Source of the DNA: an uncultured Oscillospiraceae bacterium
Lineage (GTDB): Bacteria > Bacillota > Clostridia > Oscillospirales > Oscillospiraceae
Reading direction: 5' to 3'
DNA: 64,000 bases
NCBI GenBank assembly: GCA_944386985.1
Contig: CALXDD010000007.1
Coordinates: 32,733 to 96,732, forward strand
The notes under the pieces are model-generated. The model was not told the origin of the DNA, searched no databases, and saw nothing but the letters and a program-made list of their open reading frames with translations. Position numbers and translations under genes: made by a program. The first letter of the stretch is position 1. Every line of letters begins with the position of its first letter. Positions 1 through 64,000 of this stretch are shown here, piece by piece.

Positions 1-31
1 CCGCAACTACCGCGGCCGCAAGCGCAGATAA
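1..31 (+). CDS. 3' end of an unidentified gene
   Basis: A plus-strand frame enters the window and ends RNYRGRKRR-stop, with TAA at 29-31. Such short Arg/Lys-rich tails occur on RNA-binding proteins such as DEAD-box helicases, but ten codons cannot identify the family. It converges with fakA on the opposite strand, and the hairpin at 163-206 lies between them. That this is a real gene end is inferred from its basic composition and position only. Confidence 0.3.
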   Translation, partial: RNYRGRKRR

Positions 32-162
32 ATCAAAGCCGCAAAGCCTCTGCTCTATCACTTTGATCGGAACGCTGACACCAGGCAGCACACCACCATC
101 GGGCGGTGAAAGAAACCAAATCCTCCCTCATCAGAGGAAACCCCGCTTCCCCCGAACGACGT

Positions 163-206
163 TAAAAAATACGCCGCGAAACAGAGCGTTTCGCGGCGTA
201 TTCTTT
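163..206 (-). terminator. Rho-independent terminator after fakA
   Basis: A perfect 15-bp stem (168-182 with 188-202) has a 5-nt loop. On the minus strand it is followed by a run of six T (plus-strand A run 164-169). It lies 12 bp past the fakA stop. The plus-strand side is also T-rich, so it may act in both directions. Confidence 0.85.
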
Positions 207-217
207 TCTGCAAAGGT

Positions 218-1885
218 TTATTCAATACTGACAATATAATAGTAGACAGGCTGTCCGCCGGGCAGAATGGACAGCTCCACATTTGGGCAGATCTCCGTGA
301 AGATGCTCTCCGCAGCGGCGGCATCCTCCTCGGACACATCCTGGCCGTAGAACACGGTGACAAACTCCGCGTTCATGTTGGCGGCCTCCTGAGCCAGCTT
401 GCGCAGCAGCACACTGATGTCCTTATCCGTGCCGAAGAGTTTGCCCCCCAGCAGGGCCAGATAATCGCCCTCGCTGATGGCGAAGCCGTCAAAATCGCTG
501 TTCCGTGCAGCATAGGTGATCTGCGCGGTAGCCACATTCTTGCTGGCCTCCGTCATGGTGTTGAGGATCTCCTCCGGCTCCGCGTCCAGATCCGCGTTCA
601 TCATGGCGGTGATGCCCTGGGGAATGGTGGTGGTGGGTACCACGATCACCTGCTTTTCTGTCAAGCCCACGCACTGCTGGGCGGCCATGATGATGTTCTT
701 GTTGTTGGGCAGCACGAACACCACCTCAGCGGGGGTGCGGTTGATCTCGTTGAGAATGCTCTCGGTGGAGGGGTTCATGGTCTGGCCGCCGGAGATGATG
801 CCGTCCACCCCTAAATCCTTGAAGACGGCGGCAATCCCGTCGCCGGCGCAGACAGACAAAAATCCGTACCGCTTCTCAGGAGGCGCCACAGCGGGTTCCG
901 CCTCCATCTCCGCCTCCACAGCGTCCAGATCGTCCACACTCTGTGCCTTTCTGCCCGCCGCCAGGTCGTCCGCCTGAGTCCGCATGTTCTCGATCTTGGC
1001 CAGCTCTAAGGTACCGTATTTCTGCGCCTCGTTCAGCGCGTCCCCGGGGGTGTTGGTGTGGACATGGACCTTGAATGCCTCGTCGTCCTCGCCGATCACC
1101 AGACTGTCGCCAATGCTGTTGAGATACTGACGGAAAGGCTCCAGAGACTTCTCCACCGTCTTGCGGACGATGAATACGGTGTCGAAGGCGAAGGTGATCT
1201 CGTCGGCGGAAAGGACCTCAAAGTCCGCCTTCTCCTGGGCGGCGCGGCTCTCGTCCACCTCGGGCAGCTCCTCGCCCCGCATGGCGGCCAGCATGCCCTC
1301 CAAAATCACCAGATAGCCCTTGCCGCCTGCATCCACCACATTGGCTTTTTTCAGCACAGGGTTCATGTCGGTGGTCTGGGCCAGGACCTCATAGCCGGTC
1401 TTGATGGCCTCCGCCAGAACAAATTCTACATCGTTCTGCTCCCCCGCGGCGTCCACCGCCCGCTTGGAGGCCAGGCGGGAGACGGTGAGAACGGTGCCCT
1501 CGGCGGGCTTCATCACCGCGCTGTAAGCGGCGGCCACGCCCTCCTGCATGGCGGCGGCGAACTGCCGTCCGTCAGCCTCCTCCACATTCTTCAGCCCCTT
1601 GGAGATCCCCCGGAAGAGGAGGGAGAGGATCACGCCGGAATTGCCCCGGGCGCCCCGCAAAAGGGCGCTGGCGCAGACCTTGCTGGCCTGCCCCACGGAG
1701 TCGGGCGTGATCTTCCGCAGCTCCTCGGCGGCTGTGTTGATGGTCATGCTCATGTTGGTGCCGGTATCCCCATCAGGAACCGGGAACACGTTGAGATCGT
1801 TGATGGCCTGCTTCTGCAGGGCGATGGCCGCTGCGCCGTGGAGGACCATCTGCTTAAAGAGAATACCGTCAATGGTATGCTTCAT
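218..1885 (-). CDS. fakA: FakA/YloV-family fatty acid kinase (DAK2 domain)
   Basis: The 555-aa product matches the FakA/YloV family, the ATP-binding subunit that works with a FakB (DegV) protein to phosphorylate exogenous fatty acids for phospholipid synthesis. The N-terminal DhaL-like DAK2 domain (about residues 8-200) carries the ADP/Mg-binding motif NVFPVPDGDTGTN at 32-44 and RGARGNSGV near 77. The C-terminal half is the DegV-like Dak1_2 region. The start is the ATG at 1885, preceded by AAGGAGG. It follows the Asp23 gene by about 20 bp, the usual Firmicutes pairing. No FakB gene is in the window. The length is normal for the family. Confidence 0.93.
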   Translation of the reverse strand: MKHTIDGILFKQMVLHGAAAIALQKQAINDLNVFPVPDGDTGTNMSMTINTAAEELRKITPDSVGQASKVCASALLRGARGNSGVILSLLFRGISKGLKNVEEADGRQFAAAMQEGVAAAYSAVMKPAEGTVLTVSRLASKRAVDAAGEQNDVEFVLAEAIKTGYEVLAQTTDMNPVLKKANVVDAGGKGYLVILEGMLAAMRGEELPEVDESRAAQEKADFEVLSADEITFAFDTVFIVRKTVEKSLEPFRQYLNSIGDSLVIGEDDEAFKVHVHTNTPGDALNEAQKYGTLELAKIENMRTQADDLAAGRKAQSVDDLDAVEAEMEAEPAVAPPEKRYGFLSVCAGDGIAAVFKDLGVDGIISGGQTMNPSTESILNEINRTPAEVVFVLPNNKNIIMAAQQCVGLTEKQVIVVPTTTIPQGITAMMNADLDAEPEEILNTMTEASKNVATAQITYAARNSDFDGFAISEGDYLALLGGKLFGTDKDISVLLRKLAQEAANMNAEFVTVFYGQDVSEEDAAAAESIFTEICPNVELSILPGGQPVYYYIVSIE

Positions 1886-1906
1886 GATGCTTCAATCCTC
1901 CTTGGC

Positions 1907-2257
1907 TTACAGAACAATGGAGTCCACGCAGACATCCACGTTCTTGACTTCCACTCCTGTGTATTGATTTACTTTATAACGGACCTCGCTCATAATGGAA
2001 CGGCAGGCGGCGGTAATGTTCACCCCGTGCTCCACAATGATGTGCAGACGGATGGACACGGTTCCGTCCTCATTGTAAGTGACCTGAACGCCCTTGCTCA
2101 TGGCCTCCTTGCGCAGGAGGTGGACAAGGCCGTCGGTCATGGAACGGTAAGCCATTCCCTTGACGCCAAAACAGTTGGTGGCGGCGTTGCCGGTGATGTT
2201 GGCCACAACGCTGCTGCTGATGCTGATCGTGCCCTTTTCATTATTCAGCTTGATCAT
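1907..2257 (-). CDS. Asp23/Gls24 family envelope stress protein
   Basis: This 116-aa protein has the Asp23/Gls24 fold (formerly DUF322), with the typical VANITGNAA and GVKGM segments and a C-terminal VDSIVL. Asp23-like proteins are membrane-associated and affect cell-envelope homeostasis in Gram-positives. The ATG at 2257 (MIKLNNEKG) is chosen over an in-frame start six codons upstream because AAAGGATG lies about 8 nt before it. It is the first gene of a two-gene unit with fakA, under the promoter at 2321-2349. Confidence 0.9.
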   Translation of the reverse strand: MIKLNNEKGTISISSSVVANITGNAATNCFGVKGMAYRSMTDGLVHLLRKEAMSKGVQVTYNEDGTVSIRLHIIVEHGVNITAACRSIMSEVRYKVNQYTGVEVKNVDVCVDSIVL

Positions 2258-2320
2258 ATTACAACATCCTTTCATCGGGATTGTTCAATCAGATTCTTCT
2301 GGTGTGGTCACTGATACATC

Positions 2321-2349
2321 ATTATACATGAAAACACAGTGGATAACAA
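2321..2349 (-). promoter_or_regulatory. SigA-type promoter of asp23-fakA
   Basis: On the minus strand TTGTTA (2349-2344) and TATAAT (2326-2321) are separated by 17 nt, about 65 nt upstream of the Asp23 start. The -10 is perfect; the -35 matches four of six. Confidence 0.7.
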
Positions 2350-2388
2350 GTGGAAAAAGAAAAAGTCGCCGGCTACGCGGAAAAACTA

Positions 2389-2417
2389 TTGAAAAAAAGG
2401 GACGTTTGCCATAGAAT
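2389..2417 (+). promoter_or_regulatory. Promoter of rsmD-coaD operon
   Basis: TTGAAA (2389-2394) and TAGAAT (2412-2417) are spaced by 17 nt, about 55 nt before rsmD. It is divergent from the asp23 promoter, so the 214-bp gap 2258-2471 is fully explained as a divergent promoter region. Confidence 0.6.
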
Positions 2418-2471
2418 AAAGGGCAGAATAGGCTGGAGAGTTTTACTCTCCCACAGCGGAAGGAGATCCCC

Positions 2472-3029
2472 ATGCGCGTCATCACAGGAACGGCCCGGGG
2501 CCGGCGGCTGAAGGAGCTGAGCGGGCTGGAGACCCGCCCCACCACCGACCGGGTAAAAGAGGGCCTTTTTAATATTATACAGTTTGATATCGAGGGCCGG
2601 CAGGTGCTGGACCTCTTCGCCGGAACAGGCCAGCTGGGCATTGAGGCCCTGAGCCGCGGAGCGGCCTCGGCGGTGTTTGTAGACCAGCGGCGGGACGCCG
2701 CCCAGCTGGTGTGGGAAAACCTCCGCCTCACCGGGCTTGAAGGCAGCGCTCAGGTGGTAAACGGGGAGTCCCTGGGCTACCTGGAGCGGTGCGGTAAGCG
2801 CTTTGATCTCATTTTCCTGGACCCGCCCTATGGGGTTGGCCTTCTGGAAAAGGCGGTGGAAGCCGTTACAAGGTTTGACATTCTTCGTCCCCATGGTATA
2901 ATGGTATGCGAGAGTTATGTCGACACGGTACTGCCCGAAACAGCGCCGCCTTACCGGCTCCACCGGACCTATCGGTACGGCCGGATCAAGCTGACGGTGT
3001 ACCGCCGGGAGGGGGAGGAGCAGGCGTGA
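2472..3029 (+). CDS. rsmD: 16S rRNA (guanine(966)-N(2))-methyltransferase RsmD
   Basis: The 185-aa product begins MRVITGTARGRRLKE, typical of RsmD. It has the SAM-binding motif DLFAGTGQLGIEALSRGA at about residues 45-62 and the catalytic amino-methyltransferase motif FLDPPYG near residue 116. RsmD methylates G966 of 16S rRNA during 30S assembly. Its GTGA junction with the next gene indicates translational coupling with coaD, a very common pairing in bacteria. Start ATG at 2472, with an AAGGAG site just upstream. Confidence 0.95.
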   Translation: MRVITGTARGRRLKELSGLETRPTTDRVKEGLFNIIQFDIEGRQVLDLFAGTGQLGIEALSRGAASAVFVDQRRDAAQLVWENLRLTGLEGSAQVVNGESLGYLERCGKRFDLIFLDPPYGVGLLEKAVEAVTRFDILRPHGIMVCESYVDTVLPETAPPYRLHRTYRYGRIKLTVYRREGEEQA

Positions 3030-3520
3030 GAACAGCAATCTGCCCGGGGAGCTTTGACCCCATCACTCTGGGACATTTGGATCTGATCCGCCGGGCGGCA
3101 GAACTGTTTGACCGGGTGATCGTCTGCGTCATGTCAAACGGCTCCAAGGATCGCGGGATGTTCCCGCCGGAGCGAAGACTGGAGTTGGTGCGCCTGGCGG
3201 TAGAGGACATGCCCCATGTGGAGGCGGAGCTATGGACGGGCCTTTTGGCGGAGTTCTGCCGCCAGCGGAAAGCCCAGGTGATCGTCAAGGGCGTGCGCAA
3301 CGCCACGGACTTTGACTGGGAGTACCAGATGACCTGGATCAACCGTGGACTTGGGAACGCGCCGGAAACGGTGTTGCTGCCGGCGGCGCCGGAGTACGCC
3401 TGGTTCAGCTCCACCATGGCCCGGGAGATGATCCGCTACAGACAGGATCTGAAGAAGTATTTGCCCTCTGCGGTGGCGGAGGAGATCATAAAGGGGATAG
3501 AGGACTATGGCGAGCAATAA
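3026..3520 (+). CDS. coaD: Phosphopantetheine adenylyltransferase CoaD
   Basis: CoaD transfers AMP from ATP to 4'-phosphopantetheine, the penultimate step of coenzyme A synthesis. The open frame reaches back to 2906, but the protein clearly begins at the GTG at 3026: that start gives VRTAICPGSFDPITLGH, where TLGH is the nucleotidyltransferase HxGH-type motif, and a normal length of 164 aa. The C-terminal SSTMAR motif is present. The start overlaps the rsmD stop. The panT and coaX genes at 30.7-32.3 kb belong to the same CoA pathway. Confidence 0.95.
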   Translation: MRTAICPGSFDPITLGHLDLIRRAAELFDRVIVCVMSNGSKDRGMFPPERRLELVRLAVEDMPHVEAELWTGLLAEFCRQRKAQVIVKGVRNATDFDWEYQMTWINRGLGNAPETVLLPAAPEYAWFSSTMAREMIRYRQDLKKYLPSAVAEEIIKGIEDYGEQ

Positions 3521-4052
3521 CAGTCACAATGATGTACTGCATTTGATCGATATGTTATATGAGACGGTGGACGAGGCCAAGAGCGCTGCCTTCAGCAGCG
3601 ACAAGTGTATTGTCTCCCGCAATGAGGTGCTGGACATGCTGGGAGAGCTGCGTGCTCAGCTGCCCGGTGAGCTGAAGAAGGCCCAGGAGCTGATCCGGGC
3701 CCGTGACGAATATGTGGAGGCCGCCAAGCGGGAGGCAGACAACGTACGGCGGAAGGCGGATTTGGACGCCAAAACCATTGTCAGCGAGAGCCGCATCACC
3801 CAGTCGGCCCGGGAGAAGGGGCATGAGATCGTCCGGCGGGCGGAGGAGCGTGCCCGGAACATGCTTCAGGTGACCAACGAGTACACCGAGGACGCCCTGC
3901 GCCGGACGGAGGAGGCTATCCAGATGGCGCTGCAGGAGATGCAGGAGGCCCGCAGCCGTTATCGTGCTGCCTCCAACGAGCGGATGCAGGAGGTACGGCG
4001 CCGCATGGAGGAGGACTCCGCTGCAGAGGATGACCACCACCGCCATGAGTGA
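3507..4052 (+). CDS. Coiled-coil protein, DivIVA/ATP synthase b-like
   Basis: This 181-aa protein has no recognised catalytic motif. From about residue 45 to 165 it is almost continuously charged and helical, with heptad-like E/R/A-rich segments (AKREADNVRRKAD, RRAEERARNML, RRTEEAIQMALQEMQEA), predicting a long coiled coil. There is no membrane segment or signal peptide, and the tail is acidic and His-rich (EDDHHRHE). It overlaps coaD by 14 bp and ends the operon. Similar proteins follow coaD in many Clostridia and are usually labelled hypothetical; a structural or divisome role is only a guess. Confidence 0.75.
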   Translation: MASNNSHNDVLHLIDMLYETVDEAKSAAFSSDKCIVSRNEVLDMLGELRAQLPGELKKAQELIRARDEYVEAAKREADNVRRKADLDAKTIVSESRITQSAREKGHEIVRRAEERARNMLQVTNEYTEDALRRTEEAIQMALQEMQEARSRYRAASNERMQEVRRRMEEDSAAEDDHHRHE

Positions 4053-4070
4053 TCAAGACACAGCAATAAA

Positions 4071-4113
4071 ACGACCGCTGGGGAATGGCTGTTCCGCAGC
4101 GGTCGTTCTTTTT
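4071..4113 (+). terminator. Terminator of rsmD-coaD operon
   Basis: The 10-bp stem ACGACCGCTG/CAGCGGTCGT (4071-4080 with 4097-4106) is followed by TCTTTTT, 19 bp after the last gene of the operon. Confidence 0.85.
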
Positions 4114-4237
4114 GTCCGCTCAACTGCCGGAGCGTGCTTTCTGGTCCTTTCGCTGATGGGGGACGGGGTTATCTTCTCGGCGTCCGGCGGTGTACTGTCA
4201 GGCGGAAAACGGAACCGAACTGCCGTAATTCCCGCCG

Positions 4238-4873
4238 TTACAGCCGGGAAATGCCGTAGCTGTTGGCGAGGGCGTCGATGCGCTTGCCGGCACGGCACAT
4301 GGAGCAGTCCTCCGGACGCTGGGTGGTGTAGCCGGGAATGTCCTCGGGCGTGAAGAGACTGTAGATGGGCACCTCGTCCACCTTCTCCAGCACACTGAAC
4401 ACCGTGGCCACGCCCTGAACCCTGCCGCCGTAGTAGGTCACACACTCCAGTACCCGGCGCACGCTGACGCCGGAGTTCACTGTGGAGATCAGGATCAGCA
4501 CGTCCCTCCCCTGGACCATGGGCACCAGGTTGTCACGGAAAATCAGCTGGCCGTTGGAATCGTACTCCGGGGTGATGACGAAGATTCGCTTGGCGCTGTT
4601 GACCGCGAAGCGGTCGTCCTTACTGAGCTCCCGGGCTAAAAAGGCGCCGATGACCTCGCTGCCGTCCAGACAGAGGATGGTATCCACGCCCTTGTCGTAG
4701 GCATACCGGCGGGAGAGCGTCAACGCCGCCTCTGCCGCCATGGTGTGCTCATGCTTCATGCGGGTGATATCGATATAGTGACTGTTGTGGGAGTGCCGCG
4801 TGGCGAAATGGCCGGAAATGACAGATACCTCCAGTCGGGAGTTGAGCCTGGATCGGATGGTGATGGTGTTCAT
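4238..4873 (-). CDS. Phosphoribosyltransferase family protein
   Basis: The 211-aa product has a type I PRTase fold. It shows a hydrophobic strand and loop DTILCLDGSEVIGAFLARE (about 61-79) and a PRPP-loop-like segment ILISTVNSGVSVRRVLE (about 130-146). The usual acidic pair before the loop is replaced (LISTVNSG), so substrate and activity are uncertain. The closest general resemblance is to orotate phosphoribosyltransferase-like proteins. The C-terminus carries a CSMC motif. ATG at 4873 is preceded by GGAGG at 9 nt. It is monocistronic and convergent with the rsmD operon. Confidence 0.75.
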   Translation of the reverse strand: MNTITIRSRLNSRLEVSVISGHFATRHSHNSHYIDITRMKHEHTMAAEAALTLSRRYAYDKGVDTILCLDGSEVIGAFLARELSKDDRFAVNSAKRIFVITPEYDSNGQLIFRDNLVPMVQGRDVLILISTVNSGVSVRRVLECVTYYGGRVQGVATVFSVLEKVDEVPIYSLFTPEDIPGYTTQRPEDCSMCRAGKRIDALANSYGISRL

Positions 4874-4984
4874 AATCGCGCCTCCATTCTTATCGTAATC
4901 ACCAAGAGTTATATGGACAGTATACTATTCTTTGTGCAAAAAAGCAATACACATCCCCCGCCGGCAGAGAATTTCTTCAAAATG

Positions 4985-5020
4985 TAAAAAAGCGGCCGTC
5001 TCTCCGAAGGAGACGGCCGC
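4985..5020 (-). terminator. Terminator after ribU
   Basis: A GC-rich 11-bp stem (GCGGCCGTCTC with GGAGACGGCCGC) at 4992-5020 precedes a minus-strand T run (A run 4986-4991), 20 bp past the ribU stop. Confidence 0.9.
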
Positions 5021-5040
5021 ACACAAGCTGAACGATTTTC

Positions 5041-5727
5041 TCAGATGGTACCGGTGAGCACCAGGGCCACCAGCACGCCGGTGACGAGGAGGAACAGACC
5101 CAGGATCAGCGCGCCCATGTTGTAGCTGCGGCGGACACTGCCGTCAGGCAGAGCAGGCAGCAGATGGGACCGGCGCAGGGCATTGGTCACCGGCTGGTAG
5201 AGCACCAGGGTCAAAGCGGCGTTCAAAACGCCCTTGATGACGTTGAAGGGCAGGAACACCGTGGCCAGCATCCCGGCCACCTGATCCCGGGGCCAACCCT
5301 GGTAGATGGGGGTGATGATGTAGTTCCACAGCACCATGGTGGCGGCCATGGCAGCCACGCCAAGGGCCAGGCCCCAAATGGCGCCGCTCATGGTCCGGCG
5401 GCGGCGGTAGACGAAGGCGGCGGGGCAGACAAAGGCGGCACTGGCCACCAGATTCATAATAAAGCCGTAAAACCCGGCTTCGCTGACGGTGATCATCTCA
5501 ATGAAGCAGGTCACCGCGCTCATGGCCAGACCAGCCAGAGGGCCGAAAAGGTATGCGCCGATGAGGATCACCACATCCTTGGGGTCATACTTGAGGAAGG
5601 GGGCGGCGGACATCAGGGGGAAGCGGGTCAGCACCGTGACCACATAGGCCAGCGCCACCATCATGCCCATGGTGGCCAGCTGCCGGGTCTCCACCCGGCT
5701 CTTATGAAGTACCTGCGTTTTTTCCAT
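5041..5727 (-). CDS. ribU: Riboflavin ECF transporter S component RibU
   Basis: RibU is the substrate-binding S component that, with the shared EcfAA'T module, imports riboflavin. The 228-aa product has about six hydrophobic helices and the family hallmark near residues 39-54 (LMSAAPFLKYDPKDVV). The open frame starts at 5805, but ATG 5727 (MEKTQVLHK) is chosen because AAAGGAG lies 8 nt upstream and the extra codons would run into the riboswitch. Its leader holds an FMN riboswitch, which supports flavin specificity independently. The EcfA/EcfT genes are not in the window. Confidence 0.92.
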   Translation of the reverse strand: MEKTQVLHKSRVETRQLATMGMMVALAYVVTVLTRFPLMSAAPFLKYDPKDVVILIGAYLFGPLAGLAMSAVTCFIEMITVSEAGFYGFIMNLVASAAFVCPAAFVYRRRRTMSGAIWGLALGVAAMAATMVLWNYIITPIYQGWPRDQVAGMLATVFLPFNVIKGVLNAALTLVLYQPVTNALRRSHLLPALPDGSVRRSYNMGALILGLFLLVTGVLVALVLTGTI

Positions 5728-5793
5728 AAAAAATACTCCTTTCCAACACCGCATATCGCCTTGCCATGGTGTCGTAAAGGAGCTGCCCTTCAC

Positions 5794-5906
5794 GTCTTCT
5801 TCCATCCAGACTATACTGTCGGTACCGGAATCACACCGGTTCCTGCGGCCTTGGGCCGCTCGAGGACTATAACCTCCGGTGGGGACTTACACCCCGCCCT
5901 GAAGAC
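5794..5906 (-). promoter_or_regulatory. FMN riboswitch (RFN element)
   Basis: Read on the minus strand, the segment has the conserved RFN blocks in order: AGGGCGGGGTGTAAGTCCCC, ACCGGAGGTTATAGTCCTCG, a variable GC stem, ACCGGTGTGATTCCGGTACC and GACAGTATAGTCTGGATG. It lies between the promoter at 5929-5956 and ribU. FMN binding is expected to lower riboflavin uptake. The expression platform probably occupies 5730-5793. Confidence 0.95.
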
Positions 5907-5928
5907 GACTATTCGGTTTTCTGTTCTT

Positions 5929-5956
5929 AGTATACACACTCTATCAGAAAATGCAA
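5929..5956 (-). promoter_or_regulatory. Promoter of ribU
   Basis: On the minus strand TTGCAT (5956-5951) and TATACT (5934-5929) are 16 nt apart, with transcription expected to start just before the FMN aptamer. Confidence 0.65.
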
Positions 5957-6015
5957 GCTTTTTTTCTCTCTCCTTTAAAAAGAATACGTTTTGTATTTTT
6001 TAAAGGCTTTTATAC

Positions 6016-6050
6016 AAAAAGGCGTCCGCCTCACAAGGGGACGGACGCCT
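6016..6050 (-). terminator. Terminator of zinc-ribbon gene
   Basis: A 9-bp stem AGGCGTCCG/CGGACGCCT (6020-6028 with 6042-6050) is followed on the minus strand by a T run (A 6016-6020), about 25 bp past the stop. Confidence 0.85.
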
Positions 6051-6075
6051 TTCTTTTTTCTGTCGAAGCAGAAAC

Positions 6076-6354
6076 TCAGCCCTCTTCGCGCATCTTGGCG
6101 AAGCACTCGCTGCAGTACACGGGACGGTCGCTCTTGGGCTCGAAGGGAACCTTGGCCTCGCCGCCGCAGGCAGCGCAAACAGCGGTAAAGTACTCGCGGG
6201 GACCGCGGGCAGCGTTCTTGCGGGCGTCACGGCAGGCCTTGCAGCGCTGGGGCTCGTTCTGGAAGCCGCGCTCAGCATAGAACTCCTGCTCACCGGCGGT
6301 GAACACGAACTCCTTACCACACTCTTTGCACACTAAAGTCTTGTCTTCGTACAT
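6076..6354 (-). CDS. Zinc-ribbon protein with CxxC pairs
   Basis: This 92-aa cytosolic protein contains four Cys pairs: CKEC (9-12), CKAC, CAAC and CSEC. The first two are separated by about 17-25 residues, as in the small Clostridia proteins described as CxxC-x17-CxxC zinc-binding. Two zinc ribbons are therefore likely. ATG 6354 (MYEDKTLVCKECG) is chosen over a start 25 codons upstream because GAGAGGG precedes it and the upstream codons overlap sigH. The function is unknown; nucleic-acid or protein binding would fit the fold. Confidence 0.85.
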   Translation of the reverse strand: MYEDKTLVCKECGKEFVFTAGEQEFYAERGFQNEPQRCKACRDARKNAARGPREYFTAVCAACGGEAKVPFEPKSDRPVYCSECFAKMREEG

Positions 6355-6425
6355 GTTTCTTACCCTCTCTTGCTTGAATAAAGAATATATTGCGGTCAGC
6401 TCTGTTGCTGATTGCGCCATTGGGA

Positions 6426-7037
6426 TCACCGCGCGGCCTTTCTCCGGATGCGCTGCACGGCGTTCTCCACAGATTTGGGGGACTTTTTCAGGACCTTGGC
6501 GATCTCACCGTAGGTCAGCCCATCCAAATACAGGGACAGCACACTCCTCTCCATTGAGGATAGCTGCTGGTTGATTCTGACGAAGTCATGCTCCGCTTTC
6601 TCCCTGAGGAGCAAAAGCTCTTCCGGATCACAGCTGGAGACATGTCCCGATACCGTTGCATAGGAGTTGCTGTCAAAGAAAGGGGCCTCAATGGAAATGG
6701 ACTGGTTCAGGGGACTGTGCTTCTCCCTGGACGCGGCCCTGAGGGCGGAGAACATGCGATTTCTGATGCATACCTCGGCAAAGGTGCGGAAACTGGCCTC
6801 CTTGGAGCTATCAAACTCCCGGACTGCCTTCATGAGTCCCATCATCCCCTCCTGAATGAGGTCGTCGCTGTCGCCGCCGGCAAGAAAGTAAGGCCGGGTG
6901 ATGGCACGGACCAAGCGGTTGTACCGCTTCACCAGAGCCTCCTCCGCCATCCGGTCGCCCTGAGACACGCGCCTGCACAGCGCCTCGTCCGTCAGCTCCT
7001 CCAAGGGGGTATGAGAATCAGTGTCATAAAAAACCAT
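6426..7037 (-). CDS. sigH: RNA polymerase sigma factor SigH
   Basis: The 203-aa sigma-70 family protein has region 2 (LVKRYNRLVRAITRPYF ... DDLIQEGMMGLMKAVREFD, about 37-75) and a C-terminal region 4 helix-turn-helix (LDGLTYGEIAKVLKKSPKSVENAVQRIRRK, about 170-199). Length and sequence match SigH/Spo0H, the early stationary-phase sigma factor that starts sporulation in Bacilli and Clostridia. It has its own strong promoter. The annotated ATG lies only 4 nt after the -10 box, so the mRNA may be leaderless or the true start may differ. Confidence 0.9.
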   Translation of the reverse strand: MVFYDTDSHTPLEELTDEALCRRVSQGDRMAEEALVKRYNRLVRAITRPYFLAGGDSDDLIQEGMMGLMKAVREFDSSKEASFRTFAEVCIRNRMFSALRAASREKHSPLNQSISIEAPFFDSNSYATVSGHVSSCDPEELLLLREKAEHDFVRINQQLSSMERSVLSLYLDGLTYGEIAKVLKKSPKSVENAVQRIRRKAAR

Positions 7038-7041
7038 ACAT

Positions 7042-7071
7042 ATTATACCTAATGTGAATTTGATTTGTCAA
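7042..7071 (-). promoter_or_regulatory. Consensus promoter of sigH
   Basis: On the minus strand a perfect TTGACA (7071-7066) and a perfect TATAAT (7047-7042) are 18 nt apart. A second TTGACA lies 11 nt further upstream. The predicted transcription start falls at or inside the first codon of sigH. Confidence 0.8.
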
Positions 7072-7096
7072 GAAAAATGTCAAAATGTTTTTATAA

Positions 7097-8458
7097 CTAT
7101 CTCTTGTTTTTCAGCAAATTCACCAATTGTACCAACCGACCTGCACAGTTTTGTGCAATTTCCGTGGTCTTGGCCTCCACCATCACCCGGATCAGGGGCT
7201 CCGTACCGGAGGCGCGGACCAGCACACGGCCCTCTCCGGCCATGGCCTCCTCCTCCTTCTGACAGGCCTCCTGAAGGCTCTGGTCAGCCATGATGGCCTC
7301 CTTCAGCCCCGGCACATTGTCCAATTTCACGTTCTCCAGCACCTGGGGATACTGGGGGCAGATGCTCACCAGTTCACTGGCCTTCTTGCCGCTGCGCTTG
7401 AGGATCTGCAAAAACTGCAGGGCGGTGAGCTGACCGTCGCCGGTGGTGGCGTAGTCGGTGAAGATGGTGTGGCCGGACTGCTCGCCGCCGATGCGGTAGC
7501 CGAATTCCAGCATCTTCTCCAGCACGTTCCGGTCCCCCACGGGGGTGCACACCAGACGGATGCCGTTCTTGTTGCAAAACTCGTGGAGCCCAAGATTGCT
7601 CATCACCGTGCCCACAATGGTGCGGCCGGTGAGGGTGCCCTGGTCCTTCATGGCCTTTCCGCAGACGGCCATGGTCTTGTCGCCGTCAATGACATTGCCC
7701 TTCTCGTCGATCATGAGGCACCGGTCCGCGTCGCCGTCGAAGGCCACGCCCAGGTCGTACTCCCCGGCGGTGACCATGGCGGCCAAACTCTTCAGATGGG
7801 TGGAGCCGCAGCGGTCGTTGATGTTGACGCCGTTGGGCTTGCGGTGGATGAAGTCCGCCTCGATGGCAAAGCCGGAGAAGAGGTCCGGGGCGGTGGCGGC
7901 GGCGGCGCCGTTGGCGCAGTCCACCAGGATGCGGAGACCGGAGAGGTCGTCGTCGATGGTGCCCTGGAGATACTTGATGTACTCGTACTTCAGACTCTTC
8001 ATGCCGTGGATGCGCTTACCGATATCTCCGCCCTTCAGGTGGATGATGGGATCGTCGGAGAGGATCTTGGCCTCCACCTTCTCCTCTAAGGCGTCGGAGA
8101 GCTTGTAGCCCTGGCCGTTGAAGACCTTGATGCCGTTGTGCTCAAAGGGGTTGTGGCTGGCGGAGATCACCACGCCGGCGTCCGCCTCCACCTTCACGGT
8201 AAGGTAGGCCACGGCGGGAGTGGGGATGGTGCCGAGAGGCATCACGTCGCCGCCGGCGGAGGTGACACCGGCGATGAGGGCGCTCTCCAGCATGTCCGAG
8301 GAGATGCGGGTGTCCATGCCGATGGTGATGAGGGGGGCACTGCCCTTCTCCTCCTTCAGCACCTGCGTCACCGCCTGCCCTACCCGGAAGGCCAGCTCCG
8401 CCGTCAGGTTCTCGCCTACAATGCCGCGAATTCCGTCTGTTCCAAATAACTTACCCAT
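7097..8458 (-). CDS. glmM: Phosphoglucosamine mutase GlmM
   Basis: GlmM interconverts glucosamine-6-phosphate and glucosamine-1-phosphate for UDP-GlcNAc and peptidoglycan synthesis. The 453-aa product begins MGKLFGTDGIRGIVGE, has the phosphoserine loop ISASHNPFEHNGIKVF near residue 100, the metal-binding DGDADR at about 240-245 and a C-terminal RASGTEPLIRVMVEA phosphate-binding loop. All are intact and the length is typical. RBS GAGGAG precedes ATG 8458. It lies 5 bp after the SdpI-like gene and probably ends the ruv transcript. Confidence 0.96.
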   Translation of the reverse strand: MGKLFGTDGIRGIVGENLTAELAFRVGQAVTQVLKEEKGSAPLITIGMDTRISSDMLESALIAGVTSAGGDVMPLGTIPTPAVAYLTVKVEADAGVVISASHNPFEHNGIKVFNGQGYKLSDALEEKVEAKILSDDPIIHLKGGDIGKRIHGMKSLKYEYIKYLQGTIDDDLSGLRILVDCANGAAAATAPDLFSGFAIEADFIHRKPNGVNINDRCGSTHLKSLAAMVTAGEYDLGVAFDGDADRCLMIDEKGNVIDGDKTMAVCGKAMKDQGTLTGRTIVGTVMSNLGLHEFCNKNGIRLVCTPVGDRNVLEKMLEFGYRIGGEQSGHTIFTDYATTGDGQLTALQFLQILKRSGKKASELVSICPQYPQVLENVKLDNVPGLKEAIMADQSLQEACQKEEEAMAGEGRVLVRASGTEPLIRVMVEAKTTEIAQNCAGRLVQLVNLLKNKR

Positions 8459-8463
8459 GTTGT

Positions 8464-8874
8464 TTACTCCTCGTTCCCATTGGTATTGTTTCTTATTCTA
8501 TGTCCAAATTGGTCAAAATTTTCCTTCAAAGCCCGTTCCACGGGGAAAATGGTGGCGATCAGCACGACACACTGCGCCGTTACCAGTATACAGGTCCAAA
8601 TGCCCACCACGGCAACTGTCCGGCCAAAGACCGGCAGCAGCAGAAGTACACTGACCGGCAGCATGGCAATCCCCCACCGCCGCCAGATCCGGCCGCAGAC
8701 CTGGTGGGCAAAGTCCCATGCCTCCTGGCTGGCCATGGAGCGGCTGGTGCGGTAGCCGTACCAGCTGTTGATATTTTTAGGAGGATTCTTTTTACATACC
8801 ATACCGAATCCTACCATAACAGCGGGGATCAACAGCAGAGATACCAGCATAAAAAACCAGAATCCGATCTCCAT
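8464..8874 (-). CDS. SdpI-like membrane protein
   Basis: The 136-aa product has a hydrophobic N-terminal helix (residues 3-24), the SdpI/YhfL-type signature SWYGYRTSRSMASQEAWDFA (about 37-56) and two further membrane segments (about 72-110). SdpI protects Bacillus from the SdpC killing factor, but many family members have no known toxin partner, and none is visible here. ATG 8874 is chosen over a longer frame because GAGGAGG lies 6 nt upstream and it begins 1 nt past the previous stop. Confidence 0.75.
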   Translation of the reverse strand: MEIGFWFFMLVSLLLIPAVMVGFGMVCKKNPPKNINSWYGYRTSRSMASQEAWDFAHQVCGRIWRRWGIAMLPVSVLLLLPVFGRTVAVVGIWTCILVTAQCVVLIATIFPVERALKENFDQFGHRIRNNTNGNEE

Positions 8875-8875
8875 A

Positions 8876-9622
8876 TCAGTCCTCCTCAAAGAGGTAGTGG
8901 AACATCCGCTCCGGGTCCTCCAAAAACCGCCTTGCCAGCTGGTAATGCTCCGTCTCCCGATAGGCCGTCTCGCCGATGCCATCCTCACTGAGAAGATAGA
9001 TCCGTGCCCCAGGATAGGCCATCAGCATAGGGGAGTGGGTGGCGATGATGAACTGGGAGTCCCTCTCCACCAGCCGGTGCATCTCCCCCAGAAGGGTCAG
9101 CTGCCGGGAGGGGGACAACGCCGCCTCCGGCTCGTCCAAAAGGTAAAGTCCCTGCCCGCCGAAGCGGTTTTGCACCAGGGCGAGAAAGCTCTCCCCGTGG
9201 GACTGGGCGTGGAGAGACACGCCGCCGTAGCTGTCGATGAGGCGGGGACTGAAGGAGGGCGCCTCGTCCATCTCGTCGATGTTGGTGGCTACGTTGTAGA
9301 AGCTCTCCGCCCGCAGGAAAAATCCGTCCCGGGGATAGCGCCGCTTAGCCACGGTGAGATACTCCCCCAGCTGGGAGTGGGTTTCCCTGGTGGAGAAGGT
9401 GAAGTTCCGGGTGCCGCCCTCGGCATTGAAGCCGCACGCCACGGCGATGGCCTCTAAGAGAGTGGACTTTCCGCTGCCGTTCTCTCCCACCAGGAAGGTC
9501 ACCGGCGCGTTCAGCGCAAGGCGGTGGGTCTGGAGCCACCGCACCGCCGGGATGGCGCTGAGATAGCTGCCCTCAGGCAGCTCCCGGCGGAGGAACACAC
9601 TGTCGAGGTAGCGTCCCGCCAT
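8876..9622 (-). CDS. AAA ATPase, ABC/SMC-like ATP-binding domain
   Basis: This 248-aa single-domain P-loop ATPase has Walker A LVGENGSGKSTLLEAI (about 43-58), an ABC-type Walker B with catalytic Glu YLLDEPEAALSPSRQ (about 164-178) and the switch His in FIIATHSPML. There is no membrane segment. It resembles the predicted AAA_21/AAA_23 ATPases related to OLD/RecF. It starts 1 nt after ruvB stops, suggesting coupling with the ruv operon. A role in DNA metabolism is inferred from context only. Confidence 0.8.
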   Translation of the reverse strand: MAGRYLDSVFLRRELPEGSYLSAIPAVRWLQTHRLALNAPVTFLVGENGSGKSTLLEAIAVACGFNAEGGTRNFTFSTRETHSQLGEYLTVAKRRYPRDGFFLRAESFYNVATNIDEMDEAPSFSPRLIDSYGGVSLHAQSHGESFLALVQNRFGGQGLYLLDEPEAALSPSRQLTLLGEMHRLVERDSQFIIATHSPMLMAYPGARIYLLSEDGIGETAYRETEHYQLARRFLEDPERMFHYLFEED

Positions 9623-9623
9623 G

Positions 9624-10682
9624 CTATAAGCTCAGCTGGTCCATGGCCCCGCCGGGGACGCTGAGACCAAGATGCTCATAGGCCTTGTGGGTGACGCACC
9701 GGCCCCGGGGGGTCCGGGTCAGGAACCCGATCTGCATGAGGTAGGGCTCGTACACGTCCTCCAACGTCACCGACTCCTCATTGATGGTAGCGGCCAGAGT
9801 CTCCAGGCCCACAGGACCGCCGCCGTAGTATTGGATGATGGCGGAAATCATCCGCCGGTCAATGTTGTCAAGGCCCAGGTAGTCCACCTCCAGAGCGGTA
9901 AGGGCCGCGTTGGCCACCTCCTTGGTGATAACGCCGTCAGCCTTTACCTGGGCGAAGTCCCGGACTCTTCGGAGCATCCGGTTGGCAATGCGGGGGGTAC
10001 CCCGGCTGCGCCTTGCGATCTCCATGGCCCCGTCGGGCTCGATGGGGGCGTTCAGAATCCCGGCGGACCGGGTGACGATGAGAGCCAGTTCTTCCGGGGT
10101 GTAGAGCTCCAGCCGCAGGGTGACGCCGAACCGGTCCCGAAGGGGAGCGGAGAGCTGTCCCGCCCGGGTGGTGGCCCCGATGAGGGTGAATTTGGGCAGA
10201 TCCAGCCGGATGGAGTTGGCGGAGGGACCCTTGCCGATGATGATATCGATGGCGAAGTCCTCCATAGCGGGATACAGCACCTCCTCCACCTGGCGGTTGA
10301 GGCGGTGGATCTCATCCACAAAGAGGATGTCGTTTTCGCTTAAGTTGGTCAGCAGCGCCGCCAGATCTCCCGCCTTTTCAATGGCGGGGCCGGAGGTGAT
10401 GCGGACATTGACCCCCATCTCATTGGCGATGATGCCGGAGAGGGTGGTTTTGCCCAGGCCCGGAGGGCCGTGGAGCAGCACATGGTCCAGAGGCTCATTG
10501 CGCATCTTGGCCGCCTGGATAAACACCTCTAAATTTTCCTTGGCCTTCTCCTGGCCGATGTACTCCCGAAGGGTTTTGGGCCGCAGGGAGTACTCCCCCT
10601 CGTCCTCCCGGGTGAGGGAGGTGGTAACCAGGGGCTCGTAGGGTTCGTTTTCAAATTCCGTGTTGGAAAAATCAATTGCCAT
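9624..10682 (-). CDS. ruvB: Holliday junction DNA helicase RuvB
   Basis: The 352-aa AAA+ motor drives branch migration of Holliday junctions with RuvA. Visible motifs are Walker [13 protein letters not shown] (about 70-81), Walker [10 protein letters not shown], sensor [18 protein letters not shown] and the C-terminal winged helix [19 protein letters not shown]. Here ruvB is separated from ruvA by five unrelated genes. Its ribosome site and first codons (MAIDFS) are nearly duplicated at the start of the preceding gene. Confidence 0.97.
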
Positions 10683-10700
10683 GGATTCACTCCTTTGCCT

Positions 10701-11843
10701 TTACCACAGCTTGGCAGGCAGTTCCTCGATTGTCAAGCCCATCTGACAGCAGATCGTCTCCAGTTCAGGGCGGAAGGCCCGGCTGCGCAGATCGCCTGGA
10801 TATTCGCTGCAGTAGGGCGCATTGCTCCCCAGCGCAACGCTCTTTTCCAGAGGGGCGCGCGCAGTGAAGATGTCTCCTCTTACACCCCAGTTTCTGAATC
10901 GATCACAGTAGGGCGGCGGCTCGGCTCCCTCCAATTCCCGGTAGATGGGGCCGCACTGGAAAACCACGGAGGGCGTCTCCCGCCAGGGGACGGCCCGGCC
11001 ATACCGGATGGGATAATCCGTCTCCCCCGCGCCCAAAGGCAGATTGCCCACGACAGAGTAGTCCCCCACTGTCAGGTGAAAGTCCTCCAGATAGAAGGAC
11101 GGCAGAAGAGGCAGCGTTTGCAGCTCCTCCGGCGTCAGATTCGGGTCATAGGTGAGGATGCGGTAGGGCGCCACCAGTAGGGGCCTTGTCCCCTGGAGTA
11201 CGTCCCAGAAGGGCTTTTTGGCCTTTTTCCAGGCCCGCACATCCTGCAAAATGCGGCCGTAGCCAAATTCCCGCCGCCCCAGAGGAAACCGGAAGAAGTC
11301 CCCCTCCCGGTAGGTCCGCTTCTGGGGACCGCTCTGAAGCAGGGCGGCCAGTTCCGCCCGGTCCTCCGGGGTGGTCTCCGTCCCCCAGCGGGCGGCCCAG
11401 TCCAGAAAGCCGGACAGATCTTCCGGGACCCCCTCCCGGTCCAGAGCGGCGTCGTAGTACGTCCGTTTGGAGGGAACATGCTCCAGAGACAGCTGGCGCT
11501 GTCCGCTCCAGAAACGCAGATACATCCCCAGCGACTTTCGCTCCAGGTCGTAGAGCGAGATGGGCCGGGGCTTGCCCTTTCCGCCGCGGGGCAGTAGTTT
11601 GCCCCGCCCCTCCAGCGTCTCCTCCGCCAGCTCGCGTTCCTCATACATATGGGGAGAAACGATCAGCGCCTTGCACAAAACGCCCCCTTGAAACGCGGCC
11701 CAGCACTCCGTCTCCGGCGCGCTGTCCGCTTTGGGAAACCGTCCCCACTCCCAGTCCTCTCCCACCGGCGTCAGCCCCATGGCGGCCCGCTGGGTGTTGG
11801 TCAGCTGAATGGAGGGGGCTCCAACAGAAAAATCAATTGCCAT
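10701..11843 (-). CDS. Imm26-like domain protein
   Basis: This 380-aa soluble protein is not assignable as a whole. A segment at about residues 180-200 (REGDFFRFPLGRREFGYGRI) matches the core of the immunity-protein Imm26 family, where a G-D-x-F-x-[FI]-P-L stretch is followed by YGRI. Imm26 proteins are linked to polymorphic toxin loci, but no toxin gene is nearby. The first six residues, MAIDFS, and the ribosome-binding region copy those of ruvB, so the 5' end may have been captured from ruvB. ATG 11843. Confidence 0.6.
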   Translation of the reverse strand: MAIDFSVGAPSIQLTNTQRAAMGLTPVGEDWEWGRFPKADSAPETECWAAFQGGVLCKALIVSPHMYEERELAEETLEGRGKLLPRGGKGKPRPISLYDLERKSLGMYLRFWSGQRQLSLEHVPSKRTYYDAALDREGVPEDLSGFLDWAARWGTETTPEDRAELAALLQSGPQKRTYREGDFFRFPLGRREFGYGRILQDVRAWKKAKKPFWDVLQGTRPLLVAPYRILTYDPNLTPEELQTLPLLPSFYLEDFHLTVGDYSVVGNLPLGAGETDYPIRYGRAVPWRETPSVVFQCGPIYRELEGAEPPPYCDRFRNWGVRGDIFTARAPLEKSVALGSNAPYCSEYPGDLRSRAFRPELETICCQMGLTIEELPAKLW

Positions 11844-11876
11844 AGGTTCACTTCCTGTCTTTTGGTCCTGTTTGCC

Positions 11877-12404
11877 TCAGGGCAAGTCGTACAGGATATT
11901 ACAGCTGGGATACGAATCTTCTTCCCTTTCCGGAAGATCCATCCCGAAGGCGGTGAAAAATACCCGGGGCGGCTGGACGCTGAAGACCTCTACCAGCTGG
12001 TCTGTGGCGGCCAGTACATAGTGGCGGCCGTGAGTCTCCAGCTCCTCCCCGTTCAGAAACTGACGGAGACGCCAGTTGAAGTAGTTGGTATACCGGCAGG
12101 AGAAGGCCCAGAACTTTGGCCGGGATACCCCTGCCTTTTCTGCCAGCAGCATCAATTTGTCGTCCTGGAATACGTCGAGAGGCGTAACCCGCAGTCCATT
12201 AAAGGCCCCGGAGAATACCACCTGCATTTCATAGGTCCTGGGATGGAGATTGTCCCCGTTCCGAAACACCAGTACCAGTCCCCGCTCATCGAAGTGGAGG
12301 CCGTCAAAGTAGTGGCCGCATTCCGGCAGGTGGGGAGAGAGCGTCAGAAGCTCCACCTCCAACCGGGGGTCCCGCTCCTCTCCGTCAAAATAGGTGATAT
12401 CCAT
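11877..12404 (-). CDS. Uncharacterised protein
   Basis: The 175-aa soluble protein has no recognised domain, signal peptide or membrane segment. It is rich in beta-strand-like alternation and aromatic residues (HYFDGLHFDERGLVLVFRN near 36-54). ATG 12404 (MDITYFDGEE) is chosen over the longer frame because GAGGAGG lies 6-7 nt upstream. It lies between DUF3784 and Imm26-like genes within the ruv operon, and its small size and company resemble immunity/accessory clusters. The function is unknown. Confidence 0.65.
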   Translation of the reverse strand: MDITYFDGEERDPRLEVELLTLSPHLPECGHYFDGLHFDERGLVLVFRNGDNLHPRTYEMQVVFSGAFNGLRVTPLDVFQDDKLMLLAEKAGVSRPKFWAFSCRYTNYFNWRLRQFLNGEELETHGRHYVLAATDQLVEVFSVQPPRVFFTAFGMDLPEREEDSYPSCNILYDLP

Positions 12405-12428
12405 GGTGAGCCTCCTCATCCGGTCCTC

Positions 12429-12746
12429 TTATGGTCTCCGAAAGCGGTTTTCGGTGTTCATATAGATCACGCCGCCAAAACACACCGCCAGAAACAGCCC
12501 CAGGCCCAGCCAGAGAAGCCATATCCGGTCCAGCAGAGCGCTCAGGGCTATTGGAATCCAGGTCCCCGCCAGGGCGAACATCAGCTTGCCCATGCAGCGG
12601 CAGAGGGTCTTCTCGTCGTATTTGGCCTTTTCTTCTTTGGAGGCGGTGTTGTACCCGGCGATGAGGAAGGCCCCCTTCCCCCGGGAAAATACCATGCCCA
12701 GAAGCAAAAACACCAAGATCATACTGAAGTGAATGGCCAGCAGCAT
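12429..12746 (-). CDS. DUF3784 membrane protein
   Basis: The 105-aa product matches DUF3784: an N-terminal membrane helix (about 2-20), then KGAFLIAGYNTAS followed by EEKAKYDEKTLCR (about 24-50), then two more hydrophobic helices (about 55-95). DUF3784 proteins are small Firmicutes membrane proteins often found beside SdpI-type genes; their function is not established. ATG 12746 is preferred over a TTG one codon upstream. It is part of the accessory block inside the ruv operon. Confidence 0.8.
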   Translation of the reverse strand: MLLAIHFSMILVFLLLGMVFSRGKGAFLIAGYNTASKEEKAKYDEKTLCRCMGKLMFALAGTWIPIALSALLDRIWLLWLGLGLFLAVCFGGVIYMNTENRFRRP

Positions 12747-12761
12747 CAAAATCCGCCCCCT

Positions 12762-12929
12762 CTATCCGTGGACCAAAAAGAAATAGATCACATACACCCA
12801 GCTGAGCAGGCCGTGCACAATGGCCCAGCCGATAGAGTGCCAGTTCACATAGGAGATCACCATGGCGAGACAGGTGCCGAAGGTGATGCCCTTCTTGATG
12901 ATGGTCCTGCTCTTGCTCCCCTGTTCCAT
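12762..12929 (-). CDS. Short membrane protein (55 aa)
   Basis: This is a small open frame, MEQGSKSRTIIKKG then a hydrophobic helix, ending IYFFLVHG. ATG 12929 is preceded by AAGGGGAG. The chain has a basic N-terminus and one or two hydrophobic stretches (about 15-28 and 36-53), predicting a small inner-membrane protein. It is tightly packed between the AAA kinase (stop 12942) and DUF3784 (start 12746), which supports its being real. No family was recognised. Confidence 0.7.
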   Translation of the reverse strand: MEQGSKSRTIIKKGITFGTCLAMVISYVNWHSIGWAIVHGLLSWVYVIYFFLVHG

Positions 12930-12941
12930 AGCGCTCCCCTT

Positions 12942-13454
12942 TCATTCCCCGCCGCGCCGCATCTGGGCGGCGATCCAATCCGCCGCCGCACCGGGCGCAA
13001 GGTTGTCGGTGCAGAGCTTCCGGGCCTCTACCTGCCCATAGAGGGGCAGATAGGCGAGGCTCCGCTCCACGGCTCCCGGCTCCCGCCGGCCGGCGGCGAC
13101 GTCCCGCTCCACCCGCCGCCGCAGGGCCTCCGGGGAGGCCAGCAGCACAAAGCGCTGTACTTCCACATTACTGAGGGGCAGACGGCGGCAGATCTCATCC
13201 CAGATCTCCTGCTGGTGGAGGACCCATCCGAAGATCACATTTTCCAGGGCCTCGCAGGCGAGAAACCGGGTGAGTATGGCGCAGATGTTGTCCAGCACCA
13301 TGGTCTTCGTCTCCTCGCTGACGGTAAAGGGGCGCATGTTCCAGCACCAGTCTCCGTCCAGGTAGGCCCCGGGCTGCAGCCGCTCCAAAAGGGCGCTGCA
13401 GACGGCGCTTTTTCCCACCCCCATGGGGCCGCCCACCAAAATCAGCCGTTTCAC
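12942..13454 (-). CDS. P-loop kinase-like protein
   Basis: The 170-aa product begins VKRLILVGGPMGVGKSAVCSAL, with the Walker A loop GGPMGVGKS at residues 8-16. It otherwise resembles small AAA/shikimate-kinase-like or AAA_18 proteins (LDGDWCWNMRPF, then Arg-rich ALRRRVERDV). The substrate is unknown. The frame is open far upstream, but the GTG at 13454 overlaps the ruvA stop as GTGA, indicating translational coupling and a sensible protein start. Confidence 0.75.
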   Translation of the reverse strand: MKRLILVGGPMGVGKSAVCSALLERLQPGAYLDGDWCWNMRPFTVSEETKTMVLDNICAILTRFLACEALENVIFGWVLHQQEIWDEICRRLPLSNVEVQRFVLLASPEALRRRVERDVAAGRREPGAVERSLAYLPLYGQVEARKLCTDNLAPGAAADWIAAQMRRGGE

Positions 13455-14059
13455 GGCTTCATCATCTTTTTCAAAGCCTGGCGGATAATCTGCTCCAGGC
13501 TCTGCTCCATGTCCACATCCTTGAGCGCGATGTTGATCTCGCTCTGGGAATAGCCCAGCACCGCCAGGGCGGCGCTGGCCTCGGAGAGCTTGTTCTGAGG
13601 AATCACCGTAAGGCCCGGCCCGGCGGACACCGTGCCGCCGCCGGAGATCACCGTCTGACCCTTGGCCAGCTTGTCCTTCAGCTCCAGGATCACCCGCTGG
13701 GCGATCTTCTTGCCCACGCCCTGGGCGCAGGTAAGAGCCTTCTCGTCCCCGGTGATGATGCTGAGGGCCAGATTGGCCGGAGTGGAGGCGGAGAGAATGC
13801 TGAGAGCCGCCTTTGGTCCCACGCCGCTGACGGAAATCAGCTGCTGGAAGAGATTCAGCTCCTCCTGGGTGGCAAAGCCGTACAGCTCCATGGCGTCCTC
13901 CCGGACATTGAGGTAGGTGTAGAGCTTCCCCTTGTCCCCCTTTTTCAGGCCGGACAGGGTGTAGGTGGTGGTGCGGCAGGCGTAGCCAACGCCGCCGCAG
14001 TCGATGACGGCCAGGTAGGGTTCCACATGGGCCACCGTGCCGTTGAGATAATAAAACAT
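13451..14059 (-). CDS. ruvA: Holliday junction DNA helicase subunit RuvA
   Basis: RuvA binds Holliday junctions and loads RuvB. The 202-aa product begins MFYYLNGTVAHVEPYLAVIDCGGVGY (OB-fold domain I), has the double helix-hairpin-helix region LISVSGVGPKAALSIL and CAQGVGKKIAQRVILELK (about 71-130), and the C-terminal RuvB-contacting domain III (about 150-202). It is intact and of usual length. ATG 14059 follows GGAGGAA. A GTGA overlap leads into the downstream kinase-like gene. Confidence 0.97.
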   Translation of the reverse strand: MFYYLNGTVAHVEPYLAVIDCGGVGYACRTTTYTLSGLKKGDKGKLYTYLNVREDAMELYGFATQEELNLFQQLISVSGVGPKAALSILSASTPANLALSIITGDEKALTCAQGVGKKIAQRVILELKDKLAKGQTVISGGGTVSAGPGLTVIPQNKLSEASAALAVLGYSQSEINIALKDVDMEQSLEQIIRQALKKMMKP

Positions 14060-14095
14060 AGGGTTCCTCCGTCAGCCGCTCCCAAAAGGCGGCGC

Positions 14096-14527
14096 TCATT
14101 CCTTTATAAGATACCAGAATTCTCCGCTATAATAGAGATCCATGACGCACTCCAAAAGCCGGTCCGCAGCATCCAGAAACCCGTTCAGCTTCGCCATGCG
14201 GTAGCCATAGCTTTCATCCATAATCGTCAGAGTGCTGCCGGCATATTCCTCCAGGAAGGTTTCCAGTGTCATCTTCCTGCCGGTAAACTCACCGCAGTTG
14301 CCGCAGAGAACATGGGGATAGTCCATCACATAGACATAGGAGGACTCCATGTCCACCCCGGTGATCTCCACGTCTCCCTCCACCTGACCAAAGGGCTCCG
14401 ACGTGCGCACATAGCCGTAGGAGGTGATCAGGCGCAAAGTATCCCCTTCCGCCTGCATCTTCAGAATATGGGCGTCATGGAGGCTGTAGGGCAGATCGGG
14501 AATAGGATTTTTCACAATGCTCTGCAT
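14096..14527 (-). CDS. Uncharacterised protein between ruvC and ruvA
   Basis: This 143-aa soluble protein, MQSIVKNPIPDLPYSLHDAHI..., has no recognised domain. It contains a CGNC motif (about residue 83) and a strand-rich N-terminal half resembling small DUF-type proteins that begin with a Leu-His-Asp-Ala segment (LHDAHI). Two starts are possible: a GTG overlapping the ruvC stop (GTGA, 14536) or ATG 14527, which has AGGTGA 6 nt upstream. The ATG is given. It interrupts the usual ruvC-ruvA neighbourhood. Confidence 0.65.
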   Translation of the reverse strand: MQSIVKNPIPDLPYSLHDAHILKMQAEGDTLRLITSYGYVRTSEPFGQVEGDVEITGVDMESSYVYVMDYPHVLCGNCGEFTGRKMTLETFLEEYAGSTLTIMDESYGYRMAKLNGFLDAADRLLECVMDLYYSGEFWYLIKE

Positions 14528-14532
14528 AGGGC

Positions 14533-15054
14533 TCACCTGGTGTCGTATTTCTTCGGATCAAAGACCCGGTCGGTGTTGAGAAGACTGGTGGCGCTGCGGG
14601 CGTGGCAGAGGGCCAGGGCCAGAGCGTCGGCGGCGTCGTCGGGCCGAGGGATCTCCTTCATTTTCAAAAGGCGCTGGGTCATCAGCATCACCTGCCGCTT
14701 TTCCGCCTTGCCGTAGCCCACCACCGCCTGCTTCACCTGCATGGGAGTATACTCATATACCGGGATTCCCGCCCGCTCCAGCTCCAGGAGGATCACCCCG
14801 CGGCCATGGGCCACGGCGATGCCGGTGGTGATGTTTTTGGAAAAGAACAGCTCCTCCACCGAGGCCTCGTCGGGCCTCAGCTGGGTAAGAAGGCTGGACA
14901 TGTCCTCGCTGATCTGCCACAGGCGGCTGGAGAGGGGGATGCCCGGCGGAGTGGTGATCACCCCGTAGCGCAGCAGCTGCTGCCGTCCCCGGTCCGCCTC
15001 CACCAGACCGAAGCCGATGGTAGCCACGCCGGGATCGATGCCTAAAATGCGCAT
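14533..15054 (-). CDS. ruvC: Holliday junction resolvase RuvC
   Basis: RuvC is the RNase H-fold endonuclease that cleaves Holliday junctions. The 173-aa product begins MRILGIDPGVATIGFGLVE with catalytic Asp7. It has the second acidic residue in VEELFFSKN, the conserved YTPMQVKQAVVGYGKAEKRQV loop, and the C-terminal DDAADALALALCHAR with the last two catalytic Asp. ATG 15054 follows GAGGAGG; the longer frame adds six codons without support. It is the first gene of the ruv transcript. Confidence 0.96.
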   Translation of the reverse strand: MRILGIDPGVATIGFGLVEADRGRQQLLRYGVITTPPGIPLSSRLWQISEDMSSLLTQLRPDEASVEELFFSKNITTGIAVAHGRGVILLELERAGIPVYEYTPMQVKQAVVGYGKAEKRQVMLMTQRLLKMKEIPRPDDAADALALALCHARSATSLLNTDRVFDPKKYDTR

Positions 15055-15211
15055 AGGGTCCTCCTCTGCCAAATAGTGTTATCATTCTAACAGATGTTCG
15101 GCAAAAAGGCAATAAGCCCCGGGACGGCGGGGGACTTTTTGTCTTCTGCCGCCCCGGGGCCGGTTTTAAGCTATGGGACAAGAGGGAAAAATATCTCCGG
15201 AATTTTGGGTG

Positions 15212-15240
15212 TTGTAATTTGAGAAGGACTGTGCTATACT
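15212..15240 (+). promoter_or_regulatory. Promoter of SRP RNA-dnaX
   Basis: TTGTAA (15212-15217) and TATACT (15235-15240) have an exact 17-nt spacer, placing the start near 15247, just before the SRP RNA. Confidence 0.7.
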
Positions 15241-15247
15241 ATTTCCG

Positions 15248-15405
15248 CTATTGAGGAAGATCCTCCGCAAGCATTCCCGTTGAGGAGCCGGTCTCGCGCA
15301 ATGGATGCCCGTGAACCATGTCAGGCGGGGAACCGAGCAGCATTAAGCGGAACACCATGTGCCGCGAGGAAGCCGATTCTGAGGGGATGCTTGCGGAGGG
15401 TTTTC
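15248..15405 (+). ncRNA. ffs: Signal recognition particle RNA
   Basis: The segment carries the SRP domain IV hallmark: ATGTCAGGCGGGGAACCGAG followed by CAGC at about 15317-15341, with the conserved GTCAGG and GAGCAGC flanking the internal loops. Its ends pair over a long helix (CCTCCGCAAGCATTCCC at 15262-15278 with GGGATGCTTGCGGAGG near 15384-15399). Position directly upstream of dnaX matches the Bacillus/Clostridia scr-dnaX order. The exact 5' and 3' ends are estimated from the promoter and the T-rich tail TTTTCCTCTTTT. Confidence 0.92.
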
Positions 15406-15481
15406 CTCTTTTGTGTGTGGAAGGGACGTGATGGGATCATGTCCCTCTTTTTCCATATTCTGCTGAAAAGGAGTGGCTGTC

Positions 15482-17230
15482 ATGTACCAGGCGCTGTACC
15501 GCAAATGGCGTCCCAAGGACTTCGAGGACGTGGTGGGCCAGGAGCACATCACCCGCACCCTCCAGCGACAGGTGGCGGAGGGAAAGCTCTCCCACGCCTA
15601 CCTCTTCACCGGTACCCGGGGCACCGGCAAGACCACCTGTGCCAAGATCCTGGCCAAGGCAGTGAACTGTGAGCACCCGGTGGACGGCCGCCCCTGCAAC
15701 CAGTGCCCGTCCTGCATTGGCATTGACAACGGCAGTCTTTTAGACGTTCTGGAGATGGACGCCGCCTCCAACAACGGTGTGGACTATATCCGGGCCCTCC
15801 GTGAGGAGGCCATCTACCCCCCTGCCCATGTAAAATACCGGGTATATATCGTGGACGAGGTCCACATGCTCTCCGTCTCCGCCTTCAACGCCCTTTTGAA
15901 AATTTTAGAGGAGCCCCCTGCCCACCTCATTTTTATCCTGGCCACCACGGAGCTGCACAAGGTGCCCGCCACCATTCTCTCCCGATGCCAGCGCTTTGCA
16001 TTCAAGCGGATTTTGCCCCGGGACATCGCCCAGCGGCTGCTGTATGTGGCCCGGGAGGAGGGCATCGGCCTCACCCCCGGCGGCGCGGACCTGCTGGCAA
16101 GGCTTGCCGACGGGGCCCTCCGGGACGCCCTGTCCCTTTTGGACCAGTGCGGCACCGCAGGCGGCACCATCGACGAGGGCCGGGTGCTGGAGGTGCTGGG
16201 CCTGGCTGGGAACCTCCAGGTATCGGAGATGATGGAGGATATCCTCCGGCGGGACCAACAGGCGGCGATTTTGCTGCTCCACCAGCTCTACAGCGGCGGC
16301 AAGGACATCGGCGCGCTGCTGGGGGAGCTGTCCACCCTGGCGAGAGACCTCCTGATTCGCATGACCGCCCCCACGGGGGGCGACGCCCTCCTCAGCGGGG
16401 GCTACCCCTCGGATCTTCTGGACCGGCTGGCCGGTCTGGCCTCCCCCCAGCGGCTGATCCACATCACCACCCTGCTCCAGTCCACCGCCGCCGGTCTGGC
16501 CCTCAGCTGCAGCCGCCGCACCGATGCGGAGCTGTGTCTCCTCCGGCTGTGCGACGACAGCCTCTCCGGAGACCTGACGGCCCTGGCCGCCCGGATCACC
16601 CGGCTGGAGGAGGGCGGACTGGTACAACCCCGGCAGGCGGCGCCTGCTACGGCTCCGATGGCCCAGCCCGCTCCAAAGCAGGCTTCGCCCGCCCCTCAGT
16701 CATCCAGCGCTCCCGCACCCCAGGCGGCTGCGGATCACCGGGAGGCCCCGCCTCCACCGGACGACATCCCCTGGGACGCCCTTTTGCAGGAGGGACCGCC
16801 TCCCACAGAGGGGAGCATGGAGGAGAGCGCCGCACCGGCAGCGGCTCCGGAGTCATCCCCGGCGCCTAATGCTCCTTCCGCCCCCGCCGGCGGTGGGGAG
16901 ACGGCGGTGTGGCCCCGGCTTCTCAACAGCTATAAGAGCCGCCTTCCCGCCATGCGCCGGGCCTTTCTGGACAGCGCCTACGGCGTTTTGGAGGGGGATC
17001 TTTTGAAGGTGATCTGCGCCAGCGATCTCACCAAAAATCAGCTGCACACTGAGGAGGTCCAGGCAGTGCTGCAGGAGATCACCAGCGCGGCGGAGGGGCG
17101 GCCCATTTCCGTCGCCTTCACCGTGGGCCAGCTGCCGGAGGCTTCTGCCGCCGCTGCCGCGCCCCAGGAGGACAAGCTGGACGCCCTGATCGGTTTGGGC
17201 AGTCAATTTGATAATTTTAAAGTAAAGTGA
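15482..17230 (+). CDS. dnaX: DNA polymerase III subunits gamma/tau DnaX
   Basis: DnaX is the clamp-loader ATPase. The 582-aa product begins MYQALYRKWRPKDFEDVVGQ, with Walker A TGTRGTGKTTCAK (about 43-55), a four-Cys zinc site (CEHPVDGRPCNQCPSC, about 64-79), Walker B VDEVHML and sensor SRCQRF. Residues 385-465 are a Pro/Ala-rich linker to the tau-specific C-terminus. ATG 15482 is chosen over the GTG three codons upstream because GGAG lies 8 nt before it. No clear frameshift signal for gamma production was noticed. Confidence 0.96.
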   Translation: MYQALYRKWRPKDFEDVVGQEHITRTLQRQVAEGKLSHAYLFTGTRGTGKTTCAKILAKAVNCEHPVDGRPCNQCPSCIGIDNGSLLDVLEMDAASNNGVDYIRALREEAIYPPAHVKYRVYIVDEVHMLSVSAFNALLKILEEPPAHLIFILATTELHKVPATILSRCQRFAFKRILPRDIAQRLLYVAREEGIGLTPGGADLLARLADGALRDALSLLDQCGTAGGTIDEGRVLEVLGLAGNLQVSEMMEDILRRDQQAAILLLHQLYSGGKDIGALLGELSTLARDLLIRMTAPTGGDALLSGGYPSDLLDRLAGLASPQRLIHITTLLQSTAAGLALSCSRRTDAELCLLRLCDDSLSGDLTALAARITRLEEGGLVQPRQAAPATAPMAQPAPKQASPAPQSSSAPAPQAAADHREAPPPPDDIPWDALLQEGPPPTEGSMEESAAPAAAPESSPAPNAPSAPAGGGETAVWPRLLNSYKSRLPAMRRAFLDSAYGVLEGDLLKVICASDLTKNQLHTEEVQAVLQEITSAAEGRPISVAFTVGQLPEASAAAAAPQEDKLDALIGLGSQFDNFKVK

Positions 17231-17242
17231 GGACAAAATATC

Positions 17243-17611
17243 ATGGCAAAAGGTGGATTTCCCAAAGGAATGGGCGGCTTCGGCGGCGGCAACATGATGC
17301 GCCAGCAGGCCCAGATGCAGCAGCGGATCATGAAGGTCCAGCAGGAGATGGCCCAGAAACAGGAGGAAGTGGAGAACACTCTCTTCACCGCCTCCGTGGG
17401 CGGCGGCGCCGTGAAGGTGACTGCCAACGGCAAGAAGGAGCTGACGGAGCTGACCATCAGCCCCGAGGTACTGAACCCCGAGGACGCGGAGACTCTGCAG
17501 GACATGGTGCTCAGCGCCGTCAACGAGGTAATGCGCCAGGCGGAGGACGCCATGAACAAGAGCATGGAGGGCCTTACCACCGGTCTGAATATTCCCGGTC
17601 TCAAGCTGTAA
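17243..17611 (+). CDS. YbaB/EbfC nucleoid-associated protein
   Basis: The 122-aa product has a Gly/Met/Gln-rich head (MAKGGFPKGMGGFGGGNMMR) and the YbaB core: QQRIMKVQQEMAQKQEEVE then ASVGGGAVKVTANGKKELTE. YbaB/EbfC proteins bind DNA as tweezers-like dimers. It sits 12 bp after dnaX, as in most bacteria; recR, the usual third gene, is absent here. The RBS is GAGGA. Confidence 0.93.
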   Translation: MAKGGFPKGMGGFGGGNMMRQQAQMQQRIMKVQQEMAQKQEEVENTLFTASVGGGAVKVTANGKKELTELTISPEVLNPEDAETLQDMVLSAVNEVMRQAEDAMNKSMEGLTTGLNIPGLKL

Positions 17612-17626
17612 GAACTTAAACTCCCA

Positions 17627-17660
17627 CCGCCCCGGCAGCGCTTCTGCCGGGGCGGTTTTT
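17627..17660 (+). terminator. Terminator of dnaX-ybaB
   Basis: A 12-bp stem CCGCCCCGGCAG/CTGCCGGGGCGG is followed by TTTTT (17656-17660). It separates dnaX-ybaB from the aro operon promoter. Confidence 0.93.
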
Positions 17661-17682
17661 CCGCCGGATGGTGAAAAAGGTC

Positions 17683-17711
17683 TTTACAACAAAATCCGGC
17701 CGTGCTATAAT
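17683..17711 (+). promoter_or_regulatory. Promoter of the aro operon
   Basis: TTTACA (17683-17688) and a perfect TATAAT (17706-17711) have a 17-nt spacer. The start would be near 17718, giving a leader of about 250 nt before aroF that contains the leader peptide and terminator. Confidence 0.85.
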
Positions 17712-17740
17712 ACTCCCGACTTCAAAACAGGAGCAATATC

Positions 17741-17866
17741 ATGATGGATCGCAGCCTTCTGACAAAGGCATACTACTTCTTCAGCTTTAGCTTTACCAGC
17801 TTTTATGCGGGTAAGGCTTATTTGGCGTTCACCGAGAAGGGTATGCACGCGGCGCAGGCGGCATAA
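17741..17866 (+). CDS. Phe/Tyr-rich leader peptide of aro operon
   Basis: This is a 41-codon frame with a good ribosome site (AGGAG, 9 nt before ATG 17741). The peptide contains YYFFSFSFTSFY at residues 11-22: eight of twelve residues are Phe or Tyr, and there are six Phe and four Tyr overall. It lies between the promoter and a Rho-independent terminator in front of aroF. This is the arrangement of amino-acid-controlled transcription attenuation (as in the enteric pheA leader). Residues 30-33 are encoded by a segment able to pair with the terminator's 5' arm. Function as an attenuator is inferred. Confidence 0.8.
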   Translation: MMDRSLLTKAYYFFSFSFTSFYAGKAYLAFTEKGMHAAQAA

Positions 17867-17924
17867 CGAGCCAGAATGTTTTTCAGGGCTTCACGGTGGG
17901 TGCACTGTGAAGCCCTTTTCTTTT
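17830..17924 (+). promoter_or_regulatory. Attenuator: terminator and candidate antiterminator
   Basis: The terminator stem is GGGCTTCAC (17886-17894) with GTGAAGCCC (17907-17915), followed by TTTTCTTTT (17916-17924). An alternative pairing joins CACCGAGAAG (17830-17839, inside the leader ORF) with CTTCACGGTG (17889-17898), 9 of 10 positions paired, which would break the terminator. A ribosome stalled at the Phe/Tyr codons (17771-17806) would leave 17830-17839 free. The terminator is clear; the switching model is inference. Confidence 0.7.
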
Positions 17925-17966
17925 GCAATCAACATCACGCGCCCAAAGGGCGAGGAGGAAACAGCT

Positions 17967-18986
17967 ATGGTCGTCATTTTAAAGAAAAACCCCAATGAGA
18001 AGCAGCTGGAAAACCTGAAAAACTGGCTGCAGAGTCTTGGCCTGGAGCTCCACATCAGCAACGGCGCCAACCAGACGGTGATGGGTCTGGTGGGCGACAC
18101 CTCCAAGGTGGACATCGACCTCATCAAGGCTCTGGACATCGTGGAGACCGTCAAGCGCATTCAGGAGCCCTTCAAAAACGCCAACCGGAAATTCCATCCC
18201 CAGGACACGGTGATCGAGGTGGGAGACGTGAAGCTGGGCGGCGGCAATTTCCAGTTCATCGCCGGTCCCTGCTCCGTGGAGACCGAGGAGCAGATCTGCG
18301 GGGTGGCCGCCGAGGTGAAGGCCGCCGGGGCCGGCATCCTCCGGGGCGGCGCCTTCAAGCCCCGCACCTCCCCCTACTCCTTCCAGGGCCTGGGGGCCGA
18401 CGGCATCCGCCTTCTGCTGGAGGCCAAGGAGAAGACGGGCCTGCCCATCATCACCGAGATCATGGACCTCCACCAGCTGGAGTACTTCGACAATGTGGAT
18501 ATCATTCAGGTGGGCGCCCGGAATATGCAAAACTTCGAGTTGCTCAAGGAGCTGGGCCACCTCCGCAAGCCCATCCTCATCAAGCGGGGCATGTCCGCCA
18601 CCCTCCAGGAGCTTTTGATGAGCGCCGAGTACGTCATGGCCGGGGGCAACGACCAGGTGATCCTTTGCGAGCGGGGCATCCGCACCTTTGAGACCGCCAC
18701 CCGGAACACCCTGGACCTCAGCGCCGTGCCGGTACTGAAGACCATGAGCCACCTGCCCGTGGTCATCGACCCCAGCCACGCCACCGGCAAGGCCTCCCTG
18801 GTGCGGCCCATGGCCATGGCCGCCGCCGCTGCCGGAGCCGACGGGCTGATGATCGAGGTCCACAACGATCCCCAGCACGCCTGGTGCGACGGCCCTCAGT
18901 CCATCACCCCTGCCGCCTTCGCCGCTCTGGCGGAGGATGTGCGGCACATTTTGCCCTACTGCAGATACGACTACGAGCAGATCTGA
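17967..18986 (+). CDS. aroF: DAHP synthase, type I beta with regulatory domain
   Basis: This enzyme joins phosphoenolpyruvate and erythrose-4-phosphate to make DAHP, the first step of the shikimate pathway. The 339-aa product has an N-terminal ferredoxin-like (ACT-like) domain (MVVILKKNPNEKQLENL ..., about 1-70) as in the Tyr-inhibited Thermotoga enzyme, then the catalytic barrel with AGPCSVE (about 97-103), GGAFKPRTSPYSFQG and DPSHATGK. ATG 17967 follows GAGGAGG; the long open frame upstream is the leader. It is the first structural gene of the operon and probably under both attenuation and feedback control. Confidence 0.95.
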   Translation: MVVILKKNPNEKQLENLKNWLQSLGLELHISNGANQTVMGLVGDTSKVDIDLIKALDIVETVKRIQEPFKNANRKFHPQDTVIEVGDVKLGGGNFQFIAGPCSVETEEQICGVAAEVKAAGAGILRGGAFKPRTSPYSFQGLGADGIRLLLEAKEKTGLPIITEIMDLHQLEYFDNVDIIQVGARNMQNFELLKELGHLRKPILIKRGMSATLQELLMSAEYVMAGGNDQVILCERGIRTFETATRNTLDLSAVPVLKTMSHLPVVIDPSHATGKASLVRPMAMAAAAAGADGLMIEVHNDPQHAWCDGPQSITPAAFAALAEDVRHILPYCRYDYEQI

Positions 18987-19005
18987 GCAGAGGGAGGACA
19001 GCGCC

Positions 19006-19854
19006 ATGACAGTTGGGATCGTAGGTCTGGGGCTCATCGGCGGCTCCCTGGCCCGGGCCATCAAGGCCAACACCGCTCACACCGTTCTGGGGGCAGATCT
19101 CTCCCGGCCGGTGGTCTATCGGGCCAAGCTCTTGGAGGTCATCGACGAGGAGTTGACGGAGGAGCGGATCGGAGAGTGCGGCCTTCTTATTCTGGCCCTC
19201 TACCCCCGGGACACTGTAGAATGGGTCCAGAGCCATGCCAAAGCCATTCAGAAGGGGGCCGTGGTGGTGGACTGCGCCGGGGTGAAGCAGGCGGTGTGTG
19301 AGCCCTGCTGGACCGCCGCCGAGGAAAACGGCTTTACCTTCATCGGCGGCCACCCCATGGAGGGGATGGCCAAGCTGGGATTTGAGCACTCCCGGCGGGA
19401 CTTGTTTGTGAACGCCTCCATGATTTTAGTGCCCCACCGGGACATCGATATTGAGACTATGAAGCGGGTAAAGGACGTGTTCGACGCCATCGGCTTTACC
19501 CGCTATCAGATCGCCACCCCCCAGCAGCACGACCGGATCATCGCCCTTACCAGCCAGCTGGCCCATGTGGTGTCCAGCGCCTATGTGAAAAGTCCCACCG
19601 CACCGGAGCACCGGGGCTTCTCAGCGGGCAGCTTCCGGGACATGACGAGAGTGGCCTTCCTCAACGAGAAAATGTGGGCCGAGCTCTTCATGCTGAACCG
19701 TGAGGCCCTCCACAATGAGATTCGGGGACTGGTGGAGCGGCTGGAGGAGTATGACAAGGCCCTGATGGAGAGCGATGAGGAAGCCCTCACCGCTCTTCTC
19801 CGGGAGGGCCGGGAGCGGAAGACAGAGCTGGATCGGAAGGAGGCTGAGGACTGA
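19006..19854 (+). CDS. tyrA: Prephenate dehydrogenase TyrA
   Basis: TyrA oxidatively decarboxylates prephenate to 4-hydroxyphenylpyruvate for tyrosine synthesis. The 282-aa product has an N-terminal Rossmann motif VGIVGLGLIGGSLARAI (residues 3-19), the substrate-region GGHPMEGM and the conserved HDRIIALTSQLAHVVSSA helix. No ACT domain follows, so direct Tyr feedback is not evident from sequence. ATG 19006 follows GGGAGG. Its stop overlaps the aroB start (TGATG-type). Confidence 0.93.
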   Translation: MTVGIVGLGLIGGSLARAIKANTAHTVLGADLSRPVVYRAKLLEVIDEELTEERIGECGLLILALYPRDTVEWVQSHAKAIQKGAVVVDCAGVKQAVCEPCWTAAEENGFTFIGGHPMEGMAKLGFEHSRRDLFVNASMILVPHRDIDIETMKRVKDVFDAIGFTRYQIATPQQHDRIIALTSQLAHVVSSAYVKSPTAPEHRGFSAGSFRDMTRVAFLNEKMWAELFMLNREALHNEIRGLVERLEEYDKALMESDEEALTALLREGRERKTELDRKEAED

Positions 19855-20906
19855 TGGAGACAGTACAGGTACAGGCGTCCCGGGACTACCCGGTGCATAT
19901 CGGCAGCGGCCTTTTGGACCGGTGTGGGGAGTTTCTCCGGGAGATCACCGGCTCCCGCCGGTGCTGCGTGGTGACGGACACCACCGTTCGGAAGCTCTAC
20001 GCCGACCGGGTGGGAATGAGCCTTCAAAACGCGGGGTTCGCCCCCCTCCTCTGCACCTTCCCCGCCGGGGAGCGGAGCAAGACCCTCTCCACCTACGGGG
20101 AGATTGTGGAGTTCCTGGCGGAAAACCACCTGACCCGCAGCGACTGCATTGTGGCTCTCGGCGGCGGAGTCACCGGGGACATGGCGGGCTTTGCCGCCGC
20201 CACCTATCAGCGGGGCATCGACTATATCCAGGTGCCCACCACCTTTCTGGCGTCCTCCGACTCCTCTGTGGGAGGCAAGACCGCCGTGGATCTGAAGGCG
20301 GGGAAGAACTTAGTGGGGGCCTTCTGGCCGCCCCGGATGGTGGTGTGCGACTGCGACACCTTCGCCACCCTCCCCCCGGAGACCTTTGCCGACGGAGCCG
20401 CAGAGACGCTTAAGCACGGCCTCATCGCTGACGCCGCCTTCTTCCGTCATCTTCTGGAGGAGGACGTCCACAATTGGCTCCCCCAGGCGGTGCGCCGGAA
20501 CGTGGAGATCAAGGCCGCCGTGGTGGCGGAGGATGAGTATGAGCGGGGACGGCGAAAGCTCTTGAACTTCGGCCACACGCTGGGCCACGCCGTGGAGCGG
20601 TGCAGCGGCTACCGGATACCCCACGGCCACGCCGTGGCCATCGGCATGGTGCTGGTAACCCGGGCGGCGGAGCGCCTGGGCCACACTCCAAAGGGGGTGC
20701 TGGAGGAGATCCTGGAGGCCAACCGCCGGTATGATCTGCCCACCACCTGCGAATACACCGCCGAGGATCTGCTGACCGCCGCCGCCGGGGACAAGAAGCG
20801 CAGCGGCGACTCCATTGACGTGGTAGTCCTCCGGGAGATCGGCCGGGCGGAGACCGTCCGGCTCTCTATGGCGGAGCTGAAGGAATTTGTGGAGGCGGTG
20901 CTGTGA
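19854..20906 (+). CDS. aroB: 3-dehydroquinate synthase AroB
   Basis: AroB converts DAHP to 3-dehydroquinate using NAD and a divalent metal. The 350-aa product contains the glycine-rich ALGGGVTGDMAGFAA (about 100-114), QVPTTFLASSDSSVGGKTAVD (about 124-144), and metal ligands in KHGLIAD, NFGHTLGHAVE and HGHAVAIG. All are intact. The ATG overlaps the tyrA stop and the stop overlaps the aroA GTG, so translation is coupled across tyrA-aroB-aroA. Confidence 0.96.
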   Translation: METVQVQASRDYPVHIGSGLLDRCGEFLREITGSRRCCVVTDTTVRKLYADRVGMSLQNAGFAPLLCTFPAGERSKTLSTYGEIVEFLAENHLTRSDCIVALGGGVTGDMAGFAAATYQRGIDYIQVPTTFLASSDSSVGGKTAVDLKAGKNLVGAFWPPRMVVCDCDTFATLPPETFADGAAETLKHGLIADAAFFRHLLEEDVHNWLPQAVRRNVEIKAAVVAEDEYERGRRKLLNFGHTLGHAVERCSGYRIPHGHAVAIGMVLVTRAAERLGHTPKGVLEEILEANRRYDLPTTCEYTAEDLLTAAAGDKKRSGDSIDVVVLREIGRAETVRLSMAELKEFVEAVL

Positions 20907-22135
20907 ACATTACCATTATCCCAAAGAAGCTGGCAGGCGCCGTAACCCCGCCTCCCAGCAAATCCCAGGCTCACCGCCTTATCATCGCCGCCTCCCTGGC
21001 GGAGGGGGAAAGCACCATTGAAAATATTGCCTTCTCCCAGGATGTGGAGGCCACCCTTCGGTGCATGGAGGCTCTGGGTGCCTCCTGGGAGGAGATGGTC
21101 CCCGGCGTCATCCGGGTCAAGGGCGCGGGGGGCAGACGGACTTGGAACGGAGCGCTGCCAAAGCTCGACTGCGGCGAGTCCGGCTCCACTCTCCGCTTCC
21201 TCATCCCCATCGCCCTGGCCCTCCGGGGCGGCGGAGTGTTCACCGGCCACGGCCGCCTTCTGGAGCGGCCCCAGGGGCCCTATGTGGACCTCTTTTCTGA
21301 GCGGGGCATCTCCTGGGAACAGGGGAGCGGCAGCATTACTATCCGGGGCGCCCTGACCCCCGGGGAATACGCCCTGCCGGGAAATGTGTCCAGCCAGTTT
21401 TTCACCGGTCTCTTCTTCGCCCTGCCCCTCCTCAGCGGGGAGTCGGTGGTGGTGCCCACCACTAATTTGGAGTCGGCAGGGTATCTGGCCATCACCCGGG
21501 AGGCCCAGGACCGCTTCGGCGTCACCATCCGCCGGGAGCGGGGGCTGGTCCACCGGATTCCCGGCCCTCAGAAGTACCGCCCCTGCCGCTGCCGGGTGGA
21601 GGCGGACTGGTCCCAGGCCGCCTTCTGGTACGCCGCGGCGCAGCTGGGCAGCGCCGTGACGGTGACGGGCATGAACCCCGCCTCTCCCCAGGGGGACCGG
21701 GTCATTGTGGATATGCTGGACTTCTTCCGGGACCAGCCCGGCCACCGAAGCCTGGACGTGTGCCACATTCCGGACCTGGTGCCGCCGCTGGCAGCGCTGG
21801 CGGCGGGGACCGGAGGCTGCACCCGGCTGAAAAATGCCGGGCGGCTGCGGCTGAAGGAGAGTGACCGGCTCACAACTGTCCGGGAAACCCTGGAGGCCTT
21901 CGGCATCCGGGCGGAGGATCGGGCGGACAGCCTCACCATCTTCGGCCGGGAGCGTCTTTTGGGGAATGTGACCATCGACTGCTGCAACGACCACCGCATC
22001 GCCATGATGGCGGCGGTACTGGCCACCCGGGCTGACGGTCCGGTGACCCTTACCGGCGCGGAGTGCGTCAGGAAGTCTTACCCCGATTTCTGGGAGGAAT
22101 ACAAACGATTGGGAGGAGAAGTCCATGTCCTCTGA
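20903..22135 (+). CDS. aroA: EPSP synthase AroA
   Basis: 5-enolpyruvylshikimate-3-phosphate synthase transfers enolpyruvate from PEP to shikimate-3-phosphate. The 410-aa product has PPSKSQAHRLIIAASLAEG near the N-terminus, DCGESGSTLRFLIPIA (about 90-105), the RLKESDRL motif and the C-terminal DHRIAMMAA. It is slightly short for the family (about 420-445), with no obvious missing block. The start is GTG 20903, overlapping aroB; the stop overlaps the aroC start. Confidence 0.95.
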   Translation: MNITIIPKKLAGAVTPPPSKSQAHRLIIAASLAEGESTIENIAFSQDVEATLRCMEALGASWEEMVPGVIRVKGAGGRRTWNGALPKLDCGESGSTLRFLIPIALALRGGGVFTGHGRLLERPQGPYVDLFSERGISWEQGSGSITIRGALTPGEYALPGNVSSQFFTGLFFALPLLSGESVVVPTTNLESAGYLAITREAQDRFGVTIRRERGLVHRIPGPQKYRPCRCRVEADWSQAAFWYAAAQLGSAVTVTGMNPASPQGDRVIVDMLDFFRDQPGHRSLDVCHIPDLVPPLAALAAGTGGCTRLKNAGRLRLKESDRLTTVRETLEAFGIRAEDRADSLTIFGRERLLGNVTIDCCNDHRIAMMAAVLATRADGPVTLTGAECVRKSYPDFWEEYKRLGGEVHVL

Positions 22136-23219
22136 ATACGGTGAACAGATCAAAATTTCCATTTTCGGACAGTCCCACGCCCAGGGTATCGGCGTGGTGA
22201 TCGACGGCCTTCCCGCCGGGGAGGCGGTGGATCTGGAGGCGCTTCAGGCTTTCTTAGACCGACGCCGGCCCGGCCAGGGCCTTCACACCACCGCCCGGAA
22301 GGAGGGTGACGTACCGAAGATCCTCTCCGGACTGGTGGACGGCCGCACCTGCGGCGCGCCCCTCTGCGCCGTCATTGAGAACACCGACACCCGGTCCCAG
22401 GACTACCAAAACGTCCTCACGGTGCCCCGGCCCGGCCACGCCGACTACCCCGCCTGGGTCAAGTGGGGCGGCCACAACGACATCCGGGGCGGCGGCCACT
22501 TCTCCGGCCGCCTCACCGCTCCCCTCTGTATCGCCGGAGGCATTCTCCTCCAGCTCTACAGCCGCCGGGGCATCGCCATCGGCGCCCACATCGACGCCAT
22601 TGCCGGTGTGAAGGACACCCCCTTCCACCCGGTGGAGGTGACGGCAGAGCAGCTGTATGAGGTGTCCGCCCGCCGCCCTCTGGCGGTGGTGGACGAGGAT
22701 GCGGGGCGGCGAATGCTGGCCGCAATCTATGACGCCTCCGCCCATCAGGACAGTGTGGGCGGCACGGTGGAGTGCTGTGTGCTGGGACTGCCGGTGGGTC
22801 TCGGCGGCCCCATGTTTGATGGGCTGGAAAACCTCATCGCCCGGGCGGTGTTCGGCATCCCGGCGGTGAAGGGCATTGAGTTCGGCGCGGGCTTTGCCGC
22901 GGCAAAGCTCCGGGGTTCCGCCAACAACGACCCCTTCCGCATCCGGGAGGGCAAGGTGGTGACGGAGGGGAACCACCACGGCGGTATCTTGGGGGGACTC
23001 TCCACCGGCATGCCGCTGCTGTTCCGGTGCGCCTTCAAGCCCACCCCCTCTATTTCAAGGCCCCAGCCCTCGGTGGACCTGTCCACCATGGAGGAGACGG
23101 AACTGGTGATCAAGGGCCGCCACGACCCCTGTGTGGTCACCCGGGCGGTGCCCTGCGTGGAGGCCGCCGCCGCCATCGCTCTGGCAGACGTCCTTTTGGG
23201 AAAAGAATCAAACCGTTGA
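22125..23219 (+). CDS. aroC: Chorismate synthase AroC
   Basis: AroC eliminates phosphate from EPSP to give chorismate and needs reduced FMN. The 364-aa product begins SSEYGEQIKISIFGQSHAQG, with GGHNDIRGGGHFSGRLTAPL (about 111-130) and the C-terminal GRHDPCVVTRAVPCVEAAAAIALAD. Its ATG 22125 overlaps aroA by 11 bp and is preceded by GGGAGGAG. The FMN need links it loosely to the RibU importer in the same window. Confidence 0.96.
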   Translation: MSSEYGEQIKISIFGQSHAQGIGVVIDGLPAGEAVDLEALQAFLDRRRPGQGLHTTARKEGDVPKILSGLVDGRTCGAPLCAVIENTDTRSQDYQNVLTVPRPGHADYPAWVKWGGHNDIRGGGHFSGRLTAPLCIAGGILLQLYSRRGIAIGAHIDAIAGVKDTPFHPVEVTAEQLYEVSARRPLAVVDEDAGRRMLAAIYDASAHQDSVGGTVECCVLGLPVGLGGPMFDGLENLIARAVFGIPAVKGIEFGAGFAAAKLRGSANNDPFRIREGKVVTEGNHHGGILGGLSTGMPLLFRCAFKPTPSISRPQPSVDLSTMEETELVIKGRHDPCVVTRAVPCVEAAAAIALADVLLGKESNR

Positions 23220-23261
23220 AATTTTAAAATACAATGACCTGCCCCAGGCGGGAGGAAGGAA

Positions 23262-24407
23262 ATGAGTATGGAATTGGAGCAATTGCGCAAGAAACTGGAC
23301 AGCGTGGACACCCAAATGACGGACCTGTTCCTCAAGAGAATGGACCTCTGCCGTCAGGTGGCGGAGTATAAGAAGGCCCACGGCATGGCCATTGTGAACC
23401 AGGGCCGGGAGCGGGAGATCCTGTCCCGGATCTCCGCTCAGGCGGGGGACGAGCTGGACGGCTACGCCCGGATTCTCTTCGCCACTCTCTTCGATCTCAG
23501 CCGCACCTACCAGGGCCAGCTGATGGCCCCCCAGTCCGCTGTGGCCCAGGACATCCAGCACGCGCTGGAGACCACCCCACAGCTCTTCCCCAAAAAGGCG
23601 GTGGTGGCCTGCCAGGGCGTGGAGGGCTCCTATGCCCAGCAGGCCTGCGACAAGGCCTTCGCCTTTGCGGATATTATGTATTTCCGCACCTGGGAGGGCG
23701 TGTTCTCCGCGGTGCAGAAGGGCATGTGTCAGTACGGCGTGCTGCCCATTGAAAACAGCTCCCACGGCAGTGTCAACGGGGTTTACGACCTGATGCGCTC
23801 CTTTGATTTCCACATTGTCCGCAGTGTGAAGCTCCATGTGAGCCACAGCCTCATGGCAAAGCCCGGCGCCGTTCTGGGGAAGATCACGGAGATCTTCTCC
23901 CACGAGCAGGCCATCGGCCAGTGCGGAGAGTTCCTCAAGACCATGCCCGGCGTGAAGGTGACGGTGTGCGAGAACACGGCCATGGCGGCCAAGATGGTGG
24001 CGGAGAGCGAGCGCGACGATGTGGCGGCCATCTCCAGCCCGGTGTGCGCCGGGATCTACGGCCTCAGTGAGCTCAAGCACGGCATTCAGGACACGGACAA
24101 CAACTACACCCGGTTCATTGTCATCGCCAAGAACACGGAAATTTATCCCGGCGCCGACCACCTGAGCCTCATGTTCAAGGTGGGCCACACTCCCGGCTCC
24201 CTGACCCGGATTCTGTCCCGGTTCTCCTCTCTGGGCCTCAATATGACCAAGCTGGAGAGCCGTCCCATCACCGGCGCGGATTTCCACTATCTCTTCTATA
24301 TGGACTTTGAGGGCAGCATCTATGATCCCCAGGTGGTAAAGCTCCTCAGTGAGCTGGAGCAGGAGCTGGAGCTGTTTGTCCTTTTGGGCGCCTACAGCGA
24401 GGTATGA
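23262..24407 (+). CDS. pheA: Bifunctional chorismate mutase/prephenate dehydratase
   Basis: This P-protein fusion takes chorismate via prephenate to phenylpyruvate. The 381-aa product has an AroQ chorismate mutase domain (about 3-90, LEQLRKKLDSVDTQMTDLFLKRM), a prephenate dehydratase domain (about 108-290, ACQGVEGSYAQQACDKAF and the catalytic-region NNYTRF) and a C-terminal ACT domain (about 300-380; LESRPI motif) expected to bind Phe. With tyrA, aroF and the Phe/Tyr leader it makes this an aromatic-acid operon without trp genes. Confidence 0.95.
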   Translation: MSMELEQLRKKLDSVDTQMTDLFLKRMDLCRQVAEYKKAHGMAIVNQGREREILSRISAQAGDELDGYARILFATLFDLSRTYQGQLMAPQSAVAQDIQHALETTPQLFPKKAVVACQGVEGSYAQQACDKAFAFADIMYFRTWEGVFSAVQKGMCQYGVLPIENSSHGSVNGVYDLMRSFDFHIVRSVKLHVSHSLMAKPGAVLGKITEIFSHEQAIGQCGEFLKTMPGVKVTVCENTAMAAKMVAESERDDVAAISSPVCAGIYGLSELKHGIQDTDNNYTRFIVIAKNTEIYPGADHLSLMFKVGHTPGSLTRILSRFSSLGLNMTKLESRPITGADFHYLFYMDFEGSIYDPQVVKLLSELEQELELFVLLGAYSEV

Positions 24408-24413
24408 TTTTTT

Positions 24414-24456
24414 CAGGGGGAGTTCCCCCGGTCTCCCCCTTTGTTGTTTGTTCTTC
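24414..24456 (+). terminator. Likely terminator after pheA
   Basis: The stem AGGGGGAG/CTCCCCCT (24415-24422 with 24433-24440) is followed by a T/G-rich run TTTGTTGTTTGTTCTT. It would separate pheA from aroEK, or attenuate readthrough, at the left edge of repeat R1. Confidence 0.6.
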
Positions 24457-24461
24457 TGACG

Positions 24462-25146
24462 ATTGATTTTTTCTATTCCGGCTGACGGTATACTGATACC
24501 TGGTTCTGCCTCCGGCGGGTGACTTTTCTTGCGGAAGAAAAGTCACCATCTCCGCGCTAAGAGCCTCGCTGCGCTCGGTTGCGCTCCGAAACACCTCGCT
24601 GCGGCTCGGCGAAAACTCGCTTAGAACCTACGGTTCTAAGAACTCCCTTGTCCTGCGTGGAACGATAATCCCCCCCTGCCTATGGTTGGTCCTGTTGCCT
24701 CCGACGCTCCGTTGACGTGTCCGGTACAGACTACTACCGCGCTTCAGCGCGCTGCCTTTTTAAGTAGACGTGAGTTACTTCGTCTACCGTTTTCTCACCC
24801 CCAAGCCTTCCCCTGGGGGAAGGCTTATGTTGGGCGTGGTGTAATTGCAGAGGCCATAACAACCACCAGGGGAGCGCGCTTAAAGCGCGGAAACAGGGGA
24901 ACTGTCACCCCCTTGCTGTGTCAGCCGTACAAAGTGCCGACACCCACGGTACAGACTTCCCATAATAGGATCAAAAGGAGTCCTTAGAACCTTGGTTCTA
25001 AGTCAACTTTTGCCTACTTTTCTTTGACGAGAAAAGTAGGCCGCCGGAGGCAAAACACCTGGCGGTATACCGTCGGGTACCGACAAAAAACAGTCAAACT
25101 CCCGTCAGAGGGAAAAACCGCCCCTCCGGCGAGAGGAGAAAAAAGA
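24462..25146 (+). repeat. R1: long palindrome-rich interspersed element
   Basis: This ~685-bp non-coding block between pheA and aroEK is homologous, in reverse orientation, to R2 at 42066-42790 over nearly its whole length. Its ends are imperfect inverted repeats of each other, sharing GACGGTATAC, TGCCTCCGGCGG and ACTTTTCT blocks over about 90 bp. Inside are many hairpins: GGTGACTTTTCTT/AAGAAAAGTCACC (24514-24543), CTTAGAACCTTGGTTCTAAG (about 24986-25005), GCGCGCTTAAAGCGCG and GCCTTCCCCTGGGGGAAGGC. No conserved protein is supported. It resembles a MITE-like element without transposase. Confidence 0.8.
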
Positions 25147-25156
25147 GGTGACCTCC

Positions 25157-26386
25157 ATGGAATATGGACTGATCGGCGAGCGGCTGGGCCACAGCCACTC
25201 CCCCAAAATTCACGGCCTTCTGGCCGGATATGACTACCAGCTGCGGGAGATCTCCCAGGAGGATCTCCCTGCCTTTCTGGAGGCCCGTGACTTCCGGGGC
25301 CTCAATGTGACCATCCCCTATAAGAAGGCCGTCCTGCCCTACTGTGACCAGCTGGGTGAGGGCGCCCGGCGCATCGGCTGCGTCAACACCCTGGTCCACC
25401 GTCCCGACGGCACCCTCTTCGGAGACAACACCGATTACTACGGCATCCGCGCCACTCTGAACCGGGGCGGCGTGGACCCCAAGGGCCGCCATTGCCTGGT
25501 GCTGGGGACCGGCGGCACCTCTCTTACCGCCATCAGGGCCCTGGAGGACCTGGGCGCCGCCTCTGTGGAGCGGGTGTCCCGGAAAGGACCCCTCAGCTAC
25601 AAGAATGTCTATGACCGCACCGATACGGAGATCATCGTAAACACCACGCCGCTGGGAATGTACCCCAACAATGGTACCGCCGCCGTGGACCTCAGCCGCT
25701 TCCCGAACCTCCGGGGTGCCGCAGATGTGGTGTACAATCCCCTGAAAACCGCTCTGCTCCTCCAGGCGGAGGCCCTGGGGATTCCCAGGGCCGGGGGCCT
25801 TGCCATGCTGGTTGTCCAGGCCGCCCGGGCCGCGGAGCTGTTCACCGGCAGCGCCATTGCGGAGGAAAAAGTGGAGGCAGTGCTCCGGAGGGTCAAGACG
25901 GATGTCACCAACCTGGTGCTCATCGGCATGCCAGGCAGCGGCAAATCCACCCTGGGCCGTCTGGCGGCCCGGCTGCTGAGCCGCCCCTTCTTAGACGCCG
26001 ACACCATCATTGCCGAGAAGGCGGGTATGTCCATCCCGGAGATCTTTGAAAAGGAGGGTGAGGCGGGCTTCCGCCGGAGGGAGACAGAGGTTCTCTCGGA
26101 GCTGGGCAAGCAGTCCGGCGTGGTCATCGCCACCGGCGGCGGCGCGGTACTGCGGCAGGAAAACCTCCCTCTGCTGCGGCAAAACGGCTGGATCTGCCGC
26201 CTGCGCCGCCCGGTGGAGGAGCTGCCTATGGAGGGCCGCCCCCTCTCCGCCTCCCTCCAGCGTCTCAAGGAGATGGAGGTGGAGCGGGAGCCCTACTACG
26301 CTGCCGCCGCAGATGAGACCCTTACCAATGCGGGCGAGCCGAAAACTTTGGCAAAGCAGCTGGTAAAAGCTTTTTTGGGAGAGTGA
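25157..26386 (+). CDS. Shikimate dehydrogenase-shikimate kinase fusion
   Basis: One 409-aa chain joins two pathway enzymes. Residues 1-255 are AroE-like: SHSPKIHGL for shikimate binding, NVTIPYKKAV with the catalytic Lys, and the NADP-site VLGTGGTSLTAIRAL. Residues 258-409 are AroK-like: Walker A LIGMPGSGKSTLGRLAARLL (about 258-277), DADTIIAEKAG and GGGAVLRQEN. ATG 25157 is chosen over a GTG three codons earlier. It follows R1, so either its own promoter or readthrough from pheA must serve it. The two activities are consecutive or nearly so in the pathway (dehydroshikimate to shikimate-3-phosphate). Confidence 0.93.
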   Translation: MEYGLIGERLGHSHSPKIHGLLAGYDYQLREISQEDLPAFLEARDFRGLNVTIPYKKAVLPYCDQLGEGARRIGCVNTLVHRPDGTLFGDNTDYYGIRATLNRGGVDPKGRHCLVLGTGGTSLTAIRALEDLGAASVERVSRKGPLSYKNVYDRTDTEIIVNTTPLGMYPNNGTAAVDLSRFPNLRGAADVVYNPLKTALLLQAEALGIPRAGGLAMLVVQAARAAELFTGSAIAEEKVEAVLRRVKTDVTNLVLIGMPGSGKSTLGRLAARLLSRPFLDADTIIAEKAGMSIPEIFEKEGEAGFRRRETEVLSELGKQSGVVIATGGGAVLRQENLPLLRQNGWICRLRRPVEELPMEGRPLSASLQRLKEMEVEREPYYAAAADETLTNAGEPKTLAKQLVKAFLGE

Positions 26387-26390
26387 GACC

Positions 26391-26849
26391 ATGAAATTTC
26401 TTGTACTCAACGGCCCCAACATCAATATGCTGGGGATCCGGGAGCCGGCAATCTACGGCAAAGACACCTATGAGGACCTGCAGGACTATGTCCGGAAGGG
26501 CTGTGGGAAGCTGGGGGCGGAGGTGTCCTTTTACCAGTCCAACCACGAGGGGGATCTGGTGGACGCCATCCAGCAGGCTTATTTTGACAAGGCGGACGGC
26601 ATCATCTTCAATCCCGCTGCCTACACCCACACCAGCGTGGCCATTCTGGACGCGGTGAAGGCGGTGGGCATCCCCACGGTAGAGGTCCACATCTCCGACG
26701 TGTCCAAGCGGGAGGATTTCCGGCAGGTGTCCTATGTCCGTTCCGCCTGCGTCAAGACCATCGCGGGCCACGGCTTTGCCGGATATGTGATGGCGGCGGA
26801 GTATCTGGCAGATCTGCTGGGCGGCGTCACTGGTTTGACGCAGCCGTAA
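26391..26849 (+). CDS. aroQ: Type II 3-dehydroquinate dehydratase AroQ
   Basis: AroQ dehydrates 3-dehydroquinate to 3-dehydroshikimate. The 152-aa product has the dodecameric type II signature: MKFLVLNGPNINMLGIREP at the N-terminus with the catalytic region containing Tyr (IYGKDTYEDL), FYQSNHEGDLVDAI, FNPAAYTHTSVAILDA and VEVHISDV. It starts 4 bp after aroEK with GGGAGAGTGAG upstream. With it the window holds every enzyme from DAHP synthase to chorismate. Confidence 0.96.
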   Translation: MKFLVLNGPNINMLGIREPAIYGKDTYEDLQDYVRKGCGKLGAEVSFYQSNHEGDLVDAIQQAYFDKADGIIFNPAAYTHTSVAILDAVKAVGIPTVEVHISDVSKREDFRQVSYVRSACVKTIAGHGFAGYVMAAEYLADLLGGVTGLTQP

Positions 26850-26856
26850 CAGCACC

Positions 26857-26899
26857 ACAGCCTCCTTTGCGGCATAGAATGGCATGCAAAGGAGGCTGT
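26857..26899 (+). promoter_or_regulatory. Hairpin sequestering a ribosome-binding site
   Basis: A perfect 14-bp stem pairs ACAGCCTCCTTTGC (26857-26870) with GCAAAGGAGGCTGT (26886-26899) across a 15-nt loop. The 3' arm contains the AAAGGAGG ribosome site of the next gene (ATG 26904). No T run follows, so it is not a classical terminator. It could restrain translation of the ferritin-like gene from readthrough mRNA, or end the aro transcript weakly. Confidence 0.6.
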
Positions 26900-26903
26900 T
26901 CAT

Positions 26904-27524
26904 ATGGATACATACCAGGCGGCGCCCCAGACGGCGCCTCAGACCTATAACTATGAGGACTACGACCGGATCTGGCAGCGGGTACTGCCGGAACTGAACA
27001 CCTTTCCCGAGTCCCGGAACGAGGACGGGGATTTGCCCGGCACCCCCATCCCAGGAGACGACGATCTCATGGAGCTGCCCGGCGCCCAGCAGAACCCCTG
27101 CTGCATGGGCACCGCCGCCCAGCAGTCCATCGGCGTCATCATCGGCTTCATCGAGATTGAGATGGCCAACTGCCGGTTCTACCGGTGCTTCTACCCCAAG
27201 GCCCCCAATCAGGCGGCGGCCCGGACCATCCGGCAGATGATGCTGGATGAGATGGACCATGTCCGGCGTCTGCGGGCCATCTATTATCTTATTACCGGGG
27301 AGTGCTTCCACTCAACCCGCCAGATCCCCATGCCGGAGATCGGGCCCTACTGCGACACTCTGCGGGCCGCCTACCACGAGGCTACCTGCGGCAGCTTCAA
27401 CTACTTCCGGGCTGCCGCAGGGGCGCCGGACCCCTGCCTGCGCGCCCTTTTTGAACGCCTGGGCAACTCCCGGGCCCGCCATGCGGAGACCTTTGTCAAT
27501 CTCCTGGGCGCGATGATGTGCTGA
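26904..27524 (+). CDS. Ferritin-like domain protein
   Basis: The 206-aa soluble protein has a four-helix ferritin-like pattern: helix 1 with IGFIEIEMANCRFYRCFYP (about 77-95), helix 2 with the ExxH-type DEMDHVRRLRAIYYLITG (about 116-133), helix 3 with YHEATCGSFNYFRAA and helix 4 with SRARHAETFVNLL. These supply Glu/His ligands suited to a di-metal site. The N-terminal 60 residues are Pro/Gln-rich and poorly structured. Rubrerythrin- or coat-associated functions are possible; the substrate is unknown. Its ribosome site is buried in a hairpin. Confidence 0.75.
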   Translation: MDTYQAAPQTAPQTYNYEDYDRIWQRVLPELNTFPESRNEDGDLPGTPIPGDDDLMELPGAQQNPCCMGTAAQQSIGVIIGFIEIEMANCRFYRCFYPKAPNQAAARTIRQMMLDEMDHVRRLRAIYYLITGECFHSTRQIPMPEIGPYCDTLRAAYHEATCGSFNYFRAAAGAPDPCLRALFERLGNSRARHAETFVNLLGAMMC

Positions 27525-27527
27525 GGA

Positions 27528-27556
27528 TTGCGCTGGGGCGCAGGGCGTGGTATACT
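27528..27556 (+). promoter_or_regulatory. Promoter of HD-domain gene
   Basis: TTGCGC (27528-27533), a 17-nt spacer and TATACT (27551-27556) lie about 50 nt before the start at 27606. Confidence 0.6.
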
Positions 27557-27605
27557 GTCAAAAACGCCGCTTTGCAGGCGGAGGATACAAAAAGGAGAAT
27601 GACCC

Positions 27606-28187
27606 ATGCAGGAAAATCTGACGCGGCAGCAGGCATTGGACCTGCTGAAACAGTATAACAGCGAACCCTTCCACATCCAGCATGCCCTGACGGTGGAGGG
27701 CGTCATGGGCTGGTACGCCCAGGAGCTCGGCTACGGCGAGGATGCGGAATTCTGGTCCATGGTGGGCCTGCTCCACGACATCGATTTTGAGAAGTGGCCG
27801 GAGGAGCACTGCAGGAAGGCCCCGGAGCTTCTGAAGGCCGCCGGGTGCAGCGACGCGTTCATCCACGCCGTCTGCAGCCACGGCTACGGCCTGTGCTGCG
27901 ATGTGGAGCCCACCCACCAGATGGAGAAGGTGCTCTTCGCCGCCGACGAGCTCACTGGTCTTATCGGCGCCGCCGCCAGGATGCGGCCCAGCAAGAGTGT
28001 TCAGGACATGGAGGTCTCCAGCCTGAAGAAGAAGTTCAAGGACAAGAAGTTTGCCGCCGGATGCAGCCGGGACGTGATCACCCAGGGAGCGGAACGTCTG
28101 GGCTGGAACCTGGAGGAGCTGATGGAGAAAACCATCCTGGCTATGCGCAGCTGTGAAGCACGGATCAACCAGGAGATGGGGCTGTAA
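27606..28187 (+). CDS. HD-domain hydrolase
   Basis: The 193-aa product is an HD-superfamily phosphohydrolase. The conserved ligands appear in order: His in PFHIQHALTV (about 24), the HD pair in GLLHDIDF (about 57-58), His in VCSHGYG and Asp in AADELTG (about 118). Proteins of this HDIG type act on nucleotides or related phosphoesters; the substrate here is not predictable. It is monocistronic, with its own promoter and terminator. Confidence 0.85.
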   Translation: MQENLTRQQALDLLKQYNSEPFHIQHALTVEGVMGWYAQELGYGEDAEFWSMVGLLHDIDFEKWPEEHCRKAPELLKAAGCSDAFIHAVCSHGYGLCCDVEPTHQMEKVLFAADELTGLIGAAARMRPSKSVQDMEVSSLKKKFKDKKFAAGCSRDVITQGAERLGWNLEELMEKTILAMRSCEARINQEMGL

Positions 28188-28193
28188 ATAAGT

Positions 28194-28227
28194 CGCTGCG
28201 GAAAACAACTTTCCGCAGCGTCTTTTT
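28194..28227 (+). terminator. Terminator of HD-domain gene
   Basis: The stem CGCTGCGGAA/TTCCGCAGCG with an 8-nt loop is followed by TCTTTTTAT, starting 7 bp past the stop codon. Confidence 0.9.
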
Positions 28228-28313
28228 ATAAATTTCCGTTTTTTCTGGTAGCGGATACGGTGAGATCGTACCGATGGGGGCAGGATGGCCTTGCGGATAC
28301 CCAAAGGCATCGC

Positions 28314-29219
28314 TCATTCCTCCTCCGCGGGGCCGATGGCGACGTACACCACACCACAGAGGATACCCCCTACCGGGAAGAGCCACCAGACCTTGTACCA
28401 CAAATCCAGGGACAACCCCAAACCCACATAGGCAGCAGTGGCCAACAGCATGATCACTCCGCAAATCCGGCCCGCCCGCTGGTCTCGCCGCTTGTCTTCC
28501 TCTGAGGGGAAGAATTCTTTCTGGTTGTTCCGGTTATATTTATCGATCTTATACTTTTCCTCCCGCATTCCGGCCCAAACCAAAACTGTTACCGACACGG
28601 CGATGATCGCAAGAAAACTGCCGGCCACACAGGACTCGTAGGGTTCCTGCTCCGGCAGGAAAGAAAACGCCAGAACAGTCAGCGCAACTCCCAGCAAAAT
28701 AGTCCCAATAGCCCCGGAGACGTAAAAGACCATCCGGTCATGGAAGGTCTCTTTTTCCTTCTGAGAGTAAAAGTCGGGAATCACGGGATGGCGCTTGCGA
28801 AAATTCTCGTACTGGATACCAGAGGCCACCAGTACCACCACCGCAGCTGTAATAATCAGCAGCAACACAGCGCCGCAGAGTTCCTTCGGCACCCCAAAAA
28901 CCGATAGGATAGGCATCAGAGCCCCGCCCAGAATGATACCGCCAATGGGCAGAGATATCTTCCAGCTGAAGCGGTTCATGAAGAGATCGTACCCGGCGGT
29001 GTCCGCCAGAACCTCCTGCTCCGCGTCCCCTCGAAGGAGGGTATCCAGAGAAACCGCAAAGAGATCGCACAGCTTCAAAATGGTGTCCATCTCCGGAAAA
29101 CTGAGACCACTCTCCCACTTGCTGACACTCTGGCGGCTCACATTCAGCTGCTCTGCCAGCTGCTCCTGGGTCAGATGGCTCCGACCACGGAGAAAGATGA
29201 GATTTTGAGAAAAAGCCAT
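28314..29219 (-). CDS. XRE-family regulator with membrane segments
   Basis: The 301-aa product has an N-terminal XRE/Cro helix-turn-helix (residues 1-62; LTQEQLAEQLNVSRQSVSKWE) followed by about five hydrophobic helices (roughly 90-110, 115-140, 170-192, 200-222, 255-295). This is a membrane-anchored regulator type common in Clostridia. ATG 29219 is chosen because AAGGAGG is 10 nt upstream; the longer frame covers the promoter. The inverted repeat at 29270-29293 upstream may be its own operator. Target genes are unknown. Confidence 0.85.
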   Translation of the reverse strand: MAFSQNLIFLRGRSHLTQEQLAEQLNVSRQSVSKWESGLSFPEMDTILKLCDLFAVSLDTLLRGDAEQEVLADTAGYDLFMNRFSWKISLPIGGIILGGALMPILSVFGVPKELCGAVLLLIITAAVVVLVASGIQYENFRKRHPVIPDFYSQKEKETFHDRMVFYVSGAIGTILLGVALTVLAFSFLPEQEPYESCVAGSFLAIIAVSVTVLVWAGMREEKYKIDKYNRNNQKEFFPSEEDKRRDQRAGRICGVIMLLATAAYVGLGLSLDLWYKVWWLFPVGGILCGVVYVAIGPAEEE

Positions 29220-29269
29220 AGAGGAATCCTCCTTGTGTTTGATGGTCTCAATATAGAAAAATTGCTGCC

Positions 29270-29293
29270 GCAACACTATAGAATTGGTGTTGC
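29270..29293. promoter_or_regulatory. Candidate operator for XRE regulator
   Basis: The 7-bp arms GCAACAC and GTGTTGC flank a 10-bp AT-rich spacer that contains TATAGT on the minus strand, a possible -10 box of the regulator gene. Autoregulation is inferred from position. Confidence 0.45.
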
Positions 29294-29394
29294 ATAAGAA
29301 GAAATCGGTGTAAACTTCTGGTTGCGTTTCACAGTTTATCACACTTTTTCTCCAAATTCCAGGGGATAGCCTTTTCAAAATATCTTGGCGGGAT

Positions 29395-29423
29395 TTGCAA
29401 CGGAAAGGAATCTGTGGTACACT
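29395..29423 (+). promoter_or_regulatory. Promoter of acyltransferase-dut
   Basis: TTGCAA (29395-29400), a 17-nt spacer and TACACT (29418-29423) lie about 100 nt before the gene at 29527. Confidence 0.6.
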
Positions 29424-29526
29424 ATGAAAGATTTTTCGGGCAAGTCCCCGGCTGGGCGGCAGGTGCGGAAAGCGGCAGAGTCCTTACGCAGGATTCTGCT
29501 GTCCATCTACAACGGACGGTGATTTC

Positions 29527-30228
29527 ATGAAAAAAGAACGCATTCAACTCATCGACGCCCTCCGGGGCCTGGCGGTGCTGCTGATGGTGCTCCACCATTT
29601 TCTCTATGATCTGTGCGCCTTCTGCGGCGCGCCCTGGTGGCTGTTTACCAACCCGGTGTTTGACGTGCTCCACTACATCTTCGCCGGCCTGTTTATCCTC
29701 CTCTCCGGCGTCAGCTCCAATTTCTCCCGCAGCAATGTGAAGCGTGGTCTCAAGGCCCTGGGGGTGGCGGTGGTCATCACGGTGGTGACGGTTTGGATGC
29801 ACATGGACATCTGGTTCGGCGTGCTCCACCTTCTGGGCAGCTGCATGCTGCTTTACGGCCTCACCCGGAAATTCTGGGAAAAGCTGCCCCACTGGGTGGT
29901 GCCGGTGCTGTCTGTGGCGGGCACAGCGCTGACAGCGCCCCTGGTGTCCGGCCAGCCCACGGACATCCCCTATCTCTGGATGTTCGGGTGGACCACCCCG
30001 GACTTCTACTCCTCGGACTACTTCCCCCTGCTGCCCTGGATTTTCGTATTCCTCTTCGGCACCTGGCTGGGATGGTATATCAAGGAGGGGAAATTCCCCC
30101 GCTGGTTTTACGAGGCCAAGGCCCCCCATCTTGCGGCGGTGGGCCGCCACAGCCTGGTGATCTATGTGCTCCACCAGCCGGTACTGTACGGCCTGGTGAT
30201 GGCGGGGCTCTATCTCTTCGGACGGTAA
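29527..30228 (+). CDS. HGSNAT-type membrane protein (DUF1624)
   Basis: The 233-aa integral membrane protein has the heparan-alpha-glucosaminide N-acetyltransferase catalytic-domain pattern: RIQLIDALRGLAVLLMVLHH at the N-terminus with the conserved paired His (about 22-23), then six or so helices and a C-terminal GRHSLVIYVLHQPVLYGL. Bacterial members are taken to transfer acyl groups across the membrane, but substrates are not established. The ribosome site is weak (GGACGGTGA). It is 13 bp from dut, probably one transcript. Confidence 0.8.
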   Translation: MKKERIQLIDALRGLAVLLMVLHHFLYDLCAFCGAPWWLFTNPVFDVLHYIFAGLFILLSGVSSNFSRSNVKRGLKALGVAVVITVVTVWMHMDIWFGVLHLLGSCMLLYGLTRKFWEKLPHWVVPVLSVAGTALTAPLVSGQPTDIPYLWMFGWTTPDFYSSDYFPLLPWIFVFLFGTWLGWYIKEGKFPRWFYEAKAPHLAAVGRHSLVIYVLHQPVLYGLVMAGLYLFGR

Positions 30229-30241
30229 AAGGAGAACGGAT

Positions 30242-30676
30242 ATGGAACTGCAGATAAAAAAACTCCGGGAGAACGCCAAGCTTCCCACGCGGGGCAGCGC
30301 CCAGGCGGCGGGCTATGACCTCTACGCCTGTCTGGAGGCAGACCTCACCATTGCCCCCCACGCCACCGAGCCGGTGCCCACCGGTCTGGCGGTGGCCATC
30401 CCCGACGGCTACTTCGCGGCGGTATTTGCCCGCAGCGGCCTTGCCGCCAAGGAGGGGCTGCGCCCCGCCAACTGTGTGGGTGTCTGCGACAGCGACTACC
30501 GGGGGGAGTATCTGGTGATGCTCCACAACGACACGGATGCGCCCCGGACAGTCAGGAGCGGCGACCGGATCGCCCAGATGGTGGTACTACCCTACCTGGA
30601 GGTAAGCTTCCGGGAGGTGGATGCCCTCGACGAGACGGAGCGGGGGACCGGCGGCTTTGGCAGCACAGGCCGGTAA
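30242..30676 (+). CDS. dut: dUTP diphosphatase Dut
   Basis: Dut hydrolyses dUTP to dUMP and PPi, keeping uracil out of DNA. The 144-aa trimeric-type product has motif 1 AAGYDLYA (about 21-28), motif 2 ARSGLAAKEG, motif 3 VGVCDSDYRGEYLV with the catalytic Asp, motif 4 GDRIAQMVV and motif 5 RGTGGFGSTGR at the C-terminus. All five are present. RBS AAAAGGAG. Confidence 0.95.
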   Translation: MELQIKKLRENAKLPTRGSAQAAGYDLYACLEADLTIAPHATEPVPTGLAVAIPDGYFAAVFARSGLAAKEGLRPANCVGVCDSDYRGEYLVMLHNDTDAPRTVRSGDRIAQMVVLPYLEVSFREVDALDETERGTGGFGSTGR

Positions 30677-30685
30677 TTAAAAGAA

Positions 30686-30719
30686 AAAGTCCTGGAAGCG
30701 GTGCTTCCAGGACTTTTTT
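30686..30719. terminator. Bidirectional terminator between dut and panT
   Basis: A perfect stem AAAAGTCCTGGAAGC/GCTTCCAGGACTTTT has a 3-nt loop, with T runs on both strands, and serves both converging genes. Confidence 0.93.
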
Positions 30720-30730
30720 GCAGCTTTTTC

Positions 30731-31360
30731 TTACACAGCAAATTTCCGCGTAACCACATGGCTCAGCGCCTTGCAGACAGCTGTGACCACCACGCAGGAT
30801 ACAATGGCCTCGGGGAGACCGGCGCCCACAGCGGTCGCCATGACCAGGGAACCCACGCCGCTGAGATCCACGCCGTAAAAGGAGGAGATCACCTCAGCGC
30901 ACAGGAGCCAGAGAAGCCCCAGATAAAAGACGGTATTCATCAGGGAGCCCACAAAACCGGTGATGCCGTAGCTGATCACCGTGCGGCGGCCCTGAAGCAC
31001 AGGCACCTGGTGCAGCCCCCGGGACAGAAGGCCGGTAAGCCACCCCATGGCCACACGGGAACCCATGCAGACGAGGATATAGTGAACAGGAGAGTAGGTC
31101 AGCGCCAGGGTAGCAAAGGCATCTGCGCCCGGCATGGTCAGCACCTTCACAATGGCGCTGAGACCAAAGAAGAAGCCCAGCACCGCACCGGTGGTGGGAC
31201 CCATCAGCACCGCGCCGATGATCACGGGCATCTGGATGGTGGTGGCCGCGATAGGTCCGATGGACAGATAGCCCAGGGGCGTAAAAGCCAGCAGGACGAT
31301 GATTGCCACAAGTATGGCCGTCAGTGTCATCTTGTGCACCTTGTTCATGTTCTGGATCAT
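30731..31360 (-). CDS. panT: ECF transporter S component, probably pantothenate (PanT)
   Basis: The 209-aa membrane protein has about six helices and an S-component N-terminus (KVHKMTLTAILVAIIVLLAFTP followed by IGPIAATTIQMPVIIGAVLMGP). It lies directly downstream of coaX, the pantothenate kinase gene, which supports pantothenate as the substrate. ATG 31360 (MIQNMNK) is chosen over a start 22 codons upstream because AAAGGAG lies 11 nt before it. The energy-coupling module genes are not in the window. Confidence 0.82.
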   Translation of the reverse strand: MIQNMNKVHKMTLTAILVAIIVLLAFTPLGYLSIGPIAATTIQMPVIIGAVLMGPTTGAVLGFFFGLSAIVKVLTMPGADAFATLALTYSPVHYILVCMGSRVAMGWLTGLLSRGLHQVPVLQGRRTVISYGITGFVGSLMNTVFYLGLLWLLCAEVISSFYGVDLSGVGSLVMATAVGAGLPEAIVSCVVVTAVCKALSHVVTRKFAV

Positions 31361-31470
31361 AGTGGTTGTTCTCCTTTGCGGATCTTTCACCGCGTGCTGT
31401 CGTCCCGTCCGGCGGGTACGGCGCACATATTTTATAACAACAGCGCAAAACTGTTATTACCCAAAGAAGA

Positions 31471-32256
31471 TCAGAGGCGTTTTCCCTTTTGGTTCAGCTC
31501 GTACAGAAGCCGAAGGCCCTTCAGCGTCAGATCCCGGTCTAAATGGATGGTATGGCGGCACTTGTCGGTGGCCAGCTCCGCGCTGCCGCCGGTGGCCACA
31601 ATGTTGGCCCCGGCCATGCCGTCCATAGCCAAAAACCGGTCCAGAAAGCCGTCCACCATCATGGCGCTGCCGTAGAGGAGTCCCAGGCGCATGGCGTCCG
31701 CCGAGTTTTTCCCGATAACCTGCTCCTCACCGCCGGAAAGGGAGATGGCCGGCAGCAGAGCGGTGGCGGACTTCATCAGCTGGGCGCTGCTGTAGAGGCC
31801 CGGCAGGATGCACCCCCCCAGATAAGTCCGATCCCGGTCCACCGCCGCCAGGGTGGTGACGGTGCCCGCGTCGATGAGGATGGCCGGCGCGCCGTACTCC
31901 GCCAGTACCGCCGCCGTATCCGCCGCCAAATCCGCCCCCAGCTGAGAGGGATCGTCGATGCGGATACGAAATCCGGTTTTGACGCCGGGGCCCACCTGGA
32001 GCACCGGGGCCGAGGTGAGAATGCCCACCGCCTCCTTTACAAGACCTGTGAGCCGGGGAACCACCGAGCCCATCATGCAGCCCTGGATGCTCTCCCGGGG
32101 AATTCTGTTGATCCGCAGCAGGTCGTACATCAGCGCCGCGTACTCATCGGCGCTGCGCTCGGTGGCGGCGGACAGCTTGGCCCGGAAGCGGAGGGTCTGA
32201 CCGTCGAACACGCCGAGGGCGATATTGGAGTTTCCAATGTCCAGCGTCAGCAGCAA
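31471..32256 (-). CDS. coaX: Type III pantothenate kinase CoaX
   Basis: CoaX phosphorylates pantothenate, the first committed step to CoA. The 261-aa product begins MLLTLDIGNSNIALGVFDG with the acidic ATP-site motif, has GADLAADTAAV and the conserved IDAGTVTTLAAVDRD (about 130-144). The start is an unusual TTG at 32256, with GGGAGG 8 nt upstream; no ATG gives the complete DIGN strand. It is followed by panT and divergent from the radical SAM gene. Confidence 0.94.
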   Translation of the reverse strand: MLLTLDIGNSNIALGVFDGQTLRFRAKLSAATERSADEYAALMYDLLRINRIPRESIQGCMMGSVVPRLTGLVKEAVGILTSAPVLQVGPGVKTGFRIRIDDPSQLGADLAADTAAVLAEYGAPAILIDAGTVTTLAAVDRDRTYLGGCILPGLYSSAQLMKSATALLPAISLSGGEEQVIGKNSADAMRLGLLYGSAMMVDGFLDRFLAMDGMAGANIVATGGSAELATDKCRHTIHLDRDLTLKGLRLLYELNQKGKRL

Positions 32257-32283
32257 AACCTTCGCCTCCCTTCTCTTTTCTAT

Positions 32284-32312
32284 AGTGTATCACGGATTTT
32301 CCCCGCTTACAA
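32284..32312 (-). promoter_or_regulatory. Promoter of coaX-panT
   Basis: On the minus strand TTGTAA (32312-32307) and TACACT (32289-32284) are 17 nt apart, 28 nt before the TTG start. Confidence 0.6.
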
Positions 32313-32337
32313 GGTGGAGAATGTACACAGAATTTCC

Positions 32338-32366
32338 TTGACATTCCATACACTCTGTACTATATT
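32338..32366 (+). promoter_or_regulatory. Promoter of radical SAM gene
   Basis: A perfect TTGACA (32338-32343), a 17-nt spacer and TATATT (32361-32366) lie about 42 nt before the start at 32409. Confidence 0.8.
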
Positions 32367-32408
32367 GATAATAGAACATTTGTTTTATCTTTTACAGGAG
32401 GCCCCGCT

Positions 32409-33686
32409 ATGGATGTGATGGAAAAGCTGACCATACTTACCGACGCCGCCAAATATGACGCGGCCTGCACCTCCAGCGGCGGGGACCGGGGCAGCCGGAA
32501 GGGGTATGTAGGGAACACCTCTTCCTCAGTGGCCGGGTGCTGTCACTCCTTCAGCGCCGACGGCCGGTGCGTCACCCTTTTGAAGGTGCTGATGACCAAC
32601 TGCTGTGCCTACGACTGCCGCTACTGCGTCAACCGCTGCAGCAACGACACCCGCCGGGCCGCCTTCACCCCGGAGGAGCTGGCGGAGCTGACCATTCAGT
32701 TTTACCGGCGCAACTATATCGAGGGGCTGTTTTTGTCCTCCGGGGTGCTGGTAAGCCCGGACTACACCACCGAGCGGATGATCCGCTGTCTCCGCCTTCT
32801 CCGGGAGCAGTACCGCTTCAACGGCTATATCCACGCCAAGACCATCCCCGGCACGTCGCCGGAGCTGGTGGAGCAGCTGGGGCTGCTGGCGGACCGGCTC
32901 AGCGTGAACATCGAGCTGCCCTCGGAGGCGGGGCTGAAGGCCCTGGCCCCGAGCAAAACCAAGTCCGCCATCCTCCGGCCCATGGGACAGATCCAGCAGG
33001 CGGTGCTGGAGCATAAGGAGGCCCTGACTAAATACCGCCACGCCCCCCGGTTCGCCCCGGCGGGCCAGAGCACCCAGATGATCGTGGGGGCCACGGCGGA
33101 CAGCGACCGGCACATCCTCCGCCTCAGCCAGGGCCTCTACCGGCAGTACGGGCTGAAGCGGGTGTTCTACTCCGCCTATGTGCCGGTGGTGGAGCACAGC
33201 CTTCTGCCGTCTCTCGACACCAAGCCGCCTCTCCTCCGGGAGCACCGGCTGTACCAGGCGGACTGGCTTTTGCGGTTCTACGGCTTTCAGGCGGAGGAGC
33301 TGCTCAGCGAGGAGGACCCCAATTTCAACCCTCTGGTGGACCCCAAGTGCGGCTGGGCCCTCCGGCACCCGGAGTGCTTCCCTGTGGAGGTGAACCGGGC
33401 GGACTATGAGACGCTGCTGCGGGTGCCGGGGATCGGCGTCACCAGCGCCAAGCGGATTCTGGTGGCCCGGCGGGCCGGGGCGCTGCGGGTGGAGGACCTG
33501 AAAAAGCTGGGGGTGGTGATGAAGCGGGCCCAGTATTTTCTGGTTTGCCGGGGGCGGCGTCCGGAGGGTCTGCGGTTCAGCGAGAGCAGCCTTCTCCGCA
33601 ATCTCCTGGCTGCGGGAGGCGGTTCTTCCCTGCCCCAGCCGGAAATGGAGCAGCTGTCCCTCTTTGACGGCGTCCTCCACAGCTGA
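32409..33686 (+). CDS. Putative DNA modification/repair radical SAM protein
   Basis: The 425-aa product has the radical SAM [4Fe-4S] motif CAYDCRYC at about residues 66-73 and a C-terminal helix-hairpin-helix DNA-binding segment LLRVPGIGVTSAKRILVARR (about 338-357). This combination matches the TIGR03916 family annotated as a putative DNA modification/repair radical SAM protein. In many genomes it is followed by a partner of family TIGR03915; here the next gene is a converging carboxypeptidase, so the partner is missing locally. ATG 32409 follows AGGAGG. The biochemical activity is not established. Confidence 0.88.
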   Translation: MDVMEKLTILTDAAKYDAACTSSGGDRGSRKGYVGNTSSSVAGCCHSFSADGRCVTLLKVLMTNCCAYDCRYCVNRCSNDTRRAAFTPEELAELTIQFYRRNYIEGLFLSSGVLVSPDYTTERMIRCLRLLREQYRFNGYIHAKTIPGTSPELVEQLGLLADRLSVNIELPSEAGLKALAPSKTKSAILRPMGQIQQAVLEHKEALTKYRHAPRFAPAGQSTQMIVGATADSDRHILRLSQGLYRQYGLKRVFYSAYVPVVEHSLLPSLDTKPPLLREHRLYQADWLLRFYGFQAEELLSEEDPNFNPLVDPKCGWALRHPECFPVEVNRADYETLLRVPGIGVTSAKRILVARRAGALRVEDLKKLGVVMKRAQYFLVCRGRRPEGLRFSESSLLRNLLAAGGGSSLPQPEMEQLSLFDGVLHS

Positions 33687-33707
33687 CAATGGAAAACCGG
33701 CAGGAAA

Positions 33708-33753
33708 ATCCCCCGTCGGAGAAGTCCCGAGAAAGGGTCCTCCGGCGGGGGAT
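33708..33753. terminator. Terminator between radical SAM and vanY-like genes
   Basis: A 13-bp stem (ATCCCCCGTCGGA with TCCGGCGGGGGAT, one G-T pair) lies between two converging genes. T-rich tails are short on both sides (ATTTTCC on minus, TTATTTCTC on plus). Confidence 0.6.
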
Positions 33754-33756
33754 CGG

Positions 33757-34785
33757 TTATTTCTCTATGGTGACGATGAAGCCGTCCACATTGTTGCCGG
33801 ACACGGTGTAGTTCCCGCTCTCCGGCACCGGGACCTCCAGCCCCTCCACATAGTAGATCTCGTACTCCTGGTCCCCCACGGTGTAGGTGAGGTGCTCCCC
33901 GTCGAAGGGGAACTGCCGCAGATAGTCGATGTACTCCTCCAGACAGAAGTCGTTATCCACAATGATGTAGGAGTGGGGTACGCCAACATAGCGGAAGTGC
34001 CAGCTCTCCGGGCCGATCTTGGTGACAGGCTCCTTCTCCTCGGTGTAGCGGAGGATGAAGCCGTACTCGTGGCAGTGGTCGGTGACCCACTTGTACTCGC
34101 CCACGCCCTCAAAATAGTCCCCGTTGTTGTTGCTGTAGAGGTCCACGGCGTAGCCGGTGTGGTGCTCGCTGCCGCCGGCCTGGGCCACGAAGCGCTTGGC
34201 GTTCTCGATGCCGTTTTTAGCGGCGTTGCGGTCAAAGAGGCCCTGCTGGTATTCGTAGGTCCGGTAGCCGGACACCACCATGATGTCTGTGGCGCCGCCC
34301 TGGGCCAGATAGTCGTCCAGCATATCGTTGAGGTGCTCCACCGTCACCGGCAGGATCAGGGTGGTGTTGAGACTGGAGCTGTAGCTGTTGCTCTTGTTCT
34401 CCACCAAATTCACCAGCTGGCTCTCCGCCGCCTCGGGGAAGCTGTAGGTATGCTCGTTGCTCACCAGGATCTGCAGGCCCACCTGCATATCCTCCTCCGT
34501 CATGGTCTTGACGGTGTACCCCTCCATGGGGTCCTGTTCCTCCGGCGGAGTGGAAGCGTCACTCTCCTGGTTTTCTTCGCCGCCATTTTGTTCCGTCTCT
34601 CCGCCGCCGCTGTCCGTCACGTTTCCCGCCCCGGCGTCGACCTGGGCGCTGCCCTCATCCTTGCCGCAGCTGTTGAGCAGCAGGGCGCAGGCGGCGATCA
34701 CCACCAACAGCAGCACCAGAAGGGGCGTGTAATTCCGCCGCCGCTGTCTCCGGCGGCCATGTCGTCTCTGTTCTCTGGTTCCCAT
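33757..34785 (-). CDS. D-alanyl-D-alanine carboxypeptidase, M15B (VanY type)
   Basis: The 342-aa secreted or membrane-anchored zinc peptidase trims D-Ala from peptidoglycan stems. It has a basic N-terminus, a hydrophobic helix (about 21-38) ending LLLNSCGKD, which could be a lipobox (LNSC), then an acidic Gly/Glu-rich linker (about 45-90). The M15 core contains SGYRTYEYQQ, the zinc motif SEHHTGYAVDLY and the third ligand in ESWHFRYVG. ATG 34785 gives the signal segment directly. It is monocistronic. Confidence 0.9.
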   Translation of the reverse strand: MGTREQRRHGRRRQRRRNYTPLLVLLLVVIAACALLLNSCGKDEGSAQVDAGAGNVTDSGGGETEQNGGEENQESDASTPPEEQDPMEGYTVKTMTEEDMQVGLQILVSNEHTYSFPEAAESQLVNLVENKSNSYSSSLNTTLILPVTVEHLNDMLDDYLAQGGATDIMVVSGYRTYEYQQGLFDRNAAKNGIENAKRFVAQAGGSEHHTGYAVDLYSNNNGDYFEGVGEYKWVTDHCHEYGFILRYTEEKEPVTKIGPESWHFRYVGVPHSYIIVDNDFCLEEYIDYLRQFPFDGEHLTYTVGDQEYEIYYVEGLEVPVPESGNYTVSGNNVDGFIVTIEK

Positions 34786-34889
34786 GATATCCAACCTCGA
34801 ATTTCTTGGTTTTTGTATTATATCACCCAACGGGCGCCATGAGTATACCATACTTTTTGCAAAACTACAACAGGGGAAGGAAACAAAAA

Positions 34890-34923
34890 AGAAAAATGCC
34901 GGTCCGGTCCGGATCGGCATTTT
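34890..34923 (-). terminator. Terminator of NSS transporter gene
   Basis: The imperfect stem AATGCCGGTCC/GGATCGGCATT lies 8 bp past the stop and is followed on the minus strand by TTTTTCTTTTTTG. Confidence 0.8.
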
Positions 34924-34930
34924 CTCAAGG

Positions 34931-36412
34931 CTATTTTTTCCGCTGGCAGTAACGGACCAGCTTCACTACATAGGACACCAGGATCACCGCAAACAGCAGG
35001 CCGAAGCCGATATCCAGGGCCGTGGCCCACTGGGGGAATTTCTGCCGGTAGCCCACGGCGAAAATGGCCAGAACGATGAGAGGCAGGATGAAGGCGGCAT
35101 AGAAGCGGATCCACTTGGGGAACTTCATGCCCTCGCCGGCGTCCACCTCAGCGATAAAGTTGTCCCAGCCCCAGCCCTTCTTGCTGACGCAGAACAGCAG
35201 ATACACCAGACTGCCCAGGGGCAGGAGGTTGTTGGAGACGATAAAGTCCTCCAGATCCTGCACCGTGCTGTTGGCGCCGAAGGGCTGGAAGGCGCTCCAG
35301 ACATTGAAGCCCAGCACGCAGGGCATGGACAGCAGGATCAGCGCCGCGCCGTTGACCAGGATGGACTTCTTCCGGCTCCAGCCCCAGAGGTCCATGGCAA
35401 AGGCCAGGATGTTCTCAAACACAGCGATAACCGTGGAAAGGGCGGTGAAGGTCATGAAAAGGAAGAACAGGCCGCCCCAGATCTGGCCGCCGCTCATCTG
35501 GTTGAAGACATTGGGCAGGGTAACGAAGATGAGGCTGGGACCCTGGCCGGGGTTGACGCCGAAGGCGAAGCAGGCGGGGAAAATAATGAGGCCCACCAGC
35601 AGCGCCACAGAGGTATCCAGCACACCGATGCTGACGGACTCGCCCATGAGGGAGCGGTCCTTGCCGATATAGCTGCCGAAGATGGCCAGCGCGCCGATGC
35701 CGAGGCTCAGTGTGAAGAATGCCTGGCCCATGGCGGCGTACACGCTCTCGCCCAGGATCATGTTGCCCTCGGCATCGTACATCAGGTTGCGGAAGTTGGG
35801 CACCAGATAGAACCGCAGGCCCTCACCGGCCCCTTCCAGCGTGACGCTGCGCACCACCAGAATCAGCATGATCAAAAAGAGGCACACCATCATGGCCTTG
35901 GTGATCCGCTCCACTCCCTTTTGAAGACCCAGGCTGCAGATTCCAAAGCCCAGCAGAGTGACCACCAGCATCCAGCCGGTCATCAGTACCGGATCTGCCG
36001 TCACCTCGTTGAATACAGCGCCCACTTGCTCCGCGTTCATACCGTTGAAGGTGCCGCCGAACATCTTGACCATGTAGATCAGCATCCAGCCGGCCACCGT
36101 GGTGTAGAACATCATCAGAAGGTAGTTGCCCGCCATGGCGCCGTAGCTGTACCAGTGCCACTTGGTCCCCTTTGGCTCCAGCACATGGAAGCTGCGGGCC
36201 ACGGACTTCTGGCTGGCCCGGCCCACAGCAAACTCCATGGCCATAATGGGCAGGCCCATAATCACCAGGAAGATCAGGTACACCACTACAAAAGCGGCGC
36301 CGCCGTACTGCCCGACGATGTAGGGAAAGCGCCATACATTGCCAAGGCCAATGGCACATCCCGCGGAAATGAGGATGAACCCCAGGCGGGACGAGAATTT
36401 TTCTCTCTCCAT
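34931..36412 (-). CDS. Sodium-dependent transporter, NSS/SNF family
   Basis: The 493-aa protein has 11-12 transmembrane helices in the LeuT fold. The hallmark first helix, AGCAIGLGNVWRFPYIVGQY (about 17-36), contains the sodium-site residues. NSS proteins co-transport amino acids or amines with Na+; substrates differ and cannot be told here. ATG 36412 follows AAGGAGA, with nine codons of longer frame discarded. A terminator-like hairpin precedes the gene (36428-36459). Confidence 0.92.
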   Translation of the reverse strand: MEREKFSSRLGFILISAGCAIGLGNVWRFPYIVGQYGGAAFVVVYLIFLVIMGLPIMAMEFAVGRASQKSVARSFHVLEPKGTKWHWYSYGAMAGNYLLMMFYTTVAGWMLIYMVKMFGGTFNGMNAEQVGAVFNEVTADPVLMTGWMLVVTLLGFGICSLGLQKGVERITKAMMVCLFLIMLILVVRSVTLEGAGEGLRFYLVPNFRNLMYDAEGNMILGESVYAAMGQAFFTLSLGIGALAIFGSYIGKDRSLMGESVSIGVLDTSVALLVGLIIFPACFAFGVNPGQGPSLIFVTLPNVFNQMSGGQIWGGLFFLFMTFTALSTVIAVFENILAFAMDLWGWSRKKSILVNGAALILLSMPCVLGFNVWSAFQPFGANSTVQDLEDFIVSNNLLPLGSLVYLLFCVSKKGWGWDNFIAEVDAGEGMKFPKWIRFYAAFILPLIVLAIFAVGYRQKFPQWATALDIGFGLLFAVILVSYVVKLVRYCQRKK

Positions 36413-36427
36413 GTTCTCTCTCCTTAT

Positions 36428-36459
36428 AAAAAAATACACAGGCCGTCAAAAACGGCCTG
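36428..36459 (-). terminator. Terminator between trmO and NSS transporter
   Basis: The stem CAGGCCGT/ACGGCCTG (36439-36446 with 36452-36459) is followed by a T-rich run on the minus strand (A-rich 36428-36436). It lies 137 bp past trmO and just 16 bp before the transporter ATG, so it could also act as a leader attenuator. The remaining 36460-36595 stretch shows nothing else. Confidence 0.75.
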
Positions 36460-36595
36460 CGTTAGTTTAGCACATCACAGGGAAAAAGGCAATGGGCATT
36501 TGTCCCATATTCTTCCACTTTATTCCTGTTTCTTCCACTATATCGGTACAGAATCCTCCCCCATCGTGCTGTAGTGGAAAACGTGACCAGGCCGC

Positions 36596-37306
36596 TCACT
36601 GCTCCGTCCTTTCTCCGTTTTCTTCCTTCACGATCTCCACCACGGTCAGCCTCTCCCCATCCACAGTAAAGCGGACGTCCAGCCCCGCAAACCCCAGGCC
36701 GTATACCCGCTTTGGGTCGTGCTGGTAGGAGGGACGGGGGTCCTGGGCCAGCACCCCTGTCAGCGCCTCCAGCCGGTTTGGCGGCACCAGGGAGCGCCAG
36801 GGCTCCTCCAGCGTCACCTCCAGCACCTGCCGTGCCCGGCGGTCGGTAAAGCCGCCGGTGGCGTCGGGGTGGCAGTCGCCGTAGGGGATGTAGGGCTTGA
36901 TGTCTAAAATAGGGGTGCCGTCCATGAGATCCGCCCCCGCCACATGGAGCACAGGGCCCAAGGTGGGATGATGCTCCACAGCGGTGAGGCGCACGGAGGA
37001 GAGGCCGATAGGGTTTGGCCGGAAGGGGGAGCGGGTGGCGAAGACCCCTAAGCGCTGGTTACCCCCCAGCCGGGGCGGCCGCACCGTGGGGGACCAGCCC
37101 TTGGAGGCGGAAAACTGCCAGAGAAGCCAGATGTGGGAGAACTCCTCCAGCCCCCGGACCGCCTCCGGGATGCGGTAGTCCGGCTCAAAGATCACCGTGG
37201 CCTCCAGTGCGTCCACCAGACCGCTCTGGCGGGGAATGCCGAACTTGGTGGGAAAATCCGTGTGGATGCGGGCGATCACCGCCATGGAAATGGGTTCCTG
37301 CTGCAT
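36596..37306 (-). CDS. trmO: tRNA m6t6A37 methyltransferase TrmO
   Basis: TrmO (YaeB/TsaA family) methylates N6-threonylcarbamoyladenosine at tRNA position 37. The 236-aa product has the family's IARIHTDFPTKFGIPRQSGL start, LEEFSHIWLLWQFSAS, GVFATRSPFRPNPIGLS (about 88-104) and LDIKPYIPYGDC. The C-terminal extension (about 175-236) is usual for longer TsaA members. ATG 37306 follows AAGGAG. Confidence 0.92.
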   Translation of the reverse strand: MQQEPISMAVIARIHTDFPTKFGIPRQSGLVDALEATVIFEPDYRIPEAVRGLEEFSHIWLLWQFSASKGWSPTVRPPRLGGNQRLGVFATRSPFRPNPIGLSSVRLTAVEHHPTLGPVLHVAGADLMDGTPILDIKPYIPYGDCHPDATGGFTDRRARQVLEVTLEEPWRSLVPPNRLEALTGVLAQDPRPSYQHDPKRVYGLGFAGLDVRFTVDGERLTVVEIVKEENGERTEQ

Positions 37307-37419
37307 GCTGTCTCCTTCCGCCCCTCCGGGCCTTGCCTCTTTCGGATGTCCTTACGCTGTACAGGGAGCGGAAAGGGCGGGACGCCCCACAGCCTCCCGC
37401 CTTCCCTGCCTCTCCTCCG

Positions 37420-37941
37420 TTACATGGAGGTCAGCACATCCCGGTTCTTCACAAAATACTCCACGCCGGACCAGATGGTGGTGACCACGATCACCGCTAC
37501 ACAGGCGGTGTTGAGCATGGGCGGAATCTCCAGGAACATCAGTACGATGCACACCATGGTGGAGGCGGTCTTGATCTTGCCGCTCCAGGCGGCGGCAATG
37601 ACCCGCCCCTTGTCCGAAGCGATCATCCGAAGGCCGCTGACGGCAAACTCCCGGACAATGACGATCAGCAGCGCCCAGCCGGGCATCTGGCCGATCTCCA
37701 CAAACCACAGCATGGCGGCAGTGACCAGCATCTTGTCCGCCAGCGGGTCCGCAAACTTGCCGAAATCCGTTACCAGATGGTACTTCCGGGCGATTTTTCC
37801 GTCCAGCATGTCTGTGAGGCTGGCCACGACAAAAATCGCCAGGGCCCAGTAGTTGGCGTAGGGCACGTTCAGATACAGCACCAGCAGGAAGAAGGGGATC
37901 ATTATGATCCGCAGCAGCGTCAGCTTATTGGGAAGATTCAT
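37420..37941 (-). CDS. pgsA: Phosphatidylglycerophosphate synthase PgsA
   Basis: PgsA makes phosphatidylglycerol phosphate from CDP-diacylglycerol and glycerol-3-phosphate in the membrane. The 173-aa product begins MNLPNKLTLLRIIMIPFFLL and has the CDP-alcohol phosphotransferase motif spread over SLTDMLDGKIARKYHLVTD and FGKFADPLADK (about 41-70), with four or five membrane helices. It starts about 55 bp after rimO and belongs to the rimO-pgsA arrangement common in Firmicutes. Confidence 0.94.
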   Translation of the reverse strand: MNLPNKLTLLRIIMIPFFLLVLYLNVPYANYWALAIFVVASLTDMLDGKIARKYHLVTDFGKFADPLADKMLVTAAMLWFVEIGQMPGWALLIVIVREFAVSGLRMIASDKGRVIAAAWSGKIKTASTMVCIVLMFLEIPPMLNTACVAVIVVTTIWSGVEYFVKNRDVLTSM

Positions 37942-37997
37942 GTCGTTCTCTCCTTTTTCTCAGGCGGCCTCCCTCTCATGCCGCTTAGTCTGCACAC

Positions 37998-39320
37998 TCA
38001 CACCAGTTCCCCGGTGAGTTCGCCGTCCATGACGCCGGTGAGACGCACAGTGACAAAGGTCCCCGGCTCCACCTCGCCGTCGGCGGTGAACCAGATGCGC
38101 CCGTCGATGTCCGGGCTCTCGGCATAGCTGCGGCCAAAGAACATCTGAGCCTGGGGATCAAATCCCTCGCAGAGCACCTCCCGCCGCTCCCCTAAAATGG
38201 AGTCGTTGTACTCGTCAATGATCTCCGACTGGACGTCCACCGCCAATTCCGCCCGGCGGTCCGCCTCCTCCTTGGAGACATGGTCCATCTTGGCCGCCAG
38301 CGTCCCCTCCTCCGGGGAGAAGGGAAACACCCCTGCCCGCTCGATGCGGGTCTGGCGCAGGAATTCGCACAGCTCCTCAAAGGCGGCCTCATCCTCATAG
38401 GGAAGGCCGGTGATGAGGCTGGTCCGCAGCACCAGGCCGGGAATCCTCTGCCGGAGCTTTTCAAAGAGAGCCAGGATCTCCGCCTTGGTATCCCGGCGGT
38501 TCATGGCCTTCAGGATCTGATCGTTGCAGTGCTGAATGGGGATGTCCAGATAGGGCAGGATCTTGGGCTCCTCCGCTATGGTGTCGATAAGCTCCTCAGT
38601 GATCTCGTCGGGGTAGAGATAGTGGAGACGAATCCAGTGGAAATTGAGCTTGCAGAGCTTTCGCAGCAGCTTCGCCAGCTGGTGCTCCCCGTTAAGGTCC
38701 GTGCCGTAGCGGGTGATATCCTGGGCAATGACCAGCAGCTCCTTCACCCCCGCCGCCGACAGCTCCTCCGCCTCCTTCAAAAGCTCCTCCATGGGGCGGC
38801 TGCGGTATTTGCCGCGGAGGAAGGGGATCACACAGTAGGCGCAGTGGTTGTCGCAGCCCTCGGCGATGCGGAGATAGGCGTACCAGGGGGGTGTGGAGAG
38901 AATCCGCTCTCCCCCCTGCTCACAGGTGTTGATGTTCCCCATGTGGCAGGGCCGGAGGTTCTCCTCCATCACCTCATCCACCGCCTGGGCAATATCCCCG
39001 TAGCTGCCGGTGCCGAGGATTCCATCCACCTCGGGCATCTCCTCCAGCACATCCTTCTTGTAGCGCTGTGCCATGCAGCCGGTGACCAGGATCTTCTTTA
39101 CCAGCCCCGCCTTTTTCAGCTCCGCCATCTCCAGAATGTTGTCGATGGCCTCTTCGCAGGCGCTGGTGAGAAAGCCGCAGGTGTTCACCACCACCACGTC
39201 GCTGCCCGAGGGCTCGGCGGTGACAGTGTGGCCCGCGGCGGCAGCCGCTGCCATCATCTGCTCACAGTTCACCTGGTTTTTGGCGCAGCCCAGGGAAATA
39301 AATGATACGGTATAGGGCAT
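37998..39320 (-). CDS. rimO: Ribosomal protein S12 methylthiotransferase RimO
   Basis: RimO adds a methylthio group to an Asp of ribosomal protein S12. The 440-aa radical SAM enzyme has the N-terminal cluster Cys residues (LGCAKNQVNCE, NTCGFLTSACEEAID, VTGCMAQRYK), the radical SAM motif EGCDNHCAYCVIP (about 155-167) and a C-terminal TRAM domain (about 375-440). It is complete and typical in length. It lies 15 bp after recX. Confidence 0.95.
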   Translation of the reverse strand: MPYTVSFISLGCAKNQVNCEQMMAAAAAAGHTVTAEPSGSDVVVVNTCGFLTSACEEAIDNILEMAELKKAGLVKKILVTGCMAQRYKKDVLEEMPEVDGILGTGSYGDIAQAVDEVMEENLRPCHMGNINTCEQGGERILSTPPWYAYLRIAEGCDNHCAYCVIPFLRGKYRSRPMEELLKEAEELSAAGVKELLVIAQDITRYGTDLNGEHQLAKLLRKLCKLNFHWIRLHYLYPDEITEELIDTIAEEPKILPYLDIPIQHCNDQILKAMNRRDTKAEILALFEKLRQRIPGLVLRTSLITGLPYEDEAAFEELCEFLRQTRIERAGVFPFSPEEGTLAAKMDHVSKEEADRRAELAVDVQSEIIDEYNDSILGERREVLCEGFDPQAQMFFGRSYAESPDIDGRIWFTADGEVEPGTFVTVRLTGVMDGELTGELV

Positions 39321-39335
39321 ATTCTGCCTCCTTGC

Positions 39336-39959
39336 TTACTCATCCTCCAAAATATCGGCGCCCAGCCGGTTGAGGCCCGCGCGCACATCGCTCCAGGAAA
39401 AGCCCCGGCGCAAAAGGGCGTCACTGAGGCGTTTGCGCTCCCGCTGGTCCAGCGGCCCCCCCTTGTACTTGGCCGCCAAAAAGCGGTCCACCTGCTCCTC
39501 CGCCGGGGGAAGCTCCTCCAATGCCTCCTCCCACAGTTCCCGGGGAACCCCCTTCTCATAGAGCTTCTCCCGGACCCGGGCAGGCCCGTAGCCCATGTCG
39601 CCGCAGTGGCGGGCCAGCATGGCGGCGTACTCCTTGTCATTCAGAGCGCCGATGGCCTCCAGCCACTCTCCGGCGTACCGGGCCTCCGCCTGGGAGGCCC
39701 CCTTTTCCTGGAGCTTCTTCTCAAGGCTTTGGCGGCTCATGGCCCTCCGGCCAATGAGATCCGCCGCTCTGGCCTTGGCGTCGGACACCCCGGCGGCCTT
39801 TTTGAGCCGCTTCAGCATCTCCTCCCCCAGCTCGTCGCCGGAGCGGAGGCCGAAGTCCAGCAGCTCCTGCTCCGTCACCTTAAGGCAGGCGCCGTCCTCC
39901 AAAAATACCAGCACCCGGCCTTTCCTCCGGCGGGAGGCCTCAATGCGGTCAATCCTCAT
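39336..39959 (-). CDS. recX: Regulatory protein RecX
   Basis: RecX modulates RecA filaments. The 207-aa product has three RecX-type three-helix repeats ([70 protein letters not shown]). The start is uncertain. ATG 39959 ([17 protein letters not shown]) fits the family N-terminus but has no proper ribosome site; ATG 39983 has GGAAGAG 6 nt upstream and adds eight residues. Either overlaps the 3' end of recA (stop 39949), suggesting coupling. Confidence 0.9.
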
Positions 39960-41067
39960 CCTCGAAGTCGTCGGCGCTGACATCCACCGCTCTTCCGGCG
40001 GCCTTGGCGGCAATCTTGGACTGGTTGCTCATAAGCTTGTAGAAATCCCGGCGGATGGCGGCCTCCAGCTGCTCGGCCACCTCGGGATTGTCCTTCAGAT
40101 ACTGCTTGGCGGCATCCCGGCCCTGGCCGATGCGGGTCTCCCCCATGGAAAACCAGGAGCCGGATTTCTGCACCAGATCCAGCTTCACGCCTAAATCCAG
40201 CAGCTCGCCCAGCTTGCTGATGCCCTCGCCGTACATGATGTCGAACTCCGCCTCCCGGAAGGGGGGCGCCATCTTGTTCTTCACCACCTTGGCCCGGGTG
40301 CGGTTGCCGATGATCTCGCTGCCGCTCTTCAGAGCCTCGATGCGCCGCACGTCGATGCGGACGCTGGCGTAGAACTTCAATGCCCGGCCGCCGGTGGTGA
40401 CCTCGGGGTTGCCGTACATGACGCCCACCTTCTCGCGCAGCTGGTTGATGAACACCACCACGCAGTTGGTCTTGTTGATGGCGCCGGTGAGCTTCCGGAG
40501 GGCCTGGCTCATCAGCCGGGCGTGGAGGCCCACATAGCTGTCGCCCATTTCGCCCTCGATCTCGGCCCGGGGCACCAGAGCGGCAACGGAGTCCACCACC
40601 ACCACGTCCAGAGCGCCGGAGCGGACCAGGGCCTCGGTGATCTCCAAAGCCTGCTCGCCGGTGTCCGGCTGAGAAATGAGCATCTCGTCAATGTTCACAC
40701 CAAGAGCCCGGGCGTAGGTGGGGTCCAATGCGTGCTCGGCGTCCACGAAGGCCACTTCGCCGCCCTTCCGCTGGGCCTCGGCGATGATGTGGAGGGCCAG
40801 GGTGGTCTTACCGGAGGACTCGGGACCGTAGATCTCCACGATACGCCCCTTGGGTACACCGCCGATTCCCAGGGCCAGATCCAGCGCCAGAGAGCCGGTG
40901 GGGATCACCTCCACATTGATGCCCTGGCTGTCGCCTAAACGCATAATGGAACCTTTGCCGTACATCTTGGTAATCTGATCCATCGCCGCGGCGATGGCCT
41001 GCTTTTTTTCGCTGGCCGGGGCCGCGGTGGGGGACGCCATAGCCCCGGTGGTCTTTTTCACTGCCAT
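39949..41067 (-). CDS. recA: Recombinase RecA
   Basis: RecA is the strand-exchange and SOS co-protease ATPase. The 372-aa product has Walker [12 protein letters not shown] (about 82-92), MAW-type loop [12 protein letters not shown]1/L2 loop regions ([43 protein letters not shown]) and an acidic C-terminus ending DDFEDED. ATG 41067 follows AAGGGAG. No recognisable Gram-positive LexA box was seen in the 65-bp upstream gap. Confidence 0.97.
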
Positions 41068-41132
41068 ATTGTTTTTCTCCCTTATCTGTAATATTTCTCG
41101 GAAATATAACTATCTGGAATCATTTTTCGCTT

Positions 41133-41999
41133 TCAGATCTCCTCCAGCCGCCTGCCGAAGACCATTCTGGGGATGTTCTGATCATCGGGAAGGACCTCCA
41201 AATCGCCGAAGCCCTCCGCCCGCATCATCCGCAGCACGGTATCGGCCTGGCCGATCCCCACCTCAAAATAGAGCCGTCCGCCGCTTTTCAGAGCCCTGCG
41301 CCAGCGGCGGATGATGGCCCCATAGAATGTGTAGCCGTCGGCGCCGCCGTCCAGGGCCATATGAGGCTCGAAGTCCTTCACGGAGTGGTCCAGCGCCTCT
41401 AAATCCCCGGTGGGGATATAGGGGGGATTGCTGACGATGCAGTCGAACTCTCCCACCGCCGCCGGCGGGTCCTCCAAGGCGTTGAGGGTCATGACGGACA
41501 CCCGGCCGCTGAGCTGGTTGCGGCGGATATTCTGCCGGCAGATACGGACCGCGCTCTCAGACAACTCACCCAAGAGCACCCGGGCCTTGGGGACGTTGGC
41601 GGCGATGGCGAGACCGATGCAGCCGCTGCCGGCGCAGAGGTCCAGCACACGACAGGAGGGCATGGTCCGCAGGGCCTCGATGGCGGCCCCCGCCAACACC
41701 TCGGTGTCCACCCGGGGGATCAGCACCGCCTCGCTGATATCCAGCGGCAGGCCGTAGAACTCCCACTCGCCGATGATGTAGGCCACCGGCTCTCCGTCCA
41801 GGTGGCGCCGGACCAGAGCCCGGACGTTCTCTTCCACCTCTGTGGAGAGGTAGAGTCCGCCGTCCCGAAACAGCTCCTCCCGGGTTTTTCCGCTGCCAAA
41901 GCATACCAGCTCCCGGGCCTCCAAGGTAGCGGCCTCGATGCCGCTGGCCTTCAGCTGTCTTCTGATGTCCAAATATAAGTCGCTGTATGTAATCGGCAT
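41133..41999 (-). CDS. prmC: Release factor glutamine methyltransferase PrmC
   Basis: PrmC methylates the GGQ glutamine of release factors 1 and 2. The 288-aa product has an N-terminal helical domain, the SAM motif VLDLCAGSGCIGLAIAANVP (about 115-134) and the catalytic NPPYIP (about 187-192). ATG 41999 starts MPITYSDLYLD; the 12 extra codons upstream are unsupported. In most relatives a DUF1385 gene lies just upstream of prmC; here 1 kb of repeats separates them. prfA is not present. Confidence 0.93.
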   Translation of the reverse strand: MPITYSDLYLDIRRQLKASGIEAATLEARELVCFGSGKTREELFRDGGLYLSTEVEENVRALVRRHLDGEPVAYIIGEWEFYGLPLDISEAVLIPRVDTEVLAGAAIEALRTMPSCRVLDLCAGSGCIGLAIAANVPKARVLLGELSESAVRICRQNIRRNQLSGRVSVMTLNALEDPPAAVGEFDCIVSNPPYIPTGDLEALDHSVKDFEPHMALDGGADGYTFYGAIIRRWRRALKSGGRLYFEVGIGQADTVLRMMRAEGFGDLEVLPDDQNIPRMVFGRRLEEI

Positions 42000-42065
42000 A
42001 TCTGCCTGTTTCTCCTCCCTGCGGCAAACGCACACAGGCGTTTGTCCCTCCGGTGGGGACGGGCC

Positions 42066-42790
42066 GCGGTTTCTCTTCTTTTCTCCTCTCGCCAGAGGGG
42101 CGTTTTTCCGCTGACGGGAGTCTTACTATTTTTGTCGGTACCCGACGGTGTACTGAATGGTGTTTTGCCTCCGGCGGGTAACTTTTTGTACGAGCAAAAA
42201 GTCACCAAAAACTCGCTTAGAACCAAGGTTCTAAGGACTCCTTTTCCTCCTATTATGGGAGGTCTTGTTCCGTTTTTGTCGTTACCTTTCAGCGGCTGAC
42301 ACTGCAAGGGGGTGACAATTCCCCTGTTTCCGCGCTTCAAGCGCGCTCCCCTGGTGGTTGTAGGAGCTCTGCTCCTCCGATGCCGAAAGACTTCCCAACG
42401 CCGCAGCAGCTCAACTGCGGAAGAAACGGTAGACGAAGGCATCAGCGTCTACCCAACAGTGTAGCGCGCCGAAGCGCGGTAGTAGTCTATACCGGACACG
42501 TCAACGGAGCGTCGGAGGCAACATGAGCAAAATAGTTAGGGGGGACTGACAGTACACGTCAGAATAAGGGAGTCCTTAGAACCGTTGGTTCTAAGCGAGT
42601 TTTCGCCGAGCCGCAGCGAGGTGTTTCGGAGCGCAACCGAGCGTAGCGAGGCTCTTAGCGCGGAGATGGTGACTTTTCTTCCGCAAGAAAAGTTACCCGC
42701 CGGAGGCAGAACCAGGTGTCGGTATACCGTCGAGTACCGACAAAAGCGTCCTTCCCTTGTCAGAGGGTCAAACACCAGGGGCACTGGTGA
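42066..42790 (-). repeat. R2: long palindrome-rich interspersed element
   Basis: The reverse-complement homologue of R1, between prmC and the DUF1385 gene. Terminal inverted repeats of roughly 100 bp run inward from TTTTTGTCGGTACCCGACGG (about 42107-42126) and its partner near 42720-42745, both leading into GCCTCCGGCGGGTAACTTTT and a hairpin. Interior hairpins match R1 in place but often differ in sequence while keeping pairing, e.g. GACTTTTTG/CAAAAAGTT here against CTACTTTTCT/AGAAAAGTAG in R1. There is no transposase and no convincing ORF. Confidence 0.8.
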
Positions 42791-42801
42791 AGAAATATCC
42801 C

Positions 42802-42860
42802 CTCACCACCGGTCCTTCCCCTTCTCCTCAGGAATCACCAGCTTCATCGCCTCAATGGCC
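42802..42860. repeat. Direct repeat, displaced copy of DUF1385 gene 3' end
   Basis: These 59 bp are identical to 43006-43064, which encodes the last codons and stop of the DUF1385 gene. This outer copy is detached from the gene by the 145-bp S_B insert and codes for nothing. Confidence 0.92.
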
Positions 42861-43005
42861 GCCCCGCAAAATTTTCAATTTTGCGGGGACCCCGTGATTT
42901 GATTCCCGTTTGGCCGAAATAAATCCGGCCAAACCAATTCTCCGCTGCGCTGCGAATTGACGCCGCTTTCGCGGCGAGCGAGGTGGCCACACCTCCTCTG
43001 CCCTG
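42861..43005 (-). mobile_element. S_B: structured insert with four hairpins and target-complementary tail
   Basis: This 145-bp insert lies between 59-bp direct repeats. In plus-strand order: GCCCCG start; hairpin 1 (42862-42873 with 42877-42888, 12 bp); the linker GGGACCCCGTGATTTGATT; hairpin 2 (42908-42916 with 42926-42934); hairpin 3 (CAATTC 42935-42940 with GAATTG 42954-42959); hairpin 4 (CGCCGC/GCGGCG, 42961-42976); then CGAGGTGGCCA (42979-42989), the exact reverse complement of 43060-43070 across the repeat/gene junction. The architecture matches S_A. There is no ORF. Mobility is inferred from the flanking repeats. Confidence 0.75.
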
Positions 43006-43064
43006 CTCACCACCGGTCCTTCCCCTTCTCCTCAGGAATCACCAGCTTCATCGCCTCAATGGCC
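43006..43064. repeat. Direct repeat, functional copy at DUF1385 gene 3' end
   Basis: The inner copy of the 59-bp repeat. It supplies the in-frame C-terminus ending KLVIPEEKGKDRW. Perfect identity to 42802-42860 suggests a recent event. Confidence 0.92.
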
Positions 43065-43963
43065 ACCTCGATCATGGAGTCGTCCGGCTCATTGGTGGTA
43101 AAATTCTGCATCCACATGCCCGGCCGGGCCAGAAAATTGGTCAGCGGATTGTCGTGGCCGCCCACATAGCGGTTAAACTCATAGGTAATTCCTACCACCA
43201 GCGGCAGCAGCAAAATCTGAATCAAAATCCGCAGCAGCAGATTGTCTACCGGCCAAATGGCAAAAATCACACTGTGAAACAAAATGGCAACAATAATTAC
43301 CACAAACAAAAAGCTCGTCCCGCACCGGGGGTGGTGCTTGGGCTGGGGCCGCACGTTTTCCACTGTCAGCTCCAGGCCCTTCTCATAGCAGAAAATCGTC
43401 TTGTGCTCCGCCCCATGGTAAGCAAACACCCGCTTGATATCCTTCTGATGGGACACTAAAATCAAATACCCCATAAAAATAACCACCCGCAGCACCGCAT
43501 CCACCAAATTGCGGATGACCTCGCTGTCGGTGAACCGCTGGACCAGACTGGCCAGGGTGGTGGGGATCAGCATAAACAGCAGCAGAGAAAAAGCGATGGC
43601 CACCACCACAGAAAATCCAATGACCACCTTCTCCATCTTCTCGTTGCCCAGCTTCTTGTCCAACCACTGCTCAAACTTCGAGGGCTCTGTCACCTCTTCC
43701 TCAGGGAAGTAATCCGCCGAAAACATCAGCGCCTTTACACCCTTGACCATGCTGTCCAGAAAGGTGACCCCTCCCCGGATGATGGGCAGGCCCAAAATGG
43801 GATACCGGTCCCGGATCATCTTCAGCTGCTCCACCTTGGTCACCAGTCCCTCCGGGCTGCGCACCACAATGGCCTGCTTCTCCGGCCCCCGCATCATAAT
43901 CCCCTCGATCAGGGCCTGCCCGCCGATGGAGGTGCGAAAGCCGGTCTGTTTTTCTTTTTCCAT
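43007..43963 (-). CDS. DUF1385 membrane protein (YqhQ-like)
   Basis: The 318-aa protein starts MEKEKQTGFRTSIGGQALIEGIMMRGPEKQA, the DUF1385 signature, and has about four membrane helices (about 118-142, 170-190, 225-245, 250-270), with the conserved YHGAEHKTIFCYEKG (about 184-198) and HPRCGTSFLFVV motifs. DUF1385 genes commonly precede prmC-prfA in Clostridia; a link to peptidoglycan or translation is unproven. The last 19 codons and stop lie in a 59-bp direct repeat duplicated downstream by S_B. Confidence 0.92.
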   Translation of the reverse strand: MEKEKQTGFRTSIGGQALIEGIMMRGPEKQAIVVRSPEGLVTKVEQLKMIRDRYPILGLPIIRGGVTFLDSMVKGVKALMFSADYFPEEEVTEPSKFEQWLDKKLGNEKMEKVVIGFSVVVAIAFSLLLFMLIPTTLASLVQRFTDSEVIRNLVDAVLRVVIFMGYLILVSHQKDIKRVFAYHGAEHKTIFCYEKGLELTVENVRPQPKHHPRCGTSFLFVVIIVAILFHSVIFAIWPVDNLLLRILIQILLLPLVVGITYEFNRYVGGHDNPLTNFLARPGMWMQNFTTNEPDDSMIEVAIEAMKLVIPEEKGKDRW

Positions 43964-44031
43964 AGTACCTATTGTTCCTTTCCAGGGCTATTCTATCACA
44001 GCTGCATTGATTTTGCAACAAATGTTCCATT

Positions 44032-45447
44032 TCATTGTGCCATAGGCAGCACGATGGTAACGATGGTCCCGCCGCCTACTGCGTTATTGATGTCAAACTC
44101 GCCGTTATGGAGATGGATGATCTCGTCGCACACCGCGAGACCAATACCGGAGCCCCGGGCCTTGGAGGAACCCTTGTAGAACTTCTGCTTGACGTAGGGC
44201 AGCTCCTCCTCCGGGATACCGGGTCCGTAGTCCCGTACAGTCAGAACGATGGTATCGTTCTCCTGACGGATGGCAGCGTCGATCCGCTTTCCCGCGCCGC
44301 CGTGCTTGGCGGCGTTGTCCAGCACATTGCAGAACACCTGCTTGAGCCGTTCCGAGTCCCCGGCGATGGGCTCGATGATCTGGCCGCCGTCGTCATAGCG
44401 GAGTTCAATGCCGTCCTGCCGCAGCAGGGCCCGGTAAGTGTAGATGGTGTCCTCAAACTCCGCTTGAACGTCGGCTTGCTCCACATGGAGGGTAAACCGG
44501 CCATCCTCCATGCGGCTGAAGTCCAGCAGTTCCTCCACCATGCTGGTGAGGCGGCGGGACTCCTTGAGGATGATCCCGATGCCCTTCCGCAGCTCCTCGG
44601 GACTGCTGTCCCCTGCCAAAAGCGTCTCGCCCCAGCCGTTGATGGCGGTGAGGGGCGTCCGCAGTTCATGGGACACAGAGGAAATAAACTCAGACTTCAC
44701 CTTCTCCGACTGTCCAATCTTTGTGGACATATCGTTGATGGAGTCGATGAGTTCTCCGATCTCGTCCCGGTATTTGTTTTCCACCTGGATACCGTAACTC
44801 CCGCCGGAGATCCGTTTGGCAGTGGCCGTCACCTCCGCCACCGGCTCCACCACATTGGTAATCAGCACCAAGTTGGAGAAGTACACCATGGTCAAAGCCG
44901 CTACGCCCACCAGCACGGCAATCAGAATGCTGATGAGGATTTGACGGTTGGCAAGATCCATGGCGGTTACATACCGCATGGCCCCCACCACCCGGCCGTC
45001 AAACTCCAGAGGGGCGGACACCGACATAATCGTCTGCCCTGTGGCGGGGTCCTCTCCCATATAGGGTTCAATCTCCCCCTCAGTCAGGGCGGCGGTGATA
45101 TCCGGCGTGGAGGGCATCAGTCCGGCGGTAACGCCGTAGGTAGACACCTCAATGCGCCCATTGCTGTCGATGAACTGCAGCTCCAGATAGTCCTTATCCT
45201 GGAAGGACTCGGTGTAGCTGCGGGCCATCTGGATATACTCGTTATAGCTGTTCATGGAGTAGGTATTGAAGGCGTTGGCCGCCTCCTTGGCCTTGGACTC
45301 CAGGCCGGTCCGCATACCGGTGTAGTAGTAGTTGGCAATACTGACAGAGAATACCGCGATGCACAGCAGTGCCACCATCACGATGGGACCCAGGGAGTTA
45401 ATGAGCCAGCGCTTGCGAAGGCCCTTGATCCGGATTTCCTTTTTCAC
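44032..45447 (-). CDS. Sensor histidine kinase with HAMP domain
   Basis: The 471-aa membrane kinase has helix 1 (about 14-40), an extracellular sensor domain (about 40-163), helix 2 (about 164-190) and a HAMP linker. HisKA has the phosphoacceptor in ISSVSHELRTPLTAINGWGE (His near 261), and the HATPase domain shows NVLDNAAKHG, DYGPGIPEEELP and GSGIGLAVCDEI. The start is a GTG at 45447 with AAAGGAGG 10 nt upstream. It pairs with the response regulator upstream, although an S_A insert separates the two. The signal is unknown; the layout resembles WalK/ResE-type envelope sensors. Confidence 0.92.
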   Translation of the reverse strand: MKKEIRIKGLRKRWLINSLGPIVMVALLCIAVFSVSIANYYYTGMRTGLESKAKEAANAFNTYSMNSYNEYIQMARSYTESFQDKDYLELQFIDSNGRIEVSTYGVTAGLMPSTPDITAALTEGEIEPYMGEDPATGQTIMSVSAPLEFDGRVVGAMRYVTAMDLANRQILISILIAVLVGVAALTMVYFSNLVLITNVVEPVAEVTATAKRISGGSYGIQVENKYRDEIGELIDSINDMSTKIGQSEKVKSEFISSVSHELRTPLTAINGWGETLLAGDSSPEELRKGIGIILKESRRLTSMVEELLDFSRMEDGRFTLHVEQADVQAEFEDTIYTYRALLRQDGIELRYDDGGQIIEPIAGDSERLKQVFCNVLDNAAKHGGAGKRIDAAIRQENDTIVLTVRDYGPGIPEEELPYVKQKFYKGSSKARGSGIGLAVCDEIIHLHNGEFDINNAVGGGTIVTIVLPMAQ

Positions 45448-45510
45448 TTGTACGGGCCTCCTTTCCGCTGACGGGATTCAAATTCAAGATGGCTTCAGCG
45501 ACAGAATCAG

Positions 45511-45572
45511 AATCCCCACTTATACCCACCCCCCACACTGTAGTGATATAAATAGGATTCTGCGCGTTGTCT
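45511..45572. repeat. Direct repeat, displaced decayed copy of response regulator 3' end
   Basis: These 62 bp are about 90% identical to 45724-45786 (five substitutions, one indel). Translated on the minus strand it still reads DNAQNPIYITTVWG, but a one-base change shifts the frame afterwards. It is a relic of the original gene end. Confidence 0.88.
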
Positions 45573-45723
45573 GCCCCGAGAAATAACATTTCACGGGGAC
45601 CCCCTTATTTGATCTTGGATGGGACAAATGAATTGTCCCATCCCAAGGTTTTGCCTCCGGCAAAACGCTTGTACGCCGCACCTGCGGCGGGAATCGAAGA
45701 CAACGCTCCTGTCACCCTCTTAA
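45573..45723 (-). mobile_element. S_A: structured insert with four hairpins and target-complementary tail
   Basis: This 151-bp insert lies between the response regulator and kinase genes. In plus-strand order: GCCCCG start; hairpin 1 (CCCCG/CGGGG and GAAAT/ATTTC); linker GGGACCCCCTTATTTGATCT; hairpin 2 (GGATGGGACAA 45617-45627 with 45633-45643); hairpin 3 (GTTTTGCC 45648-45655 with GGCAAAAC 45659-45666); hairpin 4 (CGCCGCA/TGCGGCG 45674-45689); then ATCGAAGACAACGC (45693-45706), the exact reverse complement of 45778-45791 spanning the repeat/gene junction. Same layout as S_B with different stem sequences. Confidence 0.75.
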
Positions 45724-46418
45724 AATCCCCACTTATACCCAAACCCCCACACTGTAGTAATGTAGGTAGGATTCTGCGCGTTGTCTTCGATCTTCAGCCT
45801 CAGGCGGCGGATGTTCACATCCACGATCTTCAACTCGCCAAAGTAATCCCGGCCCCACACCGTGTCCAGAATCTCCTCCCGGCTCAGTGCCTTTCCAGGA
45901 TTCTCCATGAACATCCGCATAATGGAATACTCCACCTGAGTCAGCTTCACCCGCTCCCCGTTCTTCTCCAGGGTGCGGTTGCGGGTATTCAGCCGGAAGG
46001 GGGGCTGTACAATCTCCCCGGGCTGCTCCGGAGCGGCCATCACCGAGCCTCCCGCCCGGCGGAACAGGGCGTCCACCCGGGCTGTCAGCTCCGCCGGTGA
46101 GAAGGGCTTGGTCACATAATCGTCGGCCCCGGTCATGAGACCCGTCACCTTGTCCATCTCCTGGCTGCGGGCTGTCAGCATAATGATGCCGATAGTGGTA
46201 TTGGTGGCCCGGATCCGCCGGCACACCTCAAAGCCGTCGATGCCGGGCAGCATGATGTCCAGCAGCGCCACCCGCACATCGGTATTCTTCTGCAAAAGCT
46301 CCAACGCCTGCTCCCCGGTCTCCGCCTCGATCACCTCGTAGCCCGCCCGGGTCAGATTGATCACAATGAACCCGCGGATGCTGGATTCATCCTCCAAAAC
46401 CAGTACCTTCCTTGTCAT
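45720..46418 (-). CDS. OmpR-family response regulator
   Basis: The 232-aa product has a receiver domain (1-120) with the acidic pair at 9-11, phosphoacceptor Asp54 in ALLDIMLPG and Lys in YVTKPFSPAE, followed by a winged-helix DNA-binding domain (about 130-232; ILDTVWGRDYFGELKIVDVNIRRLR). It lies between the lipoprotein gene (upstream) and its kinase (downstream). Its final ~20 codons are within the direct repeat tied to S_A. ATG 46418 follows GGAGGA. Confidence 0.94.
   Translation of the reverse strand: MTRKVLVLEDESSIRGFIVINLTRAGYEVIEAETGEQALELLQKNTDVRVALLDIMLPGIDGFEVCRRIRATNTTIGIIMLTARSQEMDKVTGLMTGADDYVTKPFSPAELTARVDALFRRAGGSVMAAPEQPGEIVQPPFRLNTRNRTLEKNGERVKLTQVEYSIMRMFMENPGKALSREEILDTVWGRDYFGELKIVDVNIRRLRLKIEDNAQNPTYITTVWGFGYKWGF
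45724..45786. repeat. Direct repeat, functional copy at response regulator 3' end
   Basis: These 63 bp encode the in-frame end DNAQNPTYITTVWGFGYKWGF and its stop. They are paired with the decayed copy at 45511-45572, 213-214 bp away. Confidence 0.88.
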
Positions 46419-46447
46419 CTCACGCGTCCTCCTCCTGGCTCCTGGTA

Positions 46448-47785
46448 TCAGTTATCACTGGCGGTCCACTCCTTGGCGATCAGCCGGAAGCCCTGGTTCA
46501 CTTCCTCCTGACTGATGGCATAGCGCCAGCTGTCATTATAGTCGAAAAACACGCCGGAATAGATGGTTCCTACCTCCCGCTTGAGAACGAACCGGTCATC
46601 CCGGGTCGCCTTGTACTCCCGGCTGTTGCCGGTGATGGTGTAAATTCCCATCACATCCCGGTAGGTGCCGTCGCTGGAACGGGCGGAGAAAACCGTCCCC
46701 CGCTCGTCGCTGCCCGACTCCTGACGCACAGCGATCTGACCATCCCATTGGTCCGGCAAGATCAGATACCATCCCTCATTGATATTGTGGTAAGTGCTCA
46801 CCACCGTCTCACTTTGACCTCTGGCGTTATAACTAAGCCAGTAGACCTGCCAGAAGAGCTCCTCGCTGCCCTCCTGGGTGTTGGGCAGCACCACCGGCAT
46901 GGGCACCTCCGTCACACCGTCGCCGTCGATGTCCACTGGTTCCAGAGAAATATAGCGGAAAATTTCGCTGGAGACGCCGGTAACGTCACTGCGGACGATA
47001 TTGGCGATCGCCCCCTGCTTATAGGTCAGAATATCGGTGATGGAGCGGGTATCCTCCGCCACGCCGGTGACAAAAAGGGCAACCTCGCCGTCCCGCAGGG
47101 CTCCGATGTCCATGCTCTTCAGCTCTGCCATGGTCATAGACAGGCGGGTGGTGGACTGGACCGACAGGTCCTCCCCCTCCCAGTCATAATACTCCGCCAC
47201 AGGATCCCCCTGGTTGTCGCTGCGCAGCAGCACGATTTCCTGGGTGAGGTCGTCATCAAAGTCCAGCACCTCATAGCGGGTATAAAGGCTGGACATAATC
47301 AGCCTCGGCTCATAGTTTTCTATGCTGTATACCCCCAGGGCCTGGATATCCGCGCTGACGCGCCAGCCTACGATGATCTCCCGGAGGCCGTCGTTGTTCA
47401 TATCCACATAGCGGATGCTGTAAATGGAAATTCCGCTGCTCTCCAGAAGAGCCGCCTGCTCATAGCTGTCTCCCACAGCCCGGAAAATATAGATTTTCAG
47501 AGGCTTTTCATCTGTAGCATTACGGAAAAACGCCACAGCCTCCTCCACTCGGTCCCCATCCAGATCAATCAGCTGCACCGACTGGATGTTGTTGCCGGAG
47601 GTAGGGGCGGCGTACTCTGCGCCGGCGGAGATGATGTCCTCAATCTGCTCCCGCAGCTCGGTGTATTCATTGGGCAGCTGGGGAAGGCTGTACATTGCCT
47701 CCGGAGAGGAACTGAACATACAACCGCTGAGCAGCAGTCCCAGCAGAGCGGCCAGCAGCAGTCCGATTCCCTTTTTTCTTTTCAC
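46448..47785 (-). CDS. Lipoprotein with FG-GAP/VCBS-like repeats
   Basis: The 445-aa product starts VKRKKGIGLLLAALLGLLLSGCMFSS, a lipoprotein signal with lipobox LLSGC (Cys 22). The mature chain contains several Asp-rich segments resembling calcium-binding FG-GAP-type turns (DLDGDRVEEA, DMNNDGLREI, DIDGDGVTEV). The frame is open to 48142, but the GTG at 47785 with GGAGG 7 nt upstream gives a proper signal peptide. It lies 29 bp ahead of the response regulator, suggesting the lipoprotein is expressed with, or modulates, the two-component system. Specific function unknown. Confidence 0.82.
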   Translation of the reverse strand: MKRKKGIGLLLAALLGLLLSGCMFSSSPEAMYSLPQLPNEYTELREQIEDIISAGAEYAAPTSGNNIQSVQLIDLDGDRVEEAVAFFRNATDEKPLKIYIFRAVGDSYEQAALLESSGISIYSIRYVDMNNDGLREIIVGWRVSADIQALGVYSIENYEPRLIMSSLYTRYEVLDFDDDLTQEIVLLRSDNQGDPVAEYYDWEGEDLSVQSTTRLSMTMAELKSMDIGALRDGEVALFVTGVAEDTRSITDILTYKQGAIANIVRSDVTGVSSEIFRYISLEPVDIDGDGVTEVPMPVVLPNTQEGSEELFWQVYWLSYNARGQSETVVSTYHNINEGWYLILPDQWDGQIAVRQESGSDERGTVFSARSSDGTYRDVMGIYTITGNSREYKATRDDRFVLKREVGTIYSGVFFDYNDSWRYAISQEEVNQGFRLIAKEWTASDN

Positions 47786-48163
47786 AGCCCCACCTCCTCC
47801 GGCAGATACCCATATTTTTAGAACTATAGTATAGCACACTCCTTTTCCCTTTGGTACCCCTCTTCTCAAAAACCCGGGGCGGAAATTGTAAACTTTCCTG
47901 GACGGCCGTCCCTTTTTCCCTCTCTTTTCTCCGGCATGCAGAGAGGAGGGACATCCTCTCTGCATCCCCCTCCTCTCTGCTGCATACAAACCCAGAAACT
48001 GCCGGGCAGCGCAAAGGGCGTGTGCTTTGTGTGCAAATATAAAAAGTTGTGGCCGCAAAGCGGACTTTGCGGCCATGTGGAACTTTCCAACAGTATAGAT
48101 GCCGGGAAAAGCCCCAAACATTGTTCCATCCTGTATTTTCATTCGGCAAAAACAAATCGCAGG
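47786..48163. other. Intergenic region between glycosyltransferase and lipoprotein genes
   Basis: This is 378 bp without a gene. It holds a minus-strand TATACT -10-like box near 47832, a 12-bp hairpin ATGCAGAGAGGA/TCCTCTCTGCAT at 47936-47965 with no T run, and the terminator at 48041-48074. Nothing else was recognised. Confidence 0.55.
48041..48074 (-). terminator. Terminator of glycosyltransferase gene
   Basis: The stem GGCCGCAAAG/CTTTGCGGCC (48051-48060 with 48065-48074) is followed on the minus strand by ACAACTTTTTAT, about 90 bp past the stop. Confidence 0.7.
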
Positions 48164-49453
48164 TCACACCGTTCCCGTCAGAAGAGGCATCAGCTGATTC
48201 CGGCAGATCCATGCTCCATGGTATTTTGTCCGCGCCCTGGTTTTTGCCCGCAGGCTGTGATCCTCTCTCATCAAGTTGACGATCACTCCGCCGTGCTCCT
48301 CGTAATATGCCTGTTCTGAGGGCACATACTTCTCGTGGGTGTCATAACCAAAATTTCGTCCGTCCCACCGCAAAAAATAAGCGCCCAAGCTGTCTCCCAG
48401 CTCTTTCAGGGCAGGTACTGCCTCATTGAGCCCCAGGAAATTTCCCCGGCTCGCCGCCTCCAGCACCGTCAGTCCAAAGGATTCGGAGTAGGAGGGACAT
48501 ATAAACAGATTCGACAGGCCGAACAATTCAAACACCCCGCGGCGCGGGAAGCCCTGTTCATACCCGAGGTCGGAGGTAAAGAGCAGATCCCCCTTTTCCA
48601 GCCCAAACTTCATCCCCTCGGTCTGAATCGTCTGCTTATAGATTTGACCGGGAATGTCGGCGCTGGGAAAGTCGCAGAAGATTACCTTGGTGCGCTGCTC
48701 CGTTTTTCGCTGGATCGCTCCGGCCAGGGCGGCGACCTTCTCAAATCGCTTTCCGGTGGTGAGCCGTCCGGGGTAGACCACCAGAATATCCGCGTTCAAA
48801 AGGTCGATCCTCTCCGCTACCTGCTGGACATCCTGGCTCAGCATCTCCAACAGCGGCAGGCTGTTGTATACTACTGCGCAGTTGCCCTGGGGCACATCGT
48901 ACTGCCGGGCCAAAGCATCGATTCCTGAGTAGGTGGGGTAGACAAAGCGGGTACTGGGCATGGGGGTAAAGCGTGCGGAAAAGGGCCACTCCATCTTTTG
49001 CGGGCGATTTACCGGCATAGAGTGGGTAAAAGCCAGGAATCTTACCTTTGGTAAGGATTTCTGCGCCTGGCGGACGGCCACATTATGGACCAGATGCCAG
49101 CCCTGATAGAGGATATCATGCATGATGCACACATCCACATCCCGGAGATACCGGACGTAGTCTTTGGCAATCCACTCTGCCTCCTCATAAAAGGTCTCGT
49201 GGACCGCACCTGTAGGGGCAGAGTAGTCGTGCCATACAATGGGCGTGCCGCCGCGGGTATTGGTAATCTTTACCCACTCCAGCCGCGGGTCCAGAAATAC
49301 GCCCCACCGTTCCTCATCAGGGCAGGTCTCGCTCACCAGGATTTTCAGCTCCACCTGGGCCTCCAGCAGCATCTTGATCTGATCCGCCACCACATTGACC
49401 AGGGAATAGGTGGTGGACAGACCTGCAAACATTGTCAAAATGGCAACTTTCAT
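48164..49453 (-). CDS. GT4-type glycosyltransferase
   Basis: The 429-aa product begins MKVAILTMFAGLSTTYSLVNV and has a GT-B two-domain layout. The C-terminal nucleotide-sugar domain includes VVYPGRLTTGKRFEKVAALA (about 245-264) and the acceptor-helix region SNLFICPSYSESFGLTVLEAASRG (about 328-351), with the E-x7-E pattern typical of GT4. ATG 49453 is preferred; a GTG five codons upstream is possible. It directly follows the Thr-rich surface protein gene, so glycosylation of that protein's Thr tract is an attractive inference. Confidence 0.82.
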   Translation of the reverse strand: MKVAILTMFAGLSTTYSLVNVVADQIKMLLEAQVELKILVSETCPDEERWGVFLDPRLEWVKITNTRGGTPIVWHDYSAPTGAVHETFYEEAEWIAKDYVRYLRDVDVCIMHDILYQGWHLVHNVAVRQAQKSLPKVRFLAFTHSMPVNRPQKMEWPFSARFTPMPSTRFVYPTYSGIDALARQYDVPQGNCAVVYNSLPLLEMLSQDVQQVAERIDLLNADILVVYPGRLTTGKRFEKVAALAGAIQRKTEQRTKVIFCDFPSADIPGQIYKQTIQTEGMKFGLEKGDLLFTSDLGYEQGFPRRGVFELFGLSNLFICPSYSESFGLTVLEAASRGNFLGLNEAVPALKELGDSLGAYFLRWDGRNFGYDTHEKYVPSEQAYYEEHGGVIVNLMREDHSLRAKTRARTKYHGAWICRNQLMPLLTGTV

Positions 49454-49482
49454 ACCAAATTTGCTCACTTTCTTGATGGACT

Positions 49483-49514
49483 GGATGGCGCAGCAGGGAT
49501 CTGCTGCGCCATCC
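49483..49514 (-). terminator. Hairpin between Thr-rich protein and glycosyltransferase genes
   Basis: A perfect 14-bp stem GGATGGCGCAGCAG/CTGCTGCGCCATCC lies 6 bp past the upstream stop. No T run follows, so it may be a weak terminator or an mRNA-stabilising hairpin. Confidence 0.45.
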
Positions 49515-49519
49515 TTAGC

Positions 49520-50800
49520 TTATTCTCCGATCTTGTTACATTTGCACCCTTTAAATAGAGCAATTTTGTCGGTGAGAATGGCTTCCAAATTCGAAATACT
49601 GTTGACCATGGACTCCACAGACCTGTTGGTCTGTAAAATCGTTTCCGGAGCCAGCTGATCAAAGGAAAGAATTCTCTGCACCTTCTCTCCTTCCGCATTG
49701 AGAATGTGGGAAAGGGCCGCCTGCTGCAGGGCAACAGAGACAAGCAGATCCGTAATTGCCTGACTGCGGGGGACGGGGGCTTGGGTGGTTGTGGTGGATG
49801 TGGTCGTGGTGGACGTTGTTGTGGTGGTAGTAGTGGTAGTAGTGGTACTGGTAGTAGTCGTGGTGCTGGTGCTGGTGGTAGTCGTGCTGGTGCTGGTGGT
49901 GGTAGTAGTGCTGGTACTGGTGCTGGTAGTGGTAGTAGTGCTGGTGCTGGTAGTAGTCGTGGTACTGGTGGTGACCAGCAGGCAGGCAGTGGCCTCAGGC
50001 AGTTCGCCGATAAACAGTTCGTTGTGACTCTCCGCATTCCCAGAAAAACTATCAAAAATGATATTGCCGTTGATCTGGCTGAATGTGGTGTTGGCGGCAG
50101 CGAAGGGCGCCAGCACCGAGCCGTAAATGGCGGTGGTGCTGTTCGACCAGGTTAAGGCCTGAGGAAAGTTCCACAGGATCCGCCGCGCATTTTCTCTGGT
50201 GGCCGCCGTGCCGTTTCGGAAGATTTGGTAGCTGCCGTACTGGATCGCGGAGCCGTCCACGTTGATAAGAATCGTAGCGCTCAGAGGCGCGATGATATTA
50301 ATACCATTGAGCTGCGCCAGAGAGAGCTCGGTACCATAGAGATTGCTGCTATCCAGAGAGAAAATATTCAAAGTCTCATCGGTACCAATCAGGTTCAGCT
50401 GATTGAAGACTACCTCGCCGGTACCATTAGGCACCAGAGTGCTCCAAAAATTGGAGGCGCACTTCAGGTACCGCTCCGCCTCTGCAAAGTCAATGGGCGT
50501 CCCCGTAATCAAAAGACCATTTGGGTTACCCATGGAATAGTTAATGATCGTGCTGCTGGGGTTAACCACCGTGTTGCCGCTGGCATTGGAGCCTGCGGTG
50601 ACGTTAACATTTCCATCTATCACAAAAGAAGGGTCCGTATTGGCGGGGGGCAGCGGGGTAATGCCGGCGCCGACGCCGTAGTTGCTGAGGGTGGCATTAC
50701 CGCCGACAGCTACTCGCCCTTCTGCATCAGTATTGCTCAGGCTCATGTTGCCAAAAACGAATACGTTATAGTCGTTGGCAATGCCGAAATTAAATGCCAT
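49520..50800 (-). CDS. Choice-of-anchor A domain protein with Thr-rich tract
   Basis: The 426-aa product has three parts. Residues 1-275 resemble the choice-of-anchor A domain of surface proteins (FGIANDYNVFVFGNMSLSN, GRVAVGGNATLSNYGVG at the start). Residues about 275-345 are almost only Thr and Ser. Residues about 350-426 form a tail (AITDLLVSVALQQAALSHIL ... NRSVESMVNSISNLEAILTD) homologous to the next gene upstream. There is no classical signal peptide or LPxTG, so export or spore-surface assembly must use another route. ATG 50800 follows AGGAGG. Confidence 0.8.
   Translation of the reverse strand: MAFNFGIANDYNVFVFGNMSLSNTDAEGRVAVGGNATLSNYGVGAGITPLPPANTDPSFVIDGNVNVTAGSNASGNTVVNPSSTIINYSMGNPNGLLITGTPIDFAEAERYLKCASNFWSTLVPNGTGEVVFNQLNLIGTDETLNIFSLDSSNLYGTELSLAQLNGINIIAPLSATILINVDGSAIQYGSYQIFRNGTAATRENARRILWNFPQALTWSNSTTAIYGSVLAPFAAANTTFSQINGNIIFDSFSGNAESHNELFIGELPEATACLLVTTSTTTTTSTSTTTTTSTSTSTTTTTSTSTTTTSTSTTTTTSTTTTTTTTTTTSTTTTSTTTTQAPVPRSQAITDLLVSVALQQAALSHILNAEGEKVQRILSFDQLAPETILQTNRSVESMVNSISNLEAILTDKIALFKGCKCNKIGE
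49785..49980 (-). repeat. Thr/Ser codon microsatellite
   Basis: About 195 bp are built from ACT/ACC/AGT-type triplets on the minus strand (GGTAGT/GGTGGT on plus), encoding an uninterrupted Thr/Ser tract. Such arrays can change length by slippage, in steps of three without breaking the frame. Confidence 0.9.
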
Positions 50801-50879
50801 GGTCAATCCTCCTATAGGAATTCTACTGGCCCGAATTGGCTGCTCTCAAGTGGGAGCAGTTCAAAACTGCTCCATATTT

Positions 50880-50909
50880 ATAGTATGGGGCAATCGGGCT
50901 GCGGTGCAA
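50880..50909 (-). promoter_or_regulatory. Candidate promoter of Thr-rich protein gene
   Basis: On the minus strand TTGCAC (50909-50904) and TACTAT (50885-50880) are 18 nt apart. A hairpin GGAGCAGTT/AACTGCTCC (50853-50873) follows in the early leader. Confidence 0.45.
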
Positions 50910-50911
50910 AG

Positions 50912-50945
50912 CAGGGTGGGGCTTCCTGCCGGAAGCCCCACCCTG
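50912..50945 (-). terminator. Hairpin after frameshifted tail-domain gene
   Basis: A 15-bp GC-rich stem (50912-50926 with 50931-50945) lies 3 bp past the stop. The following minus-strand sequence has only a short T stretch, so termination strength is uncertain. Confidence 0.55.
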
Positions 50946-50948
50946 TCA

Positions 50949-51238
50949 TTATTCCTGACTGATTTCAGGCTGACACAGGCAGTCATTGAAGCTCGACAGC
51001 TTGGACTGGAGGATCATTTCCAGCCGGGATACCGCATTGACCATGGACTCCACAGACTTGTTGGTGGCCAGCAGCACCTCCGGGGTCACGTCGGGGAGAG
51101 CCACCATTTTTGGATTTTCTCTCCCTCTGCGTTGAGGATGTGGGAGAGGGCGGTCTCCTCCAACGCCACCGACTGAATGAGATCCGTGATGGCCTGGTCC
51201 CTGGTGGTGGAGCTGGCGGTAATAACAGGCATACCCAT
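50949..51238 (-). pseudogene. Frameshifted gene, paralogue of the Thr-rich protein tail
   Basis: From ATG 51238 the minus strand reads [20 protein letters not shown] then [20 protein letters not shown], ending KIQK. The homologous continuation [20 protein letters not shown] ... to the stop at 50949 is in the -1 frame. The break is at a run of five A (plus-strand T 51107-51111); one more A would restore a 96-aa protein closely matching residues 350-426 of the neighbouring gene. It may be a real mutation, a sequencing error in a homopolymer, or translational slippage; it is called pseudogene provisionally. AAAGGAG lies 11 nt upstream. Confidence 0.7.
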
Positions 51239-51797
51239 AATAAGCTATACTCCTTTTGTTGTATTGAGCTTTTGCTCTCGCCATTCTATTCATACCTCGA
51301 AGTTGGCGTTACATGTTCGGGAGTCTTTTGCAGCCCATTCAAATCAGATATACGTCAGAAGCTGTATCTGTTCTCAGGTCAATAGCTGATGGAGTGATCT
51401 CTGCAGGGAACGCAGCCTGCCGGAAAAGCCTTCCTACTAAACAGCACCTCCGCAGAAGAGCGGAAGGGCAGGTTCGGCTCTGCTATGAGGCGCAGTCAGG
51501 CAAACATTTGACAAACTCCAAAAACGGATTAGAGTCCATAAAAAGCGGAAAGCCCCCGTGGTACAAGGCTTTTCATATACAATAAGCCCCGCTTTTCGAT
51601 AAAACAGTTCAAAAAGCGGGGCTTATACATTATGGAATAGCAAAACACTATAGATACCAGGTTTTCCAGGTTTGCACCCAAAACCAAATCGCAACCCAGC
51701 GCAAGCGGTTGTGATTTAGAAAGGAGGAGCAGCGGCATGAGTGCGCTCTGCCTTTTGAAAAAAAGTCGGAGCAAGCGATATAAAGCTTGCTCCGACG
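51239..51797. other. Unassigned intergenic region
   Basis: This is 559 bp between the frameshifted gene and tRNA-Leu. It contains a plus-strand promoter-like TTGACA-16-TAGAGT (51508-51535), a perfect 15-bp hairpin ATAAGCCCCGCTTTT/AAAAGCGGGGCTTAT (51582-51596 with 51612-51626) and the tRNA terminator. Base composition is more AT-rich than the flanks. No protein is convincing; a small RNA or a decayed mobile element is possible. Confidence 0.4.
51758..51796 (-). terminator. Terminator of tRNA-Leu
   Basis: The stem GTCGGAGCAAGC/GCTTGCTCCGAC (51765-51776 with 51785-51796) is followed on the minus strand by TTTTTTT, immediately after the tRNA 3' end. Confidence 0.9.
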
Positions 51798-51884
51798 TGG
51801 TGCCGGTGACCGGACTCGAACCGGTACGCTGTCGCCAGCGGTGGATTTTGAGTCCACTACGTCTACCAATTCCATCACACCGGC
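51798..51884 (-). tRNA. tRNA-Leu (anticodon CAA)
   Basis: An 87-nt class II tRNA on the minus strand. The acceptor is GCCGGTG with CACCGGC, and the CCA end is encoded. The anticodon arm GTGGA-CTCAAAA-TCCAC gives anticodon CAA (reads UUG). It has a variable arm of class II size and a T arm ACCGG-TTCGAGT-CCGGT. A long variable arm and G-rich D arm are as expected for leucine. Confidence 0.95.
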
Positions 51885-51969
51885 AGGAACAGAGACGATG
51901 GTATTATACTCCGTCTCCGTTAAAAATGCAAGGCCTTTTTCTTTTTTTGCTTCTCTTTTCTCCTCGTTC

Positions 51970-53100
51970 TCAAGGGATCTGGACGCTGACTCCGTTGACG
52001 GTGACCTCGTCCTCCGCCCGGATCAGGATATACCGTGCTCCGTCGATCTTCCGCATCTCCAGCAGATCCCCCCGCTGAGCGCTGACCCGGATGGTCACAT
52101 CCGCCGTCTTGACCTCCAGCTGCTTCGTGTCCACCAGATTCCGGGGACTCACCTCCGCCTCCATGCCGAAAGCCTCGTCGTACCGGCGGCCGAACTCCTC
52201 CGTCCGTTCCTCCGACACACCACAGTCGTCCAGCACCCGCTGCACTGTGCCCCGGGACACCACCAGAGGCTCCGTCTCGTGCTGCTCCTTGTGCTCGGCG
52301 ATCATGCCGCAGAAGGCGTCCTGCACCGCCTGGACCACCTCGCAGCGGCATTCCTCCTCTAAACTGTCCCCCAGGATGGCCTGGAAGGTCTCCCGCTGCT
52401 CTGCCGCCGGCATGGGCACCTCCTGACAGAACACCGCCTGGGCAAAATCCGGGTGGTTTTCCTTCCCGTCCCTGGCATAGTACAGCGCCCCGTACAGATT
52501 GGCGCAGCGCTGGTCAAAGGCCGGGAACAAAAAGCCCGCCTCCGGCGGCGACACCAGCCACTCCGGCGTCCGGTCCCGGAAAGCGTTCTCCTGGAGCTGG
52601 TAGCTGAGGGCCGGCTTGGTCCGCTTTACCGGACACACCGCACAGAGGATATAGGAAAAAACGTGGTCCGAGGCGTCCTCCAGCTCCTCCCCGTCGCCCC
52701 CCTTCCAGGGCACGTCATAGGTATCGTGGGCCAGGAGGATCATATAGTTATCCTCCATGGTGAGACTGCCGATGGCCTTCTCAAAGAAAGTCTCTACCGC
52801 CTCCTCGTCCCCCAAATGGGACTCCCGCAGAGCCATCAGCAGCCGGTGCTCCGGGCTGTCCGCCACCTGCCGGGTTTCAAACACAATATCCGTCAGATTC
52901 TTCCCCAGCGTACCGGAGAGCGTCTTGCGCAAAATGGAGAGAATCTGCTCTCCCTCCTCCTGACTCATCATGGCCAGGGACTGATTGAACCGGGAGAGGA
53001 TCTCCCCGCTGGCACTGACATAGCAGCCCCGCACATGACTGATGCTGCTGCGGTCCGGCCGGAAGCGGCGGCGGATCTCTCCAATCTCCTTTTCGTTCAT
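51970..53100 (-). CDS. DUF4317 protein
   Basis: The 376-aa soluble protein begins MNEKEIGEIRRRFRPDRSSI followed by HVRGCYVSASGEI, the DUF4317 signature, with the later segment YMILLAHDTYDVPWKG (about 130-145) and a C-terminal strand-rich region (IDGARYILIRAEDEVTVNG). The family is widespread in Clostridia and has no known function. ATG 53100 is chosen with GAGGAT upstream. It is monocistronic, downstream of and collinear with rpoC. Confidence 0.88.
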   Translation of the reverse strand: MNEKEIGEIRRRFRPDRSSISHVRGCYVSASGEILSRFNQSLAMMSQEEGEQILSILRKTLSGTLGKNLTDIVFETRQVADSPEHRLLMALRESHLGDEEAVETFFEKAIGSLTMEDNYMILLAHDTYDVPWKGGDGEELEDASDHVFSYILCAVCPVKRTKPALSYQLQENAFRDRTPEWLVSPPEAGFLFPAFDQRCANLYGALYYARDGKENHPDFAQAVFCQEVPMPAAEQRETFQAILGDSLEEECRCEVVQAVQDAFCGMIAEHKEQHETEPLVVSRGTVQRVLDDCGVSEERTEEFGRRYDEAFGMEAEVSPRNLVDTKQLEVKTADVTIRVSAQRGDLLEMRKIDGARYILIRAEDEVTVNGVSVQIP

Positions 53101-53191
53101 GGGTATCCTCCTCAATCAATGGCTTGTCCCACAGTATATCACACCCCCGCAGCCGCGTCGAGGGGAAAGCCGTCTCCGGCTCCTCTCAAGC

Positions 53192-53227
53192 AAAAAAAGC
53201 CGGGCGGCGCGTCTGCGCCGCCCGGCT
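53192..53227 (-). terminator. Terminator of rpoBC
   Basis: A 13-bp stem AGCCGGGCGGCGC/GCGCCGCCCGGCT with a 4-nt loop is followed by seven T on the minus strand, about 30 bp past the rpoC stop. Confidence 0.95.
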
Positions 53228-53258
53228 GATGCTCTGTGGGTTTCGGTTCAAAAAAGCC

Positions 53259-56975
<3,717 letters not shown>

Positions 56976-56993
56976 AGATGATCTCCTCCCTCC

Positions 56994-59900
56994 TTAAAAT
57001 TCCTCGTCGTCTCCGCCGTCGTCAGCGGAGAGATCGTCGCTGTCGTCAATATCCTCGATGGCGTAGCCGGACTCCTCAAAGGCGGCGTCATCGGCCACAT
57101 ACATCTGCTCCTCCCGCTCGGCGTCCATCCGGGCCAGGTTGAAGGTGGTCATCTCATCGTCGTCGTCCTTCAGCTCGATGATGTTGCCCTCCTTATCCAG
57201 CACCTGAATGTCCAGGCACAGGCTCTGCAGCTCCTTCACCAGCACCTTGAAGGACTCCGGCACACCGGGCTTGGGCACGTTGTGGCCCTTGACGATGGCC
57301 TCGTAGGTCCGGACACGTCCGGTGACGTCGTCGGACTTGACGGTGAGGATCTCCTGCAGGGTGTAGGAGGCGCCGTAGGCCTCCAGGGCCCACACTTCCA
57401 TTTCGCCGAAGCGCTGGCCGCCGAACTGGGCCTTGCCGCCCAGAGGCTGCTGGGTGACCAGAGAGTAGGGACCGGTGGAACGGGCGTGGATCTTATCGTC
57501 CACCAGATGGTGGAGCTTGAGGAAGTAGACGTAGCCAACGGTAACCTTGTTGTCAAAGCGCTCGCCGGTGCGGCCGTCGTAGAGCCAGGTCTTGCCCTCG
57601 GGATCGAGGCCCGCCTGCTCCAGAGCGCCCTTGATGTCCTCCTCGTAGGTGGCGCCGTCGAAGATGGGGGTAGCCACCTTCCAGCCCAGCTTCTTGGCGG
57701 CGTAGCCAAGGTGGACCTCCAGCACCTGACCGATGTTCATACGGGAAGGCACGCCCAGGGGGTTCAGCACGATATCCAGGGGCGTACCGTCGGGCAGGAA
57801 GGGCATATCCTCCTGGGGCAGAATCCGGGAGACAACGCCCTTGTTGCCGTGACGTCCGGCCATCTTGTCGCCCACGCTGATCTTGCGCTTCTGGGCAATA
57901 TAGACACGGACCACCTGGTTGATGCCGGGCCCCAGCTCGTCGCCGGCGGCGCGGGTGAACACCTTGGCGTCCACAATGATGCCGCTCTCACCGTGGGGCA
58001 CCTTCAAGGAGGTGTCACGGACCTCACGGGCCTTCTCACCGAAGATGGCACGGAGCAGGCGCTCCTCAGCGGTGAGGTCGGTCTCGCCCTTGGGGGTGAC
58101 CTTGCCCACCAGAATGTCGCCGCTGCGCACCTCGGCGCCGATGCGAATGATACCCCGCTCGTCCAGATCCTTCAGGGCGTCCTCGCCCACGTTGGGGATA
58201 TCTCGGGTGATCTCCTCGGGTCCCAGCTTGGTGTCGCGGGAATCGATTTCGTACTCCTCGATGTGGATGGAGGTGTACACATCCTCCCGGACCATGCGCT
58301 CGTTGAGCAGCACGGCGTCCTCGTAGTTGTAGCCCTCCCAGGTCATAAAGCCCACCAGAATGTTCCGGCCCAGGGCGATCTCGCCCTGATCGGTGGCGGG
58401 GCCGTCGGCCAGGACGGTGGGGTCCTCCACATGGCCGTCCTCGGCCACATAGCGACCGTGGACCCGGTCGCCCACAGACACGATGGGCCGCTGGTTGATG
58501 CAGGTGCCGTGGTTGGAGCGGAGGAACTTGGTCAGCTTATAGTCCTTGGTTTCGCCGTTATCGTACTTGACGGACACGCCGCAGGCATCCACGCGGGTCA
58601 CCTCGCCGTCGCCCTCGGCCAGCAGGGCCACCTCGGAGTCGATGCAGATCTTATGCTCCATACCGGTGCCGATGATGGGAGCCTCGGGACGCAGCAGAGG
58701 CACGGCCTGGCGCTGCATGTTGGCGCCCATCAGGGCGCGGTTGGCGTCGTCGTTGGGCAGGAAGGGGATCATGGCGGTGGCGATGGACACCATCATCCGG
58801 GGGGAGATATCGATATAGTCCACCCGGTCCCGGTCCACCTCGATGATCTCGTCACGGTGACGGCAGGTGATACGCTCGTTGATGAGGCAGCCATTCTCGT
58901 CGGTGGGCTCGGCGGCCTGGGCCACCACATACTGGTCCTCCACGTCGGCGGTCATGTAGGTGACGGTGTCGCTGACCTTGCCGGTGGCGTGATCCACAGC
59001 CCGGTAGGGGGCCTCAATGAAGCCGTACTCGTTGATCTTGGCGTAGGTGGCAAGATAGGAAATCAGGCCGATGTTGGGACCTTCAGGGGTCTCAATGGGG
59101 CACATACGGCCGTAGTGGCTGTAGTGCACATCACGGACGTCCATGTTGGCCCGCTCACGGCTGAGGCCGCCGGGGCCCAGGGCGGAGAGGCGGCGCTTGT
59201 GGGTCAGCTCGGCCAGAGGGTTGGTCTGGTCCATGAACTGGCTCAGAGGACTGCTGCCGAAGAACTCCTTGATGGCGGCGGTGACGGGGCGGATATTGAT
59301 AAGGCTCTGGGGGGTGACGATATCCAGATCCTGAATGGTCATACGCTCCCGGATCACACGCTCCATACGGGAAAAGCCGATGCGGAACTGATTTTGCAGC
59401 AGCTCGCCCACGCAGCGCAGGCGGCGGTTGCCCAGGTGGTCGATGTCGTCCTTGACGCACAGGCCCTTGGCCAGGGCGTTCATATAGTTGATGGAGGAAA
59501 AAATGTCGTCGATGATGATGTGCTTGGGCACCAGCTTGTCGGCGTGGAGCCGGATCTGCTCCTTCAGTTCCTCGCCCTCATACTGGCCCAGCAGCTCCTG
59601 GAGCACGTCGAACCGGACCCGCTCCTTGATGCCGCACTCCTTCAGGGGATCAAAGTCCACATAGCGGCTTAAGTCGCACATGTGGTTGGAGAAGATCTTC
59701 AGAGGGGTGCCGTCCACATCCACGGTGATCTCGTTGACGCCGATGGCGTCCAGCTCACGGGCCTCCTCCCGGGTGAGAACGTGGCCGTCCTCAAAGAGGA
59801 GCTCGCCGGTGACGGGGTGGGCCACCGGGTACACCAGCTTCTGGTTGGACACCCGGGCCCAGAGCGCCAGCTTCTTGTTGAACTTGTACCGGCCCACCAT

Positions 59901-60704
59901 GCTCAGATCGTAGCGGCGGGGGTCAAAGAACAGGTTGTCGATCAGGACCTGGGCGCTGTCCACCGTGGGGGGCTCGCCGGGGCGGAGCTTCCGGTAGATC
60001 TCCAGCAGGGCCTCCTCATAGGTCTTGCAGGTGTCCTTCTCCAGGGTAGCCACGATCCGGGGATCGTCGCCGAAGTACTCTAAGATCTCCGCGTCGGTCT
60101 TGAGCCCCAGGGCGCGGATGAGGCAGGTGATGGGGAGCTTCCGGTTCTTGTCGATACGGACCCAGAAGATCTCGGAGGTGTCGGTCTCATACTCCAGCCA
60201 GGCGCCCCGGTAGGGGATGACGGTGGAGGTGAGGAGAGGCAGATCGGTCTTGGGATCGATCTCCTTGCCATAGTAGATGCCGGGGGAACGGACGATCTGA
60301 GAGACCACCACGCGCTCGGCGCCGTTGATGATGAAGGTGCCGGCGTCGGTCATCAGGGGGAAATCGCCCATAAAGATGGTCTGCTCCTGGATCTCGTCGC
60401 TCTCGGTGTTGCGAAGACGGACGCTCACCTTCAGCGGGGCGGCGTAGTTCACATCCCGGGCCTTGCACTCCTCCACGTCGTACTTGGGAGGCTCATCCAT
60501 GATGTGCTTGATGAAGCTCAGCTCCAGGGTGCCGGAGTTGTCGGTGATGCAGCCCACGTCGCTGAAGACCTCCTGAAGCCCTTCCTCCAAAAACCACTTG
60601 TAGGAGCTCTTCTGGATCTCCAGGAGATTGGGCATCTCCATCACTTCTTCATAGCGTGCAAAGTTTTTTCTCAGCGTCTTACCGTAGTACTTGTCCTTGG
60701 CCAT
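56994..60704 (-). CDS. rpoB: RNA polymerase subunit beta RpoB
   Basis: The 1236-aa subunit has the rifampicin-pocket segment [18 protein letters not shown] followed by LSALGPGG (about 484-510) with the drug-sensitive wild-type residues (DQ, H and S positions). It also has the late conserved blocks [16 protein letters not shown] and [14 protein letters not shown], and a very acidic C-terminus ([17 protein letters not shown]). In many genomes rplL lies upstream; here the upstream gene is a divergent xdhC, with a ~210-nt leader from a consensus promoter. Confidence 0.98.
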
Positions 60705-60841
60705 GTAGAACTCTCATCTGCCTTTCGTTCAAGATTCCGACCCCTCCGCCCCTGCCTTGCGGCGGAGGGCCGGCCTGCGGGTCCTGATTGTGCTTTCTTT
60801 TGAAACGCCCGGGTCTGTTGTTATATTTGTCCCGTTCCCCC

Positions 60842-60870
60842 TTGCGTTTCGTTAGGGGATGTGCTACAAT
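60842..60870 (+). promoter_or_regulatory. Plus-strand promoter-like element
   Basis: TTGCGT (60842-60847), an exact 17-nt spacer and TACAAT (60865-60870). It would start a transcript near 60877 that runs into the terminator at 60962-60991. Confidence 0.5.
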
Positions 60871-60876
60871 TCCGAC

Positions 60877-60991
60877 AGTGGGTTTTGGGGGTGTTTTGCG
60901 CACTTCCACACATAAGTGCCTTATGATACCATGTTTTTCTTAAAATGTCAATGGATTTTTCAGCGGATGATGGAATTCATCCGCTTTTTTT
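60877..60991 (+). ncRNA. Candidate small RNA divergent from rpoB
   Basis: The segment runs from the predicted start of the promoter at 60842-60870 to a Rho-independent terminator (AGCGGATGA/TCATCCGCT, 60962-60985, then TTTTTT). No plus-strand gene lies upstream to need that terminator. A small hairpin GCACTT/AAGTGC occurs at about 60899-60918. The first ~40 nt would be antisense to the start of the rpoB leader. Existence of the RNA is inferred. Confidence 0.4.
60923..60951 (-). promoter_or_regulatory. Promoter of rpoBC
   Basis: On the minus strand a perfect TTGACA (60951-60946) and TATCAT (60928-60923) are 17 nt apart, predicting a leader of about 210 nt before rpoB. Confidence 0.8.
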
Positions 60992-61095
60992 GCGTCCATT
61001 TTGTCTCCGGCCGTTCGAAATTACCGAACCACAGTTGACGAAAGGTGAAAGCCATGGTAGTCTTGATTCTATAGAAAGAATAAGGAGGAATTCCC

Positions 61096-62070
61096 ATGAG
61101 CGGATTGTTTTCCAGGATCACGGACCGTCTTCAGGCCGGTGAAGCGGTAGTGCTGTGCCGGATCATCGACGCCTCCGGCTCCACTCCCCGGGGAGCGGGG
61201 GCCCGGATGGCAGTGTTTCAGGACGGCAGCACCGCCGGTACCATCGGCGGCGGCGCGGTGGAGCTGCGGGCCAGCCAGATCGGTCGGGAGCTGTGTGAGG
61301 AAGGCGGGTCCCGGACCTGTTCCTTCCGCCTGACCCCCGGCGATATTGAGGATATCGGCATGATTTGCGGCGGCGATGTGACGCTGCTGTTTCAGTATCT
61401 CTCCCCTGACCAGCTGCCGCTGGTTCGGGAGATCCTGGCGGCCATGGAGTCCGGCGGCCCCAGCTGGCTGGTAACGGACCTGTGGGAGGACGGCCGCTGG
61501 GAGATGACTTTGGACAAGGCGGGGGATGGACCCCTTTTCACCCGCCGCCCCATGCTCCGGGAGGGGGAACCCCGGCGGTATGTGGAGCCGCTCTGCCCGG
61601 CGGGTTGCGTCTATATCTTCGGCGCAGGTCATGTAGGCAACGCCCTGGCCCGGCTGCTGCACTGGATCGGCTTTCAGGTGACGGTATTTGACGACCGGCC
61701 CCACGCCCTGAAGGAGGAGCTGTTCCCGGAGGGAGTCCGGCGGATCCTGGGGGACTATGCCCATATTGACTTTCCCCTTACCCGGGAGGACTGCGCCGTG
61801 GTAATGAGCCCCGGCCACAAGATGGACTACCAGATTTTGGAGCAGGTGCTGCGGACGGACGCGGGATACATCGGCTGCATCGGCAGCCGCCGGAAGGTGG
61901 CCGCCACCCGAGAGCTTTTGCTAAAGGCGGGATTCTCCCAGGAGGTCATCGACGCCATCCACTCCCCCATCGGTCTGCCCATCGGCGGAGAGACGCCGGA
62001 GGAGATCGCCGTGTCCGTGGCGGCGGAACTGATCGCCCACCGGTCAGGGAAACTCAGCCACCATGCGTGA
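61096..62070 (+). CDS. XdhC/CoxI family protein
   Basis: The 324-aa product has an N-terminal XdhC_CoxI domain (about 10-75; VVLCRIIDASGSTPRGAGAR, GTIGGGAVE) with CGGDV near residue 95, and a C-terminal Rossmann XdhC_C domain (about 170-310; VYIFGAGHVGNALARLL). XdhC proteins help sulfurate and insert the molybdenum cofactor into xanthine-dehydrogenase-type enzymes; none of those enzymes is in the window. It overlaps the downstream regulator by 8 bp. ATG 61096 follows AAGGAGG. Confidence 0.9.
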   Translation: MSGLFSRITDRLQAGEAVVLCRIIDASGSTPRGAGARMAVFQDGSTAGTIGGGAVELRASQIGRELCEEGGSRTCSFRLTPGDIEDIGMICGGDVTLLFQYLSPDQLPLVREILAAMESGGPSWLVTDLWEDGRWEMTLDKAGDGPLFTRRPMLREGEPRRYVEPLCPAGCVYIFGAGHVGNALARLLHWIGFQVTVFDDRPHALKEELFPEGVRRILGDYAHIDFPLTREDCAVVMSPGHKMDYQILEQVLRTDAGYIGCIGSRRKVAATRELLLKAGFSQEVIDAIHSPIGLPIGGETPEEIAVSVAAELIAHRSGKLSHHA

Positions 62071-62869
62071 GCGGGGGGAGCGGTGCGTCCACTCGGTGGT
62101 AAAGGCCATGGCGGTGCTGGACTGTCTGGCCCGGCGGAAGGGACCCATGAGCTTGGGCGAGCTGTCGGCGGAGCTGGGATGGCCCAAAGCCTCCGTCCAC
62201 GGGCTGCTGGCGGCTATGCGGCAAAACGGCGTAGTGGAGCAGAGCGGAGCCGATGGGAAGTACCGTCTCGGCATCCGGCTGTTCTCCTATGGCTGTATCG
62301 TCAGCGCCTCCTGGGATGTGGTGCGCCACAGCCGGGAGAAAATGGACCACATCGCCCTGAAGACCGGCAACAGCGTTTTTCTCTCCACGCTGGAGGAGGA
62401 CAGCGCCATGGTCATTGAGACGGCAACCGCCGCCGGGGCCTTCCAGGTGATCTCGGAGAAGGGCAGCCGGGTCCCCCTCCACTGCACCTCTCAGGGGAAG
62501 CTGCTGCTGGCCTACCAGCCTCCTGGACAGCGGCGGCTTCTGCTGCAGAAGATAGGATTTCAGACCTACACCCCCCACACCATTGACAGCCCCCAGCGGC
62601 TGGAGGAGGAGCTGGCGATGATCCGGTCCCAGGGCTACGCCACCGAGGATGGGGAGTACCGCATCGGCCTGCGAAGCGCCTCCGCTCCTGTCTTCGGCGT
62701 AGATGGCGGGGTCTGCGCCGCCATCGGCGTGGTGGGGATGTTCCGCCGGATCCGGTCGGAGGAATTCATTTTTGCCCGGGACCTGGTATGCCGGGCGGCT
62801 GCGGAGATTTCTTTTGATATGGGCTACCGCCCCACCAATCAGGATCAGCAAAACGCTGTTTTGCCCTGA
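62063..62869 (+). CDS. IclR-family transcriptional regulator
   Basis: The 268-aa product has an N-terminal winged helix-turn-helix (about 8-68; VVKAMAVLDCLARRKGPMSL, ELGWPKASVHGLLAAM) and a C-terminal IclR effector domain (about 85-255), with SQGKLLLAY and GVCAAIGVVG motifs. IclR proteins sense small metabolites, often for catabolic operons. The 8-bp overlap with xdhC suggests joint expression; its targets may include molybdenum-hydroxylase or purine genes outside this window (inference). Confidence 0.9.
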   Translation: MRERGERCVHSVVKAMAVLDCLARRKGPMSLGELSAELGWPKASVHGLLAAMRQNGVVEQSGADGKYRLGIRLFSYGCIVSASWDVVRHSREKMDHIALKTGNSVFLSTLEEDSAMVIETATAAGAFQVISEKGSRVPLHCTSQGKLLLAYQPPGQRRLLLQKIGFQTYTPHTIDSPQRLEEELAMIRSQGYATEDGEYRIGLRSASAPVFGVDGGVCAAIGVVGMFRRIRSEEFIFARDLVCRAAAEISFDMGYRPTNQDQQNAVLP

Positions 62870-62888
62870 GGCAGCCGGCTGATCTGAA

Positions 62889-62925
62889 AAAAAAGCGCCG
62901 CGGGAGATCTCTCCCGCGGCGCTTT
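62889..62925. terminator. Terminator of xdhC-iclR
   Basis: A perfect palindrome AAAGCGCCGCGGGAGA with its complement, with A and T runs on either side (about 62892-62925), lies 20 bp past the iclR stop. Confidence 0.85.
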
Positions 62926-62940
62926 CTGCCTGCAGGCAGA

Positions 62941-62980
62941 AAACCTCCGCGAAAGGAATCCTTTCGCGGAGGTTTTTGTT
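62941..62980. terminator. Terminator of iscU, bidirectional
   Basis: A 16-17-bp stem AACCTCCGCGAAAGGA/TCCTTTCGCGGAGGTT flanked by A and T runs lies directly after the iscU stop on the minus strand. A short palindrome TCTGCCTGCAGGCAGA lies between the two terminators. Confidence 0.88.
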
Positions 62981-63433
62981 TTATTCCTCTGCCGCGCCGT
63001 GGTCGTGACCGCAGCAGCCGCCCTCGCAGGAGGCACACTTGCTCACATCACAGGGCTGGCCGATCCGCTCGTAGTAGTTCGCCACAGCCGCCTTGATGGC
63101 CTGCTCAGCCAGCACGGAGCAGTGGACCTTCACCGCGGGCAGGCCGTCTAAAGCCTCCACCACCGCCTGGTTGGTCAGCTTCAGCGCCTCGTCGATGGGC
63201 TGGCCCTTGATGAGGTCTGTAGCGATGGAGCTGGTGGCGATGGCGGATGCGCAGCCGAAGGTCTGGAACTTGGCGTCCTTGATGACGCCGTCCTCGATCT
63301 TCAGATACATCTTCATAATATCGCCGCACTTGGCGTTGCCCACTTCGCCGACGCCGTTGGCGTCCTCGATAACGCCCACATTGTGGGGGTGCGCGAAGTG
63401 CTCCATCACCTTATCACTGTATCCCATTGCCAT
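62981..63433 (-). CDS. iscU: Iron-sulfur cluster scaffold IscU/NifU-like
   Basis: The 150-aa scaffold accepts sulfur from the cysteine desulfurase encoded upstream and builds [Fe-S] clusters. The three conserved Cys are present in NAKCGD (Cys 36, with Asp 38), TFGCASAIATSS and VHCSVLAEQA. Beyond the usual ~125 residues is a Cys/His-rich tail CDVSKCASCEGGCCGHDHG (about 127-145) that could bind extra metal. ATG 63433 is given; a GTG three codons upstream and an ATG two codons downstream are alternatives. Confidence 0.92.
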   Translation of the reverse strand: MAMGYSDKVMEHFAHPHNVGVIEDANGVGEVGNAKCGDIMKMYLKIEDGVIKDAKFQTFGCASAIATSSIATDLIKGQPIDEALKLTNQAVVEALDGLPAVKVHCSVLAEQAIKAAVANYYERIGQPCDVSKCASCEGGCCGHDHGAAEE

Positions 63434-63460
63434 AATTGACACACTTCCTTTCTCTATTTC

Positions 63461-64000
63461 TCAGTCCTTGTAGGGGTTTTCCCGGGTCTCCATCATGTGG
63501 GCCCACACAGGGCTCATCTCCCGCAGCGTGCGCACCACCTGGGGCACCTGCTCCAGGATGTAGTCCACCTGTTCCTCGGTATTATACTCGCAGATGCTCA
63601 GGCGCAGGGAGCCGTGGGCGATCTCGTGGGGCAGACCGATGGCCAGCAGCACATGGCTGGGGTCCAGAGAGCCGCTGGTGCAGGCGCTGCCGGAGCTGGC
63701 GCAGATCCCGGCCAGATCCAGCCGCAGCAGCAGGCTCTCGCCCTCGATGCCCTCAAAGCAGAAGCTCACCATACCCGGCAGGCGGTTCACCGGATCGCCG
63801 GTGAGACGGGAGTAGGGAATCTTGCTGAGGCCCGCGATGAGGCGGTCCCGCATGGCGCTGACCTTCTTGGCGTTCTCCTCCATGTGCTCGCAGGCCTCGC
63901 GGAAGGCCACGGACATGGCGATGATGCTGGGCAGGGCCTCGGTGCCGGCCCGCTTGCCCCGCTCCTGGGCGCCGCCCTCAATGAAGGGCTTCAGGGGAAT
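63461..64000 (-). CDS. iscS: Cysteine desulfurase IscS/NifS, C-terminal part
   Basis: The last 179 residues of a PLP-dependent cysteine desulfurase; the gene continues beyond the right edge. It includes [20 protein letters not shown] and the active-site loop [21 protein letters not shown] with the catalytic Cys that carries persulfide. The C-terminus is [18 protein letters not shown]. It lies 27 bp upstream of iscU and the two are surely co-transcribed. A true start cannot be given. Confidence 0.95.

What the first reader, a model, noticed from the sequence alone, without database searches (positions are those of the whole stretch)
42861..45791. Two copies of a four-hairpin element, each with a tail complementary to its own insertion site
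S_B and S_A lie in unrelated loci yet share start (GCCCCG), the linker GGGACCCC followed by TTTGAT, four hairpins in the same order and spacing, length (145 and 151 bp) and orientation relative to the gene. Stem sequences differ while pairing is kept. Beginning 2-3 nt after hairpin 4, each carries a segment that is an exact reverse complement of the gene sequence straddling the outer repeat junction: 14 nt in S_A (45693-45706 with 45778-45791) and 11 nt in S_B (42979-42989 with 43060-43070). Element sequence is shared but this segment is locus-specific. That is what a guide or target-pairing segment would look like. Read in gene orientation it sits 5' of the hairpin scaffold, the order used by IscB-type omega RNAs; kinship to those is pure speculation.
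Basis: partly seen in the sequence, partly recalled or inferred. Interest (0 to 1): 0.92.

Follow-up and report, generated by a model that had tools for sequence, protein, structure and literature searches.

The report
Guide-bearing hairpin elements at gene ends
Gut bacteria of the Flavonifractor group carry a non-coding, apparently mobile element that sits in the end of conserved genes, supplies a spare copy of the gene's end so nothing breaks, and often carries a short stretch matching its own insertion site, which looks like a built-in address label.

Summary
Own genome: 38 model hits at E<=0.01. All 11 genomes of the genus have hits (10-60 each); 20 of 147 genomes drawn from the order do. 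It occurs in Flavonifractor plautii, a complete isolate genome and phage contigs.

One unit = copy of a gene's end (C1), tail (T), and four stems (H4-H1, strong covariation). It sits at point X inside a gene and leaves the native end (C2) downstream. T is complementary to the gene across X: in loci from public genomes 48 of 77 duplicated sites have at least 9 exact nt, against 1.35% of 5,842 mismatched pairs. T changes together with the target at five positions in four genes.

C1/C2 differences are mostly synonymous (125 v 24; neutral 33 v 116) and empty orthologues exist: signs of recurrent insertion (homing), not old drift.

IscB kinship fails: no HEARO match, no IscB. TnpB, Y1, RT and IS110 proteins do not track the element. 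The partner is unknown, and 29 of 77 sites lack a clear tail match.

Best reading: a structured-RNA homing element whose tail addresses its target. The guide role and the chemistry are inferred.

The parts
45574..45691 (-). S_A four-stem module (H4-H3-H2-GGGGTCCCC-H1), read in gene sense
   Evidence: CM hit 5.4e-24 in own genome (S_A was in the model); covariation of family
45693..45706 (-). S_A tail T, 14 nt exact reverse complement of 45778-45791 across X
45724..45786 (-). S_A C1: end of the response-regulator gene in use (X lies between 45786 and 45787)
45511..45572 (-). S_A C2: displaced, now frameshifted copy of the gene end
   Evidence: repeats D2/D6
45720..46418 (-). host gene of S_A, response regulator (Response_reg, Trans_reg_C)
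   Evidence: orthologues empty in G007, G006, G001, G010, G003, G009, G004 and filled in G008, G005, G002
42862..42978 (-). S_B four-stem module
   Evidence: CM hit 5.4e-15 (S_B was not in the model)
42979..42989 (-). S_B tail T, 11 nt exact (12 bp with G.U) complement of 43060-43070 across X
43006..43064 (-). S_B C1: end of the DUF1385 gene in use (X between 43064 and 43065)
42802..42860 (-). S_B C2: displaced native end, no difference from C1 over the 18 codons compared
43007..43963 (-). host gene of S_B, DUF1385 protein
   Evidence: empty in G007, G008, G006, G005, G001, G010; element without C2 in G004

Best explanation
A non-autonomous homing element whose functional molecule is a structured RNA. 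SHOWN: the unit [C1 - short spacer - T - H4 H3 H2 H1] sits at point X inside a gene, usually near its 3' end. C1 re-supplies the gene's end, so the host gene stays intact, and the native end is left downstream as C2. The stems covary, on the gene-sense strand. In most units T is complementary to the gene across X, with X usually 2-6 nt from the module-proximal end of the duplex, and T follows target changes between species at several positions. INFERRED: the folded RNA uses T to address X in alleles and orthologues that lack the element; an unidentified partner cuts or nicks there. The H1 end is joined to the native end (0-4 odd nt lie at that joint in 40 of 41 sites) and the other side is resolved through homology in C1 and the gene, so C1 and C2 are renewed by repeated gain and loss. 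UNKNOWN: the partner enzyme, how a new T arises, and why a minority of elements lack T.
For: Family and spread. Structure: 95.0% of 2,315 cells paired, 30 of 36 pairs with two-sided changes, covariation 0.482 v 0.129 shuffled. G.T 56 v A.C 8 cells in the stems (24 v 8 without one pair), which favours RNA of the sense strand. Tail. Tail and target covary at Era column 11, IF2 columns 5 and 8, RR column 11 and AspS column 14 (checked). Joint. Insertion at X with empty orthologues. Constraint on C2: 125 synonymous v 24 nonsynonymous in 39 loci, neutral 33/116. C1-C2 distance within a locus is on the whole below that between species (0.065 v about 0.27 pooled; about 6% v 17% in the five genes whose ends align, my sum). 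Stop codon near the end of the duplication.
Against: No partner protein was found: RVT_1, Y1_Tnp, IscB, TnpB and IS110 do not track the element. In one search, 9 of 24 sites have 6 nt or less; sigma-factor and argF units have no tail yet recur in several species, so T is not strictly needed. Close species pairs do not show renewal clearly: in Era G000/G008 the two C2s differ less (4/52) than C1 and C2 within each (7 and 8 of 52), and in AspS and IF2 the closely related species differ about as much as the copies do. Several tail-target cells do not pair. The target stays intact at the gene-C1 joint, so an active guide would also attack filled sites. Expression and movement were not observed. 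Gene conversion could also keep C1 and C2 alike.
Confidence: 0.5

Rival explanations
1. Ancient, immobile hairpin repeats flanked by gene-end direct repeats; recombination between C1 and C2 (gene conversion, slippage, unequal crossing) keeps the copies alike and makes tandem arrays; T is selected as an mRNA 3'-end stem.
For: Tandem arrays at several loci in the own genome; gene-specific element lineages shared between species (by eye); RNA stems with strong folding; shared C2 of Era in G000 and G008.
Against: If C2 were unused and only occasionally converted it should show mostly nonsynonymous changes, but 125 of 149 differences are synonymous. Empty orthologues are common. A unit also sits in a phage terminase gene. 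T is complementary to the insertion point, not to an arbitrary place in the gene.
Confidence: 0.2
2. Intron-like RNA: T is an internal guide sequence that aligns U and C2, and the unit is removed from the RNA (group I-like logic), so C2 is translated and constrained.
For: T pairs across the exon junction as an internal guide sequence would; C2 keeps frame and stop at many loci; RNA-type stems.
Against: C1 keeps a complete coding end with its own stop, which an intron would not need; S_A's C2 is frameshifted; the 3' joint carries 0-4 variable nt, once 21; no Rfam intron match in the stretches searched.
Confidence: 0.12
3. Single-strand DNA transposition by a HUH-type enzyme: T and the CCCC of H1 act like the guide sequences of IS200/IS605 ends.
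For: Layout resembles left and right ends of IS608 (recalled): cleavage site, guide 5' of hairpin; guide, hairpin, cleavage site.
Against: Y1_Tnp found in 8 of 20 element-bearing and 8 of 20 other genomes, absent from G151, G081, G115, G001, G002, G004, G005, G008 and four genomes of family f6; G.T excess over A.C points to RNA; tail matches are mostly 8-19 nt, not about 4.
Confidence: 0.1
4. omega-RNA of an IscB- or TnpB-like nuclease acting in trans.
For: Guide 5' of scaffold; X near the scaffold-proximal end of the duplex.
Against: No HEARO match; IscB and TnpB do not track.
Confidence: 0.03

Closest known systems
IscB omega-RNA / HEARO
   Same: short guide-like segment 5' of a multi-stem scaffold; insertion point inside the duplex near the scaffold
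   Different: no Rfam HEARO match, no IscB gene, the segment is an inverted copy of the host gene across X rather than flanking DNA, gene end is duplicated
IS200/IS605 ends, REPINs and RAYTs (features recalled)
   Same: short non-coding hairpin elements moved in trans, guide-to-cleavage-site pairing in IS608
   Different: longer tail, long gene-end copy, no tracking Y1 protein
Group I and group II introns, IStrons (features recalled)
   Same: internal guide pairing across the exon joint, homing to the same site, harmless to the host gene
   Different: no intron match in Rfam, C1 holds the complete gene end, no maturase or endonuclease inside the units read
Prophages and islands in icd, tRNA and similar genes (recalled)
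   Same: element replaces the 3' end of a conserved gene with its own synonymous copy
   Different: about 200 bp, no integrase, dozens of copies at many different genes per genome
Diversity-generating retroelements (recalled)
   Same: hairpin just after a gene's end and a second copy of that end downstream
   Different: differences between copies mostly synonymous, no reverse transcriptase in the unit; adenine bias was not tested
IS110 bridge RNA (features recalled)
   Same: RNA-addressed insertion with the exchange point inside the matched target
   Different: single contiguous tail, no recombinase in the unit, family does not track strictly

Membership tests
IscB / HEARO | HEARO RNA fold | tested here: not met
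   (window and five further loci)
IscB / HEARO | IscB protein in the genome | tested here: not met
   0 of 40 genomes over cut-off; one weak hit inside a 1,369-aa ORF of G021
IscB / HEARO | guide 5' of scaffold | tested here: met
   (position only; activity not tested)
TnpB omega-RNA | TnpB in the genome | tested here: not met
   over cut-off in 6 of 40 genomes, three of them element-bearing (G000, G001, G125) out of 20
IS200/IS605, REPIN | Y1 transposase in the genome | tested here: not met
   16 of 40 genomes: 8 of 20 element-bearing, 8 of 20 others
IS110 bridge RNA | DEDD recombinase in the genome | tested here: not met
   over cut-off in 10 of 40: 8 of 20 element-bearing, 2 of 20 others; no hit in G001-G004 and G008 although they carry the element
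Retroelement (group II intron, retron, DGR) | a shared reverse transcriptase | tested here: not met
   15 of 30 genomes with RVT_1; none in G003, G015, G036, G050, G041, G092, G043; no type shared by all
Group I / group II intron | Rfam intron match | tested here: not met
Group I intron | guide aligning both exons | tested here: met
   T pairs across U|C; splicing not tested
Homing element | insertion at the same point in orthologues, with empty alleles | tested here: met
Homing element | transfer observed | not testable with these tools
   needs strains or experiment

The most novel reading that the evidence does not exclude
A natural counterpart of prime editing: the element's RNA pairs by its 5' tail with one strand of the target gene, the displaced strand is nicked at X, its 3' end is extended into the RNA's H1 end (giving the 0-4 extra nt), and copying runs on through the tail and the gene's own end, which recombines with the gene and repairs it. 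A new RNA-guided class of mobile element without its own protein, patching the gene it enters.
Probability: 0.18. Interest if true: 0.97.

Novelty: categorically new. Interest (0 to 1): 0.86.

Why it matters
If the tail is an address, this would be a further kind of RNA-directed DNA insertion, carried by a very small element that repairs the gene it enters and hence could spread without visible damage in common gut bacteria. The partner enzyme would be worth finding for its own sake. It would also explain a class of gene-end duplications that annotation may treat as noise. Hosts include named isolates (F. plautii ATCC 29863), so tests are possible.

Tried and rejected
Rejected: Rfam families in the stretches searched (window; L002, L005, L006, L008, L019; window 42700-45900); IscB, TnpB, Y1, RVT_1 and IS110 as sole partners. 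Autonomous copies with an ORF: of 79 loci, 27 had a weak or no near duplication; none of these had an upstream copy of the downstream flank scoring above 36 within the 1.5 kb or less at hand (L106 has an inverted match, L073 one further downstream). Pairing of tail-less elements elsewhere in the module was not above control windows. A PAM-like motif beside the duplex: only a weak A(-4)G(-3)G(-2) before X in 41 sites. Plasmids: no match; phages collection: one unannotated record with partial matches. Literature: searches gave no description of this element; listings and abstract starts were seen, no paper was opened; subscription journals and bioRxiv are not held.

Facts marked recalled come from no call. 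Rows dropped: L093-L098 were never extracted (strand not listed); one search left out 11 duplicated loci without a long ORF and loci under the score limit, three more gave no codon, and L047 is counted there in the wrong frame (1 synonymous, 3 nonsynonymous, against the reading); I sorted 44 loci into tail and no tail from earlier results, and 8 of the 30 'tail' loci did not beat their controls, mostly because the duplication alignment ran into the tail; one search left out 32 of 109 places without detectable duplication; one search collapsed sites alike at 16 of 20 positions; one search left out the two outer H2 pairs; one search used only rows with a run of at least 7 and chose each row's register by best match, which leans towards pairing. 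In some searches I had labelled RR of G003, G009 and G004 as filled; one search shows them empty, so RR columns 17 and 18, which rested on G009, are withdrawn.

Full report
What is there. Read in the sense of the host gene, each is: gene, point X, the gene's last tens of nucleotides with stop (C1), a short spacer, the tail T, stem H4, stem H3, stem H2 with a conserved loop around ATTCA, a linker with AAAT, GGGGTCCCC, stem H1 ending GGGG or GGGA, 0-4 odd nucleotides, then a second copy of the gene's end (C2) and the native downstream sequence. The host genes in the window are a response regulator and a DUF1385 protein (Pfam). A DNA search and a pattern search found further copies. A covariance model gave 49 matches at E<=10 in the own genome, 38 of them at E<=0.01, and hits in 11 of 11 genomes of the genus, 10 to 60 each.

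Wider spread. In an even draw of the order, 20 of 147 genomes of at least 90% completeness have a hit at E<=0.001. The 80 titles shown are mostly Oscillospiraceae (Flavonifractor plautii ATCC 29863, Pseudoflavonifractor, Intestinimonas, Oscillibacter valericigenes) or uncultured Clostridia, and include the complete genome of Clostridiales bacterium CCNA10. Two viral contigs carry it; in L381 it follows the terminase gene (my reading of the ORF) with a 95-nt gene-end copy and, by reading the printed sequence, a 19-nt exact tail match. The other contig, L380, shows no gene-end copy. The complete isolate genome shows the same anatomy (L268, L282, L285), which speaks against an assembly artefact.

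Structure. On 66 distinct rows, 95.0% of cells pair, 30 of 36 pairs have two-sided changes, and the covariation score is 0.482 against 0.129 in shuffles and at most 0.093 when slid (the alignment was fitted to the model, which favours it). In the stems there are 56 G.T and 8 A.C cells, 24 and 8 without the pair that is often G.U. A double-stranded cruciform would not be expected to give such asymmetry, so the gene-sense RNA is the likelier folded molecule. Each of S_A and S_B with its upstream target folds better than all 200 shuffles (z about -6), with T paired to the target.

The tail. In the own genome 30 loci were given and 24 had a duplication; longest exact complementarity between tail and the 30 nt around X was 3 to 16 nt, 12 of 24 at 9 or more, against 4 of 552 mismatched pairs, two of which are two copies at the same gene. 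In relatives, 17 of 49 loci reach 10 or more (that list includes loci without duplication). In the loci, 109 places had enough flank, 77 had a duplication, and 48 of 77 reached 9 nt, against 1.35% of 5,842 mismatched pairs; in 35 of those 48 pairing starts 2 to 6 nt upstream of X. T abuts the module, or an extra GGGGCCCC hairpin that precedes H4 in some copies. Of 30 loci that I had sorted as tail-bearing, 22 beat every control window; of 14 sorted as tail-less, none does. The tail-less ones include the sigma-factor and argF units.

Tail and target change together. For nine gene sites in up to 11 species, target positions that vary inside the duplex were listed with the tail base. Both sides changed with pairing kept at Era column 11, IF2 columns 5 and 8, RR column 11 and AspS column 14; the two IF2 columns both set G000 apart, so they may be one event. 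RR columns 17 and 18 are withdrawn. There are also unmatched cells (for example Pgi G004, AspS G006b, Era column 5, RR columns 5 and 20), and one Udp unit (G002) has lost the match to its C1.

Insertion and turnover. Empty orthologues exist for Era, AspS, IF2, RR, DUF1385, RnhA, RF2, Udp and Pgi among the 11 species, and where a close relative is empty (Era in G007) its sequence after the stop continues as after C2 in the filled species. So the unit C1-T-module lies between X and the native end. The same X is reused across species and, at Pgi, a second X is shared by two other genera (G055, G197). Comparing C1 with C2 in 39 loci: 125 synonymous and 24 nonsynonymous differences, 33 and 116 expected without constraint (loci at the same gene in several species are not independent). 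C2 was thus a working gene end during most of the divergence. Within a locus C1 and C2 differ less (0.065) than C1s or C2s between species (0.272, 0.277). The pooled between-species values are inflated by AspS, IF2 and Udp pairs whose ends differ in length; summing the other five genes gives 53/936 within, 168/957 C1-C1 and 163/957 C2-C2. For the closest species pairs the difference vanishes or turns round (Era G000/G008, AspS, IF2). Old drift alone cannot give the synonymous excess; recurrent insertion into the same site, or conversion under strong constraint, can. S_A's C2 is frameshifted, so C2 need not work afterwards.

Gene ends. Of 77 duplicated places, 62 have a long sense ORF that stops in C1 or tail; in 43 of 62 the stop ends within 10 nt of the end of the duplication, in 24 exactly there or one nt before. 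Seven have an antisense ORF that starts there, by a mechanical rule. In the own genome one unit (L047) sits over the first codons of a gene read the other way (my reading). Pfam confirms a GTPase with KH domain (Era), phosphoglucose isomerase, RNase H, a class II D/K/N tRNA synthetase (called AspS here) and a release-factor domain (RF2); other gene names are my reading. The point X shows a weak AGG before it.

Partner. RVT_1, Y1_Tnp, RRXRR, Cas12f1-like TnpB and IS110 DEDD were searched in 30 or 40 genomes with and without the element; none tracks it. Two are commoner with the element: IS110 over cut-off in 8 of 20 element-bearing and 2 of 20 other genomes, and RVT_1 in 8 of 9 element-rich and 2 of 6 poor genomes of the same family. 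But five genus genomes with many elements lack IS110, G003 with 38 hits lacks RVT_1, and of the 19 RT ORFs pulled out two (G151b, probably the wrong frame, and G055a) match no other, while the rest fall into groups with no type shared by all.

Reading. I commit to a homing element of structured RNA with an address tail (0.5; the loss of two covarying columns does not move this much). Shown: anatomy, covariation of stems, site-matched tail and some covariation, empty sites, constraint on C2. Inferred: that T directs a cut at X, that H1 is joined there, and that homology resolves the other side. Not known: the partner, the origin of a new T, and the meaning of tail-less units. Literature searches in the held library gave no precedent (listings only).

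Noticed in passing
window 42160-42760: Another dispersed repeat (GTTTTGCCTCCGGCGG ... CGCTTAGAACCAAGGTTCTAAG...); similar stretches follow DUF1385 in G007 and G008 (L226, L182) and IF2 in G008 (L208), seen by eye.
   Followed up: no
L087, L088, L090, L104-L106 (genomes of family f6, genus g14): Copies that show no gene-end duplication, in at least one case (L087) behind another module; these small genomes have many hits, yet no RVT_1 (three tested), Y1 or IS110 hit (four tested).
   Followed up: partly
L036, L038, L045, L046, L083, L099, L285, L329, L381: Long form with an extra 5' GGGGCCCC-hairpin-GGGG between tail and H4, mirroring GGGGTCCCC-H1-GGGG at the 3' end.
   Followed up: partly
L380 4895-5014 and 8596-8715: Viral contig with two modules between phage genes, without a detectable gene-end copy.
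   Followed up: partly
window 5790-5910, 15234-15420, 51801-51884: FMN riboswitch, large SRP RNA and a tRNA (Rfam).
   Followed up: no
L164 (G003 RnhA) and L191 (G005 Pgi): Relics that keep the tail after the stop codon but have lost module and C2 (by eye).
   Followed up: partly
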